Assembly (NCBI GenBank): GCA_913055155.1
Contig: CAJXJR010000013.1
Location: 62,001-126,000, forward strand
DNA: 64,000 nt
Direction of reading: 5' to 3'
From: an uncultured Erythrobacter sp.
GTDB taxonomy: Bacteria > Pseudomonadota > Alphaproteobacteria > Sphingomonadales > Sphingomonadaceae
Shown piece by piece: positions 1-64,000 of this stretch; position 1 is the first letter of the stretch; each line of letters starts with the position of its first letter. The notes under the pieces are model-generated. The model was not told where the DNA came from, ran no database searches, and worked only from the letters and a program-made list of their open reading frames with translations. The position numbers and the translations under genes were made by a program.

Positions 1-160
1 TCGCGAGGAATTCCGCCCCCACGATGATCATCAGGCCCGCCGCGTTGAAGAAGGCAAGGATCAGCCACAGCACGGAATGCACCGGGTTGCGCGCGAAGAT
101 GGTGAACGCCCCGGAGGCGATCATCAGCGCGGCAAAGAGGTAGAAAGCGAAGACGGTCAA
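1..160 (-). CDS. nuoJ: NADH-quinone oxidoreductase subunit J (5' part only)
   Basis: This is the N-terminal 53 codons of a membrane subunit of respiratory complex I; the rest lies beyond the window edge. The reading frame begins with TTG at 160 and gives [20 protein letters not shown], followed by [19 protein letters not shown], which is the typical NuoJ start with two membrane helices. An AAGGGG-like ribosome site lies just upstream. The gene follows nuoI on the same strand after a 30-base gap. The identity rests on family pattern and operon position. The TTG start is my choice because no ATG precedes it in frame near the ribosome site. Confidence 0.85.
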
Positions 161-190
161 AGTAGGCCCCTTACGAGTCTTGCGGCGCGG

Positions 191-676
191 TTAGCGGTAG
201 GGCGCATCGGCTTCAAGGTTCGCGGCAATCGCCCGCTCCCACTTGTCCCCGTTCGCCAGCAGTTTTGTCTTGTCGTAAAGCAGTTCCTCGCGCGTTTCGG
301 TCGCGTATTCGAAGTTCGGCCCTTCGACGATTGCATCCACCGGGCAGGCTTCCTGGCAGAAGCCGCAGTAGATGCACTTGGTCATGTCGATGTCGTAACG
401 CGTGGTACGGCGGCTGCCGTCGTCGCGCGGTTCCGCCTCGATGGTGATCGCCTGCGCCGGGCACACGGCCTCACACAGCTTGCAGGCGATGCAGCGCTCT
501 TCCCCGTTGGGATAACGGCGCAGCGCATGCTCACCGCGAAAACGCGGGCTGAGCGGGTTCTTCTCGAACGGGTAGTTGATCGTCACCTTGGGCTTGAAGA
601 AGTACTTCAGCGTGAGGGCATGGGCCTTCACGAACTCCCACAGGGTGAAGCTCTTGATGAATTGCGCAGCGGTCAT
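191..676 (-). CDS. nuoI: NADH-quinone oxidoreductase subunit I, 2x[4Fe-4S] ferredoxin-like
   Basis: Peripheral-arm subunit of complex I that carries clusters N6a and N6b and passes electrons towards NuoB. The 161-residue product has two ferredoxin motifs: [12 protein letters not shown] near residue 62 and [12 protein letters not shown] near residue 101. The start ATG at 676 overlaps the nuoH stop by four bases (ATGA), which indicates translational coupling. The length is normal for alphaproteobacterial NuoI. A longer open frame continues upstream through nuoH but has no NuoI-like content, so it was discarded. Confidence 0.97.
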
Positions 677-1725
677 GCCGCACCTCCATAGCGGGTCAGC
701 ATCAGCCAACCGGAAATCAGGAACACGAACAGCAGGCTCATCGGCAGGAACACCTTCCAGCCAAGGCGCATAAGCTGGTCGTAGCGGTAGCGCGGCACAG
801 TCGCCATCACCCAGCTGAACATGAAGAAGAAGAAGAACGTCTTGGCGAAGAACCAGATGATCCCCGGCACGGCGTACAGCGGTGCCCAGTCCACCGGCGG
901 CAGCCACCCACCGAAGAACAGCAGCGTGTTGAGGCTGCACATCAGCAGGATGTTGGCATATTCGCCCAGCCAGAACAGCGCGAAGCTCATCGAGCTGTAT
1001 TCGGTCTGGTAACCGGCGACCAGCTCGCTTTCCGCTTCGGTCAGGTCGAACGGCACGCGCTGGGTTTCGGCAAGGCTGGAGATGAAGAACACTACCCACA
1101 TCGGGAACAGCAGCACGTTGAACCAATAGCCGTTCACGAAGCCGAGCCCGTGGCCCTTCTGCGCATCGACAATATCGGAGAGGTTGAAGGTGCCGGCATA
1201 GAGCACCACGCACACCAGGATGAAGCCGATCGAGACTTCGTAGGAAATCATCTGCGCCGCCGCACGCATGGCGGAGAAGAACGGGTACTTCGAGTTGGAA
1301 GCCCAGCCCGACATCGTCACGCCGTAGACCCCCAGCGAGCTGATCGCGAGAATATACAGCAGCCCGACGTTGATATCCGCCAGCACCACGCCCGCATCGA
1401 ACGGGATCACCGCCCAGGCCAGCAGCGCCACCGTAAAGGTGATGATCGGCGCAAGGATGAAGATGCCTTTGTTCGCGGCAGAGGGGATGATGGTTTCCTG
1501 CAGGAACACCTTCAAACCGTCGGCAAACGATTGCAGCAGGCCGAAGGGGCCGACCACGTTCGGGCCCCGGCGCAGGTTGATCGCCGCCCACACCTTGCGG
1601 TCGACATAGATGATCATGGCCACGGCCAGCATCAGCGGCAGGGCAATCAGCAGGATGCCCGCAATCGTCGCGACCACGAAGGCCCAGGTCGGGTCCATGC
1701 CCAGCGAGATGAAGAAGTCGGTCAT
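673..1725 (-). CDS. nuoH: NADH-quinone oxidoreductase subunit H
   Basis: Integral membrane subunit of complex I that helps form the quinone-binding site at the join of the membrane and peripheral arms. The 350-residue protein has about eight hydrophobic helices. It carries the conserved cytoplasmic loop with [20 protein letters not shown] around residue 230 and [16 protein letters not shown] near residue 45. It overlaps nuoG upstream and nuoI downstream by four bases each. Nothing is unusual in length or composition. Confidence 0.98.
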
Positions 1726-3713
1726 TCCGCGGCCTCCTTGATCTCTTCACCGTGCAGCAGTTCGGCCGAACATTGCTGCATCACCGTGCTGGCGCGGGCC
1801 ACGGGGTTGGTGAGGTAGAAATCCTTGATCGGGTAGCCGACCGTGCCCGATGCCTTGGCCACCTTGGGCGCCTTCGGCATCGCACCGTAATCGGCAATCT
1901 CGCCTTCGTTGCCCAGTGCGGGCACTTCGGCGGTCATGGCGGCGCGCAGTTCGTGAAAGCTGTCGAAACCGACAGTCACGCCCAGCGCATCGGCCAGCGC
2001 GCGCAGGATCGTCCAGTCTTCGCGCGCATCGCCCGGCGCGAACACGGCCTTGTCGCTCATCTGCACGCGGCCTTCGGTGTTCACGTAGGTGCCGGGCTTC
2101 TCGGTGTAGGCGGCAGCAGGCAGGATGATATCGGCTGCGTGTGCGCCCTTGTCGCCGTGGTGGCCGATATAGACCTTCAGCGAATCCGCGAACTGGCTCC
2201 AGTCGACTTCGTCCGCGCCCAGCGCCAGCACCACCTTGGGCTTGGCCGCCACCAGGTCGGCAATCCCGCCCTTGGTGGCAAAGCCCAGCATCAGCGCGCC
2301 CATGCGGGCAGCGGCAGTGTGCAGCGCGTTGAATTCGGCGCCCAGCTTCTCGGCCACGGCAATCGCCGCACCATGGGCACCGGCAGCAAAACCGCCTGCG
2401 CCCAGTATAACGGCAGACTTGTCCGCACCCTTGAAGGCATCGGTCAGTTCGGCCGGCAGCTTGTCCAGTACGGAAAGATCGTCACCCAGGAAGGTGGCCG
2501 GATAGGTGGTTTCCCACTCAGGCCCGACCACGAAGACCTTGGCCCCGCGCTTTGCCGCCTTGCGCAGGCGCACGTTCACCAGCGGTGCTTCCCAGCGCAC
2601 GTGGCTGCCGATGATGAGGATCGCCTGCGCGTCCTCGATCCCGGCGAAGGTGGAGTTGAAATTGACGGCGGCGAGGTTCGAGACGTCGTAGTCCATGCCC
2701 GTCTGGCGGCTTTCCACCAAGTCGGAACCGCTGGCCTTCAGCAGCGCCTTGGCCGCGAACATGGTTTCGCAATCGACCAGGTCGCCGGCGACGGCAGCGA
2801 TGCTGCCCTGCGGCTTGGCCTGCGCGATCTTCTTGAACGCCTCGTCCCAGCTGGCCGCTTCCAGCTTGCCGCGACGGCGGATGTACACCTTGTCGAGGCG
2901 GCGACGTGTCAGGCCGTCGACCTGGTAGCGCGCCTTGTCGGAGATCCACTCCTCGTTCACGTCATCGTTGATCCGCGGCAGCACGCGCAGCACTTCGCGG
3001 CCACGGCTGTCGATGCGGATGTTGGACCCCACCGCGTCGGACACGTCGATGCCAAGCGTCTTCTTCAGCTCCCACGGGCGGCTTTCGTAAGCGTAAGGCC
3101 CGCTGGTGAGCGCGCCGACCGGGCACAGGTCGATCACGTTGGCCGAAAGCTCATGCTTGGCCGCCTGTTCCAGGTAAGTGGTGATCTGCATGTCTTCGCC
3201 GCGATAAAGCGCGCCGATTTCGTCCACGCCCGCCACTTCTTCGCTGAAGCGCACGCAGCGGGTGCAGTGGATGCAGCGGGTCATGATCGTCTTGATCAGC
3301 GGGCCCATGTTCTTGGAGGTTACCGCGCGCTTGTTCTCGTGATAACGCGATGCGCCGCGGCCATAGGCCATGGCCTGGTCCTGCAGGTCGCATTCGCCGC
3401 CCTGGTCGCAGATCGGGCAGTCGAGCGGGTGGTTGATGAGCAGGAATTCCATCACCCCTTCGCGCGCGGTTTTCACCATCTCGCTGTCGGTGCGGATTTC
3501 CTGGCCTTCGGTGGCGGGCAGCGCGCAAGACGCCTGCGGCTTGGGCGGCCCCGGCTTCACTTCCACCAGGCACATGCGGCAGTTGCCCGCGATGCTCAGG
3601 CGCTCGTGATAGCAGAAACGCGGGATTTCCTTGCCGGCAAGCTCGCAGGCCTGGAGGACGGTCGCGCCGTCCGGAACCTCGATTTCCTGTCCGTCTACGG
3701 TGACTTTAGGCAT
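1722..3713 (-). CDS. nuoG: NADH-quinone oxidoreductase subunit G
   Basis: Large iron-sulfur subunit of the NADH dehydrogenase module. The 663-residue protein has an N-terminal [2Fe-2S] domain (CYHE...GNCRMC around residues 34-49). A His-Cys segment follows ([18 protein letters not shown] near residue 95), then a [4Fe-4S] site ([11 protein letters not shown] near 146). The C-terminal part is a molybdopterin-oxidoreductase-like domain, which is degenerate in complex I. Its start codon shares one base with the nuoF stop (TAATG), so the two are translationally coupled. Confidence 0.97.
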
Positions 3714-5005
3714 TACTCAGCAGCCTCCTGCATCGCGCTTTCGCGTTCGGCGATGCGGCGTTCAAGTTCGGGGCGGAAGTGGCGCAGCAGGCCCTGGATC
3801 GGCCACGCGGCGGCATCGCCCAGTGCGCAGATCGTGTGACCTTCCACCTGCTTGGTGACGGTGTAGAGCATGTCGATCTCCTCGACCGTGGCGTCACCCG
3901 TCTCAAGTCGCTTCATCACGCGCCACATCCAGCCCGTGCCTTCGCGGCACGGCGTACACTGGCCACAGCTCTCGTGCTTGTAGAAATAGGAAATGCGGCT
4001 GATGGCGCGCACGATATCGGTGGACTTGTCCATCACGATCACGCCCGCCGTGCCAAGGCCGGAACCCAGTTCCTTAAGCCCGTCGAAATCCATGTGCGCG
4101 TGGCGGATCTGTTCGGCAGGCACCAGCGGCACGGACGAACCACCGGGGATCACCGCCAGCAGGTTGTCCCACCCGCCGCGAATACCACCGCAATGCTTCT
4201 CGATCAGCTCCTCGAAGGTGATGCTCATCGCCTCTTCGACGACGCACGGATTGTTCACGTGGCCGCTTATCTGGAACAGCTTGGTGCCCTTGTTCCCCTC
4301 TCGCCCGAAGCTGGCGAACCATTCCGCGCCGCGCCGCAGGATGGTGGGCACAACGGCAATCGATTCCACGTTGTTCACCGTGGTCGGGCAACCATACAGG
4401 CCGGCACCCGCCGGGAACGGCGGCTTCAGGCGCGGCTGGCCCTTCTTGCCTTCAAGGCTCTCGATCATCGCGGTTTCCTCACCGCAGATGTAGGCGCCTG
4501 CCCCGCGGTGCATGAACACGTCGAAGTCGTAGCCCGAACCGCTGGCGTTCTTGCCGATCAGCCCGGCTTCGTAGGCTTCGTCGATGGCGGCCTGCAGCAC
4601 TTCGGCCTCGCGGATATATTCACCGCGAATGTAGATGTAGGCCGCGCGTGCACGCATGGCATAGCCAGCACACAGCGCGCCTTCGATCAGCTTGTGCGGA
4701 TCGTGGCGGATGATCTCGCGGTCCTTGCACGAGCCGGGCTCGGATTCGTCGGCATTGATGACCAGGAAGCTGGGACGACCGTCCTTGCTTTCCTTGGGCA
4801 TGAACGACCACTTCATCCCGGTGGGGAAGCCCGCCCCGCCCCGGCCACGCAGGCCCGATGCCTTGATGACCTCGATGATGTCGTCCTGCGACTTCGCAAT
4901 CAGGCCCTTGGTATCGTCCCAATCGCCGCGCTTGCGGGCAGCATCCAGGTTCCACGGCTGGAAGCCGTAGACATTGGTGAAGATACGATCCTTGTCAGCC
5001 AGCAT
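3713..5005 (-). CDS. nuoF: NADH-quinone oxidoreductase subunit F (FMN/NADH site)
   Basis: NADH-oxidising flavoprotein subunit of complex I, 430 residues. It has the glycine-rich FMN/NADH motif [10 protein letters not shown] near residue 51 and the cluster N3 motif [14 protein letters not shown] near residue 345. An in-frame ATG exists at 5032. I chose 5005 because GGAGG lies eight bases upstream of it and because the protein then begins [14 protein letters not shown], as in homologues. The start lies inside the 3' end of the small membrane ORF at 4995-5156. Confidence 0.96.
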
Positions 5006-5156
5006 GTGCCAGGCCTCCACCATAGAAAACAAACACGGCCACAGCGGCCAGGATTACGGCCAGCGCGATGGTTCTCACCACGCCTTTCAGCACCTTCCAC
5101 GCCACGGCGATCAGCACGACGGCAATCAGGATGGGGATGATTTGTTCGATCACCAT
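4995..5156 (-). CDS. small single-pass membrane protein between nuoE and nuoF
   Basis: A 53-codon frame, [20 protein letters not shown] followed by [10 protein letters not shown] and a second hydrophobic stretch [16 protein letters not shown]-like segment, so one or two membrane helices with a basic loop between. It overlaps the nuoE stop by seven bases and contains the nuoF start, so it fills the nuoE-nuoF gap in a translationally coupled way. A GGGGTGA ribosome-site-like sequence abuts the ATG. I do not recognise a family. It may be an accessory or assembly factor of complex I, which is inference from position only. Confidence 0.7.
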
Positions 5157-5818
5157 TCACCCCGATAATCGTAGTTTTCGGTGACCATGTCCTTCAATGT
5201 TGTCGGCCCGCCCGCAGGTTCGCTGGTGTGACGACCCGGCTCCTGCGTGCCGGTCTTCGGCTGCTCACCCGCAGCCAGCGCATCGAGCACGGAATCGAGC
5301 CGCTCTGCGGTCAGGTCTTCGTAGTTGTCGTCGTTGATCTGCACCATCGGCGCGGTGGCGCAGTTGCCCATGCATTCCACCTCGGTAAACGACCACAGGC
5401 CATCGTCGGACACGTGCCCGGCCTTCATTCCGCGCTTCTTGCAGGCGGCGATGATATCGTCACTGCCGCGCAGCATGCACGGCGTGGTGCCGCATACCTG
5501 AACGTGGAATTTGCCCACGGGTTCAAGGTTATACATGGTGTAGAAGGTGGCGACCTCCAGCACGCGGATGATCGGCATGCCGAGATATTCGGCGACATAT
5601 TCCATCACCGGCAGTGGCAGCCAGCCCTGCGTATCGGTTTCCGCACCCACCTGCCGCTGGGCGAGGTCCAGCAGCGGCATCACCGCGCTTTTCTGGCGGC
5701 CTTCGGGATATTTCTTGATGTGCCAGTCGGCCTTTGCACGGTTTTCCTCCGTGAAAGTCCAGCCACCCCAGCGCTCGCGCAGTTCGGGGGTATCGGCAGC
5801 GATCTTACGAGCGGCCAT
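5150..5818 (-). CDS. nuoE: NADH-quinone oxidoreductase subunit E
   Basis: Thioredoxin-fold [2Fe-2S] subunit (24 kDa type) of the NADH dehydrogenase module, 222 residues. The cluster ligands are visible as CGTTPCMLRG near residue 108 and ECMGNCATAPMVQI near residue 149. The protein has a C-terminal extension of about 40 residues rich in Pro, Thr and Gly that ends YDYRGEW. Such tails are seen in alphaproteobacterial NuoE. The gene overlaps the preceding small ORF (stop at 5805) by 14 bases and the following one by seven. Confidence 0.96.
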   Translation of the reverse strand: MAARKIAADTPELRERWGGWTFTEENRAKADWHIKKYPEGRQKSAVMPLLDLAQRQVGAETDTQGWLPLPVMEYVAEYLGMPIIRVLEVATFYTMYNLEPVGKFHVQVCGTTPCMLRGSDDIIAACKKRGMKAGHVSDDGLWSFTEVECMGNCATAPMVQINDDNYEDLTAERLDSVLDALAAGEQPKTGTQEPGRHTSEPAGGPTTLKDMVTENYDYRGEW

Positions 5819-5993
5819 GCGCCAGCCTCCGTTCGATAAAGCGGCCCACGTAGAGGCCGATCACCGCGGCAAAGGCGGTGGAAAGCACTTCCTTCAGCGT
5901 CACTTCGCCGTGGAACGCCGCGAGGTAAGCGGCGATGGCCGAAGCGAAAGCCGCGAAGGCTGCGATGAAGATGAAGATCTCGCGCAGGATCAC
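5805..5993 (-). CDS. small membrane protein between nuoD and nuoE
   Basis: A 62-residue protein starting [20 protein letters not shown], with two hydrophobic helices separated by a short polar turn (HGEVTLKE) and a basic tail ([12 protein letters not shown]). It overlaps the nuoD stop by four bases (ATGA) and runs 14 bases into nuoE, so it is cotranslated with complex I subunits. No named family is recognised. A link to complex I is inferred from the tight placement. Confidence 0.8.
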
Positions 5994-7201
5994 CGGTCAC
6001 ACTCCCCGAACACCACGTCGATCGCGCCCAGAATGGCGGTCGCGTCGGGCAGCATGTGGCCCTTGGACATGAAGTCCATAGCCTGCAGGTGCGAGAACGC
6101 CGTCGGGCGGATCTTGCAGCGGTAGGGCTTGTTGGTGCCGTCAGCCACCAGGTACACGCCGAATTCGCCTTTGGGGCTTTCGGTGGCGACGTAGACTTCG
6201 CCCGCAGGCACGTGAAAGCCCTCGGTATAGAGCTTGAAGTGGTGGATCAGCGCTTCCATCGACTGCTTCATCTCGGCGCGCTTGGGCGGCGAGACCTTGC
6301 GATCATCCGAAGCGATCGGGCCTTCGGGCATTTCCGCCAGGCACTGCTTGATGATGCGGGCCGACTGGTAGACTTCCTGCACGCGCACCATGAAACGGTC
6401 GTAGCAGTCCGAATTGGTGCCCACGGGAATGTCGAAATCCATCCGGTCGTACACATCATACGGCTGGCTCTTGCGCAGGTCCCACGGAATGCCGGCAGCG
6501 CGGATCATCGGGCCGGAGAAGCCCCACTTGATCGCGTCTTCCTTGCTCACCACGGCAATATCGACGTTGCGCTGCTTGAAGATGCGGTTGTCCATGACGA
6601 GGCTCATCGCATCGCCGAACAGTTCGGGCAGGCGACCGTCCACCCAGTCGCCGATATCGGTCAACAGCTTCAGCGGCACGTCCTGGTGCACACCGCCGGG
6701 ACGGAACCAGGCCGAGTGCATGCGCGCGCCGGACGCGCGTTCGAAAAAGTTGAGGCAATCCTCGCGCAGTTCGAACACCCACAGGTTGGGCGTCATCGCG
6801 CCCACGTCCATCACGTGCGCGCCGATGTTGAGCATGTGGTTGCAGATGCGCGTCAGCTCGGCGAACAGCACGCGCAGGTACTGGGCACGCTCGGGCACCT
6901 CGACGTTCAGCAGCTTTTCCACCGCCAGCACGTAGGCATGCTCCATGCCCAGCGGCGAGCAGTAGTCGAGCCGGTCGAAGTACGGCAGCGCCTGCAGGTA
7001 GGTCTTGTACTCGATCAGCTTCTCGGTGCCGCGATGCAGCAGGCCGACGTGCGGATCGATACGCTCGATGATCTCGCCGTCCAGCTCCATCACCATGCGC
7101 AGCACGCCGTGCGCGGCCGGGTGCTGCGGGCCGAAGTTGATGGTGTAGTTGGTGATTTCCTCACCAGAGGTGGTGAGGGCCTTGTCTTCGACCAGGCTCA
7201 T
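5990..7201 (-). CDS. nuoD: NADH-quinone oxidoreductase subunit D
   Basis: The 49 kDa-type subunit lining the quinone site, 403 residues. The start at 7201 ([15 protein letters not shown]) overlaps the nuoC stop by four bases. Signature segments are [14 protein letters not shown] near residue 22, [13 protein letters not shown] near residue 47, and the C-terminal DVVFGECDR. NuoC and NuoD are separate genes here, not fused as in some gammaproteobacteria. Confidence 0.97.
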
Positions 7202-7956
7202 TCGCCGTCCTCCTTGTCCTTGTCGTCCATGGCGGGCGGATCGGCATCGGTCTCGTCTGCCGCCTCGTCGTCGGTCTTCTTGCCGGCACCGGTCTGCTTT
7301 GCGCTTTCGGTGGTCTTGGGCTTGTCGACTTCGGGCGCTTCCGCCTTCTCGTCGCCCGGCAGCACATAATCCGCGCCTTCCCATGGCGAGGTGAAGTCGA
7401 AGGTGCGGAAATCCTGCGCCAGCTCGACGGGTTCGTAGACCACGCGCTTTTCCTCTTCGGAATAGCGCAATTCGGTGTAGCCGGTCAGCGGGAAGTCCTT
7501 GCGGAAGGGATGCCCTTCGAAGCCGTAGTCGGTCAAGATGCGGCGCAGGTCCGTGTTGCCGTCGAACATCACGCCGTACATGTCGAACACTTCGCGCTCG
7601 AGCCAACCGGCGACCGGCCACAGCGTGGTGACGGTGGGCACCGGGGTATCCTCGGCCGCGATCACCTTCACCATCACGCGATGGTTCTTGGTCAGGCTCA
7701 GCAGCATGTAGACAACTTCGAAGCGTTCGGCGCGGCTGGGATAGTCGACCCCGGCCATTTCCATCAGCTGCTGGTAGTCGTGATCGTCACGCAACATGCG
7801 CAGCGCGTGCTCGATCTGGTCGCGCTTCACTTCGATGATGATCTCGCCGTTCGCCTCGCGCGCCTCGACGACCATGTCGCCCAACGCACCGGTCAGCGTG
7901 TCGAGCACGCCTTCGTTCGAGGCAAAGCGCGGGGCGGAGTGCAGGACCTTGCTCAT
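7198..7956 (-). CDS. nuoC: NADH-quinone oxidoreductase subunit C with acidic tail
   Basis: The 30 kDa-type subunit of the peripheral arm, 252 residues from the ATG at 7956, which overlaps the nuoB stop by four bases. The core carries [20 protein letters not shown] and [19 protein letters not shown], which are diagnostic for NuoC. After the core there is a low-complexity C-terminal tail of roughly 40 residues rich in Lys, Asp, Glu and Ala, ending DKDKEDGE. This tail is longer and more charged than in the minimal family and is probably disordered. Confidence 0.96.
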
Positions 7957-8504
7957 CGTTCGATCGTCCCCTCGCGGCGGATCTTCCGCTGCAACTGCAT
8001 CACGCCGTAAAGCAGCGCTTCGGCCGTCGGCGGGCAGCCGGGAATGTAGATGTCCACCGGCACGATGCGGTCGCAGCCACGCACCACCGAATAGCTGTAG
8101 TGATAGTAGCCGCCACCATTGGCGCAGCTGCCCATCGAGATCACGTATTTCGGCTCCGACATCTGGTCGTAGACGCGGCGCAGCGCGGGGGCCATCTTGT
8201 TGCACAGCGTGCCGGCCACGATCATCACGTCCGACTGGCGCGGGCTGGCGCGCGGGGCGACGCCGAACCGCTCCATGTCATAGCGCGGCATGTTCACGTG
8301 GATCATCTCCACCGCGCAGCAGGCGAGGCCGAAAGTCATCCACCACAGCGAACCCGTGCGGGCCCACTGGAACAGCTCCTCGGTGCTGGTGACAAGGAAT
8401 CCCTTGTCGTTCACCTCGGTCTGCAAGGCGTTGAAATAGTCCGCGTCGGGCTGCTTTACCTCGCCCGGCTGGGCGGCAGCGGGAAGGCCTTCGTTCAATC
8501 CCAT
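7953..8504 (-). CDS. nuoB: NADH-quinone oxidoreductase subunit B (cluster N2)
   Basis: This subunit carries the terminal [4Fe-4S] cluster N2 next to quinone; 183 residues. Cluster ligands sit in GLACCAVEM (about residue 59), GSCANGGG (about 125) and [10 protein letters not shown] (about 155). I selected the ATG at 8504, with GGGAG about eight bases upstream, over an in-frame ATG at 8525. The start lies ten bases inside the nuoA 3' end, again a coupled arrangement. Confidence 0.96.
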
Positions 8505-8869
8505 TCCAGCGCTCCCTTCTTCCATTCATAGGCAAGCCCGATCGCCAGGATGCCGAGGAAAATCATCATGCCGATCCAGCCCGCCCAACCGGTGATGTCG
8601 AGGCTGACCGCCCACGGAAACAGAAAGGCCGCCTCTAGGTCGAACAGCAGGAAGCTGATCGCGACGAGATAGAACTTCACGTCGAACTGGCTGCGCGGGT
8701 CCTCGAACGCGGGAAAGCCGCATTCGTATTCGGTCAGCTTTTCCGCTGCCGGTTGATGCGCGCCGGTCAGGCGCGACACGCCCATGGGCAAGAAAACGAA
8801 CGCTGCCGACAACGCCGCCGCGATGGCGAGGAAGAGCAGGATCGGGAAATATTGGCTGAGATCGACCAA
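8495..8869 (-). CDS. nuoA: NADH-quinone oxidoreductase subunit A
   Basis: Three-helix membrane subunit of complex I, 124 residues, with the family motif YECGFPAF near residue 48 and [20 protein letters not shown] in the second helix. It is the first gene of the minus-strand nuo operon. Upstream, on the minus strand, a weak promoter-like pair (TTGCAT, 17 bases, TAGACG at about 8934 to 8906) could drive the operon. The -10 match is poor and I do not call it as a feature. Confidence 0.97.
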
Positions 8870-8958
8870 GACAGACTCGAAGGGTTGCTGCGGGTTTCGT
8901 GGGCGCGTCTAGGCAATGCGATGCTGCGATGCAAGGCAGTCCGAAGGCCTATTGGCCG

Positions 8959-10233
8959 CTAATCCGTGGGATTCTCCGCAAGTTCGAGACGGCGGATCTG
9001 CGTGGGGCGCAATTGTGCCCCTTCCTTCAGCGCCCCACCCTCGTCGTACAGGTCCCAACTGCCGTTGCCGATGTAGTACAGTGCGCCTTCGAAAATGTCG
9101 CCGCCCAGCGGCTCGGTCCACTCCGGATTCGCCCGTTCGAGCACGCGCATGGCGGTAACGCGGTTGCCATCGTCGGACAGCGCCAGCGCCACGATCCGCA
9201 TCGGCCTGAGGCCGTTCTGCAAGGCGATCAGTTCACCTGCGTGCAGCCATAGCCCGTCGATCCCGTCGAGCAGCATGGGCTCATCTGTTACAAGCCGCGA
9301 GACAGCGCCGGTCTGGGTGTCGATCATGACAAGGCCGTAGCGATAGTCGCTGATGTAGAGGCGCGAGCCGTCCTCGCTGGGCGCGATCCCCTGGGGGGAA
9401 CGCAGGGTTCCGGGCGGGACGAGCACCTCGATGCCGTCGCCGATGCTCTCGCTTTTGTAGACCCCGCCGCCCAGCGGATCGCTGGCGTAGAGGACATCTT
9501 CGCTAAAGAAAGCAATGTCGGACAGCTGCACATGTTCGGGAGCGGCAATCATCACCGGGTCATCATCGTCCTTGATCGCGACGAGGCCCGAAAAAGCCTG
9601 CTCGCCGGCATCCACCATGCCAAGATTGCCCGATGCAACCACGATCCCCTTGCCACGGGCCTGCAAGCCGCTGAGGTTGCCGGTGCTGAGGCGACCGGAA
9701 GGAAACCACCCGTGGCCGTCGTTGAAATAGAGTCGCCGCGAGACCACGGTCGAGACGACAAAACTGCCTTCTTGCGGGATGCCAAGTCCTTCAGGCAGCC
9801 GCGCCTCTGCCGGCAGGGTCGCTACCACTTCGCTAAATCCAGTCGGCAAGGCGTTCAGCTCGTCGGCAGAAAGCCACGGCGGCACCAGCCCGGTCAGCAC
9901 CATGCCCTGCAGGAACTCGCGCGCGGCCGGAGAGAAGGCATAACCTTCTCGCGCCAGTCCCTCGGCAACCGCCAGCGCGTTGCCCCACGATTCGTTGGCC
10001 ACATAGGCATTGAGCAACCGCAGCCGCACAGATGCGGAATTGGGAAAGGCCTCTGCCAGCGCCTGTAATCCGGCGACATCGCCGATTTGGCCGGTGGTCG
10101 CATCGACCGGTCGCCAAGGCTCTGTCACTGGGGCCGTAATGATCGGCGTTTCCGCGGCCTGCGGCGCGGCGCGCCCGGCCAAGCCCAGAGCTGCCACCGG
10201 ATAGATTATGCTGCACCGCACAATCTTGCGCAT
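8959..10233 (-). CDS. secreted beta-propeller-like (SMP-30/NHL-type) protein of unknown function
   Basis: A 424-residue protein with an N-terminal hydrophobic segment (IIYPVAALGLAGRA) that looks like a signal peptide, then a helical part (residues ~45-130, TPR-like spacing). A repeating beta-rich section follows, with blades such as LYISDYRYGLVMIDTQTG and LYFNDGHGWFPSG typical of SMP-30/gluconolactonase or NHL propellers. The start at 10233 was chosen for a GGGGGAG site eight bases upstream; an earlier in-frame ATG at 10263 lacks one. It is divergent from the thiolase gene. The substrate or ligand is not predictable from what I can see. Confidence 0.75.
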   Translation of the reverse strand: MRKIVRCSIIYPVAALGLAGRAAPQAAETPIITAPVTEPWRPVDATTGQIGDVAGLQALAEAFPNSASVRLRLLNAYVANESWGNALAVAEGLAREGYAFSPAAREFLQGMVLTGLVPPWLSADELNALPTGFSEVVATLPAEARLPEGLGIPQEGSFVVSTVVSRRLYFNDGHGWFPSGRLSTGNLSGLQARGKGIVVASGNLGMVDAGEQAFSGLVAIKDDDDPVMIAAPEHVQLSDIAFFSEDVLYASDPLGGGVYKSESIGDGIEVLVPPGTLRSPQGIAPSEDGSRLYISDYRYGLVMIDTQTGAVSRLVTDEPMLLDGIDGLWLHAGELIALQNGLRPMRIVALALSDDGNRVTAMRVLERANPEWTEPLGGDIFEGALYYIGNGSWDLYDEGGALKEGAQLRPTQIRRLELAENPTD

Positions 10234-10302
10234 GACACATTCTCCCCCTACACAGCCCCACATTCACTTCTCTCAATCAAGACCAGCAGAGGCAAGTTTT
10301 CC

Positions 10303-11499
10303 ATGGCCACTTTCAACGAAGCCGATCCCGTCGTCATCCTTTCCTACGCCCGCACCCCGATGGGCGCGATGCAGGGTGCGCTGTCCGACGTGGCGGCCAC
10401 CGACCTGGGCGCAACGGCTGTGAAGGCGGCAATGCAACGTGCCGGTGTCGCGGGCGAGGACGTGGACCGCGTCTACATGGGCTGCGTGCTGCCCGCCGGC
10501 CTGGGCCAGGCCCCGGCCCGCCAGGTGGCGGTAAAATCGGGCCTGCCGCTTTCGGCGCAGGCGACCACGGTCAACAAGGTCTGCGGCTCTGGCATGCAGA
10601 CCGTCATCATGGGCGCCGAGGCGCTGGCCGCCGGCACGGCCGATTTCATCGTCTCGGGCGGGATGGAAAGCATGACCAACGCGCCCTACCTGCTGAAGAA
10701 GCACCGCAGCGGCGCACGCATCGGGCACGATACCGCCTATGACCACATGTTCCTCGACGGGCTGGAAGATGCCTACGAGGCCGGCCGCGCCATGGGCACT
10801 TTCGCGCAGGACATGGCAGACAAGTACCAGCTTACGCGTGAGGACATGGACAATTACTCCATCACCTCGCTCGAACGCGCCAACGCCGCCATCGCCAGCG
10901 GAGCCTTTGCCGACGAGGTGGTTCCGGTCACCTACTCCACCCGCAAGGGCGAGGTCACCGTCGACACCGACGAATCGCCGGCCAAGGGTCGCCCGGACAA
11001 GATCCCGCAACTGCGCCCGGCCTTCGCCAAGGATGGCACGATCACCGCGGCCACGTCCTCATCGATCTCCGACGGTGCGGCTGCCGTGGTGCTGACGCGC
11101 AAGAGCGTGGCCGAAGCCAAGGGCCTGACGCCCGTCGCCACGATCGTGGGCCTTGCTGCCCATGCGCAGGAGCCTGCCGCCTTCACCACCGCCCCCGTGG
11201 GCGCGATCATGAAGCTGCTGGAACAGACCGGCTGGGGCGTCGAGGATGTCGACCTGTGGGAAGTGAACGAGGCCTTTGCCTGCGTCGCCATGTTCGCCAT
11301 GCGCGACATCGGCATCGATCACGACAAGATCAACGTCAACGGCGGCGCCACGGCGCTGGGCCACCCCATCGGCGCCAGCGGCACCCGCATCATCGTCACC
11401 CTGCTGAACGCGCTCAAGCAGCAGGGCAAGAAGCGCGGTATCGCAACGCTGTGCATCGGCGGCGGCGAAGGCACTGCGGTGGCCGTCGAACTCGCCTGA
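10303..11499 (+). CDS. acetyl-CoA C-acetyltransferase (thiolase)
   Basis: Thiolase that condenses or cleaves acyl-CoA, 398 residues, cytosolic. The nucleophile Cys94 sits in NKVCGSGMQ. The C-terminal active-site motifs are NGGATALGHPIGASG near residue 345 and LCIGGGEG near 384, matching the biosynthetic/degradative thiolase II family (atoB/phaA-like). The ATG at 10303 is preceded by AGAGG ten bases away and gives the normal family N-terminus (DPVVILSYARTPMGAMQG). No other pathway gene adjoins it, so its role (ketone, PHA or leucine/isoleucine catabolism) is undetermined. Confidence 0.95.
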   Translation: MATFNEADPVVILSYARTPMGAMQGALSDVAATDLGATAVKAAMQRAGVAGEDVDRVYMGCVLPAGLGQAPARQVAVKSGLPLSAQATTVNKVCGSGMQTVIMGAEALAAGTADFIVSGGMESMTNAPYLLKKHRSGARIGHDTAYDHMFLDGLEDAYEAGRAMGTFAQDMADKYQLTREDMDNYSITSLERANAAIASGAFADEVVPVTYSTRKGEVTVDTDESPAKGRPDKIPQLRPAFAKDGTITAATSSSISDGAAAVVLTRKSVAEAKGLTPVATIVGLAAHAQEPAAFTTAPVGAIMKLLEQTGWGVEDVDLWEVNEAFACVAMFAMRDIGIDHDKINVNGGATALGHPIGASGTRIIVTLLNALKQQGKKRGIATLCIGGGEGTAVAVELA

Positions 11500-11513
11500 T
11501 TTCTCCCGCTTCC

Positions 11514-11539
11514 AGGGGCGGACGGCCAAGTCCGCCCTT
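11514..11539 (+). terminator. hairpin after thiolase gene, possible intrinsic terminator
   Basis: GGGCGGAC pairs perfectly with GTCCGCCC around a six-base loop just after the thiolase stop, extended by an A-T and a G-T pair. Only two T residues follow, so termination may be inefficient and some transcript could reach the lipoprotein gene at 11602. Confidence 0.5.
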
Positions 11540-11601
11540 GGCAATGCCCCTTGGCCTGTGACACAAGGCCCCGAAGGACAGAGGAAAGGGAGAAACCTGT
11601 C

Positions 11602-12048
11602 ATGAAGAAGCTTATCGCCGTCTGCGCTGCCATCACGCTTGCCGCCTGCAACAGCGGCGCGGAGACCGAGAGCGCCGACGATGCCGATACGGCAGAGGCA
11701 GGTGATGCCAGCGACATCCTTGAAGGCGATGCTCCCGGTTTCGAAGCCGTGGCGCCGGGCACCTACCAGGTTACCCGCAGCGGCGGCGAAGTCGATTTCA
11801 TCGAAATCCACCCGGGCATGACCTTCAGCCGCGTGGCCGAAGGCGGCGAAGCCACCGGCGGCGTGATCTTCATGAAGGACGGCAAGACCTGCTTCCTGGT
11901 CGAAGGCGACGAGGAAGAGGCCTGCTTCATCGACGGGCCGACGCAGGAAGACGGCAGCATGCAGACCACGTCCGAAGCGGGTGACGTATCCACCGTCATG
12001 CCCGTTGACGGGCACCTGGCAGACCACGTCGACGAAATCGAAGGCTAA
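11602..12048 (+). CDS. small lipoprotein, paralogue of the next gene
   Basis: A 148-residue putative lipoprotein. The leader MKKLIAVCAAITLAAC ends in a lipobox (LAAC), so Cys16 would be lipidated. The mature protein starts with an acidic linker, then a beta-rich domain with GTYQVTRSGGEVDFIEIHPG and two later cysteines (KTCFLV and EACFID). The next gene has the same leader, the same motif order and similarly placed cysteines, so the pair arose by duplication. An AGGAAAGGGAG-rich ribosome site precedes the ATG. Function unknown. Confidence 0.8.
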   Translation: MKKLIAVCAAITLAACNSGAETESADDADTAEAGDASDILEGDAPGFEAVAPGTYQVTRSGGEVDFIEIHPGMTFSRVAEGGEATGGVIFMKDGKTCFLVEGDEEEACFIDGPTQEDGSMQTTSEAGDVSTVMPVDGHLADHVDEIEG

Positions 12049-12081
12049 GGCCGCAATTACCACGGACCCATGGGCGGCCTT
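12047..12081 (+). other. inverted repeat between the two lipoprotein genes
   Basis: AAGGCCGC at 12047-12054 pairs with GCGGCCTT at 12074-12081 across a 19-base loop, right at the first lipoprotein's stop codon. No T-run follows. It could be a weak attenuator or an mRNA-stabilising hairpin; this is inference. Confidence 0.35.
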
Positions 12082-12133
12082 GTCCGTTCAGTAAATCCAG
12101 ACGAAATCAACTCTCAGGAACAGGGAAACAACC

Positions 12134-12514
12134 ATGAAGAAGCTTATTGCCATTGCCGGCATCGCCACCCTCGCCGCTTGCGGCGGCGGCACCGACGAGC
12201 CTGCGGAAGACGCGAGCCTCGATGAAGCGGCAGCCGAAGTGATCCCCGCAACCAGTGCCGGCAGCTACACCTCCACCACGCCCGATGGCGTCGAAGTGGT
12301 CGTCGCGCTCAACGCCGATGGCACCTATACCGTCACCGAAGGTGGCGAGCAGGCCGAAGCCGGCACCTGGGAAGACAACATTCGCGGCACCTGCCTGACC
12401 GCCGAAGGCGGTGACGGCGAAAACTGCTTCAACATCCAGCCCGGTGCCGAAGAAGGCATGATGGACATCACCGGCCCCGACGGTGAAACCATGAGCTACA
12501 GCTTCGAAGGCTGA
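12134..12514 (+). CDS. small lipoprotein, paralogue of the previous gene
   Basis: A 126-residue putative lipoprotein with leader MKKLIAIAGIATLAAC and lipobox LAAC followed by GGG. The mature part has an acidic linker and a compact domain with GSYTSTTPDGVEVVVALNAD, a GTWE turn, and cysteines in RGTCLTAEG and ENCFNIQ. Those features align with the gene at 11602. It ends just before a strong terminator hairpin. No function is recognised; a small periplasmic or outer-membrane protein is most likely. Confidence 0.8.
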   Translation: MKKLIAIAGIATLAACGGGTDEPAEDASLDEAAAEVIPATSAGSYTSTTPDGVEVVVALNADGTYTVTEGGEQAEAGTWEDNIRGTCLTAEGGDGENCFNIQPGAEEGMMDITGPDGETMSYSFEG

Positions 12515-12537
12515 AGCCTGCACAAACAATAGAAGAA

Positions 12538-12564
12538 GGGCGGTCCGCTTGGGCCGCCCTTTTT
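12538..12564 (+). terminator. intrinsic terminator after lipoprotein pair
   Basis: A nine-pair stem (GGGCGGTCC with GGGCCGCCC, one G-T wobble) around the loop GCTT is followed by TTTTT. It lies 24 bases after the lipoprotein stop and between convergent genes. On the minus strand the stem is followed by CTTCTTCT, so it may act weakly in both directions. Confidence 0.85.
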
Positions 12565-12577
12565 CGTTGCCGCAGCC

Positions 12578-13048
12578 TCAGGGTTCCCCCGCCCCCCACA
12601 GGCGGGATTCTTCCACCCAGCCCACGTGCCGCTCCACATCCAGCTCGCACCAGCCATTCTCGCAATCGCCCAGCAGGCCGACCACGCCGGGCTCCAGGTT
12701 CCAGCGCAGGTCCGACGCGGCAGACGGTTCGGCGCGCATGGCCGCCAGGCCTTCGCCGGTGACAATGGCGGTACGCTGGCGGCTCAGCAGCCTCGCGGAA
12801 ATCCACCCGTTGGTACCGTCGGGCTCCTCGACATAGCGCCAGCCCTGCATGCGGCGCACCACTTTCACTGGCAGCCCCTCGCGCTTGTAGACCCACATGA
12901 TGGGGAACTGCTCACCTGCACCCACGCGCATGTTCGCCTCGCTCGTATCGATGCTGGCCCAATAGGGCAGTTCCACGTCCTGCGCCGAGGCAGGAGCGGC
13001 GAGTGCGAGGGCAAGCGTGGCAAGGGCGAGTCGGTGGCAACGGGGCAT
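12578..13048 (-). CDS. exported SH3-like domain protein
   Basis: A 156-residue protein with a clear signal peptide (LALATLALALAAPASAQ) and two bacterial SH3-like units. The first is ANMRVGAGEQFPIMWVYKRE with GLPVKVVRRMQGWRYVEE and GTNGWISARLL. The second is AAMRAEPS to WCELDVERHVGWVEESRLWG. Such domains usually bind peptidoglycan or peptides in the periplasm; the exact role is unknown. It converges with the lipoprotein pair and is divergent from the ammonium transporter gene. Confidence 0.85.
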   Translation of the reverse strand: MPRCHRLALATLALALAAPASAQDVELPYWASIDTSEANMRVGAGEQFPIMWVYKREGLPVKVVRRMQGWRYVEEPDGTNGWISARLLSRQRTAIVTGEGLAAMRAEPSAASDLRWNLEPGVVGLLGDCENGWCELDVERHVGWVEESRLWGAGEP

Positions 13049-13179
13049 GACAGGGGATTAGCCTTCCACAGACGGCACTCGCAACCGGCAACACGGCTCT
13101 TGCCCAATTGGAATAATCTGTCCTAACAGGCGCCCCGGACGTAATCCCGCTCGCCGAACGGGATGGAGGGGAACAACAA

Positions 13180-14481
13180 ATGCTTCGCAAACTCGCCGCC
13201 GCGACGGCTCTCGTCGCCCTGCCGCATGTCGCCCATGCGCAGGAACTCACCAACGTCGCGCAAAACGATTCCGGCGATACAGCGTGGATCCTCACGGCCA
13301 CCGCACTGGTGCTGCTGATGACGCTGCCGGGCCTTGGCCTGTTCTACGGCGGGCTGGTGCGGGCGAAGAATTTCCTTTCCGTGCTGCTGCAGGTCGGCGC
13401 GGTGGCGGGCATCGCCTCGGTCCTGTGGGTGATGGTTGGCTATACGCTGGCCTTCGGCAACAGCACCGGCGGATGGATCGGCGATGGCAGCCGATGGATG
13501 ATGATCGATCTGGGCAACCTCAGCCCGATCGCGACGACCCTGCCCGAAAGCACCTTTGCCATGTTCCAGCTGACTTTCGCAGCGATTACCCCGGCGCTGA
13601 TGGTGGGCGCGTGGGTAGACCGGGCCCGGTTTGGCTGGGTGGTTGCCTTCACAGCCATCTGGGGCCTGCTGGTCTATGCGCCCGTCGCCCACTGGGTGTG
13701 GGGCGGCGGCTGGATGAGCGAACTTGGTGTGCTCGACTTCGCCGGCGGGCTGGTGGTGCATACCACGGCAGGCGCTTCGGCGCTGGTCGTAGCGCTGTTG
13801 CTCGGTCGGCGCCAGGGCTTTCCCGGCTCCACGCTGCTACCGCACGCGCCGGGCATGACCATGCTGGGCGCCATGCTGCTGTGGGTCGGCTGGTTCGGCT
13901 TCAATGGCGGCAGCGCGGTTGCCGCGACAGACGATGCCTCCATGGCCATCATCAACACCCATGTCGCCGCGGCCACGGCCGCGCTGCTGTGGGTGCTGGT
14001 GGAAAAGATCGCCTTCGGCAAGGCGACCACGGTGGGCTTTGCCACCGGTGCGATTGCCGGCCTTGCCACGGTGACCCCGGCAGCCGGCTTCATCTCGCCC
14101 GGCGCCGCGATCCTGTTCGGCATGCTGGCTGCGCTGGTCTGCTACTATGCAATCCAGCTGGTGAAGAACAAGCTGAAGATCGACGACTCGCTCGACGTCT
14201 TCGCCGTGCACGGCGTGGGCGGGATGCTGGGCAGCCTGCTGCTGGGCGTGTTCCTGTCCGCAGACCTTGGCGGCACCGGCTATGCCGAGGGCATGGGCAT
14301 GGGCTCCATGCTGGGCGTGCAGGCCATGGCCATCGTGGTGACGGCGCTGTTCTCCGCCGTGCTGACGGCAGTAATCGGCATCGCGGTGTCGCTGTTCATC
14401 CCGATGCGGGTGAGCGAGGAAGAGGAAGTCCAGGGCCTCGACCAGACCAGCCACGGCGAGCGCAGCTGGCAGTTCGACTAG
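13180..14481 (+). CDS. amt: ammonium transporter
   Basis: Inner-membrane ammonium channel of the Amt/Mep/Rh family, 433 residues, with a cleavable leader (LAAATALVALPHVAHAQ) and eleven hydrophobic helices. Family motifs include GLGLFYGGLVRAKNFLSVLLQ near residue 48, WVGWFGFNGGSA, and VHGVGGMLGSLLLG near residue 345, which contains pore-lining His. A strong GGAGGGG ribosome site precedes the ATG. No glnK gene adjoins it, which is the common partner, so PII control would come from elsewhere. Confidence 0.95.
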   Translation: MLRKLAAATALVALPHVAHAQELTNVAQNDSGDTAWILTATALVLLMTLPGLGLFYGGLVRAKNFLSVLLQVGAVAGIASVLWVMVGYTLAFGNSTGGWIGDGSRWMMIDLGNLSPIATTLPESTFAMFQLTFAAITPALMVGAWVDRARFGWVVAFTAIWGLLVYAPVAHWVWGGGWMSELGVLDFAGGLVVHTTAGASALVVALLLGRRQGFPGSTLLPHAPGMTMLGAMLLWVGWFGFNGGSAVAATDDASMAIINTHVAAATAALLWVLVEKIAFGKATTVGFATGAIAGLATVTPAAGFISPGAAILFGMLAALVCYYAIQLVKNKLKIDDSLDVFAVHGVGGMLGSLLLGVFLSADLGGTGYAEGMGMGSMLGVQAMAIVVTALFSAVLTAVIGIAVSLFIPMRVSEEEEVQGLDQTSHGERSWQFD

Positions 14482-14502
14482 CCGGATCGCGGCGCCGCGG
14501 TA

Positions 14503-15210
14503 TCAGCCGCGCGCCGCATCCACCTCCGCCATCCTGGCTAGGATCTTCTCGATGCACGCGGCAGACGTGCCCAGCGTGAAATGCGGCGCATCGATGCGCA
14601 GCGTCGTGTCCGCCTCCCCCTCCCGGCCGCAGCAGCATTCGGGCGCGACGATGCCGTCGGTGGCAGACCATACCGCGATGGTGGGTACCGGCGGCTTGGC
14701 GGCGATGTCCTCGGCAAAGGGCGGATTGTCGACCTTGTGATCGTTGATCGCCTCGTACAGCTTCCACGCACGGTTGGCGTGGCGATCGCCCGAAAACGGA
14801 CTGGCCACCGTCACCACCATGTCGACATGCTCCGCACAGCGATGGGCCAGTACCCGCGCATACATCCCGCCCAGGCTCCACCCGATCAGCACCACCTTCT
14901 TACCGGTCTGGCGGTGCAGCTGCGCCAGCCGGCCTTCGAGCAGCTTCAGTTTCGCCGGATCGGCTCCGAGGTTGATGCCTTGCCGCCAGCCTTCGGGCAG
15001 GAAACCGCGCGTCTTCAGGGTGCGGCGCAGCAGCGTGGTGGAGATATCGCCGGTGGTCAGGCCGGGGATCACCATCGCCGCGCGCCCATCCCCGAAGACC
15101 GGACCTTTCCTCGGCAGCCGCAGAGGATTGAGCAGTACGCGCGGGATCGCCAGCCCTTCTCGCAAGGTGTTGCGCAGGGGTGGCGAGGCTTCGCGCGGGG
15201 TGTCGGGCAT
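14503..15210 (-). CDS. alpha/beta hydrolase
   Basis: A 235-residue alpha/beta hydrolase. The nucleophile elbow is GWSLGGMYA near residue 117, an acid is in VWSATDGIVAPE, and a histidine follows in DAPHFTLGTS, giving a plausible Ser-Asp-His triad. An unusual run of three cysteines (ECCCG) follows the acid. The ATG overlaps by one base the stop of the flavin oxidoreductase gene upstream, so the two are cotranscribed. The substrate is unknown; a lipase or esterase is most likely. Confidence 0.8.
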   Translation of the reverse strand: MPDTPREASPPLRNTLREGLAIPRVLLNPLRLPRKGPVFGDGRAAMVIPGLTTGDISTTLLRRTLKTRGFLPEGWRQGINLGADPAKLKLLEGRLAQLHRQTGKKVVLIGWSLGGMYARVLAHRCAEHVDMVVTVASPFSGDRHANRAWKLYEAINDHKVDNPPFAEDIAAKPPVPTIAVWSATDGIVAPECCCGREGEADTTLRIDAPHFTLGTSAACIEKILARMAEVDAARG

Positions 15211-16619
15211 CAGTCCCCGGTCAGGATCCGGTCGACCAGCTGCTTCACCGTGGGGGTAAAGTTGTTCGAATAGAACGGGTCGGTCTTGAAGTTGAAGGCT
15301 GCGTGTCCGGCAAAGGCCAGGTTCTGGTTCACGTCGCCGCCGTGGGCAATATCCTGCAGGGTCTTCTGAATGCAGAAGCTGCGCGGATCGGCCAGGCGGC
15401 CGGTGGTGTAGTCGTCGTGGTCCTTCCAGCTGGAAAAACCGCAGTGCGACAGGCAGCCCATGCAATCGGCCTGGTCCTTGCGGATCTCGGCACGCTCCTC
15501 TGCGCTGACGAAGATGACGGTGTCGTCCGGCGTCTTAAGTGCATCGGTATAGCCTTCGGCTACCCAGGCGCGGGCGCGTTCGCGATCCTTGGGCGTGACC
15601 CAGAAGTTCTTGCCCTTCACGCCGACGTCGAGCTGTACCGTATGCTCACCCGCCTCGACCTTCGAATAGGGAATCTGCCGCTCGCTGCGGGCTTCCAGAT
15701 TGCGCAGGAACGGGTTGCGGACGGCGGAACTGTAGAAGCCGGTCGGGCTGAAGCGGTGCAACAGCACGTCGCCCTCGTCCAGGTTGCGCAGCATGTCCTT
15801 CCACCCTTGCGGGATCGGGCTTTCCTGCGTCAGCAGCGGACGCGTGCCGTACTGGAAGGCGATCTGCCCCAGTTCGGGGTTGTCGATCCAGTCTTCCCAG
15901 TCGCGCAGGTACCACACGCCGCCCGCCATCACGATTGGCACGTCTTCGGATACACCTTCCTTGCGCATCGTCGCGCGCAGGGCGGCAACGCGGGGATAGG
16001 GATCTTCGGGCTTTTCCGGGTCCTCTGCATTGGACAGGCCGTTGTGCCCGCCAGCAAGCCACGGGTCTTCGTAGACCACGGCCGCCATCAGGTGCGACAC
16101 CTTGTGATAGCTGCGCTTCCACAAGGCACGGAATGCGCGGGCGGAACTGATGATCGGCAGGTAGTTCACATCGAAGCGGGCCGCGATCTCGGCCAGCTTG
16201 TAGGGCATGCCGGCCCCGCAGGTGACGCCGGTAACGAGGCCGCGCGTGCGTTCCAGCACGCCTTCCAGCACGGCTTGCGCCCCGCCCATTTCCCACAGCA
16301 CGTTGATGTTGATCGCACCATTACCGCCGGCAATGTCATAGGCTTTCTTGACCTGCGCGGTGGCACCATCGATGGCGTACTTGATCAACTGCTCGTGACG
16401 TTCCTTGCGCGTCAGCTGGTCGTATACCTGCGGGATGATCTTGCCTTCGGCATCGTAGCTGTCGGCATTCACCGCGCTGACCGTGCCGATGCCGCCCGCA
16501 GCGGCCCACGCGCCTGAACTGGCGTGGTTGGTAGCGGAAACGCCCTTGCCGCCTTCGATCAGCGGCCAGACTTCGCGGCCACCATAGGAAATCGGCTTAA
16601 GACCCTTAAAACTCATCAT
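15210..16619 (-). CDS. nitronate monooxygenase-like flavin oxidoreductase, long form
   Basis: A 469-residue TIM-barrel FMN enzyme of the nitronate monooxygenase/FabK-like group. The N-terminal part has GGKGVSATNHASSGAWAAAG, the middle has GVTCGAGMP and IVMAGGVWYL, and later AFQYGTRPLLTQESP. The C-terminal ~100 residues are additional to the minimal family and include DCMGCLSHCGFSSW, a tight cysteine cluster. The gene starts inside the 3' end of the methyltransferase gene. ATG at 16619 or 16616 could be used. It is coupled to the hydrolase downstream. Confidence 0.8.
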   Translation of the reverse strand: MMSFKGLKPISYGGREVWPLIEGGKGVSATNHASSGAWAAAGGIGTVSAVNADSYDAEGKIIPQVYDQLTRKERHEQLIKYAIDGATAQVKKAYDIAGGNGAININVLWEMGGAQAVLEGVLERTRGLVTGVTCGAGMPYKLAEIAARFDVNYLPIISSARAFRALWKRSYHKVSHLMAAVVYEDPWLAGGHNGLSNAEDPEKPEDPYPRVAALRATMRKEGVSEDVPIVMAGGVWYLRDWEDWIDNPELGQIAFQYGTRPLLTQESPIPQGWKDMLRNLDEGDVLLHRFSPTGFYSSAVRNPFLRNLEARSERQIPYSKVEAGEHTVQLDVGVKGKNFWVTPKDRERARAWVAEGYTDALKTPDDTVIFVSAEERAEIRKDQADCMGCLSHCGFSSWKDHDDYTTGRLADPRSFCIQKTLQDIAHGGDVNQNLAFAGHAAFNFKTDPFYSNNFTPTVKQLVDRILTGD

Positions 16620-17391
16620 TGTCCCCAGAAGGGTTCTCGTCTGTCATCGAGAACTCGGTGGTTGTGTCGCCCGGTTGCACACAGGGTTCGATATCGCGCG
16701 GTTCAGGTCGTTCGCCGACCACTTCGAACTGCGCGTAATACCCCGCAATCTGCGGCTTGCGCACGAATTCGACGAGCCGATAGCCGACTCGCTCGAATTC
16801 GCAAAACAGAAGTTGTGGATTGATACCGTGCTGATCCGTCGGGCGATCGGTATCCACCACGATCACCTGCCCGCCTTCGCGCAGCGCCGGGCGCATGCGC
16901 CACAGCAGGGCATAGGGCTCGGTGATCTCGTGATACATGTGCACCATGAAGATACGGTCGAAGCTGTTTTCGGGCAGCTTGGGATCGTCTGGGCCGCCCA
17001 GCGCGATCGATACGTTGTCAAGCCGTTCACGCTCCACCCGGTTACCCAGGCGACGCAGGGCGTCCTCGTCGATATCCTGCGCCAGCACGCGACCGTCCTC
17101 GCCCACACGAGCGGCCAGGCGCACGGTGTAATAGCCCTCGCCCGCACCGATATCGGCCACGGTCATGCCGGGCCGAATGTCGGCTTGGTCCATCACCACC
17201 TGCGCTTCCTGCCGGTCGTCGCGGATCTGCTCTGTCGAGAAGGCGTTGGAGCCGGTAGCCGAAACCGGGCGATAAGGACGCGGAAAATCGCGCGCGGTCA
17301 CGGGACGGTCGTCTTCCGCCACGTCGCAGGCTTCCAAGGACAGGCATGCCGCGGCGCCTGCAAGTATCCGGATGAAGCCACCGCTCTGCAT
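16606..17391 (-). CDS. lipoprotein-anchored class I SAM methyltransferase
   Basis: A 261-residue protein with an N-terminal leader ILAGAAACLSLEAC that ends in a lipobox-like sequence, so it is likely exported and lipidated. The catalytic domain shows motif I VADIGAGEGYYTVRLAA near residue 79, motif II around VLAQDIDEDAL, and the loop DRIFMVHMYHEI. The C-terminal tail is acidic (DENPSGDNDEF). A SAM enzyme outside the cytoplasm is odd, since SAM is not expected there. The leader may instead be a membrane anchor. Substrate unknown. Confidence 0.75.
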   Translation of the reverse strand: MQSGGFIRILAGAAACLSLEACDVAEDDRPVTARDFPRPYRPVSATGSNAFSTEQIRDDRQEAQVVMDQADIRPGMTVADIGAGEGYYTVRLAARVGEDGRVLAQDIDEDALRRLGNRVERERLDNVSIALGGPDDPKLPENSFDRIFMVHMYHEITEPYALLWRMRPALREGGQVIVVDTDRPTDQHGINPQLLFCEFERVGYRLVEFVRKPQIAGYYAQFEVVGERPEPRDIEPCVQPGDTTTEFSMTDENPSGDNDEF

Positions 17392-17472
17392 CCCCTAGCC
17401 TCTAGCGATTGCCGGGACGGAAGGCAAAGTGCCAAATTGGCTGAAATCCCCCGATGCCGCGGCTGCAGCCCC

Positions 17473-17946
17473 TCAGGCCGCCTGGCGTGCCGGTGCCGGG
17501 CGCGGCGACCAGCAGTTGTAGGGGCCGATCAGGGCAAGGCGCTTGCGGTGCGCAACCGTTCCCGCGGCCAGCAGGACGACCTGCAGGTAGGTTGGGGTGT
17601 TGGTCATGGCCCAGTAGGCCTGGTTCCACCCTTCCTTGTTGAGGAGCGCGGGAATGCTGCCAATGACTGCGACGACCCCGGCGGCAGCAACGCCCAGCGG
17701 ATAAACACGGTTTGCCCGCAGGGCGACGGTGATGAAGACGCTTGCCTTCATCATGTCGAACACCAGGCGGCTGAGGTTGAACTCACTGAAAGAGCGCGGG
17801 CCGATGGTATAGTGCAGGGTGAAGTCGACCACGGTTTCGACGCCGATGGCGGCGGCGCACCATCGCTCGGGCGAATCTCCCCTCGCCGCCGCATAGGCGA
17901 CGACGAGGAGAGTGATGGCGGTGGTGACGGTGTACTGGTCGATCAC
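17473..17946 (-). CDS. small integral membrane protein, unknown
   Basis: A 157-residue protein with about four hydrophobic segments: VTTAITLLVVAYAAARG, MMKASVFITVALRANRVY, LGVAAAGVVAVIGSIPALL and YLQVVLLAAGTVAHRKRLAL. The C-terminus is short and basic, with PAPARQAA. I recognise no family. It lies downstream of a small helical protein gene and a membrane-bound LuxR-type regulator gene on the same strand, with 18 bases to the gene before it, so the three may form one unit. Confidence 0.65.
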   Translation of the reverse strand: MIDQYTVTTAITLLVVAYAAARGDSPERWCAAAIGVETVVDFTLHYTIGPRSFSEFNLSRLVFDMMKASVFITVALRANRVYPLGVAAAGVVAVIGSIPALLNKEGWNQAYWAMTNTPTYLQVVLLAAGTVAHRKRLALIGPYNCWSPRPAPARQAA

Positions 17947-17964
17947 GCGCAGCCCATGTCGGCG

Positions 17965-18291
17965 TCAGGATGCCGATTGCAATTCAACGTGATGACCATA
18001 CGGATCGCCCGGCGGGCATCGATCGTCACCCAACACGTCATCCTGCACCTTCCGAAGGTTCTCGTGAACCCGCGCCAGATCGTTGCCCGCGTTCACCAGG
18101 GTCTGGTGCGACCTGGTCAACCGGAGCAGCGCCTCCTGGCCGACAAACGGGTCGGACTGCGTTTGCCGCCGCGCTTCGATCATCGCAGCAAGCAAGCTGC
18201 TTTGACGCAGCAAGGCGATATCGAGAGCATCTTCGGCGGCGCGCAGTTCACGCACGATACGCATCTGCGCAACATCATGTGACATGCCCAT
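17965..18291 (-). CDS. small helical protein, unknown
   Basis: A 108-residue, mostly helical soluble protein (VRELRAAEDALDIALLRQSS, LLRLTRSHQTLVNAGNDL) ending in a polar tail. Longer in-frame starts exist at 18333 and 18315. I chose 18291 because AAAGGAG sits eight bases ahead of it. The helical content and heptad-like leucine spacing suggest a coiled coil or a small protein-binding module. It lies 58 bases downstream of the LuxR-type regulator gene. Function not recognised. Confidence 0.65.
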   Translation of the reverse strand: MGMSHDVAQMRIVRELRAAEDALDIALLRQSSLLAAMIEARRQTQSDPFVGQEALLRLTRSHQTLVNAGNDLARVHENLRKVQDDVLGDDRCPPGDPYGHHVELQSAS

Positions 18292-18349
18292 ATCGAACAC
18301 TCCTTTGTCGGCCATCAGGCCCGTCAGGTGCAAGGAGCCTCAAGGCAGC

Positions 18350-18880
18350 CTACTGCAGCAACTCTGACAGTTCGCCGAAGATGGCGAGGCCCAGCAAAGT
18401 CGCAATCAGCAGGCCAAGGGTAAATCCGACGATAGCGGTCAGGCGCCAGAAATACCCATAGCGACCCTCAAAAGACTCCGGGACGACGCGGTGGTAGACT
18501 GGCGACCCGGTGCTTTCGGGAGGTTCGCCGGAAGCGGCGTGCATCGTGTCGTCAGCCGACGCTGCGTTCGACCCGCCTTCTTCATGGCCCGCAGCGCCCG
18601 CGCTTTCGACCTGCGAGGATTGATATACGGGTTTCTCGTATAGCGCGGCTTCCCCCTGGCGGGCCTGTGCCGCCATGTACACGGCGGCCAGTTCGCCTCG
18701 CGATTCAACGCCCAGCTTGCGGCGTGCTGCGGTAATGCGCTGGTCAACGGTATGTGGGGAAATCTCCAGATCGCGCGCAATCTGCTTGGAGGTCTTGTGC
18801 AGGACCAGCAGGTCGAGCACTTCCCTCTGCTTGTCGGTCAGCTTCGCCAACAAGCCTGCAGTGTCTGGTGCGTGATCCAT
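18350..18880 (-). CDS. LuxR-type HTH regulator with C-terminal membrane anchor
   Basis: A 176-residue protein. The N-terminal 60 residues are a LuxR/GerE-type DNA-binding domain (LTDKQREVLDLLVLHKTSKQ, then IARDLEISPHTVDQRI and AARRKLGV). A linker of about 75 polar, Ser/Gly/Glu-rich residues follows. A transmembrane helix near the end (WRLTAIVGFTLGLLIATLLG) should tether it to the inner membrane. No receiver or ligand domain is present. DNA binding from the membrane, or release by proteolysis, is inference. Target genes are unknown; the two small genes downstream are candidates. Confidence 0.85.
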   Translation of the reverse strand: MDHAPDTAGLLAKLTDKQREVLDLLVLHKTSKQIARDLEISPHTVDQRITAARRKLGVESRGELAAVYMAAQARQGEAALYEKPVYQSSQVESAGAAGHEEGGSNAASADDTMHAASGEPPESTGSPVYHRVVPESFEGRYGYFWRLTAIVGFTLGLLIATLLGLAIFGELSELLQ

Positions 18881-19001
18881 TTTAATCGTATCGACCCGCT
18901 TGCGGCAGCGACGCGCTTGCGCCCTTTCCCCTGCCCTATATCAATACAGGACGCGAAAGCGAAGAATCGCCGTGGCACCGGGCTTTACACCTGTTGCGTC
19001 G

Positions 19002-20129
19002 TTACTCCACGTCTTCCACGTCGACCGTCTCGCCGGTCACGCGCTGGGCCAGCGCGGCAGCGATGAAATCGTCGATATCGCCATCCAGCACGTCGCCCGG
19101 TGCGGTGGAGGTGACGCCGGTGCGCAGGTCCTTCACCATCTGGTACGGCTGCAGCACGTAACTGCGTATCTGGTGGCCCCACCCGATCTCAGTCTTCTCG
19201 GCATATTCGCCCGCTGCGGCTGCTTCGCGCTCGGCCAGTTCGCGCTCGTACAGGCGCGCCTTCAGCATGTTCATCGCGGTGGCGCGGTTCTTGTGCTGGC
19301 TGCGGTCGTTCTGGCTGGCGACAACGACCCCGGTGGGCTTGTGGGTGATACGCACGGCGGAATCGGTCGTGTTCACGTGCTGCCCGCCCGCTCCGCTTGC
19401 GCGGTAGGTGTCGATCTTCAGGTCGCCTTCGTTGATCTCGATATCGATATCGTCGTCGATCACCGGGTAGACCCAGACGCTGGAAAAGCTGGTGTGGCGC
19501 CGGGCGGAGCTGTCGTAGGGGCTGATGCGGACAAGGCGGTGCACGCCGCTTTCCGTCTTGGCATAGCCGTAGGCATTCTCGCCCTTTATCAGCAGCGTGG
19601 CGCTCTTGATGCCAGCCTGCTCGCCGGCCTGGTATTCCACCGTTTCCACCTTGAACCCGCGGCGTTCGGCCCAGCGTGCATACATGCGCATCAGCATCTC
19701 GGCCCAGTCCTGGCTTTCGGTACCGCCCGCGCCCGCGTTGATCTGCAGATAGGTATCGTAGGCGTCCGCTTCGCCTGAAAGCAGGGCGTTTACCTTGTCG
19801 CGGTCGGCCCGGTCGGCCAGTTGCTTCAGGCTGGCGAGCCCTTCAGCCACCACGTCGTCGTCCCCCTCGGCCTCGCCCATTTCGACGAATTCGGTGGCAT
19901 CGGCCATTTCCTGGCTGATCTCGTTCACAGTGCCCACGGCATCCTTCAGCTGCTTGTGCTCGCGGCTGATGGCCTGGGCCTGCTTGGGATCGTTCCACAG
20001 GTCGGGGTCCTGCACGCGGGCTTCCAGCTCGTCGAGGCGGCGCAGCGCGTGTTCCCAGTCGAGCGACTTGCGCACCAGCGCCAGCGCGGCTTCGATCCGT
20101 TCGATGTGGGCCTGCCCTTCGGCACGCAT
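19002..20129 (-). CDS. prfB: peptide chain release factor 2
   Basis: RF2, which reads UGA and UAA stop codons and triggers peptide release on the ribosome; 375 residues. The catalytic GGQ is in [15 protein letters not shown] near residue 242. The codon-recognition tripeptide region reads [16 protein letters not shown] (SPY in place of the SPF of E. coli). The frame is continuous from the ATG at 20129, with no internal UGA near codon 25, so the programmed frameshift known in many bacteria is absent. Confidence 0.97.
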
Positions 20130-20196
20130 GGCGGTGTTCTCCGTAAAATGAATGGGCGCGACTAGCGCAAGGGCGCGCGCGGGGAAAGTGGGCGGA

Positions 20197-22716
20197 TCAG
20201 TAAATCCCGCCCTGTTCCTCGGCAAAGTCCTCGCGCTCGCCCGGACGGCGATCGAAATTGCTGCCATCGCGGGCCCGGCGCATCTGTGCCAGGATCAGCT
20301 CGCGCATGGCATCGATCTCGTCCTGCCGCTGGCTGCGGCGCGGTTCGGTGTCGGGTTTGAAGGCTTCCCAGATTACCGCAGAAGTCGGTTCGTCAGTGGG
20401 CCAGGCATCGAACACGCGGCGGCCCGTGCGGCGATCCACACGCACCATGCGCACGCCGTTGGGCGCAATGAATGGCCTGCCGCTCCAGTGGTCGCGCGTT
20501 TCCTCGATAAACTGGCGCATGATCGGCGCGGCGGTGTTGCCGCCCTGTATCCACCCGCCCATGTTGCGCGGCGTGTCGAAGCCAAGATAGGTCGCACCCA
20601 CGATATCGGGCGATCCGCCCACGAACCAGGCGTTGGTAGGGCCGGAACTGGTGCCGGTCTTGCCGAACAGCGGCATGCCCAGGTCGCGCAGGCGCGTGGC
20701 GGTGCCGCGCTGGACCACGCCCGTCAGCATGTTGACGATCTGGAATGCCGTGCGCGCATCCATCACCTGCCGCCCGGTGCGCCCTAAACGCGGCATCGGG
20801 CCGCCATCCCATTCATCCATGTTGCAGCCGGTGCATTCGCGGTTGTCGGCGCGATAGATCACCTTGCCGTCACGGTCCTGCACATAGTCGATCACAGTGG
20901 GATCGTTCAGGCGGCCATGGTTTACCAGCATGGCATAGGCGGCCGCCATGCGTTCCACCGTGGTGTCGCCCGCGCCCAGCGCAAAGGCGGGATAGGGATC
21001 GTAGGCGCCTTCGTCCGCGATGCCGACATTCTCGAACATGTCGATCACGTTTTCCATGCCCGTTTCCATCGCGATATGGACGGTCATCAGGTTCTTCGAC
21101 TGCTCCAGCCCATAGCGCATGGGATATTCACCCCCGCCCCGGCTGCCGCCGAAGTTGGTGAAGCATTTCTCACCCAGGTTGGCGCCCTGATAGTAGCAAT
21201 ACTGCGCATCGGGCACCATCGTCGCCGGCGTCATGCCGTGATCCAGGCCCGCAGCGTAGACGAAGGGCTTGATGGTGGAGCCGGGCTGGCGATTGGCCTG
21301 CGTGGCGCGGTTGAAGCTGCCAAGACGCGAATCGAACCCGCCCTGCATCGCCAGCACGCGCCCGCTGTCCGGTGCGATGGCAAGGAAGCCGCCCGATACG
21401 CCGGGAACGGTCTCCAGCCGCCAGCCGCCCCCGCTGGGTGAAGCGACCACCACGTCGCCCACGTCGAGGGCATCGGCGGCGTTCTGCAGCGGATAGGTCT
21501 GTCCATCGCTAAAGCCGATGGTGGCGCCGCCGCCTGTGGCGGTGATGACACCCACACGCCAGTCCTGGTAGTTGATCGAAATGTAGGAACTGCGCAGCTG
21601 CGCCGTCAGGTCGCCGTTATCGGGGTTGAGCGTGGCCACCGGCTCGGACCAGCCACGATTGCCCTGGTAGCGCAGCATGGCATCGCGCAGCGCAATGCGC
21701 GCGGCATCCTGCAATTCGGTATCGAGCGACGTCCGCACCCACAGGCCACCGGCGTAAACGCTGTTGGGGCCATCTTCGGCAGTCTCGCCAAAGCGATCTA
21801 GCAGTTCGCGGCGGACCTGTTCGAGGAAGTACCCTGCATCGGCAAAGCGTTCCTGCCGCTGGCCCTGCACGATGCCGAGGGGCTGCGCCTGGGCAGTTTG
21901 CATCTGCTCGGCGGTGATATAGCCGTTGTCCTCCATCTGCTCGAGCACCCAGTTCCGTCGGGCGCGAGCGGTATCGAAATTGGCTTCGCGGCTGTAGACT
22001 TCGGGCGCGCGCGGCAGGATCGCCAGATAGGCCATCTCGTGCAGGTCCAGGTCGGCCACGTCCTTGTCGAAATAGGCACGCGCGGCCGCCTGCACGCCAT
22101 AGCTGCGGCGACCCAGCGGAATTTCGTTGAGGTAGAGCGTGATGATCTGCTGTTTCGACAGCACGCCCTCGATGCGCGTCGCCAGGATCATCTCGCGCAG
22201 CTTGCGGGTGATCGAGTATTCATTGCCCACCAGGATATTCTTGGCCACCTGCTGGGTGATGGTGGAGCCACCCACGGCGCGCTCACCAGAACCGATCTTG
22301 GAGACATAGTCGATCACCGCGTTGACGAAGCCGCCAGCGTCGATGCCGCTGTGCGTCCAGAAGGTCTCGTCCTCTGCGCTGACATAGGCGTTGAGCAGTT
22401 GCGGCGGCAGGTCGCGGAACTGCAGCTCCACACGCCGCTCGCGCTCGAACCGGTCGACGATTTCGCCATCGATGCCGCGCACCACGGTGGGCAAGTTGGG
22501 CTGGTAATCCAGCAGCGATTCCGCATCGGGCAGGTCTTTCGCCAGCCACGCCCAGCCAATCACCCACAGCGCCAGCGCCGCTGCCAGCAAATAGCCACCG
22601 ATGCGCACAAGGCGGCTGCTGCGCCAGGCCGCCACCAGCGGCGCGAACACTCGGCCAAGGGTCTCGCGGATGCGCCCGAAAGCGCCGGTGGATGCAGAAG
22701 AACTGGTATCGGTCAT
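20197..22716 (-). CDS. mrcA: penicillin-binding protein 1A (bifunctional PBP)
   Basis: Class A PBP that polymerises and cross-links peptidoglycan at the inner membrane; 839 residues. A cytoplasmic N-terminus and one helix ([20 protein letters not shown]) come first. The glycosyltransferase domain follows with [14 protein letters not shown] and [13 protein letters not shown]. The transpeptidase domain has [10 protein letters not shown] (Ser nucleophile), SKN in EQSKNLMTV, and [14 protein letters not shown]. The ATG at 22716 was preferred to 22743 and 22761, which lack ribosome sites. It lies 57 bases downstream of the amidase gene, probably in one operon. Confidence 0.96.
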
Positions 22717-22773
22717 AAGGCTGCCAAGGCCCTTACATGCCATATTTTGCTGGCGCCACAATGAATACGCATG

Positions 22774-23646
22774 TCAGGCTTCGTCGGACTGGCGGGCCAG
22801 GTAGATGCGGATGGCCCGGGCCATCACCTCGGCAAAGCGCTCGCGCCCCTCGACAGAGGCAAGCCGTTCGGCTTCTTCCGGGTTGGTGACAAAACCCGAT
22901 TCGAACAACACGCCCGGCACATCCGGCGCGCGCAGCACTGCCAGCGCGGCAGATCGGCGCGCCTGCGGGTGAAAACGTAGCACGCCTTCCCCCTCGCGCT
23001 CGATCAGATCGGCAAATTCCGCCGATTTCTCCGACGTACGCCGCTGCGACAGTTCCACGAGGATGGCGTTCACGTCCTCGTCCTGCCCGGAAAGGTCCAC
23101 GCCGTTGATGGTATCGGCTTTGTTCTCGCGCTCGGCATAGCGCGCGGCGGCTTCGGAACTGGCGGTTTCGGACAGGGTGTAGATGCTGGCGCCCGTCACG
23201 CCTTCGCGGTCGCCGGCGGAATCGGCGTGGATGGATAGGAACAGGTCCGCGCCCAGCTGGCGGGCGATCTCGGCGCGTTCTTCCAGCACGATGAAACTGT
23301 CGTCGTCGCGCGTCATGGCCACGCGGATGCCGCCCTCTTCCAGCAGCCTGTCGCGCAGTGCGCGTGCCAGCCCCAGCACGATGGTCTTTTCGCGATAGCT
23401 CTCGCTTGACGTGCCGGGGTCGGGGCCGCCGTGTCCGGCATCAATCACCACCAGCGGGCGCGAGGGGTCCGACGGCCCCGCGATTTCGGGCAGGCCAATG
23501 GTGGCAGAACCGTCCGGCAGTTCCACCCGCACCACGTATTCGCGCCCCAGGACCGGCACGGGAATCGCCGCGCCAAGCACATAGAGCGCCCCCAGCAGCA
23601 GCACCGGGAAGGCAAACAGCAGGCCGATCTGCACACGTTGCGACAT
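22774..23646 (-). CDS. N-acetylmuramoyl-L-alanine amidase
   Basis: Zinc amidase of the Amidase_3 family that cuts the amide bond between MurNAc and the stem peptide in the periplasm; 290 residues. An N-terminal hydrophobic segment (IGLLFAFPVLLLGALYVLGA) is a signal or anchor. Motifs VVIDAGHGGPDPG near residue 66, EKTIVLGLA with the second zinc ligand, LFLSIHADS near 140 and VLFESGFVTN near 247 with the catalytic Glu are all present. It is paired with the PBP1A gene downstream. There is no AMIN domain at this length. Confidence 0.93.
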   Translation of the reverse strand: MSQRVQIGLLFAFPVLLLGALYVLGAAIPVPVLGREYVVRVELPDGSATIGLPEIAGPSDPSRPLVVIDAGHGGPDPGTSSESYREKTIVLGLARALRDRLLEEGGIRVAMTRDDDSFIVLEERAEIARQLGADLFLSIHADSAGDREGVTGASIYTLSETASSEAAARYAERENKADTINGVDLSGQDEDVNAILVELSQRRTSEKSAEFADLIEREGEGVLRFHPQARRSAALAVLRAPDVPGVLFESGFVTNPEEAERLASVEGRERFAEVMARAIRIYLARQSDEA

Positions 23647-24125
23647 GCGAACCGCGTAACGTCCTGTATGGCGCGCCTCGGGAAGACGCAGGATTGGTCA
23701 AGGCAACCCCAAGGGAATTTTGCGCAGATGCGCAACAAGGTTGCCGTATCTTTCCCCCGATGCTAGCTATCGCGAAGCCGGAGCAGTATTGCGAGCCGGC
23801 GCCCCGGTCAGGCCTATTCAGCCCTGCCGGCAATGCTTACAGGTTGATGCCGCGATGCAAAGTAAAAGCCAGCAAGCCACGATGCGCCCTACGGGTTGCA
23901 TGATGGCTGCAGGGCTCCCAGCGCAGAAAGAAACCCTGCGCCTTCGCACCGCGACAGACACGTTTCGCACTCCCACCCGTTACCCGGCGTCTGGCCGGCC
24001 GGATGGCGTGCTGATTTCCAACACCCGCATAAACAGCGGGCTTCACACATATCGGCAGTCCCCTCCCCCCGGTTTGGCGCAGCAGCGCCCGCCCGCGGCA
24101 GGCATGGCTGCCCGGAGAATTATCA
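23647..24125 (+). other. 479-base gap between amidase and RNase E genes; probable rne leader
   Basis: There is no credible gene here. The segment separates the divergent amidase and rne genes and must hold both promoters. It probably also includes a long rne 5' leader, as expected for an enzyme that is autoregulated through its leader in other bacteria (established for E. coli; inference here). A 16-base palindrome lies at 23720-23735 and a small hairpin (CCCGC with GCGGG, 24024-24040) sits about 85 bases before the rne start. I could not assign a convincing -35/-10 pair. Confidence 0.5.
23720..23735. promoter_or_regulatory. perfect palindrome, candidate operator
   Basis: TTGCGCAgaTGCGCAA has seven-base perfect arms around a two-base centre, in the space between the divergent amidase and rne genes, 75 bases from the amidase start. 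The short spacing suits a dimeric DNA-binding protein better than an RNA hairpin. No regulator is known to me for this exact sequence. Confidence 0.4.
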
Positions 24126-26867
24126 ATGGCAACGCGCATGCTTATCGATGCGCGCCACCCGGAAGAAACGCGGGTGGCGGTGCTCAAGGGAAACCGGATT
24201 GAGGAGTTCGATTTCGAATCTGCCGAACACAAGCAGATCAAGGGCAATATCTACCTAGCGAAAGTTACCCGCGTCGAACCGTCCCTGCAGGCGGCCTTCG
24301 TCGATTTCGGCGGCAATCGCCACGGTTTCCTCGCTTTCAGCGAGATCCATCCCGACTATTACCAGATCCCCGCGGAAGACCGCGAAGCCCTGCTCGCCGA
24401 AGAGCGGGCGGCTGCCGAAGAGGAAGCCAAGCTCCGCGCGGAGGAAGACGAGGACGAGGAAGACGCGCCGCTGGACGAAGACGGCGACGATGGTGACGAC
24501 GACGAAGCCGAACCGGGCGTCGAGGAAATCGACACCAGCGAGAAGGACGACGTCTCCACCATCGAGGACGGGCACGTCGAAAACGGCGACGAAGATGAAT
24601 CCGACGACGATTCCGACGAGGAAGAGTCCAAAGACGACGACACCGAAAATGCCGAGGACGGTGCCGGCAAGGGCCGCAGCTCGCGCCGCGGTCGTGGCCG
24701 GAACAATAAGGGTCGCCGCCAGCAGGGCCGCCGCGGTGGCAGCCGGGCCAAGGAAATCGACGAAGCGCGCGCCAAGCGCCAGGCACTGCGTCGCCGCTAC
24801 AAGATCCAGGACGTCATCCAGCGCCGCCAGGTGCTGCTGGTGCAGGTCGCCAAGGAAGAGCGCGGCAACAAGGGTGCCGCCCTTACCACTTACCTGTCGC
24901 TGGCAGGCCGCTATTGCGTGCTGATGCCCAATTCCAGCCACGGCGGCGGCATTTCGCGCAAGATTTCAAGCGGTTCGGACCGCAAGCGCCTGAAAAGCAT
25001 CGTCAACGACCTCAGCCTGCCGAAATCGATGGGCCTGATCGTGCGCACCGCAGGGCTTTCGCGCACCAAGACCGAGATCAAGCGTGACTTCGACTACCTC
25101 GCCCGCCTGTGGGACGAGATTCGCGAACGTACGCTGGGCTCCAGTGCGCCGAGCATGATCCATTCGGATTCAGACCTCATCAAGCGCGCCATCCGCGACA
25201 TCTACAACCGCGAGATCGAGGAAGTCGTGGTCGAAGGCGAGGATGGCTACAAGGCCGCCAAGGCCTTCATGAAGCTGCTGATGCCCAGCCACGCGCGCCG
25301 GGTGAAGGCCTATTCCGACCCCGTGCCGCTGTTCCAGCGTTACGGCGCGGAAGACCAGCTTTCGGCGATGTACGATCCGATGGTGCAGCTGAAATCGGGC
25401 GGCTACCTAATCATCAACCCGACAGAGGCGCTGGTGTCGATCGACATCAACTCCGGCCGCTCCACCAAGGAGCACGGGATCGAGCAGACCGCGCTGCACA
25501 CCAACCTGGAGGCCGCGCGCGAAATCGCTCGGCAGCTGCGCCTGCGCGACATGGCCGGCCTGGTGGTGATCGACTTCATCGACATGGAACGCACCGGCAA
25601 CGTACGCAAGGTGGAGCGCGCCATGAAGGATGCGCTGAAGAACGACCGTGCGCGCATCCAGGTGGGCCGTATCTCGGGCTTCGGCCTGATGGAAATGAGC
25701 CGCCAGCGCCTGCGCACCGGCGTGCTGGAAGCGACCACCCGCGAATGCCCGCACTGCGATGGCACAGGCCTGGTCCGCACTGCCAGCTCCGCCGGGCTTT
25801 CGGCTCTGCGCCTGATCGAGGACGAAGCGGCCAAGGGCAAGGGCACCACGATCACGCTGTACGCCTCGACCGAGGCTGCCGTGTACCTACTCAACGCCAA
25901 GCGCGCCGACCTGGCAGAGATCGAACAGCGCTATGGCGTCACGGTGGAAGTGAAGCCGGAAGGCGAAGACGAAGGCGCCAAGATGCGCGTCGGCTCGTCC
26001 GGCCCGCGTCCGGCAGAAGCCCCCAAATTCGAACCGATCGTCGACGATGATGACGGGGACGACGACGTGGTCGACGAAGACGACAGCGACGATGACGACG
26101 ACGCGCAACCGCGCAAGCGTCGCCCGCGCCGTCGCGGTGGCCGGAACCGCAAGAAGACCCGCCAGCAGGACGAGCAGTCCGATGACAGCTCCGACGACGG
26201 CGAAGACGATGGCGATGACAGCGAAGGCTCTTCGGACGATAACGGCGACGAGGAAGGCAAGTCCAAGTCGCGCCGCCGCCGTGGCCGTCGCGGCGGTCGC
26301 AACCGCAATCGCAAGCGGCGCGAGGACGATGGTTCGGAAGACAGCACCGAGGGTGAAGTCGAAACGGCCAGCGAAGGGGCAGCCGAACAGGCAGAAGCAA
26401 CTGCCGACGAAGCTGCGAACGAGGAAGCTCCTGCCGAGGAAGCTCCCAAGCCCAAGCGCCGTTCACGCCGCAACAAGGCCGACGAGGAAGCCACGACCGA
26501 AGGCGAAGACGCCGGTAAGGCCGACACTGCCGAGGAAGCCCAGCCCGAAGCCGAGGCGGAGGAAAAGCCCAAGCCCAAGCGCACGCGCCGCAAGAAGCCT
26601 GCGGCAAGCGAAGGCGACGAGGCAGCGCCCGCCGAAGCCGCTGCGGAAAATGCCGAGGCGGAGGAAAAGCCCAAGCCCAAGCGCACGCGCCGGAAGAAGG
26701 CCGAACCTGCCCCGGAACCCGCTGAAACTGCGGACTCTGCAGCCGAGGATGCGCCAGCTGCCGACACCGCACCGAAAAGCGCCGAAGAACAATCCACCGA
26801 CGAAGCCGGCGACGACGACGGGTCACCCCGCCGTGGTGGCTGGTGGCAGCGCACCTTCGGCAACTGA
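24126..26867 (+). CDS. rne: ribonuclease E/G family endoribonuclease
   Basis: Endoribonuclease for mRNA decay and RNA processing, 913 residues. The S1 RNA-binding domain begins near residue 38 (GNIYLAKVTRVEPSLQAAFV). It is split by a ~120-residue insertion of acidic runs followed by an Arg/Gly-rich patch (about residues 100-215). The catalytic DNase I-like region has VSIDINSGR near 438 and VVIDFIDMER near 480, supplying magnesium ligands. The zinc-link motif is CPHCDGTG near 540. The C-terminal ~270 residues are low-complexity acidic and KPKRTRRKK repeats, a likely disordered scaffold, ending WWQRTFGN. Confidence 0.95.
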   Translation: MATRMLIDARHPEETRVAVLKGNRIEEFDFESAEHKQIKGNIYLAKVTRVEPSLQAAFVDFGGNRHGFLAFSEIHPDYYQIPAEDREALLAEERAAAEEEAKLRAEEDEDEEDAPLDEDGDDGDDDEAEPGVEEIDTSEKDDVSTIEDGHVENGDEDESDDDSDEEESKDDDTENAEDGAGKGRSSRRGRGRNNKGRRQQGRRGGSRAKEIDEARAKRQALRRRYKIQDVIQRRQVLLVQVAKEERGNKGAALTTYLSLAGRYCVLMPNSSHGGGISRKISSGSDRKRLKSIVNDLSLPKSMGLIVRTAGLSRTKTEIKRDFDYLARLWDEIRERTLGSSAPSMIHSDSDLIKRAIRDIYNREIEEVVVEGEDGYKAAKAFMKLLMPSHARRVKAYSDPVPLFQRYGAEDQLSAMYDPMVQLKSGGYLIINPTEALVSIDINSGRSTKEHGIEQTALHTNLEAAREIARQLRLRDMAGLVVIDFIDMERTGNVRKVERAMKDALKNDRARIQVGRISGFGLMEMSRQRLRTGVLEATTRECPHCDGTGLVRTASSAGLSALRLIEDEAAKGKGTTITLYASTEAAVYLLNAKRADLAEIEQRYGVTVEVKPEGEDEGAKMRVGSSGPRPAEAPKFEPIVDDDDGDDDVVDEDDSDDDDDAQPRKRRPRRRGGRNRKKTRQQDEQSDDSSDDGEDDGDDSEGSSDDNGDEEGKSKSRRRRGRRGGRNRNRKRREDDGSEDSTEGEVETASEGAAEQAEATADEAANEEAPAEEAPKPKRRSRRNKADEEATTEGEDAGKADTAEEAQPEAEAEEKPKPKRTRRKKPAASEGDEAAPAEAAAENAEAEEKPKPKRTRRKKAEPAPEPAETADSAAEDAPAADTAPKSAEEQSTDEAGDDDGSPRRGGWWQRTFGN
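26550..26699 (+). repeat. 48-base direct repeat in the rne 3' region (two copies)
   Basis: Copies at 26550-26597 and 26652-26699 differ at one base and lie 102 bases apart, in frame. Each encodes AEAEEKPKPKRTRRKK. A diverged third copy (KPKRRSRRNK) is just upstream, near 26450. Copy number could change by slippage without breaking the frame. Confidence 0.9.
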
Positions 26868-26891
26868 TCGAACCGCGGCAGGAGACCTTTC

Positions 26892-27722
26892 ATGGCGCCG
26901 TTCCCGGTCACCGTCATCGTACTGGCGGCCCAGCGCACCGGCGTGGTCAATCCGCTCGCCGCGCGCGCCGGGGTCAGCCACAAGTGCCTCGTGCCGATCT
27001 GCGAACGGCCGCTGATCGCGCATGTCATGGAGACATTGACCACCCTGCCCGACGTGGCCGAGATCCGGGTGGTGCTGGAACCTGAAGGCCAGGCCGACGT
27101 AGACGAGGTTCTCGCAGGCTTTCGCAGCCGCGGCACGCCGATCACGCTCGTCGACAGCAATCCCAACATCGTGGAAAGCGTGCTGGCGGCGACGAAGGGC
27201 GAAGACGGCCCCTTCGTCGTCACCACCGCCGACAACGTGCTGCTGACACATGAGGGTTTCGAACAGATTCGTGACGCCATGCGCAGCGCCGATGCCGTGA
27301 TCGGGGTAACCACGCGGGATCGTGTCTGGGCCGTTCACGAGCAGGGCCAGCGAAACTTCTACGAGTTCCGCGACGATGGCTATGCCAACTGCAACATCTA
27401 TGGCCTTGCCAATCGCAAGGGCTTGAATGCTGCGGAAATCTTCCGCGAAGGCGGCCAGTTCCAGGCAAATCCCGGCAGGCTGCTGCGCGCCGTCGGCCTG
27501 CTGAACGTGCTGATGATGCGCTTTGGCCTTGTCACCTTCCCGCGCGGGCTGGAAAAGGTGGGCAAGCGCTTCAGCGCCAGGCTGGTGCCAGTCACTTTCG
27601 CAGACGGTGCGCTGGCCATCGACGTCGATAACGAGCGGACCTATGCGATCTGCGAATGGGTGCTGGGCCAGCGACTGGGCATGGATATTCCCAAGCCCGA
27701 GATCGATCCCGACAGCAAGTAA
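26892..27722 (+). CDS. nucleotidyltransferase-family protein (NTP transferase fold)
   Basis: A 276-residue protein resembling sugar-phosphate or MobA-like nucleotidyltransferases. The first strand reads VTVIVLAAQRTGVVNPLAARAG followed by SHKCLVPICERPLI, similar to the usual LAAGxGTR...PKxL pattern but with the GxGTR loop altered. VTTADNVLLT near residue 109 would be the metal-binding acid. The C-terminal half is specific and includes NCNIYGLANRKGL. It follows rne by 24 bases and may be cotranscribed. Substrate unknown; a role in envelope precursor synthesis is only a guess. Confidence 0.7.
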   Translation: MAPFPVTVIVLAAQRTGVVNPLAARAGVSHKCLVPICERPLIAHVMETLTTLPDVAEIRVVLEPEGQADVDEVLAGFRSRGTPITLVDSNPNIVESVLAATKGEDGPFVVTTADNVLLTHEGFEQIRDAMRSADAVIGVTTRDRVWAVHEQGQRNFYEFRDDGYANCNIYGLANRKGLNAAEIFREGGQFQANPGRLLRAVGLLNVLMMRFGLVTFPRGLEKVGKRFSARLVPVTFADGALAIDVDNERTYAICEWVLGQRLGMDIPKPEIDPDSK

Positions 27723-27735
27723 ACCGTCCGGTCTC

Positions 27736-28371
27736 TCAGACGCCGGCGCGACGCGCCACGCCCCATTCCATCCAGCCTGCCCACTTCGGCGCCTTGTCGA
27801 AATAGGTCTGCCCGATCGGCTCTATCTCGAAACCTGCCTTGCGGATCGTGCCGCCAACCTCGCGGGTGAGGTGACAATTGCCGACCATGTGCTTCCACAC
27901 AGGTTCGATCCGACGTTGCCATTTGGCCGGGCCCGGATCGGGCGCCTTGCCGTGTTCCAGGAACAGCAGCCGCCCGCCGGGCTTCAGCACCCGGCGCATT
28001 TCCGAGAGCACCTTGGCGGGATCGTCGACCGAGCACAGGGTGTAGGTACAGACCACGGTGTCGAAGGCACCGTCGCCAAAAGGGATGGCCTCCCCCACCC
28101 CTTCGCGAATGTCGGCTTCCCAGCCCTTTTCCCTCGCCCGCGCTCGGACCGCCTCCAGCAGGCTGGCATTGGGATCGATGCCGGCAAAGCTGGTGACGGC
28201 CGCTGCATCATAATGCTGCTGGTTGAACCCGCCGCCGCAGCCCAGTTCGAACACTGCGCCCTTGGCCAGAGGCACGACTTCGCGGCGCAGTTCGTCGACA
28301 TCCTCGGAACTGCAGCCGAGCGAGATGACCTTGGGCAGGATTACCCTGTCGTACCATGTGCCCAGACCCAC
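27736..28371 (-). CDS. class I SAM-dependent methyltransferase
   Basis: A 211-residue cytosolic methyltransferase. Motif I is VFELGCGGGFNQQHYD, motif II is GIDPNASLLEAVRARA, and the later segment DTVVCTYTLCSVDDP with LKPGGRLLFLEHG follows the UbiE/Methyltransf_11 plan. The start is GTG at 28371, with GGAGG five bases upstream; frames further upstream have no family content. It converges with the nucleotidyltransferase gene (13 bases between stops) and is divergent from the ATP-grasp gene. Substrate not predictable. Confidence 0.85.
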   Translation of the reverse strand: MGLGTWYDRVILPKVISLGCSSEDVDELRREVVPLAKGAVFELGCGGGFNQQHYDAAAVTSFAGIDPNASLLEAVRARAREKGWEADIREGVGEAIPFGDGAFDTVVCTYTLCSVDDPAKVLSEMRRVLKPGGRLLFLEHGKAPDPGPAKWQRRIEPVWKHMVGNCHLTREVGGTIRKAGFEIEPIGQTYFDKAPKWAGWMEWGVARRAGV

Positions 28372-28513
28372 TCGCGCCTCCCCGGATTGGCCGCTGCTGC
28401 AGGATTGTTTCACGAAATGCGGATTTTGCAACGGCGAATTGCGCAGCGATTGCGTGCCTGAAAAATTCGGCGTAGGCGCCGCCTCAGAACAACCGCCAGA
28501 AAAGGCCGATTCC

Positions 28514-29527
28514 ATGACCACCGAAATCGCCCCGCTCCGCATTCCCGACGAAGCCAGGGAACGCGTGAAAATGCTGTTCATGGCCAAGCACGCGCTGTGG
28601 GGCGGCGGCATGCACCCGGAGGACGGCAATCACGCTATCTACCACCACGAGGTGCGCACCACGCTGGAAGGGCTGGGCCTCAACCTGGAATTCGCCAACA
28701 GCTATGACGTGCTGTTCACCCGGCCCGAAGTCGATTTCGTCTTCCCGCTGCTGAACCGCGGCGGTTTCGTGAACAGCGAGATGCTGATCCCGATCCTGTG
28801 CAACATGCACCGCATCCCGTACCTCGGCGCAATGCCGTTCCTGCGCGGGCTGGGCGACGACAAGTCCGTCTCCAAGCTGGTGTGTACCCATGCCGGCGTA
28901 CCCACCGCGCCGTGGTTCTGCTATCGCCGAGGCGCGCCGGTGCTGGAAAGCGACCTGCCGCCCGCCCCCGATGGCCGCTGGGTGATCAAGCCAAATGCCA
29001 GTTCAGCCAGCTGGGGCATTTCCGATGCCTACGATTTCAACGGCGTTGCCAATGCCATCGCCGATATCCACGGCCAGGGGCACGATGCCATCGTGGAACC
29101 CTATCTGGACGGATATGACGTGCAATGCGCGTTCATCACCATCGACGACAAGCCGGTTGCCCTGCCCATGTTGTGGTACGAGCGCGAGAACACGCAGAAG
29201 CTGTGGACCTATTACGAAAAGCGCGACCTTGTGCCGAATACCGAGAAGGCCGCGCTAAAGCGTTTCGACCACGCCGAGCTGGCACCCAAGATCGAGGAAA
29301 TGGCCAGGAAGGTCGCCCGCGAATTCGTGCCGTTCGACTATGGCCGCATCGAGTTCCGCGTGGACCTGAAAACCGGCGATATCAACTTCATCGAGATCAA
29401 CCTAAACTGCAACCTGTGGAGCGAGAAGGTGATGGCCAAGGCTGCCGCTCAGGCGGGCTTCAGCCACGCCGACTTGCTGGAAACGCTGCTGGCCGAATGC
29501 TGGCGGCGCAATGGGCTGATGTCCTAG
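28514..29527 (+). CDS. ATP-grasp ligase-like protein (D-Ala-D-Ala ligase fold)
   Basis: A 337-residue ATP-grasp protein. The middle domain has RWVIKPNASSASWGISDAYD, which binds ATP, then AIVEPYLDGYDVQCAFI. The C-terminal acid cluster is INFIEINLNCNLWSEK, corresponding to the metal-binding E-x-N of D-Ala-D-Ala ligases. The N-terminal domain (AKHALWGGGMHPEDGNHAIY) is unlike the Ddl consensus, so the substrate probably differs. Start ATG 28514 is supported by family length. Its stop shares CTAG with the convergent SDR gene. No pathway partners lie nearby. Confidence 0.75.
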   Translation: MTTEIAPLRIPDEARERVKMLFMAKHALWGGGMHPEDGNHAIYHHEVRTTLEGLGLNLEFANSYDVLFTRPEVDFVFPLLNRGGFVNSEMLIPILCNMHRIPYLGAMPFLRGLGDDKSVSKLVCTHAGVPTAPWFCYRRGAPVLESDLPPAPDGRWVIKPNASSASWGISDAYDFNGVANAIADIHGQGHDAIVEPYLDGYDVQCAFITIDDKPVALPMLWYERENTQKLWTYYEKRDLVPNTEKAALKRFDHAELAPKIEEMARKVAREFVPFDYGRIEFRVDLKTGDINFIEINLNCNLWSEKVMAKAAAQAGFSHADLLETLLAECWRRNGLMS

Positions 29528-30240
29528 GGCTCGACCCGCTCGCCCTTCCAGTCGAACACGTTGCCGCTGTCTGCGGGCGTCAGCTGCTGCAGCACGCCCA
29601 GCAGGTTTGCGGCACTATCCTGCGGCGTCGTAAGCTGGCCTTCGGGCAGGTTGCTCTGGAACGGCTGCGAGAGGGGCGTATCCACCGTGCCGGGATGCAG
29701 GCCCACGGCCACCGCCTGCTTGTGCGTGCGCCCCAGTTCGATGGCAAAGTTGCGGATCAGCATGTTCAGGGCCGCCTTGCTGGCGCGATAGGAATGCCAG
29801 CCTCCGATACGGTTATCCCCGATCGAGCCGACCCGGGCGGAGATTGCGGCGAAGGTGGCCGGCGCATTGCGCGGGAACAAGGGCAGCACGTGCTTTGCCA
29901 CCAGCGCGGGCCCCACGGTGTTCAGGTGCAACACCCGCGCCATGGCATGGGCGTCGATCTGCTTGAAACTGCGCTCCGGCCCGGTGCCATCCTCCAGCGT
30001 CAGCACCCCGGTGGCCACAATCACCAGGTCGGGCGGATCGTCGCTCCACGACTCCACCGCACTGGCAATGCTTGCCTCGTCGTCCAAGTCGAAGGCGAAC
30101 GGCGTGACGCCCGGCAAATCCGCCCCCTGCCCGCTGCGCGACCCGGCCAGAACCTGCATGCCCTGCTGCGCCAGTGCCTCTACCAGCGCCGTCCCGATAC
30201 CACCGCTGCTGCCGAATACTGCTGCACGCTGCCAGGCCAT
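29524..30240 (-). CDS. short-chain dehydrogenase/reductase family protein
   Basis: A 238-residue Rossmann-fold oxidoreductase. The coenzyme loop is VFGSSGGIGTALVEAL near residue 8. The catalytic residues sit in FAAISARVGSIG (Ser) and SYRASKAALNML (Tyr and Lys) near 150. The PGTVDTPLS segment after the active site is typical. The substrate is unknown. It ends tail-to-tail with the ATP-grasp gene; upstream is the sdhB promoter region. Confidence 0.88.
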   Translation of the reverse strand: MAWQRAAVFGSSGGIGTALVEALAQQGMQVLAGSRSGQGADLPGVTPFAFDLDDEASIASAVESWSDDPPDLVIVATGVLTLEDGTGPERSFKQIDAHAMARVLHLNTVGPALVAKHVLPLFPRNAPATFAAISARVGSIGDNRIGGWHSYRASKAALNMLIRNFAIELGRTHKQAVAVGLHPGTVDTPLSQPFQSNLPEGQLTTPQDSAANLLGVLQQLTPADSGNVFDWKGERVEP

Positions 30241-30437
30241 GCCATTCCTTTCCTACGTTCAAGACCTCAAGCTAGGTATCGCGCATGGCTGGTAAAACAC
30301 CCTCTCTCGTCCGTATTCATGCCCGGCACGACGTGCTGTATGGCAGAGTTATCAGTTTTGCATCTGGACAGTGCTCCATGTGCTCCACATTAGCCGCAAC
30401 AGGCGCGCAAAACCGGGCACTTTTCCCAAGGCTTCGC

Positions 30438-30465
30438 TTGCCCTCGCCTGCTGTTTGGCTAGATA
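30438..30465 (+). promoter_or_regulatory. candidate promoter of sdhB
   Basis: TTGCCC and TAGATA are separated by 16 bases and lie about 30 bases upstream of the sdhB ATG, which leaves room for a short leader with GGGA nine bases before the start. Both boxes match the sigma-70 consensus at about four of six positions. No other plausible pair is closer. Confidence 0.35.
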
Positions 30466-30495
30466 GGCGTGCAGACGCGATAGGGACGATCATTC

Positions 30496-31278
30496 ATGGC
30501 TACCTTCACTCTCCCCGCTAACAGCAAGATCCGCAAGGACGGCGCCGTCCACAAGGCGGAGACCGACGGCAACATCCGCAAGTTCCAGATCTATCGCTAC
30601 GATCCGGACTCGGGCGAAAACCCGCGCTACGACACCTTCGAGGTGGACCTGGACGAATGCGGACCCATGGTTCTGGACGCGCTGTTCAAGATCAAGAACG
30701 AGATCGACCCCACGCTGACCTTCCGCCGGTCCTGCCGCGAAGGGATCTGCGGGTCCTGCGCGATGAACATGAACGGCAAGAACGGCCTCGCCTGCACCAC
30801 CGCGATCGAAGACGTGAAGGGCCCCATCCGCATCACCCCGCTGCCGCACATGGAAGTGGTGAAGGACCTGGTGCCCGATTTCACCCATTTCTACGCCCAG
30901 TACGCCAGCATCCGCCCGTGGCTGCAGACCGTTTCCACCACGCCTTCGGGCAAGGAACGCCTGCAGACGCCGCAGCAGCGCGAGAAGCTGGATGGCCTGT
31001 ACGAGTGCATCCTGTGCGCTTGCTGCTCCACCTCGTGCCCGTCGTACTGGTGGAACAGCGACAAGTTCCTGGGCCCGGCAATCCTGCTGCAGGCCTATCG
31101 CTGGCTGGCCGACAGCCGCGACGAAATGACGGGTGAGCGGCTGGACGAGCTGGAAGATCCTTTCCGCCTCTATCGCTGCCACACCATCATGAACTGCGCG
31201 AATGTGTGCCCCAAGGGCTTGTCGCCGGCCAAGGCGATTGCCGAAATCAAGAAGATGCAGGCCGAAAAGCACGTCTGA
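30496..31278 (+). CDS. sdhB: succinate dehydrogenase iron-sulfur subunit
   Basis: Electron-transfer subunit of complex II, 260 residues, on the cytoplasmic face of the inner membrane. The [2Fe-2S] site is in [16 protein letters not shown] near residue 80. The [4Fe-4S] and [3Fe-4S] ligands are in [15 protein letters not shown] near 172 and [17 protein letters not shown] near 228. In most genomes it follows sdhCDA. Here the upstream neighbour is an SDR gene on the other strand, so sdhB stands apart from the other three subunits, with its own promoter. Confidence 0.97.
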
Positions 31279-31279
31279 C

Positions 31280-31714
31280 ATGGCAATCGGGGCAGGCGAA
31301 AAAGTGGAAGGCGGGTGCCTGTGCGGCGCCATTCGCTACACGGTCACCGGGCCGGAGATGTTCACCTCGCAATGCTGTTGCAAGGATTGCCAGAAGGCGA
31401 CCGGCACCGGTCACACGACCATTGTCGGCTTGCGCCGCAGCCAGCTGGACTTGCGCGGCACACCCGCCACCTACACCAACGATGGCGACACCGGGGGCAA
31501 GGTGACGCGGCACTTCTGCGGCAACTGCGGCGGGCGGCTCTTCACCACCGGAGACCTGCCCGGCGATGAAGTGCTGATCCTGCAGGCAGGTTCGCTCGAC
31601 GATCCGAACGTGGTCTCGCCCGAAAGCGTGATCTACGTGAAGGATGCGCCGCACTGGGACCGCTTCGACCCTGACCTGCCGCAGTTCGAGGCGATGCAAC
31701 CGCGCGAGCGATGA
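31280..31714 (+). CDS. GFA (glutathione-dependent formaldehyde-activating) family protein
   Basis: A 144-residue zinc-binding protein of the GFA/CENP-V fold. The cysteine ligands are visible in GGCLCGAIRYTV near residue 13, QCCCKDCQKATG near 32 and HFCGNCGGRLF near 78. The ATG overlaps the last bases of sdhB's stop region and the gene then overlaps zapE by four bases, so sdhB, this gene and zapE look like one unit. Members bind zinc and sometimes glutathione adducts; the real activity is usually unproven. Confidence 0.9.
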   Translation: MAIGAGEKVEGGCLCGAIRYTVTGPEMFTSQCCCKDCQKATGTGHTTIVGLRRSQLDLRGTPATYTNDGDTGGKVTRHFCGNCGGRLFTTGDLPGDEVLILQAGSLDDPNVVSPESVIYVKDAPHWDRFDPDLPQFEAMQPRER

Positions 31715-32826
31715 GCGGCGTCCTTTCCCGCTACGAACGCCTGATCGCAGCCGGGGAATTGCGGCCCGATCCGGACCAGCGCCGTGCCGCAGAACGGCTC
31801 GATGGGCTGCAGAAGGAATTGCAGGCAGAGCAATCCGGCGGCCTGCTGGGCCAGCTGTTCGCGCGCAAGACAGTACGGCCGCAAGGCGTTTACATGGTCG
31901 GCGGCGTGGGCCGCGGAAAGTCCATGCTGATGGACCTGTTCCATGCCTCGCTAGGCATTGCCGAAAAGCGCCGCGTGCACTTCCACGCCTTCATGCAGGA
32001 AGTCCACGCAGCCCTGCGCGAGGCGCGCAAGAGCGAAAGCGGAGATCCCATCCCGCCGGTTGCGGAAAAGCTGGCGAATGGCCTCAAGGTGCTCGCCTTC
32101 GACGAGATGGTGGTGAACAATTCCGCCGATGCCATGATCATGAGCCGGCTGTTCACCCAACTGATCTGCGAACGTAACGTGACGATCGTCACCACCAGCA
32201 ACCGCCATCCGACCGAGCTTTACAAGGACGGTCTCAACCGCGAGCACTTCCTGCCGTTCATCGACCTGATCCAGGCCGAACTGGACGTGGTCGAACTGGA
32301 CGGGCCGACCGACTACCGGCTGGAACGGATCGGCGGGATGCAGACCTGGTACGCGCCGATGGGTGACGAGGCCACGGCAAAGGTGCGCGAGGCCTTCTTC
32401 CGCCTCACCGACTATCCGCCCGAGGATGCCGAGCACGTGCCAAGCGCCGAGCTTGATGTTGGTGGCGGGCGCACACTGTACGTGCCCAAGAGCCTGAAGG
32501 GCGTGGCCGTGTTCAGTTTCAAGCGGCTTTGCCAGCAGCCGCGCGGCGCGCCCGACTACCTGGCCATTGCGCAGGCCTATCACACGGCGTTCATCGTCGG
32601 CATCCCGCAGATGGATAAGTCCATGCGCAACGAGGCGAGCCGTTTCGTCACGCTGATCGATGCGTTGTACGAAAACCGCGTGAAGCTGTTCGCCACCGCC
32701 GCTGCCGAGCCGGAAGAGCTCTACCCGGCAGGCGATGGCGCCTTCGAATTCCAGCGCACCGTCAGCCGCCTGAAGGAAATGCAGAGCGACGAATACATGG
32801 CGCTGGGCCACGGCGTTGCAGACTAG
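31711..32826 (+). CDS. zapE: ZapE/AFG1-family ATPase
   Basis: AFG1-like P-loop ATPase, 371 residues, linked in E. coli to cell division and in mitochondria to respiratory-chain subunit turnover. Walker A is GGVGRGKSML near residue 65. Walker B is in KVLAFDEMVVNNSADAMIMSR, where the usual DEFQVTD is replaced by DEMVVNN. Sensor region TTSNRHPTELYKDGL follows. The start overlaps the GFA gene by four bases. The stop TAG overlaps the opposite-strand asnB-type gene's stop within one CTAG. Confidence 0.9.
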   Translation: MSGVLSRYERLIAAGELRPDPDQRRAAERLDGLQKELQAEQSGGLLGQLFARKTVRPQGVYMVGGVGRGKSMLMDLFHASLGIAEKRRVHFHAFMQEVHAALREARKSESGDPIPPVAEKLANGLKVLAFDEMVVNNSADAMIMSRLFTQLICERNVTIVTTSNRHPTELYKDGLNREHFLPFIDLIQAELDVVELDGPTDYRLERIGGMQTWYAPMGDEATAKVREAFFRLTDYPPEDAEHVPSAELDVGGGRTLYVPKSLKGVAVFSFKRLCQQPRGAPDYLAIAQAYHTAFIVGIPQMDKSMRNEASRFVTLIDALYENRVKLFATAAAEPEELYPAGDGAFEFQRTVSRLKEMQSDEYMALGHGVAD

Positions 32827-34718
32827 GCAATACCCAGCCTCGCCAGCGAGCGGTCGAGCATCACCAGCTGCCACAACAGCCGCGAATGGTCGGCTCGTCC
32901 CGCGATATGGTCTTCGGCCATCTGTGCCAGGCGTGCATTGTCGAACCACCCGGTCCGCGCCAGCATGGCGCTCTTGGAAATGCTGCGGGCCTTGTTCGAC
33001 AGCGGACCGCGAAACCACTCGGCAATCGGGGTGACGAAGCCCTGCTTGGGGCGGTAGAGAATGTCCTGCGGCAGGTATCGCTCCATCGCCTTTTTCAGCA
33101 GCCACTTGCCCTGCCGTCTCTTGACCCGCAGGCCATCGGGCAGGCCGGCAGCGAACTCCACCAGGCGATGGTCGAGCAGCGGCTCACGCGCTTCCAGACT
33201 GGTGGCCATGCTGGTGCGGTCGACCTTGGTCAGGATATCGCCCGGCAGCCAGAACTTGAGATCGGCATACTGCGCCATGTCCAGACCCGTGCGAACAGGA
33301 GCCTGCGCCATCAGGTCCAGCAGCGGGTCTTCGGCGCGATAGCTTCCCAGCTTGCCTGCAAGGTCGGGCGAATAGAGGTCGAAGCGGTTCTCTGGCGGGA
33401 CAACCGACAGCGCACGCGCATAGCCACGTTCTCCCGACCCCGCGAGCGAGAGCAAGGTCGTTTTCGCCCGCAAGGGGCGCGGTGCCCAGTCGGCCTTGGG
33501 ATAGACGCGCCCCAGCGGGCCGAGCACGTTCTTGCGCACCGTTTCGGGCAGCAGGCTGCGCAGGCGCTCTTCGTGGGCGTGGAACACCTGCCGGCGATAG
33601 CCGGCCATGGCCTCGTCCGCGCCGTCACCCGAAAGGGCCACGGTGACGTTTTCTCGCGCCAGCTGGCACACCCGCCAGGTCGGCAAGGCGGAGGCATCGG
33701 CAAAGGGTTCGTCGAACATGCCCGCGATCGTGTCGATGGCGTCGAACTGGTCGGTGCTGACCGTGCGGGCGTTGTGATCGGTGGCGAAAAGCCTTGCCAC
33801 CTGGTCGGCGTAGCTCGTCTCGTCCGCGCTGGCGACGTCGAAGCCGATGGAGCAGGTCTTCACTGGCTGGCGGCTGGCTTCGGCCATGAAAGCGACCACG
33901 CTGGAACTGTCCACGCCGCCCGACAGGAACGCCCCCAGCGGCACGTCGGAGACCATGCGGCTGGCCACCGCCTGCTGCAGGTGGTGCAGCAGTTCGGCCT
34001 CCAGGTCCTTCGCCTTGCCCTTGTGGCGCTGGGCAAAGCTGATGTCCCAGTACTGCTGCGGCTGCGGCAGCGGATTGTCATGCTGCAACAGCAGCGTGTG
34101 CCCCGCAGGCAGCTTGCGCACGCCCTTCAGGATCGAACGGTGATCGGGCACGTAGCCCCAGGCCATGTAATCCTCTACCGCCTTTGGATCGACCTCGCGC
34201 CGCATCAGCGGATGCGCCAGCAGGCCCTTCAGTTCGGAAGCAAAGGCCACGGAGCCATCGGACAGCTGCACGTAGAACAGCGGCTTCACGCCGAAACGGT
34301 CGCGCGCCAGGAACAGCTCGCGCCGCTTGGCATCGTAGATGGCGAAGGCGAACATGCCGTGCAGGTGCTGCACGCAGTCCGCATCCCAGTGCTCGTAGGC
34401 GGCGAGGATAACCTCGGTATCGCCTTCCGTCCGGAACTGCGCGCCCCGCGCTTCCAGCTCCTTGCGCAGCTCGCGAAAGTTGTAGATCTCACCGTTGAAG
34501 ACGATCACCAGGCGCTCGCTGGCCGAATGCATCGGCTGCGGAGAGCCTGCCACGTCGATGATCGACAGGCGGCGGTGGCCCAGCCCCACGCCCGGCGCGG
34601 TCCACACGCCCGAACCGTCAGGCCCGCGATGGGCCAGCACGTCGGTCATCCGCTCCACCCGCGCGGGGTCGACCGGCTTGATAGTACCGCAATGGAAAAG
34701 GCCAGCGATCCCGCACAT
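32823..34718 (-). CDS. XrtA/PEP-CTERM system amidotransferase (asparagine synthetase type)
   Basis: A 631-residue glutamine amidotransferase with the asparagine-synthetase B plan: class II glutaminase domain starting MCGIAGLF (Cys2 nucleophile), then NGEIYNFRELR, and a C-terminal PPi-type synthetase domain with GAFLSGGVDSSSVVAFMAEA near residue 262 and SGDGADEAMAGYRR near 360. Placement directly after exosortase A matches the exosortase-linked AsnB subfamily, which probably amidates a sugar or polysaccharide component. It is last in the minus-strand operon, nine bases after the xrtA stop. Confidence 0.92.
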   Translation of the reverse strand: MCGIAGLFHCGTIKPVDPARVERMTDVLAHRGPDGSGVWTAPGVGLGHRRLSIIDVAGSPQPMHSASERLVIVFNGEIYNFRELRKELEARGAQFRTEGDTEVILAAYEHWDADCVQHLHGMFAFAIYDAKRRELFLARDRFGVKPLFYVQLSDGSVAFASELKGLLAHPLMRREVDPKAVEDYMAWGYVPDHRSILKGVRKLPAGHTLLLQHDNPLPQPQQYWDISFAQRHKGKAKDLEAELLHHLQQAVASRMVSDVPLGAFLSGGVDSSSVVAFMAEASRQPVKTCSIGFDVASADETSYADQVARLFATDHNARTVSTDQFDAIDTIAGMFDEPFADASALPTWRVCQLARENVTVALSGDGADEAMAGYRRQVFHAHEERLRSLLPETVRKNVLGPLGRVYPKADWAPRPLRAKTTLLSLAGSGERGYARALSVVPPENRFDLYSPDLAGKLGSYRAEDPLLDLMAQAPVRTGLDMAQYADLKFWLPGDILTKVDRTSMATSLEAREPLLDHRLVEFAAGLPDGLRVKRRQGKWLLKKAMERYLPQDILYRPKQGFVTPIAEWFRGPLSNKARSISKSAMLARTGWFDNARLAQMAEDHIAGRADHSRLLWQLVMLDRSLARLGIA

Positions 34719-34727
34719 AGGGGCGAA

Positions 34728-36284
34728 CTAGTCGAGCCGCGCGACAGCGTCCATCCACTCCGGCAGCGGAGCGGTGGATTGCATGAAGTCTGCGATGACC
34801 TCCGCGCCATCCTGCGTCGGCGTGTCTTCGGCAGAAAGGATCAGCATGATCGTGGGGTCTGCCGTTCCCAGCAGCCGGTCGCGCATGTTGGAAAGCTTCA
34901 GGCGCATGCGGCTGCTGCCGGTCCAGTCACCATGACGGAACAAGGTATAGGCCACGCGCTGCTGTCTGCCGAGCGCCTGCAGGCATTCACCCCGTGCGCC
35001 ATCGGGAGCGGGCGCGTCGTCAAGCCAGCGCCATTCGGTCTCCAGCGGCAAGGCACCTTCGCCATAGGCCCCGGCTTCGCGCCCGTCTTCCTGCGCGGCG
35101 TAGATGGCGTAGACCACGTCCACCACCCTGCCCTGTGCATCACGATAGCTGGCGGTGAGGCGACGGTCTGCCCCGCCTGCGCGCGGCTGCCAGGGATAAG
35201 TCTGGTCCAGCGCCGTGCGTGTCCAGCCCTGCACTTGCGGCAAGGCGATCTCATCGGACAGTTTCGCTTCGACGCTGCGCGCCTGCGCCGACCAGGCCAC
35301 CATGCCCAGCGCCACCAGTGCCAGCGCCGCCAGCACGCTCCAGCCATTGGCATTCCAGCGTTCGAGCCGGGCGGGCCAGGCGGCTGCGGCAATCCGGTCG
35401 GCGTCGATAAACGGATCGTCAACCTTGCGGTCAAAGAACTTCCAGCCCAGCCCCAGCAGTGCGGCCATGACCAGCGCGAAGAAGATCCACCCGTAGACAA
35501 TGTGATCGAACCCGGCGGCAAAGGCGATACCCTGCGACTGGGCGATATAGATCGTGCCCCATGCGCGCACCCCGTTGGCGAGGATCGGCAACACCACTGC
35601 GGCAGCCATGAACACCGCCCGGCGCGTCCACGAGCGGAAGCAGACGTGGGAGACCAGCGTGCCAAGCGCCACCATGGCGACCAAGAACTTCACCCCCGAA
35701 CAGGCTTCCGCCACCTCGAACAGCCCCGCAGGCGTATCGATGAACACGCCTTCGATCAATGCGGGGATGCCGCTGGCGTGCGTCAGCGCGATGGTGATGT
35801 GCGCGGTAATCATCTGCAAGGCCGGCACTAGTTCCTCGCCCAGCGGAACCAGGAACAGGGCGAAGGCGAGCGGAAATAGCAGCGCCCATGCCACGCGCGG
35901 GCCCAGCAGGGTGATGACACTGGCCTGCATGGCCATGACCACCCCCAGGTGGCTGATCGTGGCGGTGCCGGATACGTCGCCCAGCAACCATCCGAACAAC
36001 GCGCCTGCCACCAGCACCAGTCCCGGCCACCAGGCCTGCGGGGCCAGCAGCGCCAGCTGCGGTGCGCGTTGCCACACCAGCCAGCCCAGGATGAACGGCA
36101 CGATCAGGATGTGGTTGTAGGTGGAGGTGTTCCACCAATGCTCCACCATCGTGGCCCAGTCGGCAGCGAACAACGCGAACAGGGCAAGCCATGCCAGTGC
36201 AAGGCGCAGCAAGGGCCGGCGCCACGTGGGCGCGATCATCTCGGCCACCAGCGCCAGGCGCGGAGAGATCGCGTCAAGCCGCAT
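34728..36284 (-). CDS. xrtA: exosortase A fused to EpsI domain
   Basis: Membrane cysteine transpeptidase that sorts PEP-CTERM proteins, 518 residues. The N-terminal ~300 residues are polytopic and carry the catalytic set: Cys195 in EACSGVKFL, Arg240 in ANGVRAWGT and His261 in FDHIVYGWIFF. The C-terminal ~200 residues are an EpsI-type soluble domain after one more helix (VLAALALVALGMVAWSA). I chose ATG 36284, which overlaps the glycosyltransferase stop by 11 bases. No PEP-CTERM substrate gene is visible in this window. Confidence 0.95.
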   Translation of the reverse strand: MRLDAISPRLALVAEMIAPTWRRPLLRLALAWLALFALFAADWATMVEHWWNTSTYNHILIVPFILGWLVWQRAPQLALLAPQAWWPGLVLVAGALFGWLLGDVSGTATISHLGVVMAMQASVITLLGPRVAWALLFPLAFALFLVPLGEELVPALQMITAHITIALTHASGIPALIEGVFIDTPAGLFEVAEACSGVKFLVAMVALGTLVSHVCFRSWTRRAVFMAAAVVLPILANGVRAWGTIYIAQSQGIAFAAGFDHIVYGWIFFALVMAALLGLGWKFFDRKVDDPFIDADRIAAAAWPARLERWNANGWSVLAALALVALGMVAWSAQARSVEAKLSDEIALPQVQGWTRTALDQTYPWQPRAGGADRRLTASYRDAQGRVVDVVYAIYAAQEDGREAGAYGEGALPLETEWRWLDDAPAPDGARGECLQALGRQQRVAYTLFRHGDWTGSSRMRLKLSNMRDRLLGTADPTIMLILSAEDTPTQDGAEVIADFMQSTAPLPEWMDAVARLD

Positions 36285-37497
36285 CGCGGCAAGTCCCCTG
36301 CTCCATGCCAAGCAGCTGCGGCAGGTCTGCCAGCATGGCCGGCCAGCTCATCTGTTCGAGGACGAAGCGGCGCGCCTCGCTGCCCAGCGCGTGCCCAGTC
36401 TCCGGTTCCTCGCTCAGGCGCAGCAGGTTGGCGACGAAGGCCGCGTCGTCCTCTGCGATTACGAACTGTGCATTGCTGCGTGCATCGATCCCGGTGGCGG
36501 CATCGGCGGACACCACCACTGGCCGCGCCATGGCCATGGCTTCCAGCACCTTGTTCTGCACCCCGCGCGCAATCGTAAGCGGGGCGACAACGACATCGGC
36601 ACCTGCCAGCCACGGGCGGGTATCGGGTACCTCGCCCACCACCTGCGTGCCATTCACACCCTCCAGCGCGAGCACTTCGCGAGCAGGGGCGCGACCGACC
36701 ACGTGGAACCGTGCCTCAGGCAGCGCTTGCCGCACCTCTGGCATGATCCGCTGCGCCATTCGCACGGCTGCCTCGACATTGGGTGCGTAGTCCATCTGTC
36801 CAGTGAAGACATAATGCGGGCCGCCTGTCGCAAGCGATGGCTCCGGCTGAATGGCGGCGGGATCGAACACAGCGCAATCGATGCCGTTGCGCAAAGCGCG
36901 GATGTCGTGCGTGCCGGGCGTCCGGCTGCGCAGGAATTCGGCCTCGGCCTCGCTCACCAGCAAGGTAGCGTCGGCGCGCGCAACCAGATCGGCCTCGACC
37001 GCCTTCAGCAAACGCCCTTCACGGCTGTCCATCCAGCTGCGCGGCGCCTTGCCGGCCTTGCCGTAGGCTTCGAACTTGGCGGAATCGACATCGACAAGGT
37101 CCAGCAACAGGCGTCCGCGCCAGCCTTGCGGCACATATTGCCCCATCTGGCCGGAAAAGACGTAGATCGCCGAAATATCGCGGGTGCGGATCGTTTCCTC
37201 CACCCAGCGCGCCAGCCTGGCGGAACGGAACGCTGTAAAGCTGACCGGCTCGCCGCGCAGCAACGCCTCGACACCCGCCAGCGACAACGGCTTGGAGCGG
37301 CGCGGCATGCACCAGCTCTTGGCGACCTCGGCCAGCATGTGTTCGTTCGCGACATCGGCATCGGTCTCGGCCAGGCAGCCGACATGCACCGGCGCGATCC
37401 GCGCCAGGGCCTTCAGCACATGGTGCGAACGGATCTTGTCGCCGCGGTCGGGTGGGAACGGCAACCGGTAGGCAAGGAAGAGGATCTGGCCACTCAC
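36274..37497 (-). CDS. XrtA/PEP-CTERM system glycosyltransferase (TIGR03087-like)
   Basis: A 407-residue GT4-type glycosyltransferase of the exosortase A system. The N-terminus GQILFLAYRLPFPPDRGDKI is typical, with R-S-H-H next. The nucleotide-sugar end has APLTIARGVQNKVLEAMAMARPVV near residue 310. The start is GTG at 37497, which overlaps the FemAB stop as GTGA; a longer frame starting 37560 has no family content. It should add a sugar to the exopolysaccharide repeat on the cytoplasmic face; the specific sugar is unknown. Confidence 0.92.
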   Translation of the reverse strand: MSGQILFLAYRLPFPPDRGDKIRSHHVLKALARIAPVHVGCLAETDADVANEHMLAEVAKSWCMPRRSKPLSLAGVEALLRGEPVSFTAFRSARLARWVEETIRTRDISAIYVFSGQMGQYVPQGWRGRLLLDLVDVDSAKFEAYGKAGKAPRSWMDSREGRLLKAVEADLVARADATLLVSEAEAEFLRSRTPGTHDIRALRNGIDCAVFDPAAIQPEPSLATGGPHYVFTGQMDYAPNVEAAVRMAQRIMPEVRQALPEARFHVVGRAPAREVLALEGVNGTQVVGEVPDTRPWLAGADVVVAPLTIARGVQNKVLEAMAMARPVVVSADAATGIDARSNAQFVIAEDDAAFVANLLRLSEEPETGHALGSEARRFVLEQMSWPAMLADLPQLLGMEQGTCRDAA

Positions 37498-38552
37498 CCC
37501 AACCCCCGCGCGATGTAAGGCCCGACGAGGTTGGCGAGCGGCAGCGGCAGCTTCTTCCACAGCGCGATGCGCGACTGGTGCCGCGCGCTGGTGGGATCGG
37601 CATCGCGCGCCTCGTGCCCCGGCGCGGTCCAGCTGGCGTAGGACAACGGCTGTGGGTCGAAACCCCAGTTCTTCTTGAAGTGGTAAGCCCCGCTGCCGGT
37701 CTTGCTGCGCCCGAAGTCGAAGCGGTCGCAGCCGCGCTTGCGAGCGTGCAGCATTAGTTCGTAATACATCCGATCATTGGCGCGCAGGCGGCGGGCATCC
37801 CAGGTGCCCCCGCCCCAGTAGGGCATCACCGCGCCGTCGTGATACAGCGACAGCACGCTGGCGATGGGCGTGCCCTCGTTCCATACTGTCAGGATATCGG
37901 CGTCGAGCCGGTTTATCACGGAATCGAACAGGCTTTGGGGAAACACCGGCGTGCCCAGGTTGCGCACGCTTTCGGCATAGACCTTGTAATGCGCCGCGCG
38001 CTCCAGTGAAGCCGCGCCTGTGGTAACGGCAAAATCGTGCTTCAGCCCCTTGCGCACTTCGGCGCGCTGCTTGCGCGGGATGGCGGTCAGCTGCGCCTCG
38101 TCATCCTCCGCCAGGGGGGCGATGAAACCGCAATGGCTATCCTGCCGCACCTGCCAGCCCTCCCCCGCGAAACCGCCACGCAGTTCGACCGTGGGGCACG
38201 ACAGCCGCAGCGCCAGCTTTTGCACCGCATCGCCCAGCAGGCAGGCGGTAACATCATTCTGTGCCAGCACCCCGCCCTCCACGGCAAAGCCGGACGAGGC
38301 GAGCATGCGGCCGAAAATCGGCGAGTGCACTTCGGTCAGCGGCAGCCAGCCGGTCAGGCGACCACCCTTCTCCGCCACCAGCCCGCGCGCGCGCTGGCTG
38401 ATGCCTTCCTCCACCGCCAGCAACCATGCCGGGCGATGGAAAACGGACCCGCCATGTTCGGCGACAAAGCCTTCGATCCGCGCTGCTTCGTCAGGCTGGT
38501 GCAGGTCCACGGCGTGCACGCTTTCGCGAGCCAGGGCGAAGGGCGCGTTCAT
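37494..38552 (-). CDS. FemAB-like acyltransferase, XrtA/PEP-CTERM associated
   Basis: A 352-residue protein of the GNAT-fold FemAB type. Conserved elements include GGSVFHRPAWLLAVEEG near residue 34, KQRAEVRKGLKHDF near 165, and DRFDFGRSKTGSGAYHFKKN near 288, which is the C-terminal signature. Such proteins transfer aminoacyl or acyl groups, so it may decorate the polysaccharide. The gene overlaps the deacetylase upstream and the glycosyltransferase downstream by four bases each. Confidence 0.9.
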   Translation of the reverse strand: MNAPFALARESVHAVDLHQPDEAARIEGFVAEHGGSVFHRPAWLLAVEEGISQRARGLVAEKGGRLTGWLPLTEVHSPIFGRMLASSGFAVEGGVLAQNDVTACLLGDAVQKLALRLSCPTVELRGGFAGEGWQVRQDSHCGFIAPLAEDDEAQLTAIPRKQRAEVRKGLKHDFAVTTGAASLERAAHYKVYAESVRNLGTPVFPQSLFDSVINRLDADILTVWNEGTPIASVLSLYHDGAVMPYWGGGTWDARRLRANDRMYYELMLHARKRGCDRFDFGRSKTGSGAYHFKKNWGFDPQPLSYASWTAPGHEARDADPTSARHQSRIALWKKLPLPLANLVGPYIARGLG

Positions 38553-39460
38553 CCGTGCACCGCCTTTTCAAGCCGCAGGCGCAGGTTTTCGCGCTTGGCG
38601 ACCGCGTCCATCCTTCCCCACTGGAATTCGCGCACCAGTTGCTCCAGCTTGCCCGCCATCTTGTCGAGGTTGGTGTAGTGGCGCAGGCGCGAACGCAGCG
38701 GCGCGCCGGAGACACGCGGTTGGCCAGGGTCGATTTCCCAGGGGTGGAAATAGAACACGGCCGGGCGGCCATCGTTGCGATTGACCTGGCGGATCGCCCA
38801 GCGGCTGAAGGCATAGGGCAACACGCGGAAGAACCCGCCTCCACCAGCTGCCAGCCGCTTGCCGCGAAACACGGCCGTGGTGACCGGAATCTCCACGAAA
38901 TTGCTGCCTTCGACGGGCTTGAAGGCAAATCGCGGTGCCTCGGCCCAGCCATAATGGTCGTGCGCAATCGGCGCCACGCTGGAGGAATAGGCATAACCCG
39001 CCTCTGCCAGCACCTCGTGCGCCCACGGCGTGCGCGCGTCGATGGAGAAGCTGGGAGCGCGATAGCCCACCACCCGCGTGCCGCTGGCGTCTTCCAGCAC
39101 ATTGCGCGTGCGGGCAATGTCGGTGGCAAAGCTGCGCGCATCCATGCGGAACACGCGCTGGTCATCCCAGCCGTGGCTGGCGATCTCGTGGCCGCGATCG
39201 GCAATGTCGCGCAGCAGGCCGGCATGGCGCTGCGCCACCCAGCCTAGCGTGAAAAAGGTGCCCTTGGCGTCGACGGCATCGAACAGGTCGAGGATCTGGC
39301 GGACATTGCGGTCCACCCGGTCATCCAGCGCGCCCCACTGGTCACGCTCAATAACGTCCTCAAACGCGCCCACCTGGAACCAGTCCTCGACATCGACCGA
39401 CAGGCCGTTGACGATGGTCTCCGGCTTGTCCGGCCTGTTGACGAAACTCTGCGCGTTCAC
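38549..39460 (-). CDS. polysaccharide deacetylase, XrtA-associated (DUF3473 type)
   Basis: A 303-residue NodB-fold deacetylase. The N-terminal motif is SVDVEDWFQ near residue 23. The metal/His motif is HEIASHGWDDQRVF near 90. FYFHPWEIDPGQPR near 240 is the segment specific to the exosortase-associated subgroup with the DUF3473 C-terminus. No signal peptide is visible, so action on lipid-linked intermediates is likely (inference). Its ATG at 39460 lies 26 bases after the original end of the ATPase frame. Confidence 0.92.
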   Translation of the reverse strand: MNAQSFVNRPDKPETIVNGLSVDVEDWFQVGAFEDVIERDQWGALDDRVDRNVRQILDLFDAVDAKGTFFTLGWVAQRHAGLLRDIADRGHEIASHGWDDQRVFRMDARSFATDIARTRNVLEDASGTRVVGYRAPSFSIDARTPWAHEVLAEAGYAYSSSVAPIAHDHYGWAEAPRFAFKPVEGSNFVEIPVTTAVFRGKRLAAGGGGFFRVLPYAFSRWAIRQVNRNDGRPAVFYFHPWEIDPGQPRVSGAPLRSRLRHYTNLDKMAGKLEQLVREFQWGRMDAVAKRENLRLRLEKAVHG

Positions 39461-39681
39461 GGCGGTTCAGCTCCTGCGGCGGTCCATCAGGCAGCCTTGC
39501 TCGAATCCATTTCGCTTTCGATCCAGTCGATCAGCATGGTCAGCGTCTGGCGGATCGTGCGCTCCTGCTCGAAACACTTGGCTTCGACACGGGCGATCTG
39601 CGCGCGCAGCGTTTCGACCTCGGGCGTTACCGTTTCGGCAATCGCGGCATCGCGCTGTTCGGCCATCTCGACGATGGCCTG

Positions 39682-40641
39682 CTACAATTCGGCGATCTGC
39701 GCATCGCGTTCGGCTAGGTATTGCTCGAGCATTACCTTGTCGACGCGCGGCGTGGTCGGCATGGCCGTCACCGGCTCGAAGCTGGCTTCCTGCTTGGGCA
39801 TCGGCGAAGGTGCGGCTTCGGGGAAGGCGCGTTCGGCTTCCATCTCGGCCAGCACGTTCTGCAGCATGGCGGCATCGATGCGGTTGCGCTCTTCCACAGC
39901 GCCCAGCAACAGCAGGCGGTTGGCGATCTGGTTCACCCGGCGCGGGATACCGCCGCTGGCTTCGTACAGTTCGGCGAACACGCGCTGGTCGAAAGCGGGA
40001 TTGCCATCCCAGCCCACGATCTTCAGGCGGTGGACGATGTAGGGCTCGATCTCGCCCTTCTGCATCGGCTCCAGGTGGTGCGCGGCGATCACGCGCTGGC
40101 GCAACTGCTCCAGCCCCGGATCGCTCTGCAAGGTAGAGCGGAATTCAGGCTGACCCAGCAGCAGCGTCTGCAGCAGCGGGTGGTTGCCTAGCTGGAAGTT
40201 GGACAGCATGCGCAGTTCCTCGAGGGCGGAGACCGTGAGGTTCTGCGATTCGTCCATCACCAGCAGACAGCGCCGGCCTTCGCGGGCTTCCTCGTGCAGG
40301 AAACTCTCGATTTCGGTGAGCGCGGTAGCCTTGTCGTGCCCTTCGATATCGAGGCCGAAGCTGCGCGCCACCACATGGACGATTTCCTCGCCGTCCAGCT
40401 TGCTGGTGACGACCTGCGCCACGGTGACCTGGCTTTCGTCCAGGCTTTCCATCATGTGCGCGACCAGCGTCGACTTGCCCGAGCCCACTTCGCCGGTGAT
40501 GACGATGAAGCCCTCGCCCTGCGCCAGGCCATAGCCGAGGTAGGACAGCGCCTTGCGGTGCGTGACCGAGCGGAAATAGAATTCCGGATCGGGCGTCAGC
40601 TGGAAAGGCTTGCCGGTGAGGCCGTAGAAGTTATCGAACAT
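39682..40641 (-). CDS. XrtA-associated AAA+ ATPase, cut short by an in-frame amber codon
   Basis: ExeA/GspA-type AAA ATPase of the exosortase A cluster. The sequence reads MFDNFYGLTGKPFQLTPDPE, then Walker A VITGEVGSGKSTLVAHMM near residue 47 and Walker B CLLVMDESQNLTVS near 126. The frame stops at a TAG (39682-39684) after 319 residues. The same frame continues uninterrupted for another 65 codons to a TGA at 39487 as a charged coiled-coil tail (QAIVEMAEQRDAAIAE at first). The codon following the TAG is CAG, so a CAG to TAG change is the simplest explanation. The AAA domain is complete, so a truncated protein might still work. Confidence 0.85.
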   Translation of the reverse strand: MFDNFYGLTGKPFQLTPDPEFYFRSVTHRKALSYLGYGLAQGEGFIVITGEVGSGKSTLVAHMMESLDESQVTVAQVVTSKLDGEEIVHVVARSFGLDIEGHDKATALTEIESFLHEEAREGRRCLLVMDESQNLTVSALEELRMLSNFQLGNHPLLQTLLLGQPEFRSTLQSDPGLEQLRQRVIAAHHLEPMQKGEIEPYIVHRLKIVGWDGNPAFDQRVFAELYEASGGIPRRVNQIANRLLLLGAVEERNRIDAAMLQNVLAEMEAERAFPEAAPSPMPKQEASFEPVTAMPTTPRVDKVMLEQYLAERDAQIAEL

Positions 40642-40666
40642 GGGTCTGGTCTCCTTGATGACCCTA

Positions 40667-42346
40667 TCAATCAAAGGTGTAGCGAAGGCCCAGCAGGGCC
40701 GATGCAGATGAATAATCGGGCAGGTTGTCGCGGCTGATCCCGTCCAAGCCGACGGCGGCAACGCCGGTCAGCCCGCGCCACAGGTTGCGGTTGTAGGCGA
40801 CCGAGGCGGAGTAGCCGATGCCATCGCCAAGATTACCCGAACCCGCGTCGAACCAGCTGGCATAGGCCCCTGCGGAAATACCCGAATTGCGATCCAGCTG
40901 CTGCGCCAGGTTGGCGGCGACGTAATAGCTTTCGTCGATCACGCCACCGACATCGGCCAGCACGGTGTTCTCGCCGCCGAAGAAGCTGCGCCGATCGTAG
41001 CCCGCGCCGATACCGAAAGATGTGCGCCCGCGCGACCAGCCATAGCTGGCGGCAATCCCGCGGTTGCGGAACACCGAGCTGCGCAGCGAATTGAGCTGCG
41101 CCAGCGTGCAGTTGTTGCCTTCCACGCCGATCACGCAGCCGCCAAGGTCGCCCGAGATCGGGTTGCGCGCGGCGGTGAATTCGGTGCCCAGCAGGTCCAG
41201 AGCACTGGTCAGCTGCCCGCCAAAGCCGGTGATGTTGTCGTAAACGGCAATGTTCAGGCCCGAATGGGAATTGGGGGAGTAGGACAGGTTACCGTAATAG
41301 GTGGTAGAGCCGTAGCGGCGTCCCACGTGCGCTTCCACCGAGGTGCGACTGCTGGGCCGCCACATCACGCCCACGTCCCAGATCAGCCCGTCAGTCTCGT
41401 AGACGATCTGGCGCGGCTGGCTGTCATCGGTGACAAGGCGGCCATCGGGGCCGATCACCGGGTCGCCGTTCGCGTCCAGCAGGGCATCACGGCTCGAAAT
41501 CTGCACGTCTTCGTAGCCGACGCCGCCCACCAGGGCGAGCGTGGGCGACAGCGGCACGGTAACGTCGCCGCGCACGTATTTGTCGTCGATCCGCTGGTCG
41601 AGGTTGGATACGTCCTGGCGGTTCCACCCTGCCCCAACGCCCACGCCGATCGGCGCGATCGTGCGCGGGGCCACGCCCACGCGAACGGCAGCATTGTGGG
41701 TGATCGAATCGTCGAAGATATCGACCGGGTCCTCGTCCGGCGCGGTAACGATGGCATCGGACGATTCCACACGGGCATAGCCCAGGCGATAGTGTCCACT
41801 GATCTCGACCGGGCCGGACCGCGTCTGCACCGAAGGTCCGGCGTAAACGGCATAGACCTGGCTGGTCGAATCCTCGTTGCCGCCGATCTACCCGACGGAA
41901 CTGAAACCGCTGCCGTCCACGCTGGTACGCGAGGCAAGTCCGCCTGCCTCCAGCGTCACGCCGCGGCGATAGAGCCCCATGGAGGCACGCGCGATGCCGG
42001 AAATCGTATCGCTGTCGACAGCGTTGCCGTAGCCGATATCGCGCTCGTAACGGAGCGAGGCCGAGGCCGCGCTGTTGCGCCCGGTCACACTCGCATCCAC
42101 ACCGGCAGCAAGCTGGGTGTAGGTCAGCACGTCGCTACCCGGCTCGATCTGCGCGGTGACGACCTGTGAGGCTTCAATGTAGGGTCGCACATCGGCGCCA
42201 TTGGTGCGGTCGGGTCGATCACTGTCGCGGCTGGCATCCATGGCGGATGCGGCCGAGCCCTGTTCCTGCGCTTGCGCACACTGCGACACCGCGACAGGCG
42301 CCACGGCGAGACCAAGGGCAATGCTGGGACGATAGTGCATCGGCAT
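40667..42346 (-). pseudogene. XrtA/PEP-CTERM outer-membrane beta-barrel protein, interrupted by amber codon
   Basis: The frame of 559 codons starts at ATG 42346 with a leader ending AQAQEQGSA. It resembles the TIGR03016 family of exosortase-linked outer-membrane proteins, with many beta strands and a C-terminal GLRYTFD anchor motif. A TAG at 41888-41890 stops it after residue 152 (GSGFSSVG). Translation in the same frame resumes IGGNEDSTSQVYAVYAG and runs to the end. No start codon with a good ribosome site follows the stop; the GTG at 41830 lacks a leader. As sequenced, the barrel cannot be made without readthrough. Confidence 0.85.
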
Positions 42347-43350
42347 CACGGCTCCTCCCCGTAATAAGCGCCGAAGCGGCGTCCGCTGGGGCTGAAATGC
42401 GCCGCGTTCAGCAGCAGCTTGAGATCGGGGCAGGCCGAAAGCAGCGTCAGCGCATCTTCCAGCGCGCTCTGACCGGTGCGATCCGCCCTGGCGACCACGA
42501 TGGCCTGACCTACGTGCTTGGCCAGTTCGGCGGCCGGCGAAGCTGCAAGCGCCGGCGGGCTGTCGAAGATCACGATCCGCTTGGGCGAACCGCGCGTCAG
42601 CCGGTCCAGCACTTCGGCGGTGCGATGGCTGGCAAGGTATTCGCTGTCCGACGTGGTGTGGTTGCCTGCAGGCAGCACGTGCAGCCCGGCAACGTCGGTG
42701 GCCAGTACGCAGTCCTCCACCTTCAGGTCTTCGCGGGCCAGCACGTCCATGAAGCCCGGCCCCTTGGGCAGGCCCAGCATCCTGAGGACAGACGGCTTGG
42801 CGAAATCGGCATCCACCAGCAGCACTTCGCTGTCCTTCTCCGCCGCCATGGCCAGCGCCAGGTTGACCGCGCAATAGCTCTTGCCCTCGTCGGGATGCGG
42901 CGAACACACCAGCACGCGCTGCGCCAGCGCGCCGGACCCGGCCGCCTGCGCCTTGCGCACCGATTGCAGCACCTGCCGCTTCACGATGCGGAATTCCTCC
43001 AGCAACGCGGTCACCTGTCCTTCGGGCTGGATCAGGCCGAAACGCGTCAGACACTCGCGATCGATCGGATGTACGGTATCGCTGAATTCGACGTCTTCGT
43101 AGACCGGCTCGGGCGCTGGCGCAGGGGCCGCACCGGGCGTGGGCTGCGCCACGTCTTCTGGCACTGGTGGAAAGGCCAGCGGCGCTTCTGTCGCCTTTGT
43201 CCTGGGCGTTGCCCGGCGGGGACGGCGGTTGACGGGTTTCTTCAGCTCCTTGGGCACCTTGGCCGGCTTGTATCCGCCAAGGCCGAACATGCTTTCGGCT
43301 CGTTCCAGTAGCGTCTTGGGCGGCTCTGGCGTGTTGCTCTGATCAGTCAT
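42346..43350 (-). CDS. XrtA-associated tyrosine autokinase (Wzc/CpsD-type)
   Basis: A 334-residue cytoplasmic BY-kinase-type P-loop ATPase. A proline-rich N-terminal region (about residues 25-85) precedes the kinase core. The core has SPHPDEGKSYCAVNLALAMA (Walker A) near residue 155, VLLVDADFAKPS (Walker A') near 180 and RIVIFDSPPALA (Walker B) near 260. The C-terminus has only two tyrosines, in GAYYGEEP, fewer than in classical kinases. It would work with the chain-length protein encoded just upstream to control polymer length. The start codon of the next gene overlaps its stop by one base. Confidence 0.9.
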   Translation of the reverse strand: MTDQSNTPEPPKTLLERAESMFGLGGYKPAKVPKELKKPVNRRPRRATPRTKATEAPLAFPPVPEDVAQPTPGAAPAPAPEPVYEDVEFSDTVHPIDRECLTRFGLIQPEGQVTALLEEFRIVKRQVLQSVRKAQAAGSGALAQRVLVCSPHPDEGKSYCAVNLALAMAAEKDSEVLLVDADFAKPSVLRMLGLPKGPGFMDVLAREDLKVEDCVLATDVAGLHVLPAGNHTTSDSEYLASHRTAEVLDRLTRGSPKRIVIFDSPPALAASPAAELAKHVGQAIVVARADRTGQSALEDALTLLSACPDLKLLLNAAHFSPSGRRFGAYYGEEP

Positions 43351-43361
43351 CGCCCAGCTCC

Positions 43362-44879
43362 TCAGGCCACCATGCCGCGTTGGACGAATTCCACGCCCAG
43401 CAGCACCACGAACAGGACGCCAAGGCCACCGACCCCGGCTGCGAAATACTTGAGGCGCTTGGTGCGCAGTTCGCGACCGGCCTCGGTGAATGTGTGCGAA
43501 ATCGTGCCGATCACCGGCAGGCCGAAGCTGCGCTCCAGCTGCCCTGCAGTGGCGAATGTGGAGCCCAGCTTGCTCATCGCATAGGCAGCGCCGCCACCGG
43601 CACCCATGCCCACGACCAGCACGCCGAAGAGCAGCAGCGGGCGGTTGGGCGCAGCAGGCTTGCGCGGTGTGGTGGGCGGATCGACAACCTCGAACTGCAC
43701 TGCGCTGCGTTCGCTTTCCACCTGTCCGCGCAGGCGCAGTTCCTCGCGGTCCTGCAGCAACTGGTCGTACTGCTCGCGCAGCACGTCATAGTCGCGGCGG
43801 ATGCGCTGGGCTTCGGCAGCGGCGCCGGGTTCGCGCATCTGGCTGGCCGTGATGGCGGCGATCTCTGACCGCAGCGCTGTTGCGCGCGACTGCAACGATT
43901 GCACGTTGGCCTGGCGCTCCACCAGCATCGATTGCAGCGTGGCATAGGCCGGGTTGGTCGCGCCACCGGCCGGGCCGGCAGCCTGTGCCTGTTCACGCAA
44001 GGTGGCGACCTGGCGGCGTGCGGCCACCATGTCCGGGTGTTCATCGGTAAGCCCGCGCGCTTCCAGCGCGGCAAGGTTCGCTTCCGCCTGTGCCAGCGAA
44101 GCTTGCGGACCGCCCGACCCCGGCGTGACGATAAAGCGCGGGGTGTTCGAAATCTGTCCTTCCAGCGCTGCCATCGCGCTCTGCGAGGCGGCAAGGTCGC
44201 TCTCGACACTGCGCAGTTCGGCGCGGGTGGCCGCCAGCTGGTTGGCAATCGCCTGCGCGCCGCCGATCAGTTCGGGATTGGCAGCCTCGAAGGCCAGGCG
44301 CCGTTCTTCGGCGACTTCCAGCTCGGCTTCGCGCTGGGCCAGTTGCTGGTTCAGGAACGCAATCGAATCCTGCATCTCGCCGCGCGCCCCGCCCAGGTTT
44401 TCCTCGCGGAAGATATCGATCATGCGCTGCGCGATGACCTGCGCCAGTTCGGCGTTCTCGGCATCGGACAGGTCGCTGCGACCGCTGGTGGCAGTGATTT
44501 CGAAGATGTTGTCGCCTTGGCTGACGACTTCGATGTCCTTGGTCAGGCCTTCAATGGCCGCTTCCATTTCGGTGGGTGTGGTCACGCTGTCACCGATGCG
44601 AGTGGAACGGACCACGGTTTCGAGGTTGACCGAGCTCACCAGCGTCTGGCGGATACGATCAATATCGCGCGCGCGGCTGGCAGCGCCAATGCCGATCTGT
44701 TCGGCCAGCACGTCGTCCAGCTGCACGAAGATGCGCGTTTCGCTCTCGTAGCTGTTGGGAATCAGCGCAACGACCAGCCAGCCCAGCAGGCAGGTCGCCC
44801 AGGCGACGCCCAGCGCCAGCCAGCGCCGATTCCAGATCGCCCATGTGCCGGCACGCAATTCTTCGAGAAGCTGGTTCAA
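43362..44879 (-). CDS. XrtA system polysaccharide chain-length determinant (Wzz/GumC-type)
   Basis: Inner-membrane polysaccharide copolymerase, 505 residues. A first helix (WLALGVAWATCLLGWLVVAL) is near residue 20 and further helices follow at the end, the last in LKYFAAGVGGLGVLFVVLLG. The long periplasmic part is coiled coil, with heptads between residues 170 and 370 (LAQREAELEVAEERRLAFEA). A PxxP-like segment (PPTTPRKPAAPNRP) lies before the C-terminal helices, as in Wzz proteins. It lacks the fused kinase, which is the separate next gene, 11 bases downstream. Confidence 0.93.
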   Translation of the reverse strand: MNQLLEELRAGTWAIWNRRWLALGVAWATCLLGWLVVALIPNSYESETRIFVQLDDVLAEQIGIGAASRARDIDRIRQTLVSSVNLETVVRSTRIGDSVTTPTEMEAAIEGLTKDIEVVSQGDNIFEITATSGRSDLSDAENAELAQVIAQRMIDIFREENLGGARGEMQDSIAFLNQQLAQREAELEVAEERRLAFEAANPELIGGAQAIANQLAATRAELRSVESDLAASQSAMAALEGQISNTPRFIVTPGSGGPQASLAQAEANLAALEARGLTDEHPDMVAARRQVATLREQAQAAGPAGGATNPAYATLQSMLVERQANVQSLQSRATALRSEIAAITASQMREPGAAAEAQRIRRDYDVLREQYDQLLQDREELRLRGQVESERSAVQFEVVDPPTTPRKPAAPNRPLLLFGVLVVGMGAGGGAAYAMSKLGSTFATAGQLERSFGLPVIGTISHTFTEAGRELRTKRLKYFAAGVGGLGVLFVVLLGVEFVQRGMVA

Positions 44880-44894
44880 GGTGGCCGTCCTTCC

Positions 44895-45581
44895 TTAGAA
44901 CATGCTCTCGGGGATGATGATCACGTCGCCGGGGTTCAGCATGACGTTGGCATCGCTGTCGCCGCGGCGCAGCAGGTCGGACAGGCGCAGCGAATACTCG
45001 CGCTGCTCGCCCGACTGGCGATCGAAACGGATCAGCGTGGCGCGGTTGCCCGCGGCGTATTCGGACAGGCCGCCGACCGCGATCATCGCATCGAGCAGCG
45101 TCATGTTGGCGCGGTAGGGGATCGAGGCAGGCTGTTCGGTTGCACCCACGATGCGCACCTGCTGGCTGAAGGTACCCGCGAACTCGTTCACGATCACCGT
45201 CACCAGCGGTTCCTCGATATATTGCGACAGCTGCAGGCGGATATCCTCTGCCAGCATGGTTGGCGTCTTGCCGACGGCCGGCATGTCGGCCACCAGCGGC
45301 GTGGTGATGCGGCCATCGGGGCGCACCTGCACTTCGGCACCCAGTTCGTCGTTACGCCAGACGTGGATGGTCAGCTTGTCGAGCGGGCCGATGACGTATT
45401 CCTCGCCCGGCCCTTCCTGCATGGCGACAAAGCGCGCAGGTTCCAGCTGCGGCCCTGCCGCACCCCCGCCGCAGCCGGACAGGCCAACGGCAAGGCTCGC
45501 CGAGGCGAGGAGGAGACTGACAGGCCTTTTTAGTGCGCATTTATGCGTCCTTCGCGAAGTACGGGTGGACCGCGCATGCAA
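44895..45581 (-). CDS. polysaccharide export lipoprotein (Wza/GumB-type), possible frameshift at start
   Basis: Outer-membrane or periplasmic export protein with a poly-export motif (YVIGPLDKLTIHVWRND, then PDGRITTPLVADM) and SLBB-like repeats. A lipobox, LSGC, follows a hydrophobic leader SLLLASASLAVG. The only in-frame start for the full sequence is TTG at 45581, which has no clear ribosome site. An ATG at 45540 has AAGGA seven bases upstream but lies one base out of frame. Removing one A from the five-A run (45527-45531 on plus strand) would give MRTKRPVSLLLASAS. See findings. Confidence 0.85.
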   Translation of the reverse strand: MHARSTRTSRRTHKCALKRPVSLLLASASLAVGLSGCGGGAAGPQLEPARFVAMQEGPGEEYVIGPLDKLTIHVWRNDELGAEVQVRPDGRITTPLVADMPAVGKTPTMLAEDIRLQLSQYIEEPLVTVIVNEFAGTFSQQVRIVGATEQPASIPYRANMTLLDAMIAVGGLSEYAAGNRATLIRFDRQSGEQREYSLRLSDLLRRGDSDANVMLNPGDVIIIPESMF

Positions 45582-45584
45582 TTC

Positions 45585-45607
45585 ACCCCTGGGATCCGGT
45601 CAGGGGT
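45585..45607. promoter_or_regulatory. inverted repeat upstream of the exopolysaccharide operon
   Basis: ACCCCTG (45585-45591) and CAGGGGT (45601-45607) form a perfect seven-base inverted repeat around a nine-base centre. It lies about 45 bases before the likely ATG of the export lipoprotein gene, in the only intergenic stretch of the operon. It could be an operator or a leader hairpin; no family match is known to me. Confidence 0.35.
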
Positions 45608-45713
45608 TCTCACGAAAAAGGGTGAACATTGCGTTAGCCTTCATGCCCTAAACCGCTCTGGAAGCGGGTTTTGTGAAGGCCTGTCCCATTGCGGGACGGG
45701 TTTGGGAGGGCTG

Positions 45714-46940
45714 TCAGACCAGCATTTCCAGTGCCGGTCCCTGCCCCAGGAAGGTCGCCGGGCTGGCGCTGGCGCCATAGGCTCCGGCGCAGAATACCGC
45801 GACAAGGTCACCCACCTCGGCGCGCGGCAGGTGGGCGGCATCCGCCAGGCGATCCAGCGGGGTGCACAGGCAGCCGACCACGTTGACCTCTTCCTCCGGC
45901 TCGGCATCGAAGCGGGTCGCGATGGCAACGGGGTAGTTCCGGCGCACCACGGTGCCGAAATTGCCCGATGCAGCCAGCTGATGGTGCAGGCCGCCATCGG
46001 TGACCAGATAGGTGGTATCGTGGCTCACCTTCCGGTCGACGATACGGGTCAGGTAAACACCTGCTTCCCCAACAAGATAGCGGCCAAGCTCGATGGCGAA
46101 CTGCGTATCTTTCAGGACTCCAGGAAGGTCTGCAAACCGCTTTTCCAGCGCCACCCCGATGGCCGCCACGTCAAGCGGCGTATCCTTGTCGAAATAGGGT
46201 ATGCCGAACCCGCCGCCCATGTTCAGGTGCGGCACCTCCACACCCGCCTCGCCCGCCAGCTGCGCGGCCAGATCGAGCACGTGGCCCTGTGCTTCGATCA
46301 GCGCCTCTGCGTCCAGCGCCTGGCTGCCGGAATAGATATGGAAGCCACGCCAGTTGGCACCGGCATCCACGATCGTACGGGCTAGCGTCGGCACACGGTC
46401 CGCATCCACGCCAAAGGGCTTGGCACCGCCGCCCATCTTCATACCCGACCCGCGCAGTTCGAACGGGGGATTGACCCTGATGGCAAGTCGCGGCGCGATG
46501 CCCAGCTGCTTGCCGATCTGTAATGCCCGTTCGGCCTCGTTCGCGGATTCAAGGTTCAGCGTCACCCCTGCACGGATGGCGGCGAACAGTTCACGGTCAC
46601 GCTTGCCCGGCCCGGCAAAGCTGATCTCGCGCGGCAGGTATCCCGCCTCCCGCGCTTGTTCCAGCTCTCCGGCAGACGCGATATCCAGCCCGTCGACCAA
46701 GTCTGCCATAAATTCGAGCAAAAGCCCATAGGGGTTTGCTTTCATGGCAAAATGAATTTTCAACCGTTCCGGCATCGCCTTACGCAGATCGCCGATACGC
46801 TGCTCGATGATGGCACGCGAATAGACGAACAACGGGGTATCGCCCGCCTCCTTCACCAGCTCACTGGCGGTGCGCCCGCCAATGGCCAGTTCGCCCTCCT
46901 TGGCGGTAAACTCAGGGGGAATGGGGCCCAGCGCCTTCAT
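45714..46940 (-). CDS. PLP-dependent decarboxylase, exosortase A system-associated
   Basis: A 408-residue fold-type III decarboxylase (alanine racemase/diaminopimelate decarboxylase superfamily). The PLP lysine is K67 in HFAMKANPYG. The C-terminal domain holds IELGRYLVGEAGVYLTRI and CLCTPLDRLADAA, with the catalytic Cys region shared with DAP/ornithine-type decarboxylases. The exosortase-linked subfamily probably makes a small amine for the system, though its substrate is unknown. It overlaps the ligase gene upstream by four bases. The export gene starts 132 bases downstream. Confidence 0.93.
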   Translation of the reverse strand: MKALGPIPPEFTAKEGELAIGGRTASELVKEAGDTPLFVYSRAIIEQRIGDLRKAMPERLKIHFAMKANPYGLLLEFMADLVDGLDIASAGELEQAREAGYLPREISFAGPGKRDRELFAAIRAGVTLNLESANEAERALQIGKQLGIAPRLAIRVNPPFELRGSGMKMGGGAKPFGVDADRVPTLARTIVDAGANWRGFHIYSGSQALDAEALIEAQGHVLDLAAQLAGEAGVEVPHLNMGGGFGIPYFDKDTPLDVAAIGVALEKRFADLPGVLKDTQFAIELGRYLVGEAGVYLTRIVDRKVSHDTTYLVTDGGLHHQLAASGNFGTVVRRNYPVAIATRFDAEPEEEVNVVGCLCTPLDRLADAAHLPRAEVGDLVAVFCAGAYGASASPATFLGQGPALEMLV

Positions 46941-48439
46941 GCCGCCTGCCTCGCCAACAGCGCCCGGTCGATCTTGCCGTTTGGGTTAAGGGGCATGGCA
47001 TCGAGCCAGCGGATCACCGCAGGCTGCATGAAGTTGGGCAATTCGCGCTTCAGGGCAGCGCGCAAGGCGTCATCGTCGCCTGATCCGCGCACCACAAGAT
47101 GGATGGCGTGGCCCAGCCTTTCATCCGGCACGCCCAACGCCACGGCCTCCTCTGCCAGTCCGGTCGCGATTACCGCCTCCTCGATTTCCTGCGGGCTAAT
47201 GCGATTGCCCGCGCTCTTGATCATGGCATCATCGCGCCCGACGAAATAGAGCAAACCGTTCTCCGCGCGCCGCACGTTGTCGCCCGACCATACCGCCATG
47301 CCGCCGTATTGGGATGCTTCCGGGGCGGGTTTGAACCGCTGCGCGGTCCGCTCCGCATCCTGCCAGTACCCTTGCGCCACCAGTGGCCCGCAATGCACCA
47401 GTTCGCCTTCGCCCGCGATTTGACCTGACTGGTCGACAACCAGGATCTCGGCAAAGGGAATGGCGCGACCCATCGAGGTAGGATGCTCGTCCACCAGGTC
47501 CGGATCGAGATAGGTCGAGCGAAAGGCCTCTGTCAGGCCGTACATCGGAAACAGCCGCGCATCGGGGAATATCCGGCGCAAGTCGCGCACCAGGTCCTCG
47601 GTTAAGGCGCCGCCGCTGTTGGTTAGCCGCCGCATCGATGCCACCGCCTCTTCCGGCCAGTCCTGCCCTACCAGCTGCACCCACAGCGGCGGCACGGCAG
47701 CAATCGTCGTGATGCCATGGCGGCCGCACGCCTTGATGACGTCACGCGGGGTGAGATAGTCGAGCGGCACCACGCTGCCACCTGCATACCAGGTGGAAAG
47801 CAACTGGTTCTGGCCATAGTCGAAGCTCAAGGGCAGCACGGCCAGCGTCACGTCGTCGCGCTCCATGCCCAGGTAATGCGCCACGCTGACCGCGCCCAGC
47901 CACAGGTTCGCATGGCTTAGCATCACGCCCTTGGGCCGCCCGGTCGAGCCGCTGGTGTAGAGAATGGCGACAAGGTCGTCGGCATCGGCTGTCGAGGGCT
48001 CCACGAGCGGCGACACGGCTTGCGCAGCCTCCAGCGCCGCCTTTTCCTCCACCTGCGGACAATCCGCGGGCACATCGCCCTCTTCCAAGGAGGCAAGCCG
48101 CGCGGAATTGGCCAGCAACAGGCTGGCCCCGCAATCTGAAAGAATATGGTTGACCTGGGCCCGCTTCAGCAGCGGATTGATCGGCACATGAACCAGCCCG
48201 GCACGTGCAGCGGCCAGCGGCATCAGGCAGGTGAGTTCCCCCTTCGCCGCCCACGTCGCTACCCGCGCGCCCTGTTCCGGCACCTGGTCCGCCAGCCATC
48301 CCGCCAGCTGGGCGACACGGCTTCTTAAGTCCTTCCAGCTAAGGACTTCGCCGCGCAAGACCAGCGCCGCATCCGCATCCGCCCCGCACATGGCGAGGTG
48401 ATCGAGCGGGTACGGCGTGGGATCGGGCGCAGCGGACAT
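46937..48439 (-). CDS. AMP-forming acyl-CoA ligase, exosortase A system-associated
   Basis: A 500-residue ANL-superfamily enzyme that should activate a carboxylic acid with ATP and pass it to CoA or to a carrier protein. The P-loop-like motif is ILYTSGSTGRPKGVMLSHA near residue 170, with MYGLTEAFRSTYLDPD near 300 and a C-terminal KSAGNRISPQEIEEAV and NPNGKIDRALL that holds the catalytic Lys. The start ATG at 48439 is only 14 bases from the divergent gene's start codon. A carrier protein encoded on the other strand is a likely partner. Confidence 0.93.
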   Translation of the reverse strand: MSAAPDPTPYPLDHLAMCGADADAALVLRGEVLSWKDLRSRVAQLAGWLADQVPEQGARVATWAAKGELTCLMPLAAARAGLVHVPINPLLKRAQVNHILSDCGASLLLANSARLASLEEGDVPADCPQVEEKAALEAAQAVSPLVEPSTADADDLVAILYTSGSTGRPKGVMLSHANLWLGAVSVAHYLGMERDDVTLAVLPLSFDYGQNQLLSTWYAGGSVVPLDYLTPRDVIKACGRHGITTIAAVPPLWVQLVGQDWPEEAVASMRRLTNSGGALTEDLVRDLRRIFPDARLFPMYGLTEAFRSTYLDPDLVDEHPTSMGRAIPFAEILVVDQSGQIAGEGELVHCGPLVAQGYWQDAERTAQRFKPAPEASQYGGMAVWSGDNVRRAENGLLYFVGRDDAMIKSAGNRISPQEIEEAVIATGLAEEAVALGVPDERLGHAIHLVVRGSGDDDALRAALKRELPNFMQPAVIRWLDAMPLNPNGKIDRALLARQAA

Positions 48440-48453
48440 TCGGGTTCCAAGGG

Positions 48454-49452
48454 GTGAGCATTCTTGTGACGGCGATCAGCTATCACGACACGGTTAACGA
48501 TCTGCAAGGCCTTGAATGGTCTGACGCAGGCCCTTTTGCACGACCGGAGTGGTTTGCCCTGCTCGAACAGAGCGGGATTGAACCGCTGTTCGTCACCGCC
48601 AGCGAAGGCGACCAGAGCATCGCCCTTCTACTGCACCGTGCCGATGGGGCCTTCGAAGCGCTGACCAACTGGTATGCCTTTACTTGGAGTGACTTGCACA
48701 CAAGTGCTCTGACTGATTCTGCGATTCTGGAGGCGCTGGCGGGAGACCTGGCAAAACGCACGCACCGTGTCACGCTGACCAAGCTGCCCGAGGAAGACGG
48801 CACCCATGCCCGCCTCGCCGATGCCTTCCGCACGGCAGGCTGGTGGGTGATTGCCGAGCCGTGCGACACCAACCACGTATTGCCCGTGGCTGGCCGCAGT
48901 TATGCCGAGTTCTTGGCCGACCATCCGGGCCGCTTGCGCACCACGCTGAAGCGCAAGGCGAAGAAGATTGAGGTCGCGCTTTCCACCACCTTCGATGCCG
49001 CCGCCTGGACCGCCTACGAGGATATCTACGCCGACAGCTGGAAACCCGAGGAAGGCGATCCCGCCCTGTTGCGCGCCTTTGCCGAAGGCGAAAGCCAGGC
49101 GGGCCGTTTCCGCTTTGCCATGGCCCGCCATGACGGCACGCCCGTCGCCGCGCAGTTCTGGACCGTGGACGGCGAGACCGCCTACATCCACAAACTGGCT
49201 CATCGCACCAGCGCCGACAAACTCTCGCCCGGCACCACGCTGACTGCCGCCCTGTTCGAGCGCGTGATCGATACAGACCGGGTGCAGTGGGTCGATTTCG
49301 GCACCGGAGACGATCCCTACAAACGCGACTGGATGGAAGAGGTACGCACCCGTTGGCAGTTGACCTGCCTGCGCCCATCGCACCCGCGCAACTGGCCCCT
49401 GCTGGCCAGGCACCTGATCCGCAAGCTTGTAACGGCAGGCGCACGTGGCTAG
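48454..49452 (+). CDS. FemAB/GNAT-like acyltransferase, exosortase A system-associated
   Basis: A 332-residue protein with the GNAT-fold FemAB-type plan. The N-terminal part has GPFARPEWFALLEQSG. The core has RLRTTLKRKAKKIEV near residue 165 and IYADSWKPEEGDPALLRAF. The C-terminal signature is WVDFGTGDDPYKRDWME near 284. It starts with GTG; 48454 or 48466 could be used, and neither has a spaced ribosome site. It is first in a plus-strand group with an acyl carrier protein and two hydrolases and is probably the transferase using the carrier-bound acyl group (inference). Confidence 0.88.
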   Translation: MSILVTAISYHDTVNDLQGLEWSDAGPFARPEWFALLEQSGIEPLFVTASEGDQSIALLLHRADGAFEALTNWYAFTWSDLHTSALTDSAILEALAGDLAKRTHRVTLTKLPEEDGTHARLADAFRTAGWWVIAEPCDTNHVLPVAGRSYAEFLADHPGRLRTTLKRKAKKIEVALSTTFDAAAWTAYEDIYADSWKPEEGDPALLRAFAEGESQAGRFRFAMARHDGTPVAAQFWTVDGETAYIHKLAHRTSADKLSPGTTLTAALFERVIDTDRVQWVDFGTGDDPYKRDWMEEVRTRWQLTCLRPSHPRNWPLLARHLIRKLVTAGARG

Positions 49453-49464
49453 GGCGCAGGAATT

Positions 49465-49758
49465 ATGGCGACCAACCTTCCCGCCCCGACCGAGCAGGAC
49501 GAAGACACCGATCTCATCCTGCGGCAGGTCCTCGCAGACGTTCTCGGCCTTTCGGCGGAGCGTATTTCGGAGCTGCATGCCGATTCCGGCCTTTTCGGAG
49601 ACTTGCCGGAACTGGACTCGATGGCAGTCGCAGGCCTGCTCACTGAACTGGAAGACCGCCTCGATATCATCATCGACGATGAAGACGTCGACGGCGAAAT
49701 GCTGGAAACCTTCGGCGGCCTCCTCGCCTTCCTTGCAGTCAAGCGCTCCAACGGCTGA
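49465..49758 (+). CDS. acyl carrier protein, exosortase A system-associated
   Basis: A 97-residue carrier protein. The phosphopantetheine serine is Ser52 in PELDSMAVAG, and the flanks form the usual four-helix pattern with many acidic residues. It lies 12 bases after the GNAT-like gene and seven bases before hydrolase 2. It should accept an acyl or aminoacyl group loaded by the divergent ANL ligase. That link is inference from position and family knowledge. Confidence 0.92.
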   Translation: MATNLPAPTEQDEDTDLILRQVLADVLGLSAERISELHADSGLFGDLPELDSMAVAGLLTELEDRLDIIIDDEDVDGEMLETFGGLLAFLAVKRSNG

Positions 49759-49764
49759 AGCGCC

Positions 49765-50424
49765 ATGCTGACGGGTCTCTGGCCCTCACCTGTCGGCGGC
49801 GAAGAACTGTTGCTGTCCTTCGATGAAGGCAGGCAGCGCCGCTTGGTGGTGATTCCGGCGCTGTTCGATGAAGGAAACAAGTTGCGGCATTTCACCGTCG
49901 AGGTGATGCGGCGGCTCCATACGACCGGCATCGACAGTTTCCTGCCGGACTTGCCGGGCACTAACGAAAGCCTCGCCCCCCTCGTTGAGCAGACGGTCAC
50001 GGGCTGGCGGCAATATCTTAGCGCGGCGGTCGATCACTCGCGCGCCACCCACATGCTGGCGATCCGTGCGGGCGCTGTCATCGACCCGGGTCACCTCCCC
50101 TCCGTGCATTATGCCGCCGCCAGCGGCGCCAGCCAGTTGCGAACCTTGGCCCGCGCGCAAGCCATCGCAGAGAAGGAAGCGGGCGCCCCGGTTAGCCGCG
50201 AAGACCTGCTTGTCCAGGCAGAGGCACAGGGGGCCACGCTGGCAGGCCACGACCTCGGCGCGCAGATGGTGCGGGAGTTGCTGGAAGCGGAAGCTCCCAT
50301 CCCCACCTCCAGCGTGGCGCAGGGCGACCTTGGCAGCGGCGGCTTATGGCTGCGCGCGGAACCCGCCCATGATCCCGGGCAGGCCGATCGCCTGGCCGCG
50401 ATGGTGCTGGAGCGCCTGGCATGA
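49765..50424 (+). CDS. hydrolase 2, exosortase A system-associated
   Basis: A 219-residue alpha/beta-hydrolase-like protein with VVIPALFDEGNKLRHFTVEV near residue 28 and FLPDLPGTNESLAPL near 59, which is characteristic of the exosortase-linked hydrolase 2 subfamily. The usual GxSxG elbow is not evident; MLAIRAGAVIDPG stands at that place. Catalysis is therefore doubtful. It overlaps the next gene by four bases. Confidence 0.85.
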   Translation: MLTGLWPSPVGGEELLLSFDEGRQRRLVVIPALFDEGNKLRHFTVEVMRRLHTTGIDSFLPDLPGTNESLAPLVEQTVTGWRQYLSAAVDHSRATHMLAIRAGAVIDPGHLPSVHYAAASGASQLRTLARAQAIAEKEAGAPVSREDLLVQAEAQGATLAGHDLGAQMVRELLEAEAPIPTSSVAQGDLGSGGLWLRAEPAHDPGQADRLAAMVLERLA

Positions 50425-51203
50425 CCCGTCGCCATCTCACATTCGATTGTGCCGGCGATATGCTGGTGGGTACACTGGATGAAGCCGAGGGCACTTCGGG
50501 CCTGCTGCTGGTTAGCGGCGGTAACGAGATCCGCAGCGGCGCGTTCGGCGGCCAGGCGCGGCTGGCAACACAGATCGCCGCCGCTGGATATCCTGTGTTC
50601 CGCTTCGACCGGCGCGGTGTGGGCGATAGCGAAGGCGAAAACCGCGGGTTTCGCGAGAGCCGGGACGATATCCTCGCCGCCATCGCCGTGTTCCGCCGCG
50701 AATGTCCGCAGCTGCAGCGCGTGGTCGCCTTCGGCAATTGCGACGCGGCCAGCGCGCTGATGCTGATGCAGGGCGAGCAGTGCGACGCGCTGGTACTATC
50801 GAACCCATGGACCTTCGAAGACGCCGAAGCTGATGACGACCTGCCGCCCGCTGCCGCCATCCGCACTCGCTATGCCGCAAAGCTGCGCGATCCCGCAGAA
50901 CTGGCGCGACTGGTCAAAGGACAGGTCGATCTGCGCAAGCTGGCCGGGGGAATCCGGTCTGTCCTCGGCAAGCCCGCTGCCCCCGGCTCGCTGGCGCAGG
51001 AGATGGCCAGTGGCCTTGATGCTGCGGCCAAGCCCTATACGATCCTGATCGCCGCGAATGACGGCACCGGACAGGCCTTTGCCGCCTGCTGGAGCGGCGG
51101 CGCCCAGCGATTGCTGCGTTGTGAGGGCGCCAGCCACGCCTACGTCGAGCCACAGGCGCAGCAATGGCTGCGGGAACGGATTCTCGAAGTATTGCGCGGC
51201 TGA
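50421..51203 (+). CDS. hydrolase 1, exosortase A system-associated (Cys nucleophile)
   Basis: A 260-residue alpha/beta hydrolase. GLLLVSGGNEIRSGAFGGQA forms the first loop and FRFDRRGVGDSEGENRGF the second. At the elbow the sequence is VVAFGNCDAASALMLM, so a cysteine replaces the usual serine. An acid and a histidine are in EGASHAYVEP near the end. It is the last gene of the plus-strand group and ends 12 bases from the convergent RNA methyltransferase gene. Substrate unknown; it may release the carrier-bound product. Confidence 0.88.
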   Translation: MTRRHLTFDCAGDMLVGTLDEAEGTSGLLLVSGGNEIRSGAFGGQARLATQIAAAGYPVFRFDRRGVGDSEGENRGFRESRDDILAAIAVFRRECPQLQRVVAFGNCDAASALMLMQGEQCDALVLSNPWTFEDAEADDDLPPAAAIRTRYAAKLRDPAELARLVKGQVDLRKLAGGIRSVLGKPAAPGSLAQEMASGLDAAAKPYTILIAANDGTGQAFAACWSGGAQRLLRCEGASHAYVEPQAQQWLRERILEVLRG

Positions 51204-51215
51204 AGCGCAAGCGGC

Positions 51216-52412
51216 CTACTTCATGAACAGGCTGGCCAGCTCCACGTGGGTGGACCAGCGGAACTGGCCGACCGGACGAAGCTCTGCAAGGCGATAGCCT
51301 GCCTCTTTCAACTGCACAGCATCGCGTGCCCAGCTTGACGGATTGCAGCTGATATAGACCACCCGTTCGACCCCGCTCGCGGCAACCTGCTCCACCTGCG
51401 TGCGCGCCCCCGCGCGCGGCGGATCGAGGACCACACCGTCGAACCCGGCCAGTTCGCCTGCTCGCAGCGGATTGCGGAACAGGTCTCGGTGGGCACATTC
51501 GACAGGCAGGCGCGCGCGATTGGCCGTCAAACGCAAGGCATTGATCGCGGCAGCATCGGCCTCGGCAGCGAGAACCTGCGACTGGCCGACCAGCGCCAGG
51601 GCAAAGGTGCCCAGTCCGGCAAACAGGTCCGCCACCTTGGCGCAGCCCGCCAGCCACTCGCTTGCCGCGGCGACCAGCGCCGCTTCGCCATGATCGGTGG
51701 CTTGCAGGAAAGCGCCCGCCGGAAAGGCAACTGGAACACCGCCCAGAGTCACCGTCACCGGTTCCGGCTCCCAGAAACTCTCCGCGCCAAAGCCGTGATC
51801 CAGCGTCATGCGCGCAAGGCCCTGTTCGCGGCAGAAATCCAGCAGGCTCTCGGTCTGGTCCAGACCCTCTGGCGCGAAGCCACTGATATTCAGGTCCGCG
51901 CCCTGGTCCACCAGCGTCATCTCGATCCCGATGGCATAGCGCCCCTTCAGCTGCGCCAGATAGGTGCGCAAGGGCTCCACCAGCGCGAACAGGCGCGGAT
52001 GCAGCACGTGGCATTCGCGCATGTCGACAACCTTGTGCGATCCGGCCTGCGTAAACCCGATCAGCGGCCGACCACCGCCATTGATTGCCCGCAAGCCTGC
52101 GCGACGGCGGGAATGCGGTGGCGACATGGCAGGCGGCGCGACCAGTTCGGGCTCCAGCCCGTGCGATTGAGCCGCGTAGACAACGCGATTGCGCACGAAG
52201 TCGCTCAAGGATTGTTCGTCGCAATGCTGCAACTGGCACGACCCGCATGTGCCGAAGTGCCTGCACGGCGGCGTAGCGTGGTGCGGACCATGCTCCAGCG
52301 AGCCGTCCTCGCGCAGCAGGTCGCCCGGCGCGGCCAGCGGAACATGCCGACCGTCCGCCGTCACGCCATCGCCCTTGGCAGCGATGCGGATGATTTCAGC
52401 GTCAGTGCTCAT
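51216..52412 (-). CDS. TrmA/RumA-family 23S rRNA or tRNA (uracil-5) methyltransferase
   Basis: A 398-residue RNA m5U methyltransferase. A [4Fe-4S] cluster is suggested by CRHFGTCGSCQLQHC near residue 52. The SAM site is KVADLFAGLGTFALAL near 260. The catalytic Cys is in VVYISCNPSSWARD near 355. It starts at the ATG at 52412, which overlaps the nnr stop by four bases. The N-terminal TRAM domain is short. I cannot tell TrmA from RlmC/RlmD type by inspection. Confidence 0.9.
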   Translation of the reverse strand: MSTDAEIIRIAAKGDGVTADGRHVPLAAPGDLLREDGSLEHGPHHATPPCRHFGTCGSCQLQHCDEQSLSDFVRNRVVYAAQSHGLEPELVAPPAMSPPHSRRRAGLRAINGGGRPLIGFTQAGSHKVVDMRECHVLHPRLFALVEPLRTYLAQLKGRYAIGIEMTLVDQGADLNISGFAPEGLDQTESLLDFCREQGLARMTLDHGFGAESFWEPEPVTVTLGGVPVAFPAGAFLQATDHGEAALVAAASEWLAGCAKVADLFAGLGTFALALVGQSQVLAAEADAAAINALRLTANRARLPVECAHRDLFRNPLRAGELAGFDGVVLDPPRAGARTQVEQVAASGVERVVYISCNPSSWARDAVQLKEAGYRLAELRPVGQFRWSTHVELASLFMK

Positions 52413-53809
52413 AGGAGGTCGGCAAAGGCCGCCGGAACGTGTGCGGCAAGGTCGCCTGCGGCAAAGGCGGGCCCTGCGTGGCGCGCGGCACCGGCCAGCA
52501 GCCAGCATCCCTGTTCGGCTGCCTTGCGCGGCGTTATTCCGCAAGCCAACCTGCTGGCAATCAGGCCTGCCAGCGTGTCTCCCGTGCCTGCGGTACTAAG
52601 CCAGCTGCTGGCGCCCGGCGTAACGGCAAGAGCGGCACCTTGCGAGGCGATCAGCGTGTCAGGCCCCTTGGCCACCAGCACGCCTTCGATGGCTTCGGCC
52701 AGTTCGATCGCCTGTTCGACCCGGTCCAGCCCCACGGCATCGAAGGCACCCGCGAGGGTCTCCAGCTCTCCCGCATGCGGCGTGGCAATGATCGGCCACT
52801 CCCGGTCTTCCAGCATCGGCGGGGAAAGCAGAACCAGCGCATCGGCATCCACCACCGTGGGCACGTCGCAAGCCAGCACCCAGTCGAGCTTCGAGCGTGC
52901 CGCCGCGCTGCGACCCAGGCCGGGGCCGATCAGGAACGCATCGATCCGGGGATCGCGCACCAACTGGAACAGCGAGCCATGTTCGACGACCACATCGGGC
53001 GGTACGACCGGCACGGCGTCCTCGTCATCGACGAAAATCTTCACGTAGCCCGCCCCGCCGTGCTGTGCCGCGCGGGCAGCCAGCACGGCAGCACCCGGCA
53101 TTTCGCCCGCGATCACGGCCAGCATCCCGCGCGAATACTTGTGTGCATCGACAGCGGGCGGCGACAGCCGGGGCGGCGAGGAAAGGCGGGCCGCGTCGTG
53201 CACTTTGCCGACACCGATATCCACCAGTCTGCGCGCGCCCATGCGAGCCATGGCGGGCATCAGCCAGTGGGCATATTTCCACGCCCCCAGCGAAATCGTC
53301 AGCCGGTAATGCGGCAGGCCCTCGTTCAGCATCTCGCCGTTGTCGCTGTCGACGCCGCTGGGCAGGTCTACCGCGACGCTGATCTCGTGCGCATCGGCCA
53401 GCGTGCGCAGGTGCGCCAGCAGCGCCTCGTCCAACGGGCGCCCCAGCCCCGTACCGAACAGGCAATCGACGAACACGCCGCCGCTGGCGCTGGTCACCGG
53501 CTCCCCGCCCCACTTGCGCCGGGCGGTTTTCGCTGCCTCGGTCTTGGGTTCGATGGGTGCGACGACCGAGACATCCAGCCCGCGCTGAGCCAGTACGCGG
53601 GCGATTACATAGCCGTCACCGCCGTTGTTGCCGGGCCCGCACAACACAGTGACGGAGCGCCCGGCAGCAAGACGCCAGATCCAGCCCGCTGCCCCCGCCC
53701 CTGCAGTCTCCATCAGGCTTTCGACAGTTTCGCCGCCGTCGATCAGCAACTGTTCGGCCGCCTGCATCTGCGCGGCGGTGAGGATCTGGTGCGGGGCAGC
53801 CGGTGTCAT
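52409..53809 (-). CDS. nnr: bifunctional NAD(P)H-hydrate epimerase / ADP-dependent dehydratase
   Basis: Repairs damaged NAD(P)H hydrates; 466 residues. The N-terminal epimerase (YjeF_N) domain has LCGPGNNGGDGYVIARVL near residue 56 and VAVDLPSGVDSDNGE near 145. The C-terminal dehydratase (carbohydrate-kinase-like) domain has PGLGRSAAARSKL near 300 and STAGTGDTLAGLIASRL near 410. The ATG at 53809 overlaps the small lipoprotein gene's stop by four bases. The length is that of a fusion protein of both activities. Confidence 0.95.
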   Translation of the reverse strand: MTPAAPHQILTAAQMQAAEQLLIDGGETVESLMETAGAGAAGWIWRLAAGRSVTVLCGPGNNGGDGYVIARVLAQRGLDVSVVAPIEPKTEAAKTARRKWGGEPVTSASGGVFVDCLFGTGLGRPLDEALLAHLRTLADAHEISVAVDLPSGVDSDNGEMLNEGLPHYRLTISLGAWKYAHWLMPAMARMGARRLVDIGVGKVHDAARLSSPPRLSPPAVDAHKYSRGMLAVIAGEMPGAAVLAARAAQHGGAGYVKIFVDDEDAVPVVPPDVVVEHGSLFQLVRDPRIDAFLIGPGLGRSAAARSKLDWVLACDVPTVVDADALVLLSPPMLEDREWPIIATPHAGELETLAGAFDAVGLDRVEQAIELAEAIEGVLVAKGPDTLIASQGAALAVTPGASSWLSTAGTGDTLAGLIASRLACGITPRKAAEQGCWLLAGAARHAGPAFAAGDLAAHVPAAFADLL

Positions 53810-54153
53810 TCCGATACCGGCAAATGGTAGCGATCCGAACCCACGCGCACCTCGACATAGCCGCCCATGTTGGTGACTTCGGCCTGGTCGGCACCGGCAG
53901 CGGTAATCAGGCCCTGTCCGGGAACACCCAGCTGGAAGCGGCGAAAGGCGCCGTCGGGATGGCGCACGATGACGAAGCTTTCGCCATCCTGCTCCACCCG
54001 TTCCATGGTGCAATCGCGGCCAAAGCCGCCCGCACCACCCAGCGAGCAATCGATGGCTATCAGCCCCGTTGCCGGCGTGAGTTCAGCCTCGTCCGCATTG
54101 GCACAGCCGGCGACCAGCGTGGCTGTCGCCCAGACGAGGGCCAGTGATCTCAC
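53806..54153 (-). CDS. small lipoprotein, unknown
   Basis: A 115-residue protein starting with GTG at 54153, which overlaps the ilvD stop as GTGA. The leader [16 protein letters not shown] ends in a lipobox (LVAGC). The mature domain is beta-rich ([33 protein letters not shown]) and has two further cysteines, DCSLGG and RDCTME. No family recognised. It lies between two metabolic genes in a compact operon, so its expression is tied to them. Confidence 0.75.
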
Positions 54154-56015
54154 TGCTTCGCGCCTCGGATAATCTGGCTGACGTCGCGCACGGCGCCCTT
54201 GGCTGCACTGGTGGTCATCGCGGCATAGGCCTGCAAGGCCGGTGTCACGCGGCGTTCGCGCTTCTCTGCGGGCTGCCATGCGGCATCACCCTTCGCCTCC
54301 ATCGCCGCTCGGCGCCCGGCCAGTTCCTCGTCGCTCACCGTCAGGTTGATGGTGCGACCAGGAATGTCGATTTCGATCACGTCACCGGTCTCGACCAGCG
54401 CAATCGCCCCGCCCTCGCCTGCTTCGGGGCTGGCGTGCCCGATGGAGAGGCCCGAAGTACCGCCAGAGAAGCGCCCGTCGGTCAGCAGCGCGCACTTGGC
54501 CCCTAGCCCCTTCGATTTAAGGTAGCTGGTGGGATAGAGCATTTCCTGCATGCCCGGCCCGCCCTTGGGCCCTTCGTAGCGGATCACCACCACTTCGCCC
54601 GCCTTCACCTCGTCACCCAGGATGCCTTCGACGGCGGCGTCCTGGCTTTCGTAGACGCGGGCGGGACCGGTGAATTTCAGGATCGATTCGTCCACCCCGG
54701 CGGTCTTCACGATGCAGCCGTCCTCAGCGATATTGCCATAGAGAACGGCAAGGCCACCATCCTGGCTGAAGGCGTGTTCCTTGCTGCGGATCACGCCGCC
54801 CTCGCGGTCGATGTCCAGCTCTTCCCAACGGCGCGACTGGCTGAAGGCGGTCTGAGTCGGCACGCCGCCGGGCGCGGCCTTGTAGAATTCGTGGACCTTG
54901 GGGTTCCCGGTGCGCACCACGTCCCAATCGTCCAGCGCATCGCCCATCGTCGGGCTGTGCACCGTGGGCAACGCAGTGTGCAGCAAGCCCGCCCGGTCAA
55001 GCTCGCCCAGGATCGCCATGATCCCGCCTGCGCGGTGCACGTCTTCCATGTGGACATCGGCCTTGGCCGGGGCGACCTTGGAAAGGCAGGGCACCTTGCG
55101 GCTGAGCCGATCGATATCCTTCATGGTGAAATCAACGCCCGCCTCCTTGGCGGCGGCCAGCAGGTGCAGCACGGTGTTGGTCGATCCGCCCATCGCGATA
55201 TCCAGGCTCATGGCATTCTCGAACGCCTCGAAACTGGCGATGGAGCGCGGCAGCACACTGGCATCGCCTTCCTCGTAATAACGCTTGGCCAGGGCAACCA
55301 CGAGCCGCCCTGCCCGCTCGAACAGGCCCTGCCGGTCGGCATGGGTGGCAAGCTGCGAGCCATTGCCCGGCAGCGACAGGCCCAGCGCTTCGGTCAGGCA
55401 GTTCATCGAATTGGCCGTGAACATGCCCGAGCAGCTGCCGCACGTCGGACAAGCCGAGCGTTCGATCGAGGTTACCTCCTCGTCGGTATAGCTTTCGTCG
55501 GCAGCAGCAACCATGGCATCGACCAGGTCGAGCGCAACTTCCTTGCCCTTCAGCACGACCTTGCCCGCTTCCATCGGGCCGCCGGACACGAACACGCAGG
55601 GCACGTTGAGTCGCATCGCGGCCATCAGCATGCCGGGCGTGATCTTGTCGCAGTTGGAAATGCACACCATGGCATCGGCGCAGTGGGCATTGACCATGTA
55701 TTCCACGCTATCCGCGATCAGGTCGCGACTGGGCAGCGAATAGAGCATGCCGTCGTGGCCCATGGCGATGCCATCGTCCACGGCGATGGTGTTGAATTCC
55801 TTGGCTACGCCGCCTGCCGCCTCGATCTCGCGCGCGACCAGCTGGCCAAGGTCCTTCAGGTGCACGTGGCCGGGCACGAACTGGGTGAAGCTGTTGACCA
55901 CGGCGATGATCGGCTTGCCGAAATCGCTGTCCTTCATGCCGGTGGCGCGCCACAGGCCGCGGGCACCGGCCATGTTGCGACCGTGGGTGGTGGTACGTGA
56001 ACGGTATTCGGGCAT
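54150..56015 (-). CDS. ilvD: dihydroxy-acid dehydratase
   Basis: Branched-chain amino acid (and CoA) biosynthesis enzyme that dehydrates 2,3-dihydroxy acids; 621 residues. The iron-sulfur cluster cysteines are in [16 protein letters not shown] near residue 123 and [20 protein letters not shown] near 195. The C-terminal [15 protein letters not shown] motif is present. The ATG at 56015 has AGGA six bases upstream. It is transcribed with the lipoprotein gene downstream and N-formylglutamate amidohydrolase upstream, an unusual pairing of pathways in one compact unit. Confidence 0.97.
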
Positions 56016-56086
56016 GGTCTGTCCTGCTTCGATCTTTCCGGATTTCCCCTAGAGGAAGCGACCCCCTGTCCGAAAGGGGAAAAGCG

Positions 56087-56818
56087 TCAGTCGTAGGTGT
56101 CGAGCGCCAGTTTCACGCGGCCCGCCACGTCGGCAATGATCGCGGACCAGCGCGCTTGCCCCGTCTCGGTGGCGATCAGGTCGTTGCGGATCTCGATCGA
56201 GCAATAGGGGCGTCCCTTGGCCTCGGCATGGCGGTTCATCGTGGCGTTGAGCAGCTTGCCCGAATAGGGTTCGTTGTCGCCCACGGTCACGCCAAGCTCG
56301 CGAAACAGCCGCATGGCGTGCTGCGCGGCGCGGTCGTCGTCGTTGTAGAACAGCCCGATTTCCCATGGGCGCTCCACCGTGGGGTCGCTTTCCAGCTTGG
56401 GCGTGAAGCTGTGGATCGCCAGGATCAGGCCCGGCTCCATGATGTCCAGCCACTTTTCCAGCGCGGCGTGGTAGGGGCGATAGTAATCGTTCAGCCGCGC
56501 CTCGCGGTTGGCTCCGATATTGCCGGGAACCAGCACACCATCGGACGAGGTCTGGATCAGGTTTTCGTGATCCTCCTCGCGGTGCATGTCGATCACCAGG
56601 CGACTGATATCGCACAGGAAGGCCGGAATGTGGTGGCGGCGGGCCAGCCTTTCGCACACGCCCGAAGCGCCGATATCCCAGGCGATATGTGTTTCCAGCG
56701 TTGCGGCGGAAACACCCAGTTCGATCCCCTCGGGAACCCGGTTGGATGCATGATCGCACACCGCAACGATGCCGCCCGGCCTGGCATCGCCAATAAGGCG
56801 ATAGACCGTCTCGCTCAT
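56087..56818 (-). CDS. N-formylglutamate amidohydrolase family protein
   Basis: A 243-residue member of the HutG-type/N-formylglutamate amidohydrolase fold. Conserved residues are in VAVCDHASNRVPEG near residue 20, LVIDMHREEDHENLI near 75, and HSFTPKLES near 140, where the metal ligands lie. The family cleaves formyl or similar groups from glutamate; the real substrate may differ because no histidine-utilisation genes adjoin it. The ATG at 56818 overlaps the ispE stop by four bases and has AAAGGA eight bases upstream; the ATG at 56845 was rejected. Confidence 0.85.
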   Translation of the reverse strand: MSETVYRLIGDARPGGIVAVCDHASNRVPEGIELGVSAATLETHIAWDIGASGVCERLARRHHIPAFLCDISRLVIDMHREEDHENLIQTSSDGVLVPGNIGANREARLNDYYRPYHAALEKWLDIMEPGLILAIHSFTPKLESDPTVERPWEIGLFYNDDDRAAQHAMRLFRELGVTVGDNEPYSGKLLNATMNRHAEAKGRPYCSIEIRNDLIATETGQARWSAIIADVAGRVKLALDTYD

Positions 56819-57639
56819 CGCAATTTTCCTTTCATCTGCCACCACTCGGGGTGGTCAGAATGCAGCTTTTGCGCGGCCTTATCGCGGATTTCGGCCGATT
56901 CATAAAGGGCAAAGCAGGTTGCACCGGATCCGGACATCTCTTGCATCCAGGGATCGGTGGCTTCGAGCGCTATCAGGACCTCGCCGATTTGCGGGCAGAT
57001 CGCTATGGCCGGATCGCGCAGGTCGTTGCGCCCGGCCTTGGCGATCTCGTGCGCGGTGCCGCTCGGCAAAGGTCCGCGATCGACGCCGTCCCACGCCTTG
57101 AACACCGGACCCGTGGGCACCGGGATACGCGGGTTCACCAGCAGCACGGCCATGCCTGCCATGTCGTTCTCGACCGGCTCCAGCTCGGTGCCCGTGCCGC
57201 GCCCGATGGCCATGTGGCTGGTGACGCAGGCGGGCACGTCCGCGCCCAGCCTGGTCGCCCGTTCGTGCCAGTCTTCCGGCAGGCCATGCGCCAGTTCCAC
57301 CATGCGGAACACCGCGCCCGCATCGGCAGAGCCACCGCCCAGGCCTGCGGCGACGGGCAGGTTCTTCTCCAGCGTGACTTCCACGCCTTCGTAGCGCGGC
57401 AGCACGCTCAGCGCCTTCATCACGATATTGTCGAACGGGTCGGAGAGCGCGGGCGCGAACTCGCCCACCGTCACCACCCGGTCACGCGGCGAATAGGCCG
57501 CGCGCAGAGTATCGCCATGATCGACGAAGGCGAACAAGGTCTCCAGCTCGTGATAACCATCCTCGCGCCGCCTGCGGACATGGAGCGCGAGGTTGATCTT
57601 GGCATAGGCGGTTTCGGTGAGGTGCAAGCCCCGCCTCAC
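56815..57639 (-). CDS. ispE: 4-diphosphocytidyl-2-C-methyl-D-erythritol kinase
   Basis: MEP-pathway kinase of isoprenoid biosynthesis (GHMP family), 274 residues from GTG at 57639, which overlaps the ETF-QO stop as GTGA. TTG at 57627 is an alternative. Signature segments are YAKINLALHVRRRREDGYHE near residue 13, the ATP loop NLPVAAGLGGGSADAGAVFR near 100, and SGSGATCFALYE near 247. It sits in the ETF-QO to rumA operon. Confidence 0.95.
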   Translation of the reverse strand: MRRGLHLTETAYAKINLALHVRRRREDGYHELETLFAFVDHGDTLRAAYSPRDRVVTVGEFAPALSDPFDNIVMKALSVLPRYEGVEVTLEKNLPVAAGLGGGSADAGAVFRMVELAHGLPEDWHERATRLGADVPACVTSHMAIGRGTGTELEPVENDMAGMAVLLVNPRIPVPTGPVFKAWDGVDRGPLPSGTAHEIAKAGRNDLRDPAIAICPQIGEVLIALEATDPWMQEMSGSGATCFALYESAEIRDKAAQKLHSDHPEWWQMKGKLR

Positions 57640-59279
57640 ATGTTCGGGTAATTCGGCCCGCCACCGCCTTCGGGCGTGGTCCAGGTGATGTTCTGGTTGG
57701 GGTCCTTGATGTCGCAGGTCTTGCAGTGGACGCAGTTCTGACTGTTGATCTGGAACTTCATCGTACCGTCGTCCTGCTCCAGCCACTCGTAGACACCTGC
57801 CGGGCAGTACCGCGTCGAAGGGCCGGCGTAGACCTCCAGCTCGCTGTCGTGCTGCAGCTGCATGTCCTTCACCTTCAGGTGGTTGGGCTGGTCCTCTGCA
57901 TGATTAGTGAAGCTGTAGGATACGCTGGTCAGGCGATCGAAGCTGATCGTGCCGTCGGGCTTGGGATAGTCGATCGGCTTGTGCAGGTCGGCGCGCTGCA
58001 GTTCCTCGTAATCGCGGTGGTGGCCCATCGCGCCGAGCCCCAGGCCCAGCGTGCGCAGCCACATGTCCGCGCCTGCCAGCACCGTGCCGATATCGCCGCC
58101 GAACCTGGCGACCAACGGCTGCGCGTTTTGCACCTTCTTCAGTTCCGTGGCGATCCAGCTGTCGCGCAGATTCGCCTCGTAGTCGCTGACTTCGGTATGT
58201 TCCTGCCCGGCGGCGATTGCGGCTGCCACCGCTTCGGCGGCCAGCATGCCGCTCTTCATCGCGGTGTGGCTGCCCTTGATCCGCGGCACGTTCACAAAGC
58301 CCGCCGCGCAGCCGATCAGCGCACCGCCGGGGAAGGCGAGCTTGGGCACCGACTGCCAGCCACCTTCGTTGATGGCGCGCGCACCGTAAGCAACGCGGGA
58401 GCCGCCTTCGAGGTATTCGCGGATCGCCGGATGCTGCTTCCAGCGCTGGAATTCCTGGAACGGGCTGACGTAGGGGTTCTTGTAATCGAGCGCGGTCACG
58501 AAGCCGAGCGCCACCTGGCCGTTGGCCTGGTGATAGAGAAAACCCCCACCCCAGGTATCGCTTTCACTGAGGGGCCAGCCCTGCGTGTGCAGCACGCGGC
58601 CCGGCACGTGCTTGTCCGGGTCGATATCCCACAATTCCTTGATGCCAAGGCCATAGACCTGCGGCTGGCAATTCGCCTCCAGGTCGAATTTCGCCTTCAT
58701 CTGCTTGGTTAGGTTACCGCGCGCCCCTTCGGCGAAGAGCGTGTACTTGGCGTGGATTTCCATGCCCGGCTGGAAATCGGGTTTATGACTGCCATCGGCG
58801 GCAACGCCCATGTCCTGCGTGATAACGCCGGTCACCGCGCCGTCATCGCCGAACATCACTTCGGCAGCGGGGAAGCCGGGGAACACCATCACGCCTGCTG
58901 CCTCGGCCTGTTCGGCCAACCAGCGGGTGAGGTTGCCGAGCGAACCGGTGTAGCAGCCCTTGTTGCTCATCAACGGCGGCATCATGGCGTGCGGCATGTT
59001 GATCTTGCCGGTCTTGGTCAGCATCCAGTGCCAATTGTCGGTCACCGGCGTTTCCGCCATCGGGCAATCCATGTCGCGCCAGTCGGGCAGCAGCTCGTCC
59101 AGTGCCTTCGGGTCCACCACGGCACCGGAAAGGATGTGCGCCCCGATCTCGGAGCCCTTTTCGAGAACGACGACTTCCAGCTCTTCGTTCAGCTGCTTCA
59201 GTCGGATCGCCGCCGAAAGGCCCGCGGGGCCGCCACCGACAATCACCACGTCCACGGGCATCGATTCCCGTTCAACCAT
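57636..59279 (-). CDS. electron transfer flavoprotein-ubiquinone oxidoreductase
   Basis: FAD/[4Fe-4S] enzyme at the inner membrane that passes electrons from ETF to ubiquinone; 547 residues. The FAD motif is VVIVGGGPAGLSAAIRL near residue 8. The 4Fe-4S ligands are in CPAGVYEWLEQ and INSQNCVHCKTCDIKDP near the C-terminus. The ATG at 59282 or 59279 is used; the second gives the better spacing (seven bases) to GAGG. It heads a minus-strand operon that reaches 51,216. Confidence 0.95.
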   Translation of the reverse strand: MVERESMPVDVVIVGGGPAGLSAAIRLKQLNEELEVVVLEKGSEIGAHILSGAVVDPKALDELLPDWRDMDCPMAETPVTDNWHWMLTKTGKINMPHAMMPPLMSNKGCYTGSLGNLTRWLAEQAEAAGVMVFPGFPAAEVMFGDDGAVTGVITQDMGVAADGSHKPDFQPGMEIHAKYTLFAEGARGNLTKQMKAKFDLEANCQPQVYGLGIKELWDIDPDKHVPGRVLHTQGWPLSESDTWGGGFLYHQANGQVALGFVTALDYKNPYVSPFQEFQRWKQHPAIREYLEGGSRVAYGARAINEGGWQSVPKLAFPGGALIGCAAGFVNVPRIKGSHTAMKSGMLAAEAVAAAIAAGQEHTEVSDYEANLRDSWIATELKKVQNAQPLVARFGGDIGTVLAGADMWLRTLGLGLGAMGHHRDYEELQRADLHKPIDYPKPDGTISFDRLTSVSYSFTNHAEDQPNHLKVKDMQLQHDSELEVYAGPSTRYCPAGVYEWLEQDDGTMKFQINSQNCVHCKTCDIKDPNQNITWTTPEGGGGPNYPNM

Positions 59280-59364
59280 CATTTCGCCTCGTTTTGCGGA
59301 ACAACCATCGGACGGGCCTTGATCGTTGGCTTGCAGGGCGTCAAGACCGGCAAAAGTTCCGACT

Positions 59365-60093
59365 ATGCAAAATCGCGCCGAATTCACGCTTGCAGATCAA
59401 TACGCCGCCACCATCGACTGGTGGCGCGATGCCGGCGTTGATTACGAGTTCTCGGACGAGGTCGAACCGCTGCTGGCCGACCCCGAAGAGGTCCAGAAAC
59501 ACGCACAGCCGGCCAAACCGGCGGCACCAGAGGAACAACCGCCCGAACCAGCGCTCACCAGCGCAGACCTGCCCGGCGACCTGCCGGCGTTTCGCGATTG
59601 GTGGGTCGGTCCGGACAACCCCTTTGCCACGGGCACGGCAGTGCGGCTGGCCCCGATCGGCAAGGAAGGCGCCCCGGTGATGGTGCTGACCGCCATGCCT
59701 GAAGCGGAAGACCGCAACAGCCTGCTGTCCGGCCCGCAAGGCCGCATGCTGGCCAACCTGCTGCGGGCGATCGGCATGGATCCGAACGCCGCCTATTTCG
59801 CCAGCGCCCTGCCCAGCCACACAACGCTGCCCGATTGGGACGATCTTGCACGCGACGGCCTGGGCACGGTGATCGCCCACCATGTCGCCCTTGCCAAACC
59901 GCAGCGCGTGCTGCTGCTGGGCAGCAAGCTGCCCGCCGTGCTGGGTCACGACCCCGCCGCCCCGCCAGAAGCGTTCGGCGCTATCGGCGAGACCGCGACC
60001 CTCGCAACATTCTCTCCCGACCGCCTGCTGGACCATGCCCGCCAACGTGCGCGGCTGTGGAAGCGGCTTTGCCAATGGACAGCCTCGGCATGA
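59365..60093 (+). CDS. uracil-DNA glycosylase-like protein, probably degenerate
   Basis: A 242-residue protein with the UDG family 4/5-like plan. RNSLLSGPQGRMLANLLRAIG near residue 122 matches the GxxGxLL segment. The first motif, normally GEAPGxxED, is VLTAMPEAEDR, and the second, usually an HP motif, is ATFSPDRLLDH. The catalytic residues therefore look replaced. The N-terminal 80 residues are Pro/Ala-rich. It may bind DNA without glycosylase activity. ATG at 59365; its stop overlaps the next gene's ATG by four bases. Confidence 0.7.
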   Translation: MQNRAEFTLADQYAATIDWWRDAGVDYEFSDEVEPLLADPEEVQKHAQPAKPAAPEEQPPEPALTSADLPGDLPAFRDWWVGPDNPFATGTAVRLAPIGKEGAPVMVLTAMPEAEDRNSLLSGPQGRMLANLLRAIGMDPNAAYFASALPSHTTLPDWDDLARDGLGTVIAHHVALAKPQRVLLLGSKLPAVLGHDPAAPPEAFGAIGETATLATFSPDRLLDHARQRARLWKRLCQWTASA

Positions 60094-61850
60094 AGCTCCC
60101 CACTGCTTTCGCCATCGCGATATCCTGCCTTGCCGCGACGCCTGCCGCCGCGCAGGTATCCGATTCGCGCACCTATTTCACCGCACGCCTGGCCGAACGC
60201 CCGGCGCCGCAGCAATTGTCGGCGCAGGATCGCGAGTTCTACGACGTGCTGTTCCGCGCCATCGACGATGGCGAGTGGAGCCGGGTGGAAACAATGCTGG
60301 AACAGCGCCCCGATGGCCTGCTGACCGACGTGGCGCGGGCGGAATACTACCTCGCCGCCAATTCCCCGCGCGTTGAAGCCGATGCGATCGCGCAATGGCT
60401 GGAAACCGGCGCCGAGCTGCCGCAGGCCCCGCAGCTGGTGCGCCTTGGCCAGACTCGCGGCCTGTCCGGCGACCCGAACCTGCCATATGCGCGCGACCTG
60501 GTCTCGCAGCGCTCCGTCCCGCGCCGCACCCGGCCCCGTTCGGTCGACGACGGCACCATGCCGAGCGACGTGCGCGCCGCCATCCTGGAACGGATCACCA
60601 ACGACGACCCGACCGGCGCGCGCCTCCTCCTCGATGGCGTCGATGCCTCGCTCAGCCCCGAAGCGCGGGCGGAATGGCGTCAGCGTGTCGCCTGGAGCTA
60701 TTTCATCGAGAACATGGATGCGCAGGCGCTGGCCATGGCGCAGACCGTGCCCGAGGGGCGCGGCGCGTGGGTGGCCGAAGGCGACTGGACCGCGGGACTG
60801 GCCGCCTGGCGCCTCAACGATTGCGACACGGCGCTGGCATCGTTCCAGCGTGCAGCCGAGGGCGCGATCAACCCCACCTTGCGCGCGGCATCGCTGTTCT
60901 GGGCCTCGCGCGCGGCGCTGCGTTGCCGCAAACCCGCCTTGAGCGAAGACCTGCTGAGCGATGCCGCGCTGATGGACGAAACGCTTTACGGCATGCTCGC
61001 TGCCGAACAGCTGGGCCGCAACCTGCCCGACCTGGTCGAAAGTGCCGAATTCAGCGAGGAAGACTGGCGCCGCATCGGCAACAACCGAAATACGCGGATT
61101 GCCGTGGCGCTGGCGGAAATCGGGCGCGACGTGTTGGGAAGCCAGGTGCTGCTGCACCAGGCCCGCATCGGCAACCCGCGCGATTACGATGCCTATTCGC
61201 GCCTCGCACGCGATCTCGGCTTTCCGCAAACGCAGCTGTACATGGCGCTGAATGCCCCCACGGGGGGCGAGGCCGATCCCGCATCGCGCTATCCCGCACC
61301 CAAGATCGCGCCCTACAACGGCTGGCAGGTCGACCCTGCCCTGGCCTTTGCCCACATCCTGCAGGAAAGCGCCTTTCGTCCCAATGCCACCAGCCCGGCC
61401 AATGCCCAGGGCCTGATGCAGATCACACCGATTACCGTGCGCCAGCACGCCCCCGCGCTGGGCCTCAACGCCTCTCGGGTCGATATCTACGATCCGGCGA
61501 CGAACCTTGCCTTCGGCCAGCAAAACCTGATCATGCTGCGCGACAGCGCGATAACGCGTGGGCGCATGCCGGTGATCATGGCAGCCTACAACGCCGGGAT
61601 GAGCCCGATCACGCGCTGGGAAAACGAGATCAACGACCAGAACGATCCGCTATTGTACATGGAAGCGATCCCCTATTGGGAAACGCGCGAATACGTGGCG
61701 GTCGTCATGCGACACTACTGGATGTATGAAAGGCAGGCGACCGATGTCTCGCCAAGCCGCATGGCGCTGGCGCAGAATGGCTGGCCGCTGTTCCCCGATG
61801 GCACCGCGCCGACCAATGGCAGGGTCTACATGTCCGCAGGAGGCAACTGA
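60090..61850 (+). CDS. lytic murein transglycosylase (Slt-like)
   Basis: A 586-residue periplasmic transglycosylase. A signal peptide (FAIAISCLAATPAAAQ) leads into a long alpha-helical superhelix (residues ~50-380). The SLT domain near 420-540 has AHILQESAFRPNATSPANAQ, where Glu is the catalytic acid, then GLMQITPITVRQHAPALG and AYNAGMSPITRWENE. It cleaves peptidoglycan to 1,6-anhydroMurNAc. ATG at 60090 overlaps the UDG-like stop; an in-frame ATG at 60075 is less likely. Confidence 0.93.
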   Translation: MKLPTAFAIAISCLAATPAAAQVSDSRTYFTARLAERPAPQQLSAQDREFYDVLFRAIDDGEWSRVETMLEQRPDGLLTDVARAEYYLAANSPRVEADAIAQWLETGAELPQAPQLVRLGQTRGLSGDPNLPYARDLVSQRSVPRRTRPRSVDDGTMPSDVRAAILERITNDDPTGARLLLDGVDASLSPEARAEWRQRVAWSYFIENMDAQALAMAQTVPEGRGAWVAEGDWTAGLAAWRLNDCDTALASFQRAAEGAINPTLRAASLFWASRAALRCRKPALSEDLLSDAALMDETLYGMLAAEQLGRNLPDLVESAEFSEEDWRRIGNNRNTRIAVALAEIGRDVLGSQVLLHQARIGNPRDYDAYSRLARDLGFPQTQLYMALNAPTGGEADPASRYPAPKIAPYNGWQVDPALAFAHILQESAFRPNATSPANAQGLMQITPITVRQHAPALGLNASRVDIYDPATNLAFGQQNLIMLRDSAITRGRMPVIMAAYNAGMSPITRWENEINDQNDPLLYMEAIPYWETREYVAVVMRHYWMYERQATDVSPSRMALAQNGWPLFPDGTAPTNGRVYMSAGGN

Positions 61851-62377
61851 TGGCCATCGACGAAACGCGGGAATTTCGCCCGATTAATATCGCCCTGCTG
61901 ACCGTTTCGGACACGCGCGGCCCGGACGAAGACACTTCCGGCGACATCCTGGCAGACCGCATCCAGTCAGCCGGCCACACGCTGGCCGCACGGGCGATAG
62001 AGAAGGACGATGCCGACGCCATCGTCGCGCTGTTGCGGCAGTGGATTGCCGACCCGCAGATCGACGCCATCGTTTCCACCGGCGGCACCGGCCTGACCGG
62101 GCGCGACGTGACGCCCGAAGCGCTCGACCGAATCAAGGACAAGGACATTCCCGGCTTCGGCGAGCTGTTCCGCTGGATCAGCTCCCAGACCATCGGCACC
62201 TCCACCGTGCAGTCGCGCGCGCTGGCAGTGCTGGCCGATGCCACCTACATTTTTGCCCTGCCCGGCTCCAACGGCGCGGTTAAGGATGGCTGGGACGGGA
62301 TCCTCGCCGAACAGCTCGACAGCCGTAACCGGCCCTGCAACTTCGTGGAACTGATGCCCAGGCTGCGCGAGAAATAG
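61850..62377 (+). CDS. moaB: molybdopterin adenylyltransferase/MoaB-family protein
   Basis: A 175-residue MogA/MoaB-fold protein of molybdenum cofactor biosynthesis. ALLTVSDTRGPDEDTSGDIL near residue 15 and DAIVSTGGTGLTGRDVTPEA near 70 are the two binding motifs. A C-terminal FALPGSNGAVKDGWD segment completes the site. Its ATG overlaps the transglycosylase stop by one base, so the three plus-strand genes are coupled. No other moa genes are in this window. Confidence 0.9.
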   Translation: MAIDETREFRPINIALLTVSDTRGPDEDTSGDILADRIQSAGHTLAARAIEKDDADAIVALLRQWIADPQIDAIVSTGGTGLTGRDVTPEALDRIKDKDIPGFGELFRWISSQTIGTSTVQSRALAVLADATYIFALPGSNGAVKDGWDGILAEQLDSRNRPCNFVELMPRLREK

Positions 62378-62397
62378 AGGCTGGCGCGCGACGCGCC

Positions 62398-62739
62398 CTA
62401 TCCGGCGGCAGGTTCGTAGACGCCCAGCTGCTGTCCCTCGGGGTCGGTAAAGTGAAAGCGCTTGCCGCCCGGAAAATCGAAAATCTCCAGCGTTATCGTG
62501 CCGCCTGCCGCTTTCACGGCAGGGTAGGCAGCCTGGATATCCTCCACCCGCACAACAGGAAGCGCGGCGTCCCCCTGGTGATGCCCGGTGCCATTCAGCG
62601 CGAACTGGCAGGGGGCCCTCTCGTGCGCGGCATAAGCATCTCCATAGGGCGTGAACTCCCAGCCAAAGGCCTTTGAATAGAAATCTGTTTGCCTGGCCAC
62701 CGAACGCGCGGGCAGTTCGATGTAGTCGAGCACGGCCAT
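62398..62739 (-). CDS. VOC family (glyoxalase-like) protein
   Basis: A 113-residue vicinal-oxygen-chelate fold protein. It begins MAVLDYIELPARSVARQTDF with YSKAFGWEF next, and contains VRVEDIQAAYPAVKAAGGTI near residue 67 and PGGKRFHFTDPEGQQLGVYEP near 90. The start at 62739 has GGAG six bases upstream, unlike the earlier ATGs at 62751 and 62838. It diverges from the radical SAM gene, sharing the region that holds the LexA-type box. Ligand or substrate unknown. Confidence 0.85.
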   Translation of the reverse strand: MAVLDYIELPARSVARQTDFYSKAFGWEFTPYGDAYAAHERAPCQFALNGTGHHQGDAALPVVRVEDIQAAYPAVKAAGGTITLEIFDFPGGKRFHFTDPEGQQLGVYEPAAG

Positions 62740-62754
62740 GACTTTCTCCATCCT

Positions 62755-62781
62755 TGCTATCTGCGCAGTATGTTCTATGTA
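62755..62781 (+). promoter_or_regulatory. candidate promoter overlapping the SOS box; probably leaderless transcript
   Basis: TTGCTA and TATGTA are spaced 16 bases apart. The -10 hexamer lies within the LexA-type box and the expected start of transcription falls at about the ATG at 62788. On the other strand TTGCGC and CATACT, 17 bases apart, form a similar pair for the VOC gene. Confidence 0.45.
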
Positions 62782-62786
62782 TGTTC
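62772..62786. promoter_or_regulatory. LexA-type SOS box (GTTC-N7-GTTC)
   Basis: GTTCTATGTATGTTC is a perfect match to the alphaproteobacterial LexA operator pattern (GTTC, seven bases, GTTC), established for Rhodobacter, Caulobacter and Rhizobium-type LexA. It sits one base upstream of the radical SAM start codon and 33 bases from the divergent VOC start, so a bound repressor would block both promoters. Confidence 0.75.
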
Positions 62787-62787
62787 C

Positions 62788-63870
62788 ATGCGCAAGAACC
62801 TTGTTCCCCAGCGCGGTCGTGGCGCCACCTCGGCCCACGTGCCCGATCGATTCGGCCTGCCTGCGCGCGAAATCGACGGTGACTGGCGCGATGCGATGGC
62901 GGCGCTCGACGGATCGCCGCCGAAGCTACGAACCGAGGTGATCGAGGAGCATCCGAAGTCGATCGTCTCCTTCAACCAGTCGCCGGACATTCCCTTCGAT
63001 CGTTCGATCAACGCCTATCGCGGGTGCGAGCACGGCTGCGTCTACTGCTTTGCCCGGCCAACCCATGCCTATCACGATCTTTCGCCCGGCCTCGATTTCG
63101 AAACGAAGCTGTTCGCCAAGCCCGATGCCGCCGAACTGCTGCGAAAGACCCTGGCAAGGCCGAAATACCGCCCCCGCCCCATCGCCATGGGCACCAATAC
63201 CGATCCCTACCAACCGATAGAGGCGCGCTACCGCATCACGCGCCAAGTGCTGGAAGTGTGCCTGGAAACGCGCCATCCGGTCACCATCACGACCAAGTCC
63301 GACCGCGTGCTGCGCGACCTGGACCTGCTGGTGCAACTGGCCGAGCACCGGCTGGTTGCCGTCGGAATATCGGTTACCAGCCTCGATCCGGTGCTCTCCG
63401 GAAAGCTCGAGCCGCGCGCGGCTTCACCGGCCAAGCGCATGGCTGCACTGGGAAAACTGGTCGAAGCGGGCGTGCCGGCGCATTGCGGGATCGCGCCCGT
63501 CATCCCGGCCATCACCGATGAATTCATGGAAGCCATCGTCGCCGAGGCTGCCGGTCGGGGCGTGAAGAGCTGCGGCTGGATACCCCTGCGCCTGCCGCAC
63601 GAAGTGGCGCCGCTGTTCCGCGAGTGGCTCGATGTCCACTACCCCGACCGGGCAGGAAAGGTGATGAACATCGTGCGTTCCATCCGCAATGGCCGCGACA
63701 ACGATCCGGATTTCTTTTCACGCCTCAGGCCGAGCGGCGTCTGGGCAAACCTGTTCCGCGCCCGCTTTCGCCTCGCCTGCGCGCGTGCAGGCGTCGAAAA
63801 GGCGCGTTTCGACCTCGATACCGTTGCATTTCGATCACCCCAAAGCGGTAGACAGCTTCGACTGTTGTGA
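62788..63870 (+). CDS. SPL/PA0069-family radical SAM protein
   Basis: A 360-residue radical SAM enzyme. The cluster ligands are C80, C84 and C87 in RGCEHGCVYCFARP (Cx3Cx2C). The N-terminal GDWRDAMAALDGSPPKLRTE, and later PIAMGTNTDPYQPIEA and VTITTKSDRVLRDLDLL, fit the PA0069/Rv2578c group, which is related to spore photoproduct lyase. I set the start at 62788, directly after the SOS box; earlier ATGs at 62770 and 62689 overlap it. A role in repair of DNA damage is inferred from the SOS box and the family, not shown. Confidence 0.85.
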   Translation: MRKNLVPQRGRGATSAHVPDRFGLPAREIDGDWRDAMAALDGSPPKLRTEVIEEHPKSIVSFNQSPDIPFDRSINAYRGCEHGCVYCFARPTHAYHDLSPGLDFETKLFAKPDAAELLRKTLARPKYRPRPIAMGTNTDPYQPIEARYRITRQVLEVCLETRHPVTITTKSDRVLRDLDLLVQLAEHRLVAVGISVTSLDPVLSGKLEPRAASPAKRMAALGKLVEAGVPAHCGIAPVIPAITDEFMEAIVAEAAGRGVKSCGWIPLRLPHEVAPLFREWLDVHYPDRAGKVMNIVRSIRNGRDNDPDFFSRLRPSGVWANLFRARFRLACARAGVEKARFDLDTVAFRSPQSGRQLRLL

Positions 63871-63888
63871 GCCGCTTAGCATTTGGTT

Positions 63889-63906
63889 CAATTTTGCGCC
63901 AAATTG
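63889..63906. repeat. short inverted repeat upstream of the last gene
   Basis: CAATTT and AAATTG form a six-base perfect inverted repeat around TGCGCC. A similar GCGCCAATTG occurs 50 bases downstream. It lies in the gap between the radical SAM gene and the start at 63993 and may be an operator; nothing stronger can be said. Confidence 0.3.
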
Positions 63907-63992
63907 CCGTCACAGCCTTGTCGCATGTGCAAACTATGCGCCTTTACGGCTAGGCGCGCCAATTGAAGTTCCTTGGACTAGGGGAATACCAA

Positions 63993-64000
63993 ATGAGAAA
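63993..64000 (+). CDS. start of next gene (first codons only)
   Basis: ATGAGAAA follows AGGGGA at seven bases spacing, so a gene probably begins here and continues outside the window. Two full codons are visible (Met-Arg), so its identity cannot be given. A leader of about 120 bases precedes it. Confidence 0.5.

What the first reader, a model, noticed from the sequence alone, without database searches (positions are those of the whole stretch)
41888..41890. In-frame amber codon inside the XrtA outer-membrane barrel gene
The frame from 42346 reads 152 residues, meets TAG, and continues without another stop to 40667 with intact beta-barrel sequence and the C-terminal GLRYTFD. A CAG to TAG change is the simplest cause. 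Either the gene is dead, it is read through, or the sequence is wrong here. TAG is a normal stop elsewhere in the window (xrtA, amt, zapE), so codon reassignment is unlikely.
Basis: seen in the sequence. Interest (0 to 1): 0.75.

Follow-up and report, generated by a model that had tools for sequence, protein, structure and literature searches.

The report
Two fresh stops in sugar-export operon
A bacterium's gene for an outer-membrane channel that probably exports a slimy sugar polymer is cut by a stop signal, and so is the next gene in the same operon; it looks like a recent, ordinary loss of a dispensable trait rather than a new way of reading the genetic code.

Summary
A TAG at 41888-41890 (minus strand) splits an otherwise open beta-barrel gene into 152 and 406 sense codons. 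All 67 fetched relative loci (53 distinct sequences) have the gene uninterrupted there.

It cuts off 64 conserved residues; none of 52 distinct relatives with data has a stop there.

Among 409 of the organism's own genes that could be aligned to congeners, these are the only strong internal stops. No CTA anticodon was found among 43 tRNAs, and prfA is intact. No other break was seen in the operon. Neither protein departs from columns that are 98% conserved.

Best reading: a very recent, real loss of function of an XrtA-type exopolysaccharide export operon. If the operon were neutral, two stops correspond to about 2% of the lineage's synonymous distance. Base-calling error and partial readthrough remain possible: no second strain, reads or proteomics were available. 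The event is ordinary; interest is modest.

The parts
40667..42346 (-). Beta-barrel outer-membrane protein gene of the XrtA/PEP-CTERM exopolysaccharide cluster, interrupted
   Evidence: Frame read; C-terminal part matches TIGR03016 at 35.1 bits, under its cut-off of 90.85; two intact relatives score 48.8 and 41.2, also under it; a model of an intact relative has 22 long strands
41888..41890 (-). First in-frame TAG, codon 153
   Evidence: no stop in 53 distinct relatives; aligned codon CAG in 3 of 53, other sense codons in 50
41891..42346 (-). N-terminal 152 codons: signal-peptide-like start (judged by eye) and, by alignment to the modelled relative, 5 of 22 strands
40670..41887 (-). C-terminal 406 codons, still open: 17 of 22 strands, without the N-terminal signal region; the nine in-frame GTG codons within 400 bases after the TAG have none of four Shine-Dalgarno-like words in the 18 nt before them
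39487..40641 (-). XrtA-associated ATPase gene, the next gene of the operon, interrupted
   Evidence: TIGR03015 at 355.3 bits, cut-off 324.5, model 1-269 of 269 within residues 1-270
39682..39684 (-). Second in-frame TAG, codon 320
   Evidence: aligned codon CAG in 36, CAA in 12, Arg in 3, Ala in 1 of 52 distinct relatives with data; one further row is cut by a contig end
39490..39681 (-). Conserved 64-codon C-terminal tail of the ATPase, still open
   Evidence: 88, 92 and 83% identical to G010, G012 and G013
44895..45581 (-). Short OPX export protein, 228 aa, no break seen
   Evidence: TIGR03027 223.4 bits, cut-off 180; Poly_export plus SLBB domains ending at residue 223 of 228
43362..44879 (-). 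XrtA-system polysaccharide chain-length determinant, no break seen
   Evidence: TIGR03007 312.7 bits, cut-off 278.85
42346..43350 (-). XrtA-associated tyrosine autokinase, no break seen; its stop overlaps the barrel's ATG by one base
   Evidence: TIGR03018 184.3 bits, below its cut-off of 230.65
38549..39460 (-). XrtA-system polysaccharide deacetylase, no break seen
   Evidence: TIGR03006 413.5 bits, cut-off 276.2
37494..38552 (-). FemAB-family XrtA-associated protein, no break seen
   Evidence: TIGR03019 309.1 bits, cut-off 260.35
36274..37506 (-). XrtA-system glycosyltransferase, no break seen
   Evidence: TIGR03087 397.2 bits, cut-off 316.65
34728..36311 (-). Exosortase A (XrtA) with EpsI-like C-terminal domain, no break seen, ends in TAG
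   Evidence: TIGR03109 330.6 bits, cut-off 208; stop codon

Best explanation
Two recent nonsense mutations have switched off the XrtA-type exopolysaccharide (EPS) export operon in this strain. In intact relatives the barrel probably is the outer-membrane exit for the polysaccharide, partnered by the short periplasmic OPX protein encoded three genes upstream. Translation here stops after 5 of about 22 strands, in a loop that strand counting places outside the cell. The remaining 17 strands are encoded but lack the signal region and a good restart site, so no barrel should reach the outer membrane. In the next gene the ATPase keeps its whole AAA domain but loses a conserved 64-residue tail. Expected phenotype: no secreted EPS from this operon. 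Shown here: both stops, uninterrupted relatives, no suppressor tRNA found, intact RF1 gene, no further strong stop in 409 aligned genes, no decay at invariant columns. Inferred: the export role, loss of function, recency, and relaxed selection (in nature or culture) as the cause.
For: Stops in adjacent genes of one operon, none at these sites in relatives. They are the only strong internal stops in 409 aligned own genes / 402 kb; the second of two random lesions would fall in one of the other 8 operon genes with chance about 2% and in an adjacent gene about 0.5% (worked out after seeing the data). Recent: a neutral operon over the whole branch would carry about 87-89 nonsense changes, 2 seen; 2 match about 2% of a branch of dS 0.3, one-sided 95% limit about 7%. 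No window-specific departure at columns 98% conserved in either protein; at 90%, one in the barrel and none in the ATPase. About 61-64% of random nonsense changes here give TAG, so two ambers are unremarkable. The system is dispensable: two near-complete congeners (G006, G008) show neither barrel nor XrtA. In Sphingomonas LM7, in-frame deletion of the barrel gene prmC or of the AAA+ ATPase gene prmE gave EPS-negative cells (PMC11340318, section read).
Against: One assembly only: no reads, no second strain, no phenotype. dN of the barrel on this branch is 2.2 to 4.5 times that of two congeners (0.112 and 0.085 against 0.025-0.042; only 109 of 152 N-terminal codons aligned), but several intact genes of the window show as much. 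The ATPase does not (0.015 against 0.013 and 0.012 before the stop; 0.044 against 0.022 and 0.044 in the 64-codon tail). So there is no clean sign of relaxed selection, which is expected if the loss is very recent but is also what readthrough would give. The shortened ATPase may still work. Homology of the barrel and ATPase to LM7 PrmC and PrmE was not tested. The stop search would miss stops at which the alignment itself ends.
Confidence: 0.74

Rival explanations
1. Base-calling or assembly error at one or both codons; the strain is wild type.
For: Only one assembly was seen, in 21 contigs. The assembly is not perfect: no tRNA-Ile(GAT) or tRNA-Ala(TGC) was found among 43 tRNAs, so part of it is probably missing. 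Both proteins are otherwise undecayed.
Against: Two strong stops in adjacent genes and none in the 407 other aligned genes. Neither site lies in a homopolymer longer than three bases. Two nonsense errors in 402 kb would imply an error rate near 2 in 10,000 (inference).
Confidence: 0.12
3. Stop codon TAG is reassigned or suppressed genome-wide in this organism.
For: Two in-frame TAGs, at codons that are Gln in the nearest relatives, in one operon.
Against: No CTA tRNA among 43 (one in an unassembled part is not excluded); prfA intact; no third strong in-frame TAG in 409 aligned genes; TAG ended 92 of the 277 coding segments that met the filters of the scan on contig C1.
Confidence: 0.02

Closest known systems
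Bacterial pseudogenes from recent mutation in exopolysaccharide or capsule genes
   Same: Small lesions in an otherwise intact pathway. Capsule-biosynthesis mutations acquired during routine culture are reported for Acinetobacter baylyi (PMC12442408, found passages only).
   Different: Two stops in neighbouring genes of an XrtA-type operon; whether this arose in nature or culture is unknown.
Composite OPX/beta-barrel translocon, M. xanthus EpsY/EpsX (Schwabe et al. 2022, PMC9601211; abstract and two sections read; the related PMC9603273 seen in passages only)
   Same: Short OPX protein (228 aa, within their 280 aa limit) with a beta-barrel gene in the same cluster, within five genes.
   Different: Model of the intact relative has 22 long strands, not 18; the barrel is broken here. 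Physical pairing untested.
Promonan cluster prmC/prmD/prmE of Sphingomonas sp. LM7 (PMC11340318; abstract, passages and two sections read)
   Same: Sphingomonad EPS cluster with barrel, OPX, AAA+ ATPase, chain-length and tyrosine-kinase genes; barrel and ATPase both needed for EPS.
   Different: The words PEP-CTERM and xrtA do not occur in the paper's main text, 'exosortase' once, for a gene outside this cluster; sequence homology was not compared here.
NCBIfam TIGR03016, PEP-CTERM system-associated outer membrane protein
   Same: The C-terminal half aligns over model positions 231-477 and the gene context fits.
   Different: Both intact relatives tested score under the curated cut-off (48.8 and 41.2 against 90.85).

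Membership tests
Recent nonsense pseudogene | In-frame stop absent from orthologues | tested here: met
   0 of 53 and 0 of 52 distinct relatives have a stop at the site
Recent nonsense pseudogene | Stop truly present in the organism | not testable with these tools
   One assembly, no reads
Recent nonsense pseudogene | No functional product made | not testable with these tools
   Needs proteomics or EPS assay
Recent nonsense pseudogene | Relaxed selection after the lesion | tested here: inconclusive
   Barrel dN raised but so are intact genes; ATPase not clearly raised; no departures at 98% conserved columns
TIGR03016 | Score above curated cut-off 90.85 bits | tested here: not met
   Intact relatives L061 48.8 and L034 41.2 bits
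TIGR03015 (XrtA-associated ATPase) | Score above curated cut-off 324.5 bits | tested here: met
   355.3 bits for the 319-residue truncated product
Composite OPX/beta-barrel translocon | OPX protein of 280 aa or less made of periplasmic domains only | tested here: met
   228 aa; Poly_export and SLBB domains reach residue 223; absence of a C-terminal helix judged from that, not modelled
Composite OPX/beta-barrel translocon | Beta-barrel gene within five genes of the OPX gene | tested here: met
   Third gene downstream of the OPX gene
Composite OPX/beta-barrel translocon | 18-stranded barrel, AlgE-like | tested here: not met
   22 strands of 9 or more residues in the model of L061; the 50 Foldseek rows shown, of 765 matches, are mostly TonB-dependent-type barrels at TM 0.44 or less and none is AlgE
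Composite OPX/beta-barrel translocon | OPX and barrel bind and stabilise each other | not testable with these tools
   Needs experiment
Amber suppression or reassignment | tRNA with CUA anticodon | tested here: not met
   43 tRNAs, none CTA; the assembly appears to lack tRNA-Ile(GAT) and tRNA-Ala(TGC)
Amber suppression or reassignment | Loss or damage of release factor 1 | tested here: not met
   prfA 492.6 bits, cut-off 423.25, no stop inside
Amber suppression or reassignment | Many genes with in-frame TAG | tested here: not met
   2 strong of 409 aligned genes, both in this operon

The most novel reading that the evidence does not exclude
The two ambers in adjacent export genes work together as a translational brake: low UAG readthrough sets EPS export at a few percent, reversible by single-base changes, so that the lineage toggles between mucoid and non-mucoid states.
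Probability: 0.05. Interest if true: 0.6.

Novelty: new member of a known kind. Interest (0 to 1): 0.25.

Why it matters
If true, the sequenced strain is a natural double mutant of an XrtA-type EPS export operon. Its surface phenotype should not be taken as typical of the species, and automatic annotation would report a truncated barrel and a shortened ATPase. It also shows that a single in-frame stop should be judged with its operon neighbours before readthrough or error is invoked.

Tried and rejected
Codon reassignment or tRNA suppression: rejected. Paralogue rescue: the C-terminal part has one match in the own genome, itself. Restart inside the gene: none of four Shine-Dalgarno-like words before the nine in-frame GTGs within 400 bases after the barrel TAG. 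Cluster-wide decay: no strong stop was found in the other genes of the operon. Other polysaccharide genes elsewhere: one TIGR03097 (O-antigen ligase/polymerase type) hit and three sugar-transferase family hits have no inner stop; whether they serve this pathway is unknown. A rise in dN as proof of relaxed selection: rejected as not specific. A frameshift-like pair of matches in the own genome at window 59091-60084: rejected, because the first 94 residues of the query are an extension upstream of the gene, over DNA that scores best on the other strand.

Led nowhere: a coding-potential scan for in-frame stops gave mostly what look like tandem genes, and a first relative comparison was swamped by antisense shadow frames; both were replaced by the comparison. 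One search used a frame off by one base and was redone. Own stretches of contigs C4, C5 and C16 found no partner region and add nothing to the count. The promoter and terminator scan gave nothing above shuffles. One search failed on a wrong frame and was dropped. Searches for 'TIGR03016' (0 papers) and 'Aurantiacibacter' with 'exopolysaccharide' (4 papers, listing only) gave no direct precedent in the held library.

Full report
OBSERVATION. On the minus strand, ATG at 42346 opens 152 codons, then TAG at 41888-41890, then 406 further sense codons to TGA at 40667-40669, ending GLRYTFD. The claim that TAG is an ordinary stop nearby holds for xrtA, the amidotransferase and zapE. The window lies in a 3.10 Mb, 21-contig genome rated 100% complete. 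Named relatives in the searches place it with Aurantiacibacter and kin; the species itself is not known.

RELATIVES. Thirty of 36 congeners searched have the gene. Of the six without it, four are 69-87% complete and two near-complete (G006 99%, G008 98%); none of the six shows XrtA. Across 67 relative loci (53 distinct sequences; several genomes appear twice because two searches found them) the reading frame runs uninterrupted through the site, two rows beginning at a contig edge. The aligned codon is CAG in the three closest distinct sequences and another sense codon in the other 50: Gly 23, Ala 11, Pro 9, Asp 3, Asn 2, Thr 1, Ser 1. So the position is variable, and one change from the nearest relatives gives TAG.

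A SECOND STOP. Comparing the window with syntenic regions of three congeners showed another TAG at 39682-39684, codon 320 of the next gene, the XrtA-associated ATPase. Sixty-four codons follow, 83-92% identical to the congeners. Of 53 distinct relatives one is cut by a contig end; the other 52 are open there, with Gln in 48 (36 CAG, 12 CAA), Arg in 3 and Ala in 1. The truncated product still covers the whole TIGR03015 model (355.3 bits, cut-off 324.5), so it may be partly active.

HOW SPECIAL IS IT. I held 841 kb of the own genome and compared it with regions of G030, G029, G010 and G013. Of this, 402 kb in 409 distinct own genes could be aligned. Only these two strong internal stops were found. 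Four weak ones lie near gene ends: three on contig C1 and TAA at window 16606-16608, three residues before the end of relatives. One frameshift-like pair (window 59091-60084) proved to be an upstream extension of the query and not a lesion. Stops at which an alignment breaks off would be missed. In the reverse direction, 371 of 745 own reading frames aligned to G030 and G029 and showed one strong stop (a TGA in G030), six weak ones and one frameshift-like gene. Broken genes are therefore rare on both sides, and here two are adjacent: about 2% chance for the same operon and 0.5% for an adjacent gene. These chances are given after seeing the data.

SUPPRESSION. Forty-three tRNAs were found and none has a CTA anticodon. 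tRNA-Ile(GAT) and tRNA-Ala(TGC) are absent from the list, so a part of the genome is probably unassembled and a suppressor there is not strictly excluded. prfA scores 492.6 bits without inner stops.

TIMING. Random single-base changes in the operon (3600 codons) are nonsense in about 2.7%; 61-64% of those give TAG, and 14-26% are CAG to TAG depending on the transition weight. A neutral operon over a branch of dS 0.3 would collect about 87-89 nonsense changes; two are seen. Two match about 2% of that branch, with a one-sided 95% limit near 7%. dS values per gene are noisy (0.18 to 0.99 on this branch for operon genes), so these shares are rough. Neither protein has a window-specific departure at columns 98% conserved; at 90% the barrel has one and the ATPase none. 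dN of the barrel on this branch is raised 2.2 to 4.5 fold over G010 and G013, but several intact genes of the window are raised as much; the ATPase is not raised before its stop, and its short tail equals G013 and is twice G010. I take no evidence from it.

MECHANISM. The cluster holds OPX, chain-length, tyrosine-kinase, deacetylase, FemAB, glycosyltransferase, exosortase and amidotransferase genes. An AlphaFold2 model of the intact relative L061 (mean pLDDT 79, pTM 0.77) has 22 strands of at least nine residues. The residue aligned to the stop (154 of L061) lies between long strands 5 and 6 in a weakly predicted stretch; strand counting from a periplasmic N-terminus puts it outside the cell (inference). 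So the first fragment has 5 strands and a start that looks like a signal peptide (by eye), the second 17 strands without one. Neither should assemble (inference). The OPX protein is short, 228 aa, with only Poly_export and SLBB domains, the kind that Schwabe et al. pair with a barrel (PMC9601211, sections read). In Sphingomonas LM7, deletions of prmC (barrel) and prmE (AAA+ ATPase) were EPS-negative (PMC11340318). The prediction is a strain that does not secrete this polysaccharide.

CAUSE. After one stop the rest of the operon loses its use and a second stop costs nothing; culture or a niche without need of EPS would both do (inference). The order of the stops and the setting cannot be told. 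The genome has another polysaccharide-type region (contig C2, about 243-276 kb, seen only as reading frames, and with a sugar-transferase hit at C2:245918-246691), which could make the loss tolerable (speculation).

LIMITS. There is one assembly, with no reads, no second strain of the species, and no protein or phenotype data. Error is given 0.12 and readthrough 0.10. Novelty is low: the kind of event is known, and the addition is that it is a two-gene event in an XrtA-type operon.

Noticed in passing
window 16606-16608, minus strand: TAA three residues before the end of the gene in relatives G010, G012 and G013, which have Gln there; probably a harmless C-terminal trim.
   Followed up: partly
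own genome (G000), whole assembly: No tRNA-Ile(GAT) or tRNA-Ala(TGC) among 43 tRNAs, which suggests that the ribosomal RNA operon region is missing from the assembly (that these tRNAs usually lie there is recalled).
   Followed up: no
L174-L175 (own contig C2, about 243-276 kb): Reading frames of what looks like a second surface-polysaccharide locus with nucleotide-sugar enzymes, judged by eye from translations; a TIGR03025 sugar-transferase hit lies at C2:245918-246691.
   Followed up: no
own genome contig C4:56273-56341: Only one PF07589 PEP-CTERM match in the own genome. G006, which shows no XrtA, has two. A passage of PMC1569441, cut off at its start, suggests that PF07589 finds only a part of such tails.
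   Followed up: no
joined L142-L157, position 174586 (G030): A strong in-frame TGA at a Trp position in a conserved gene of the congener G030, and a frameshift-like break elsewhere in it; used only as background.
   Followed up: no
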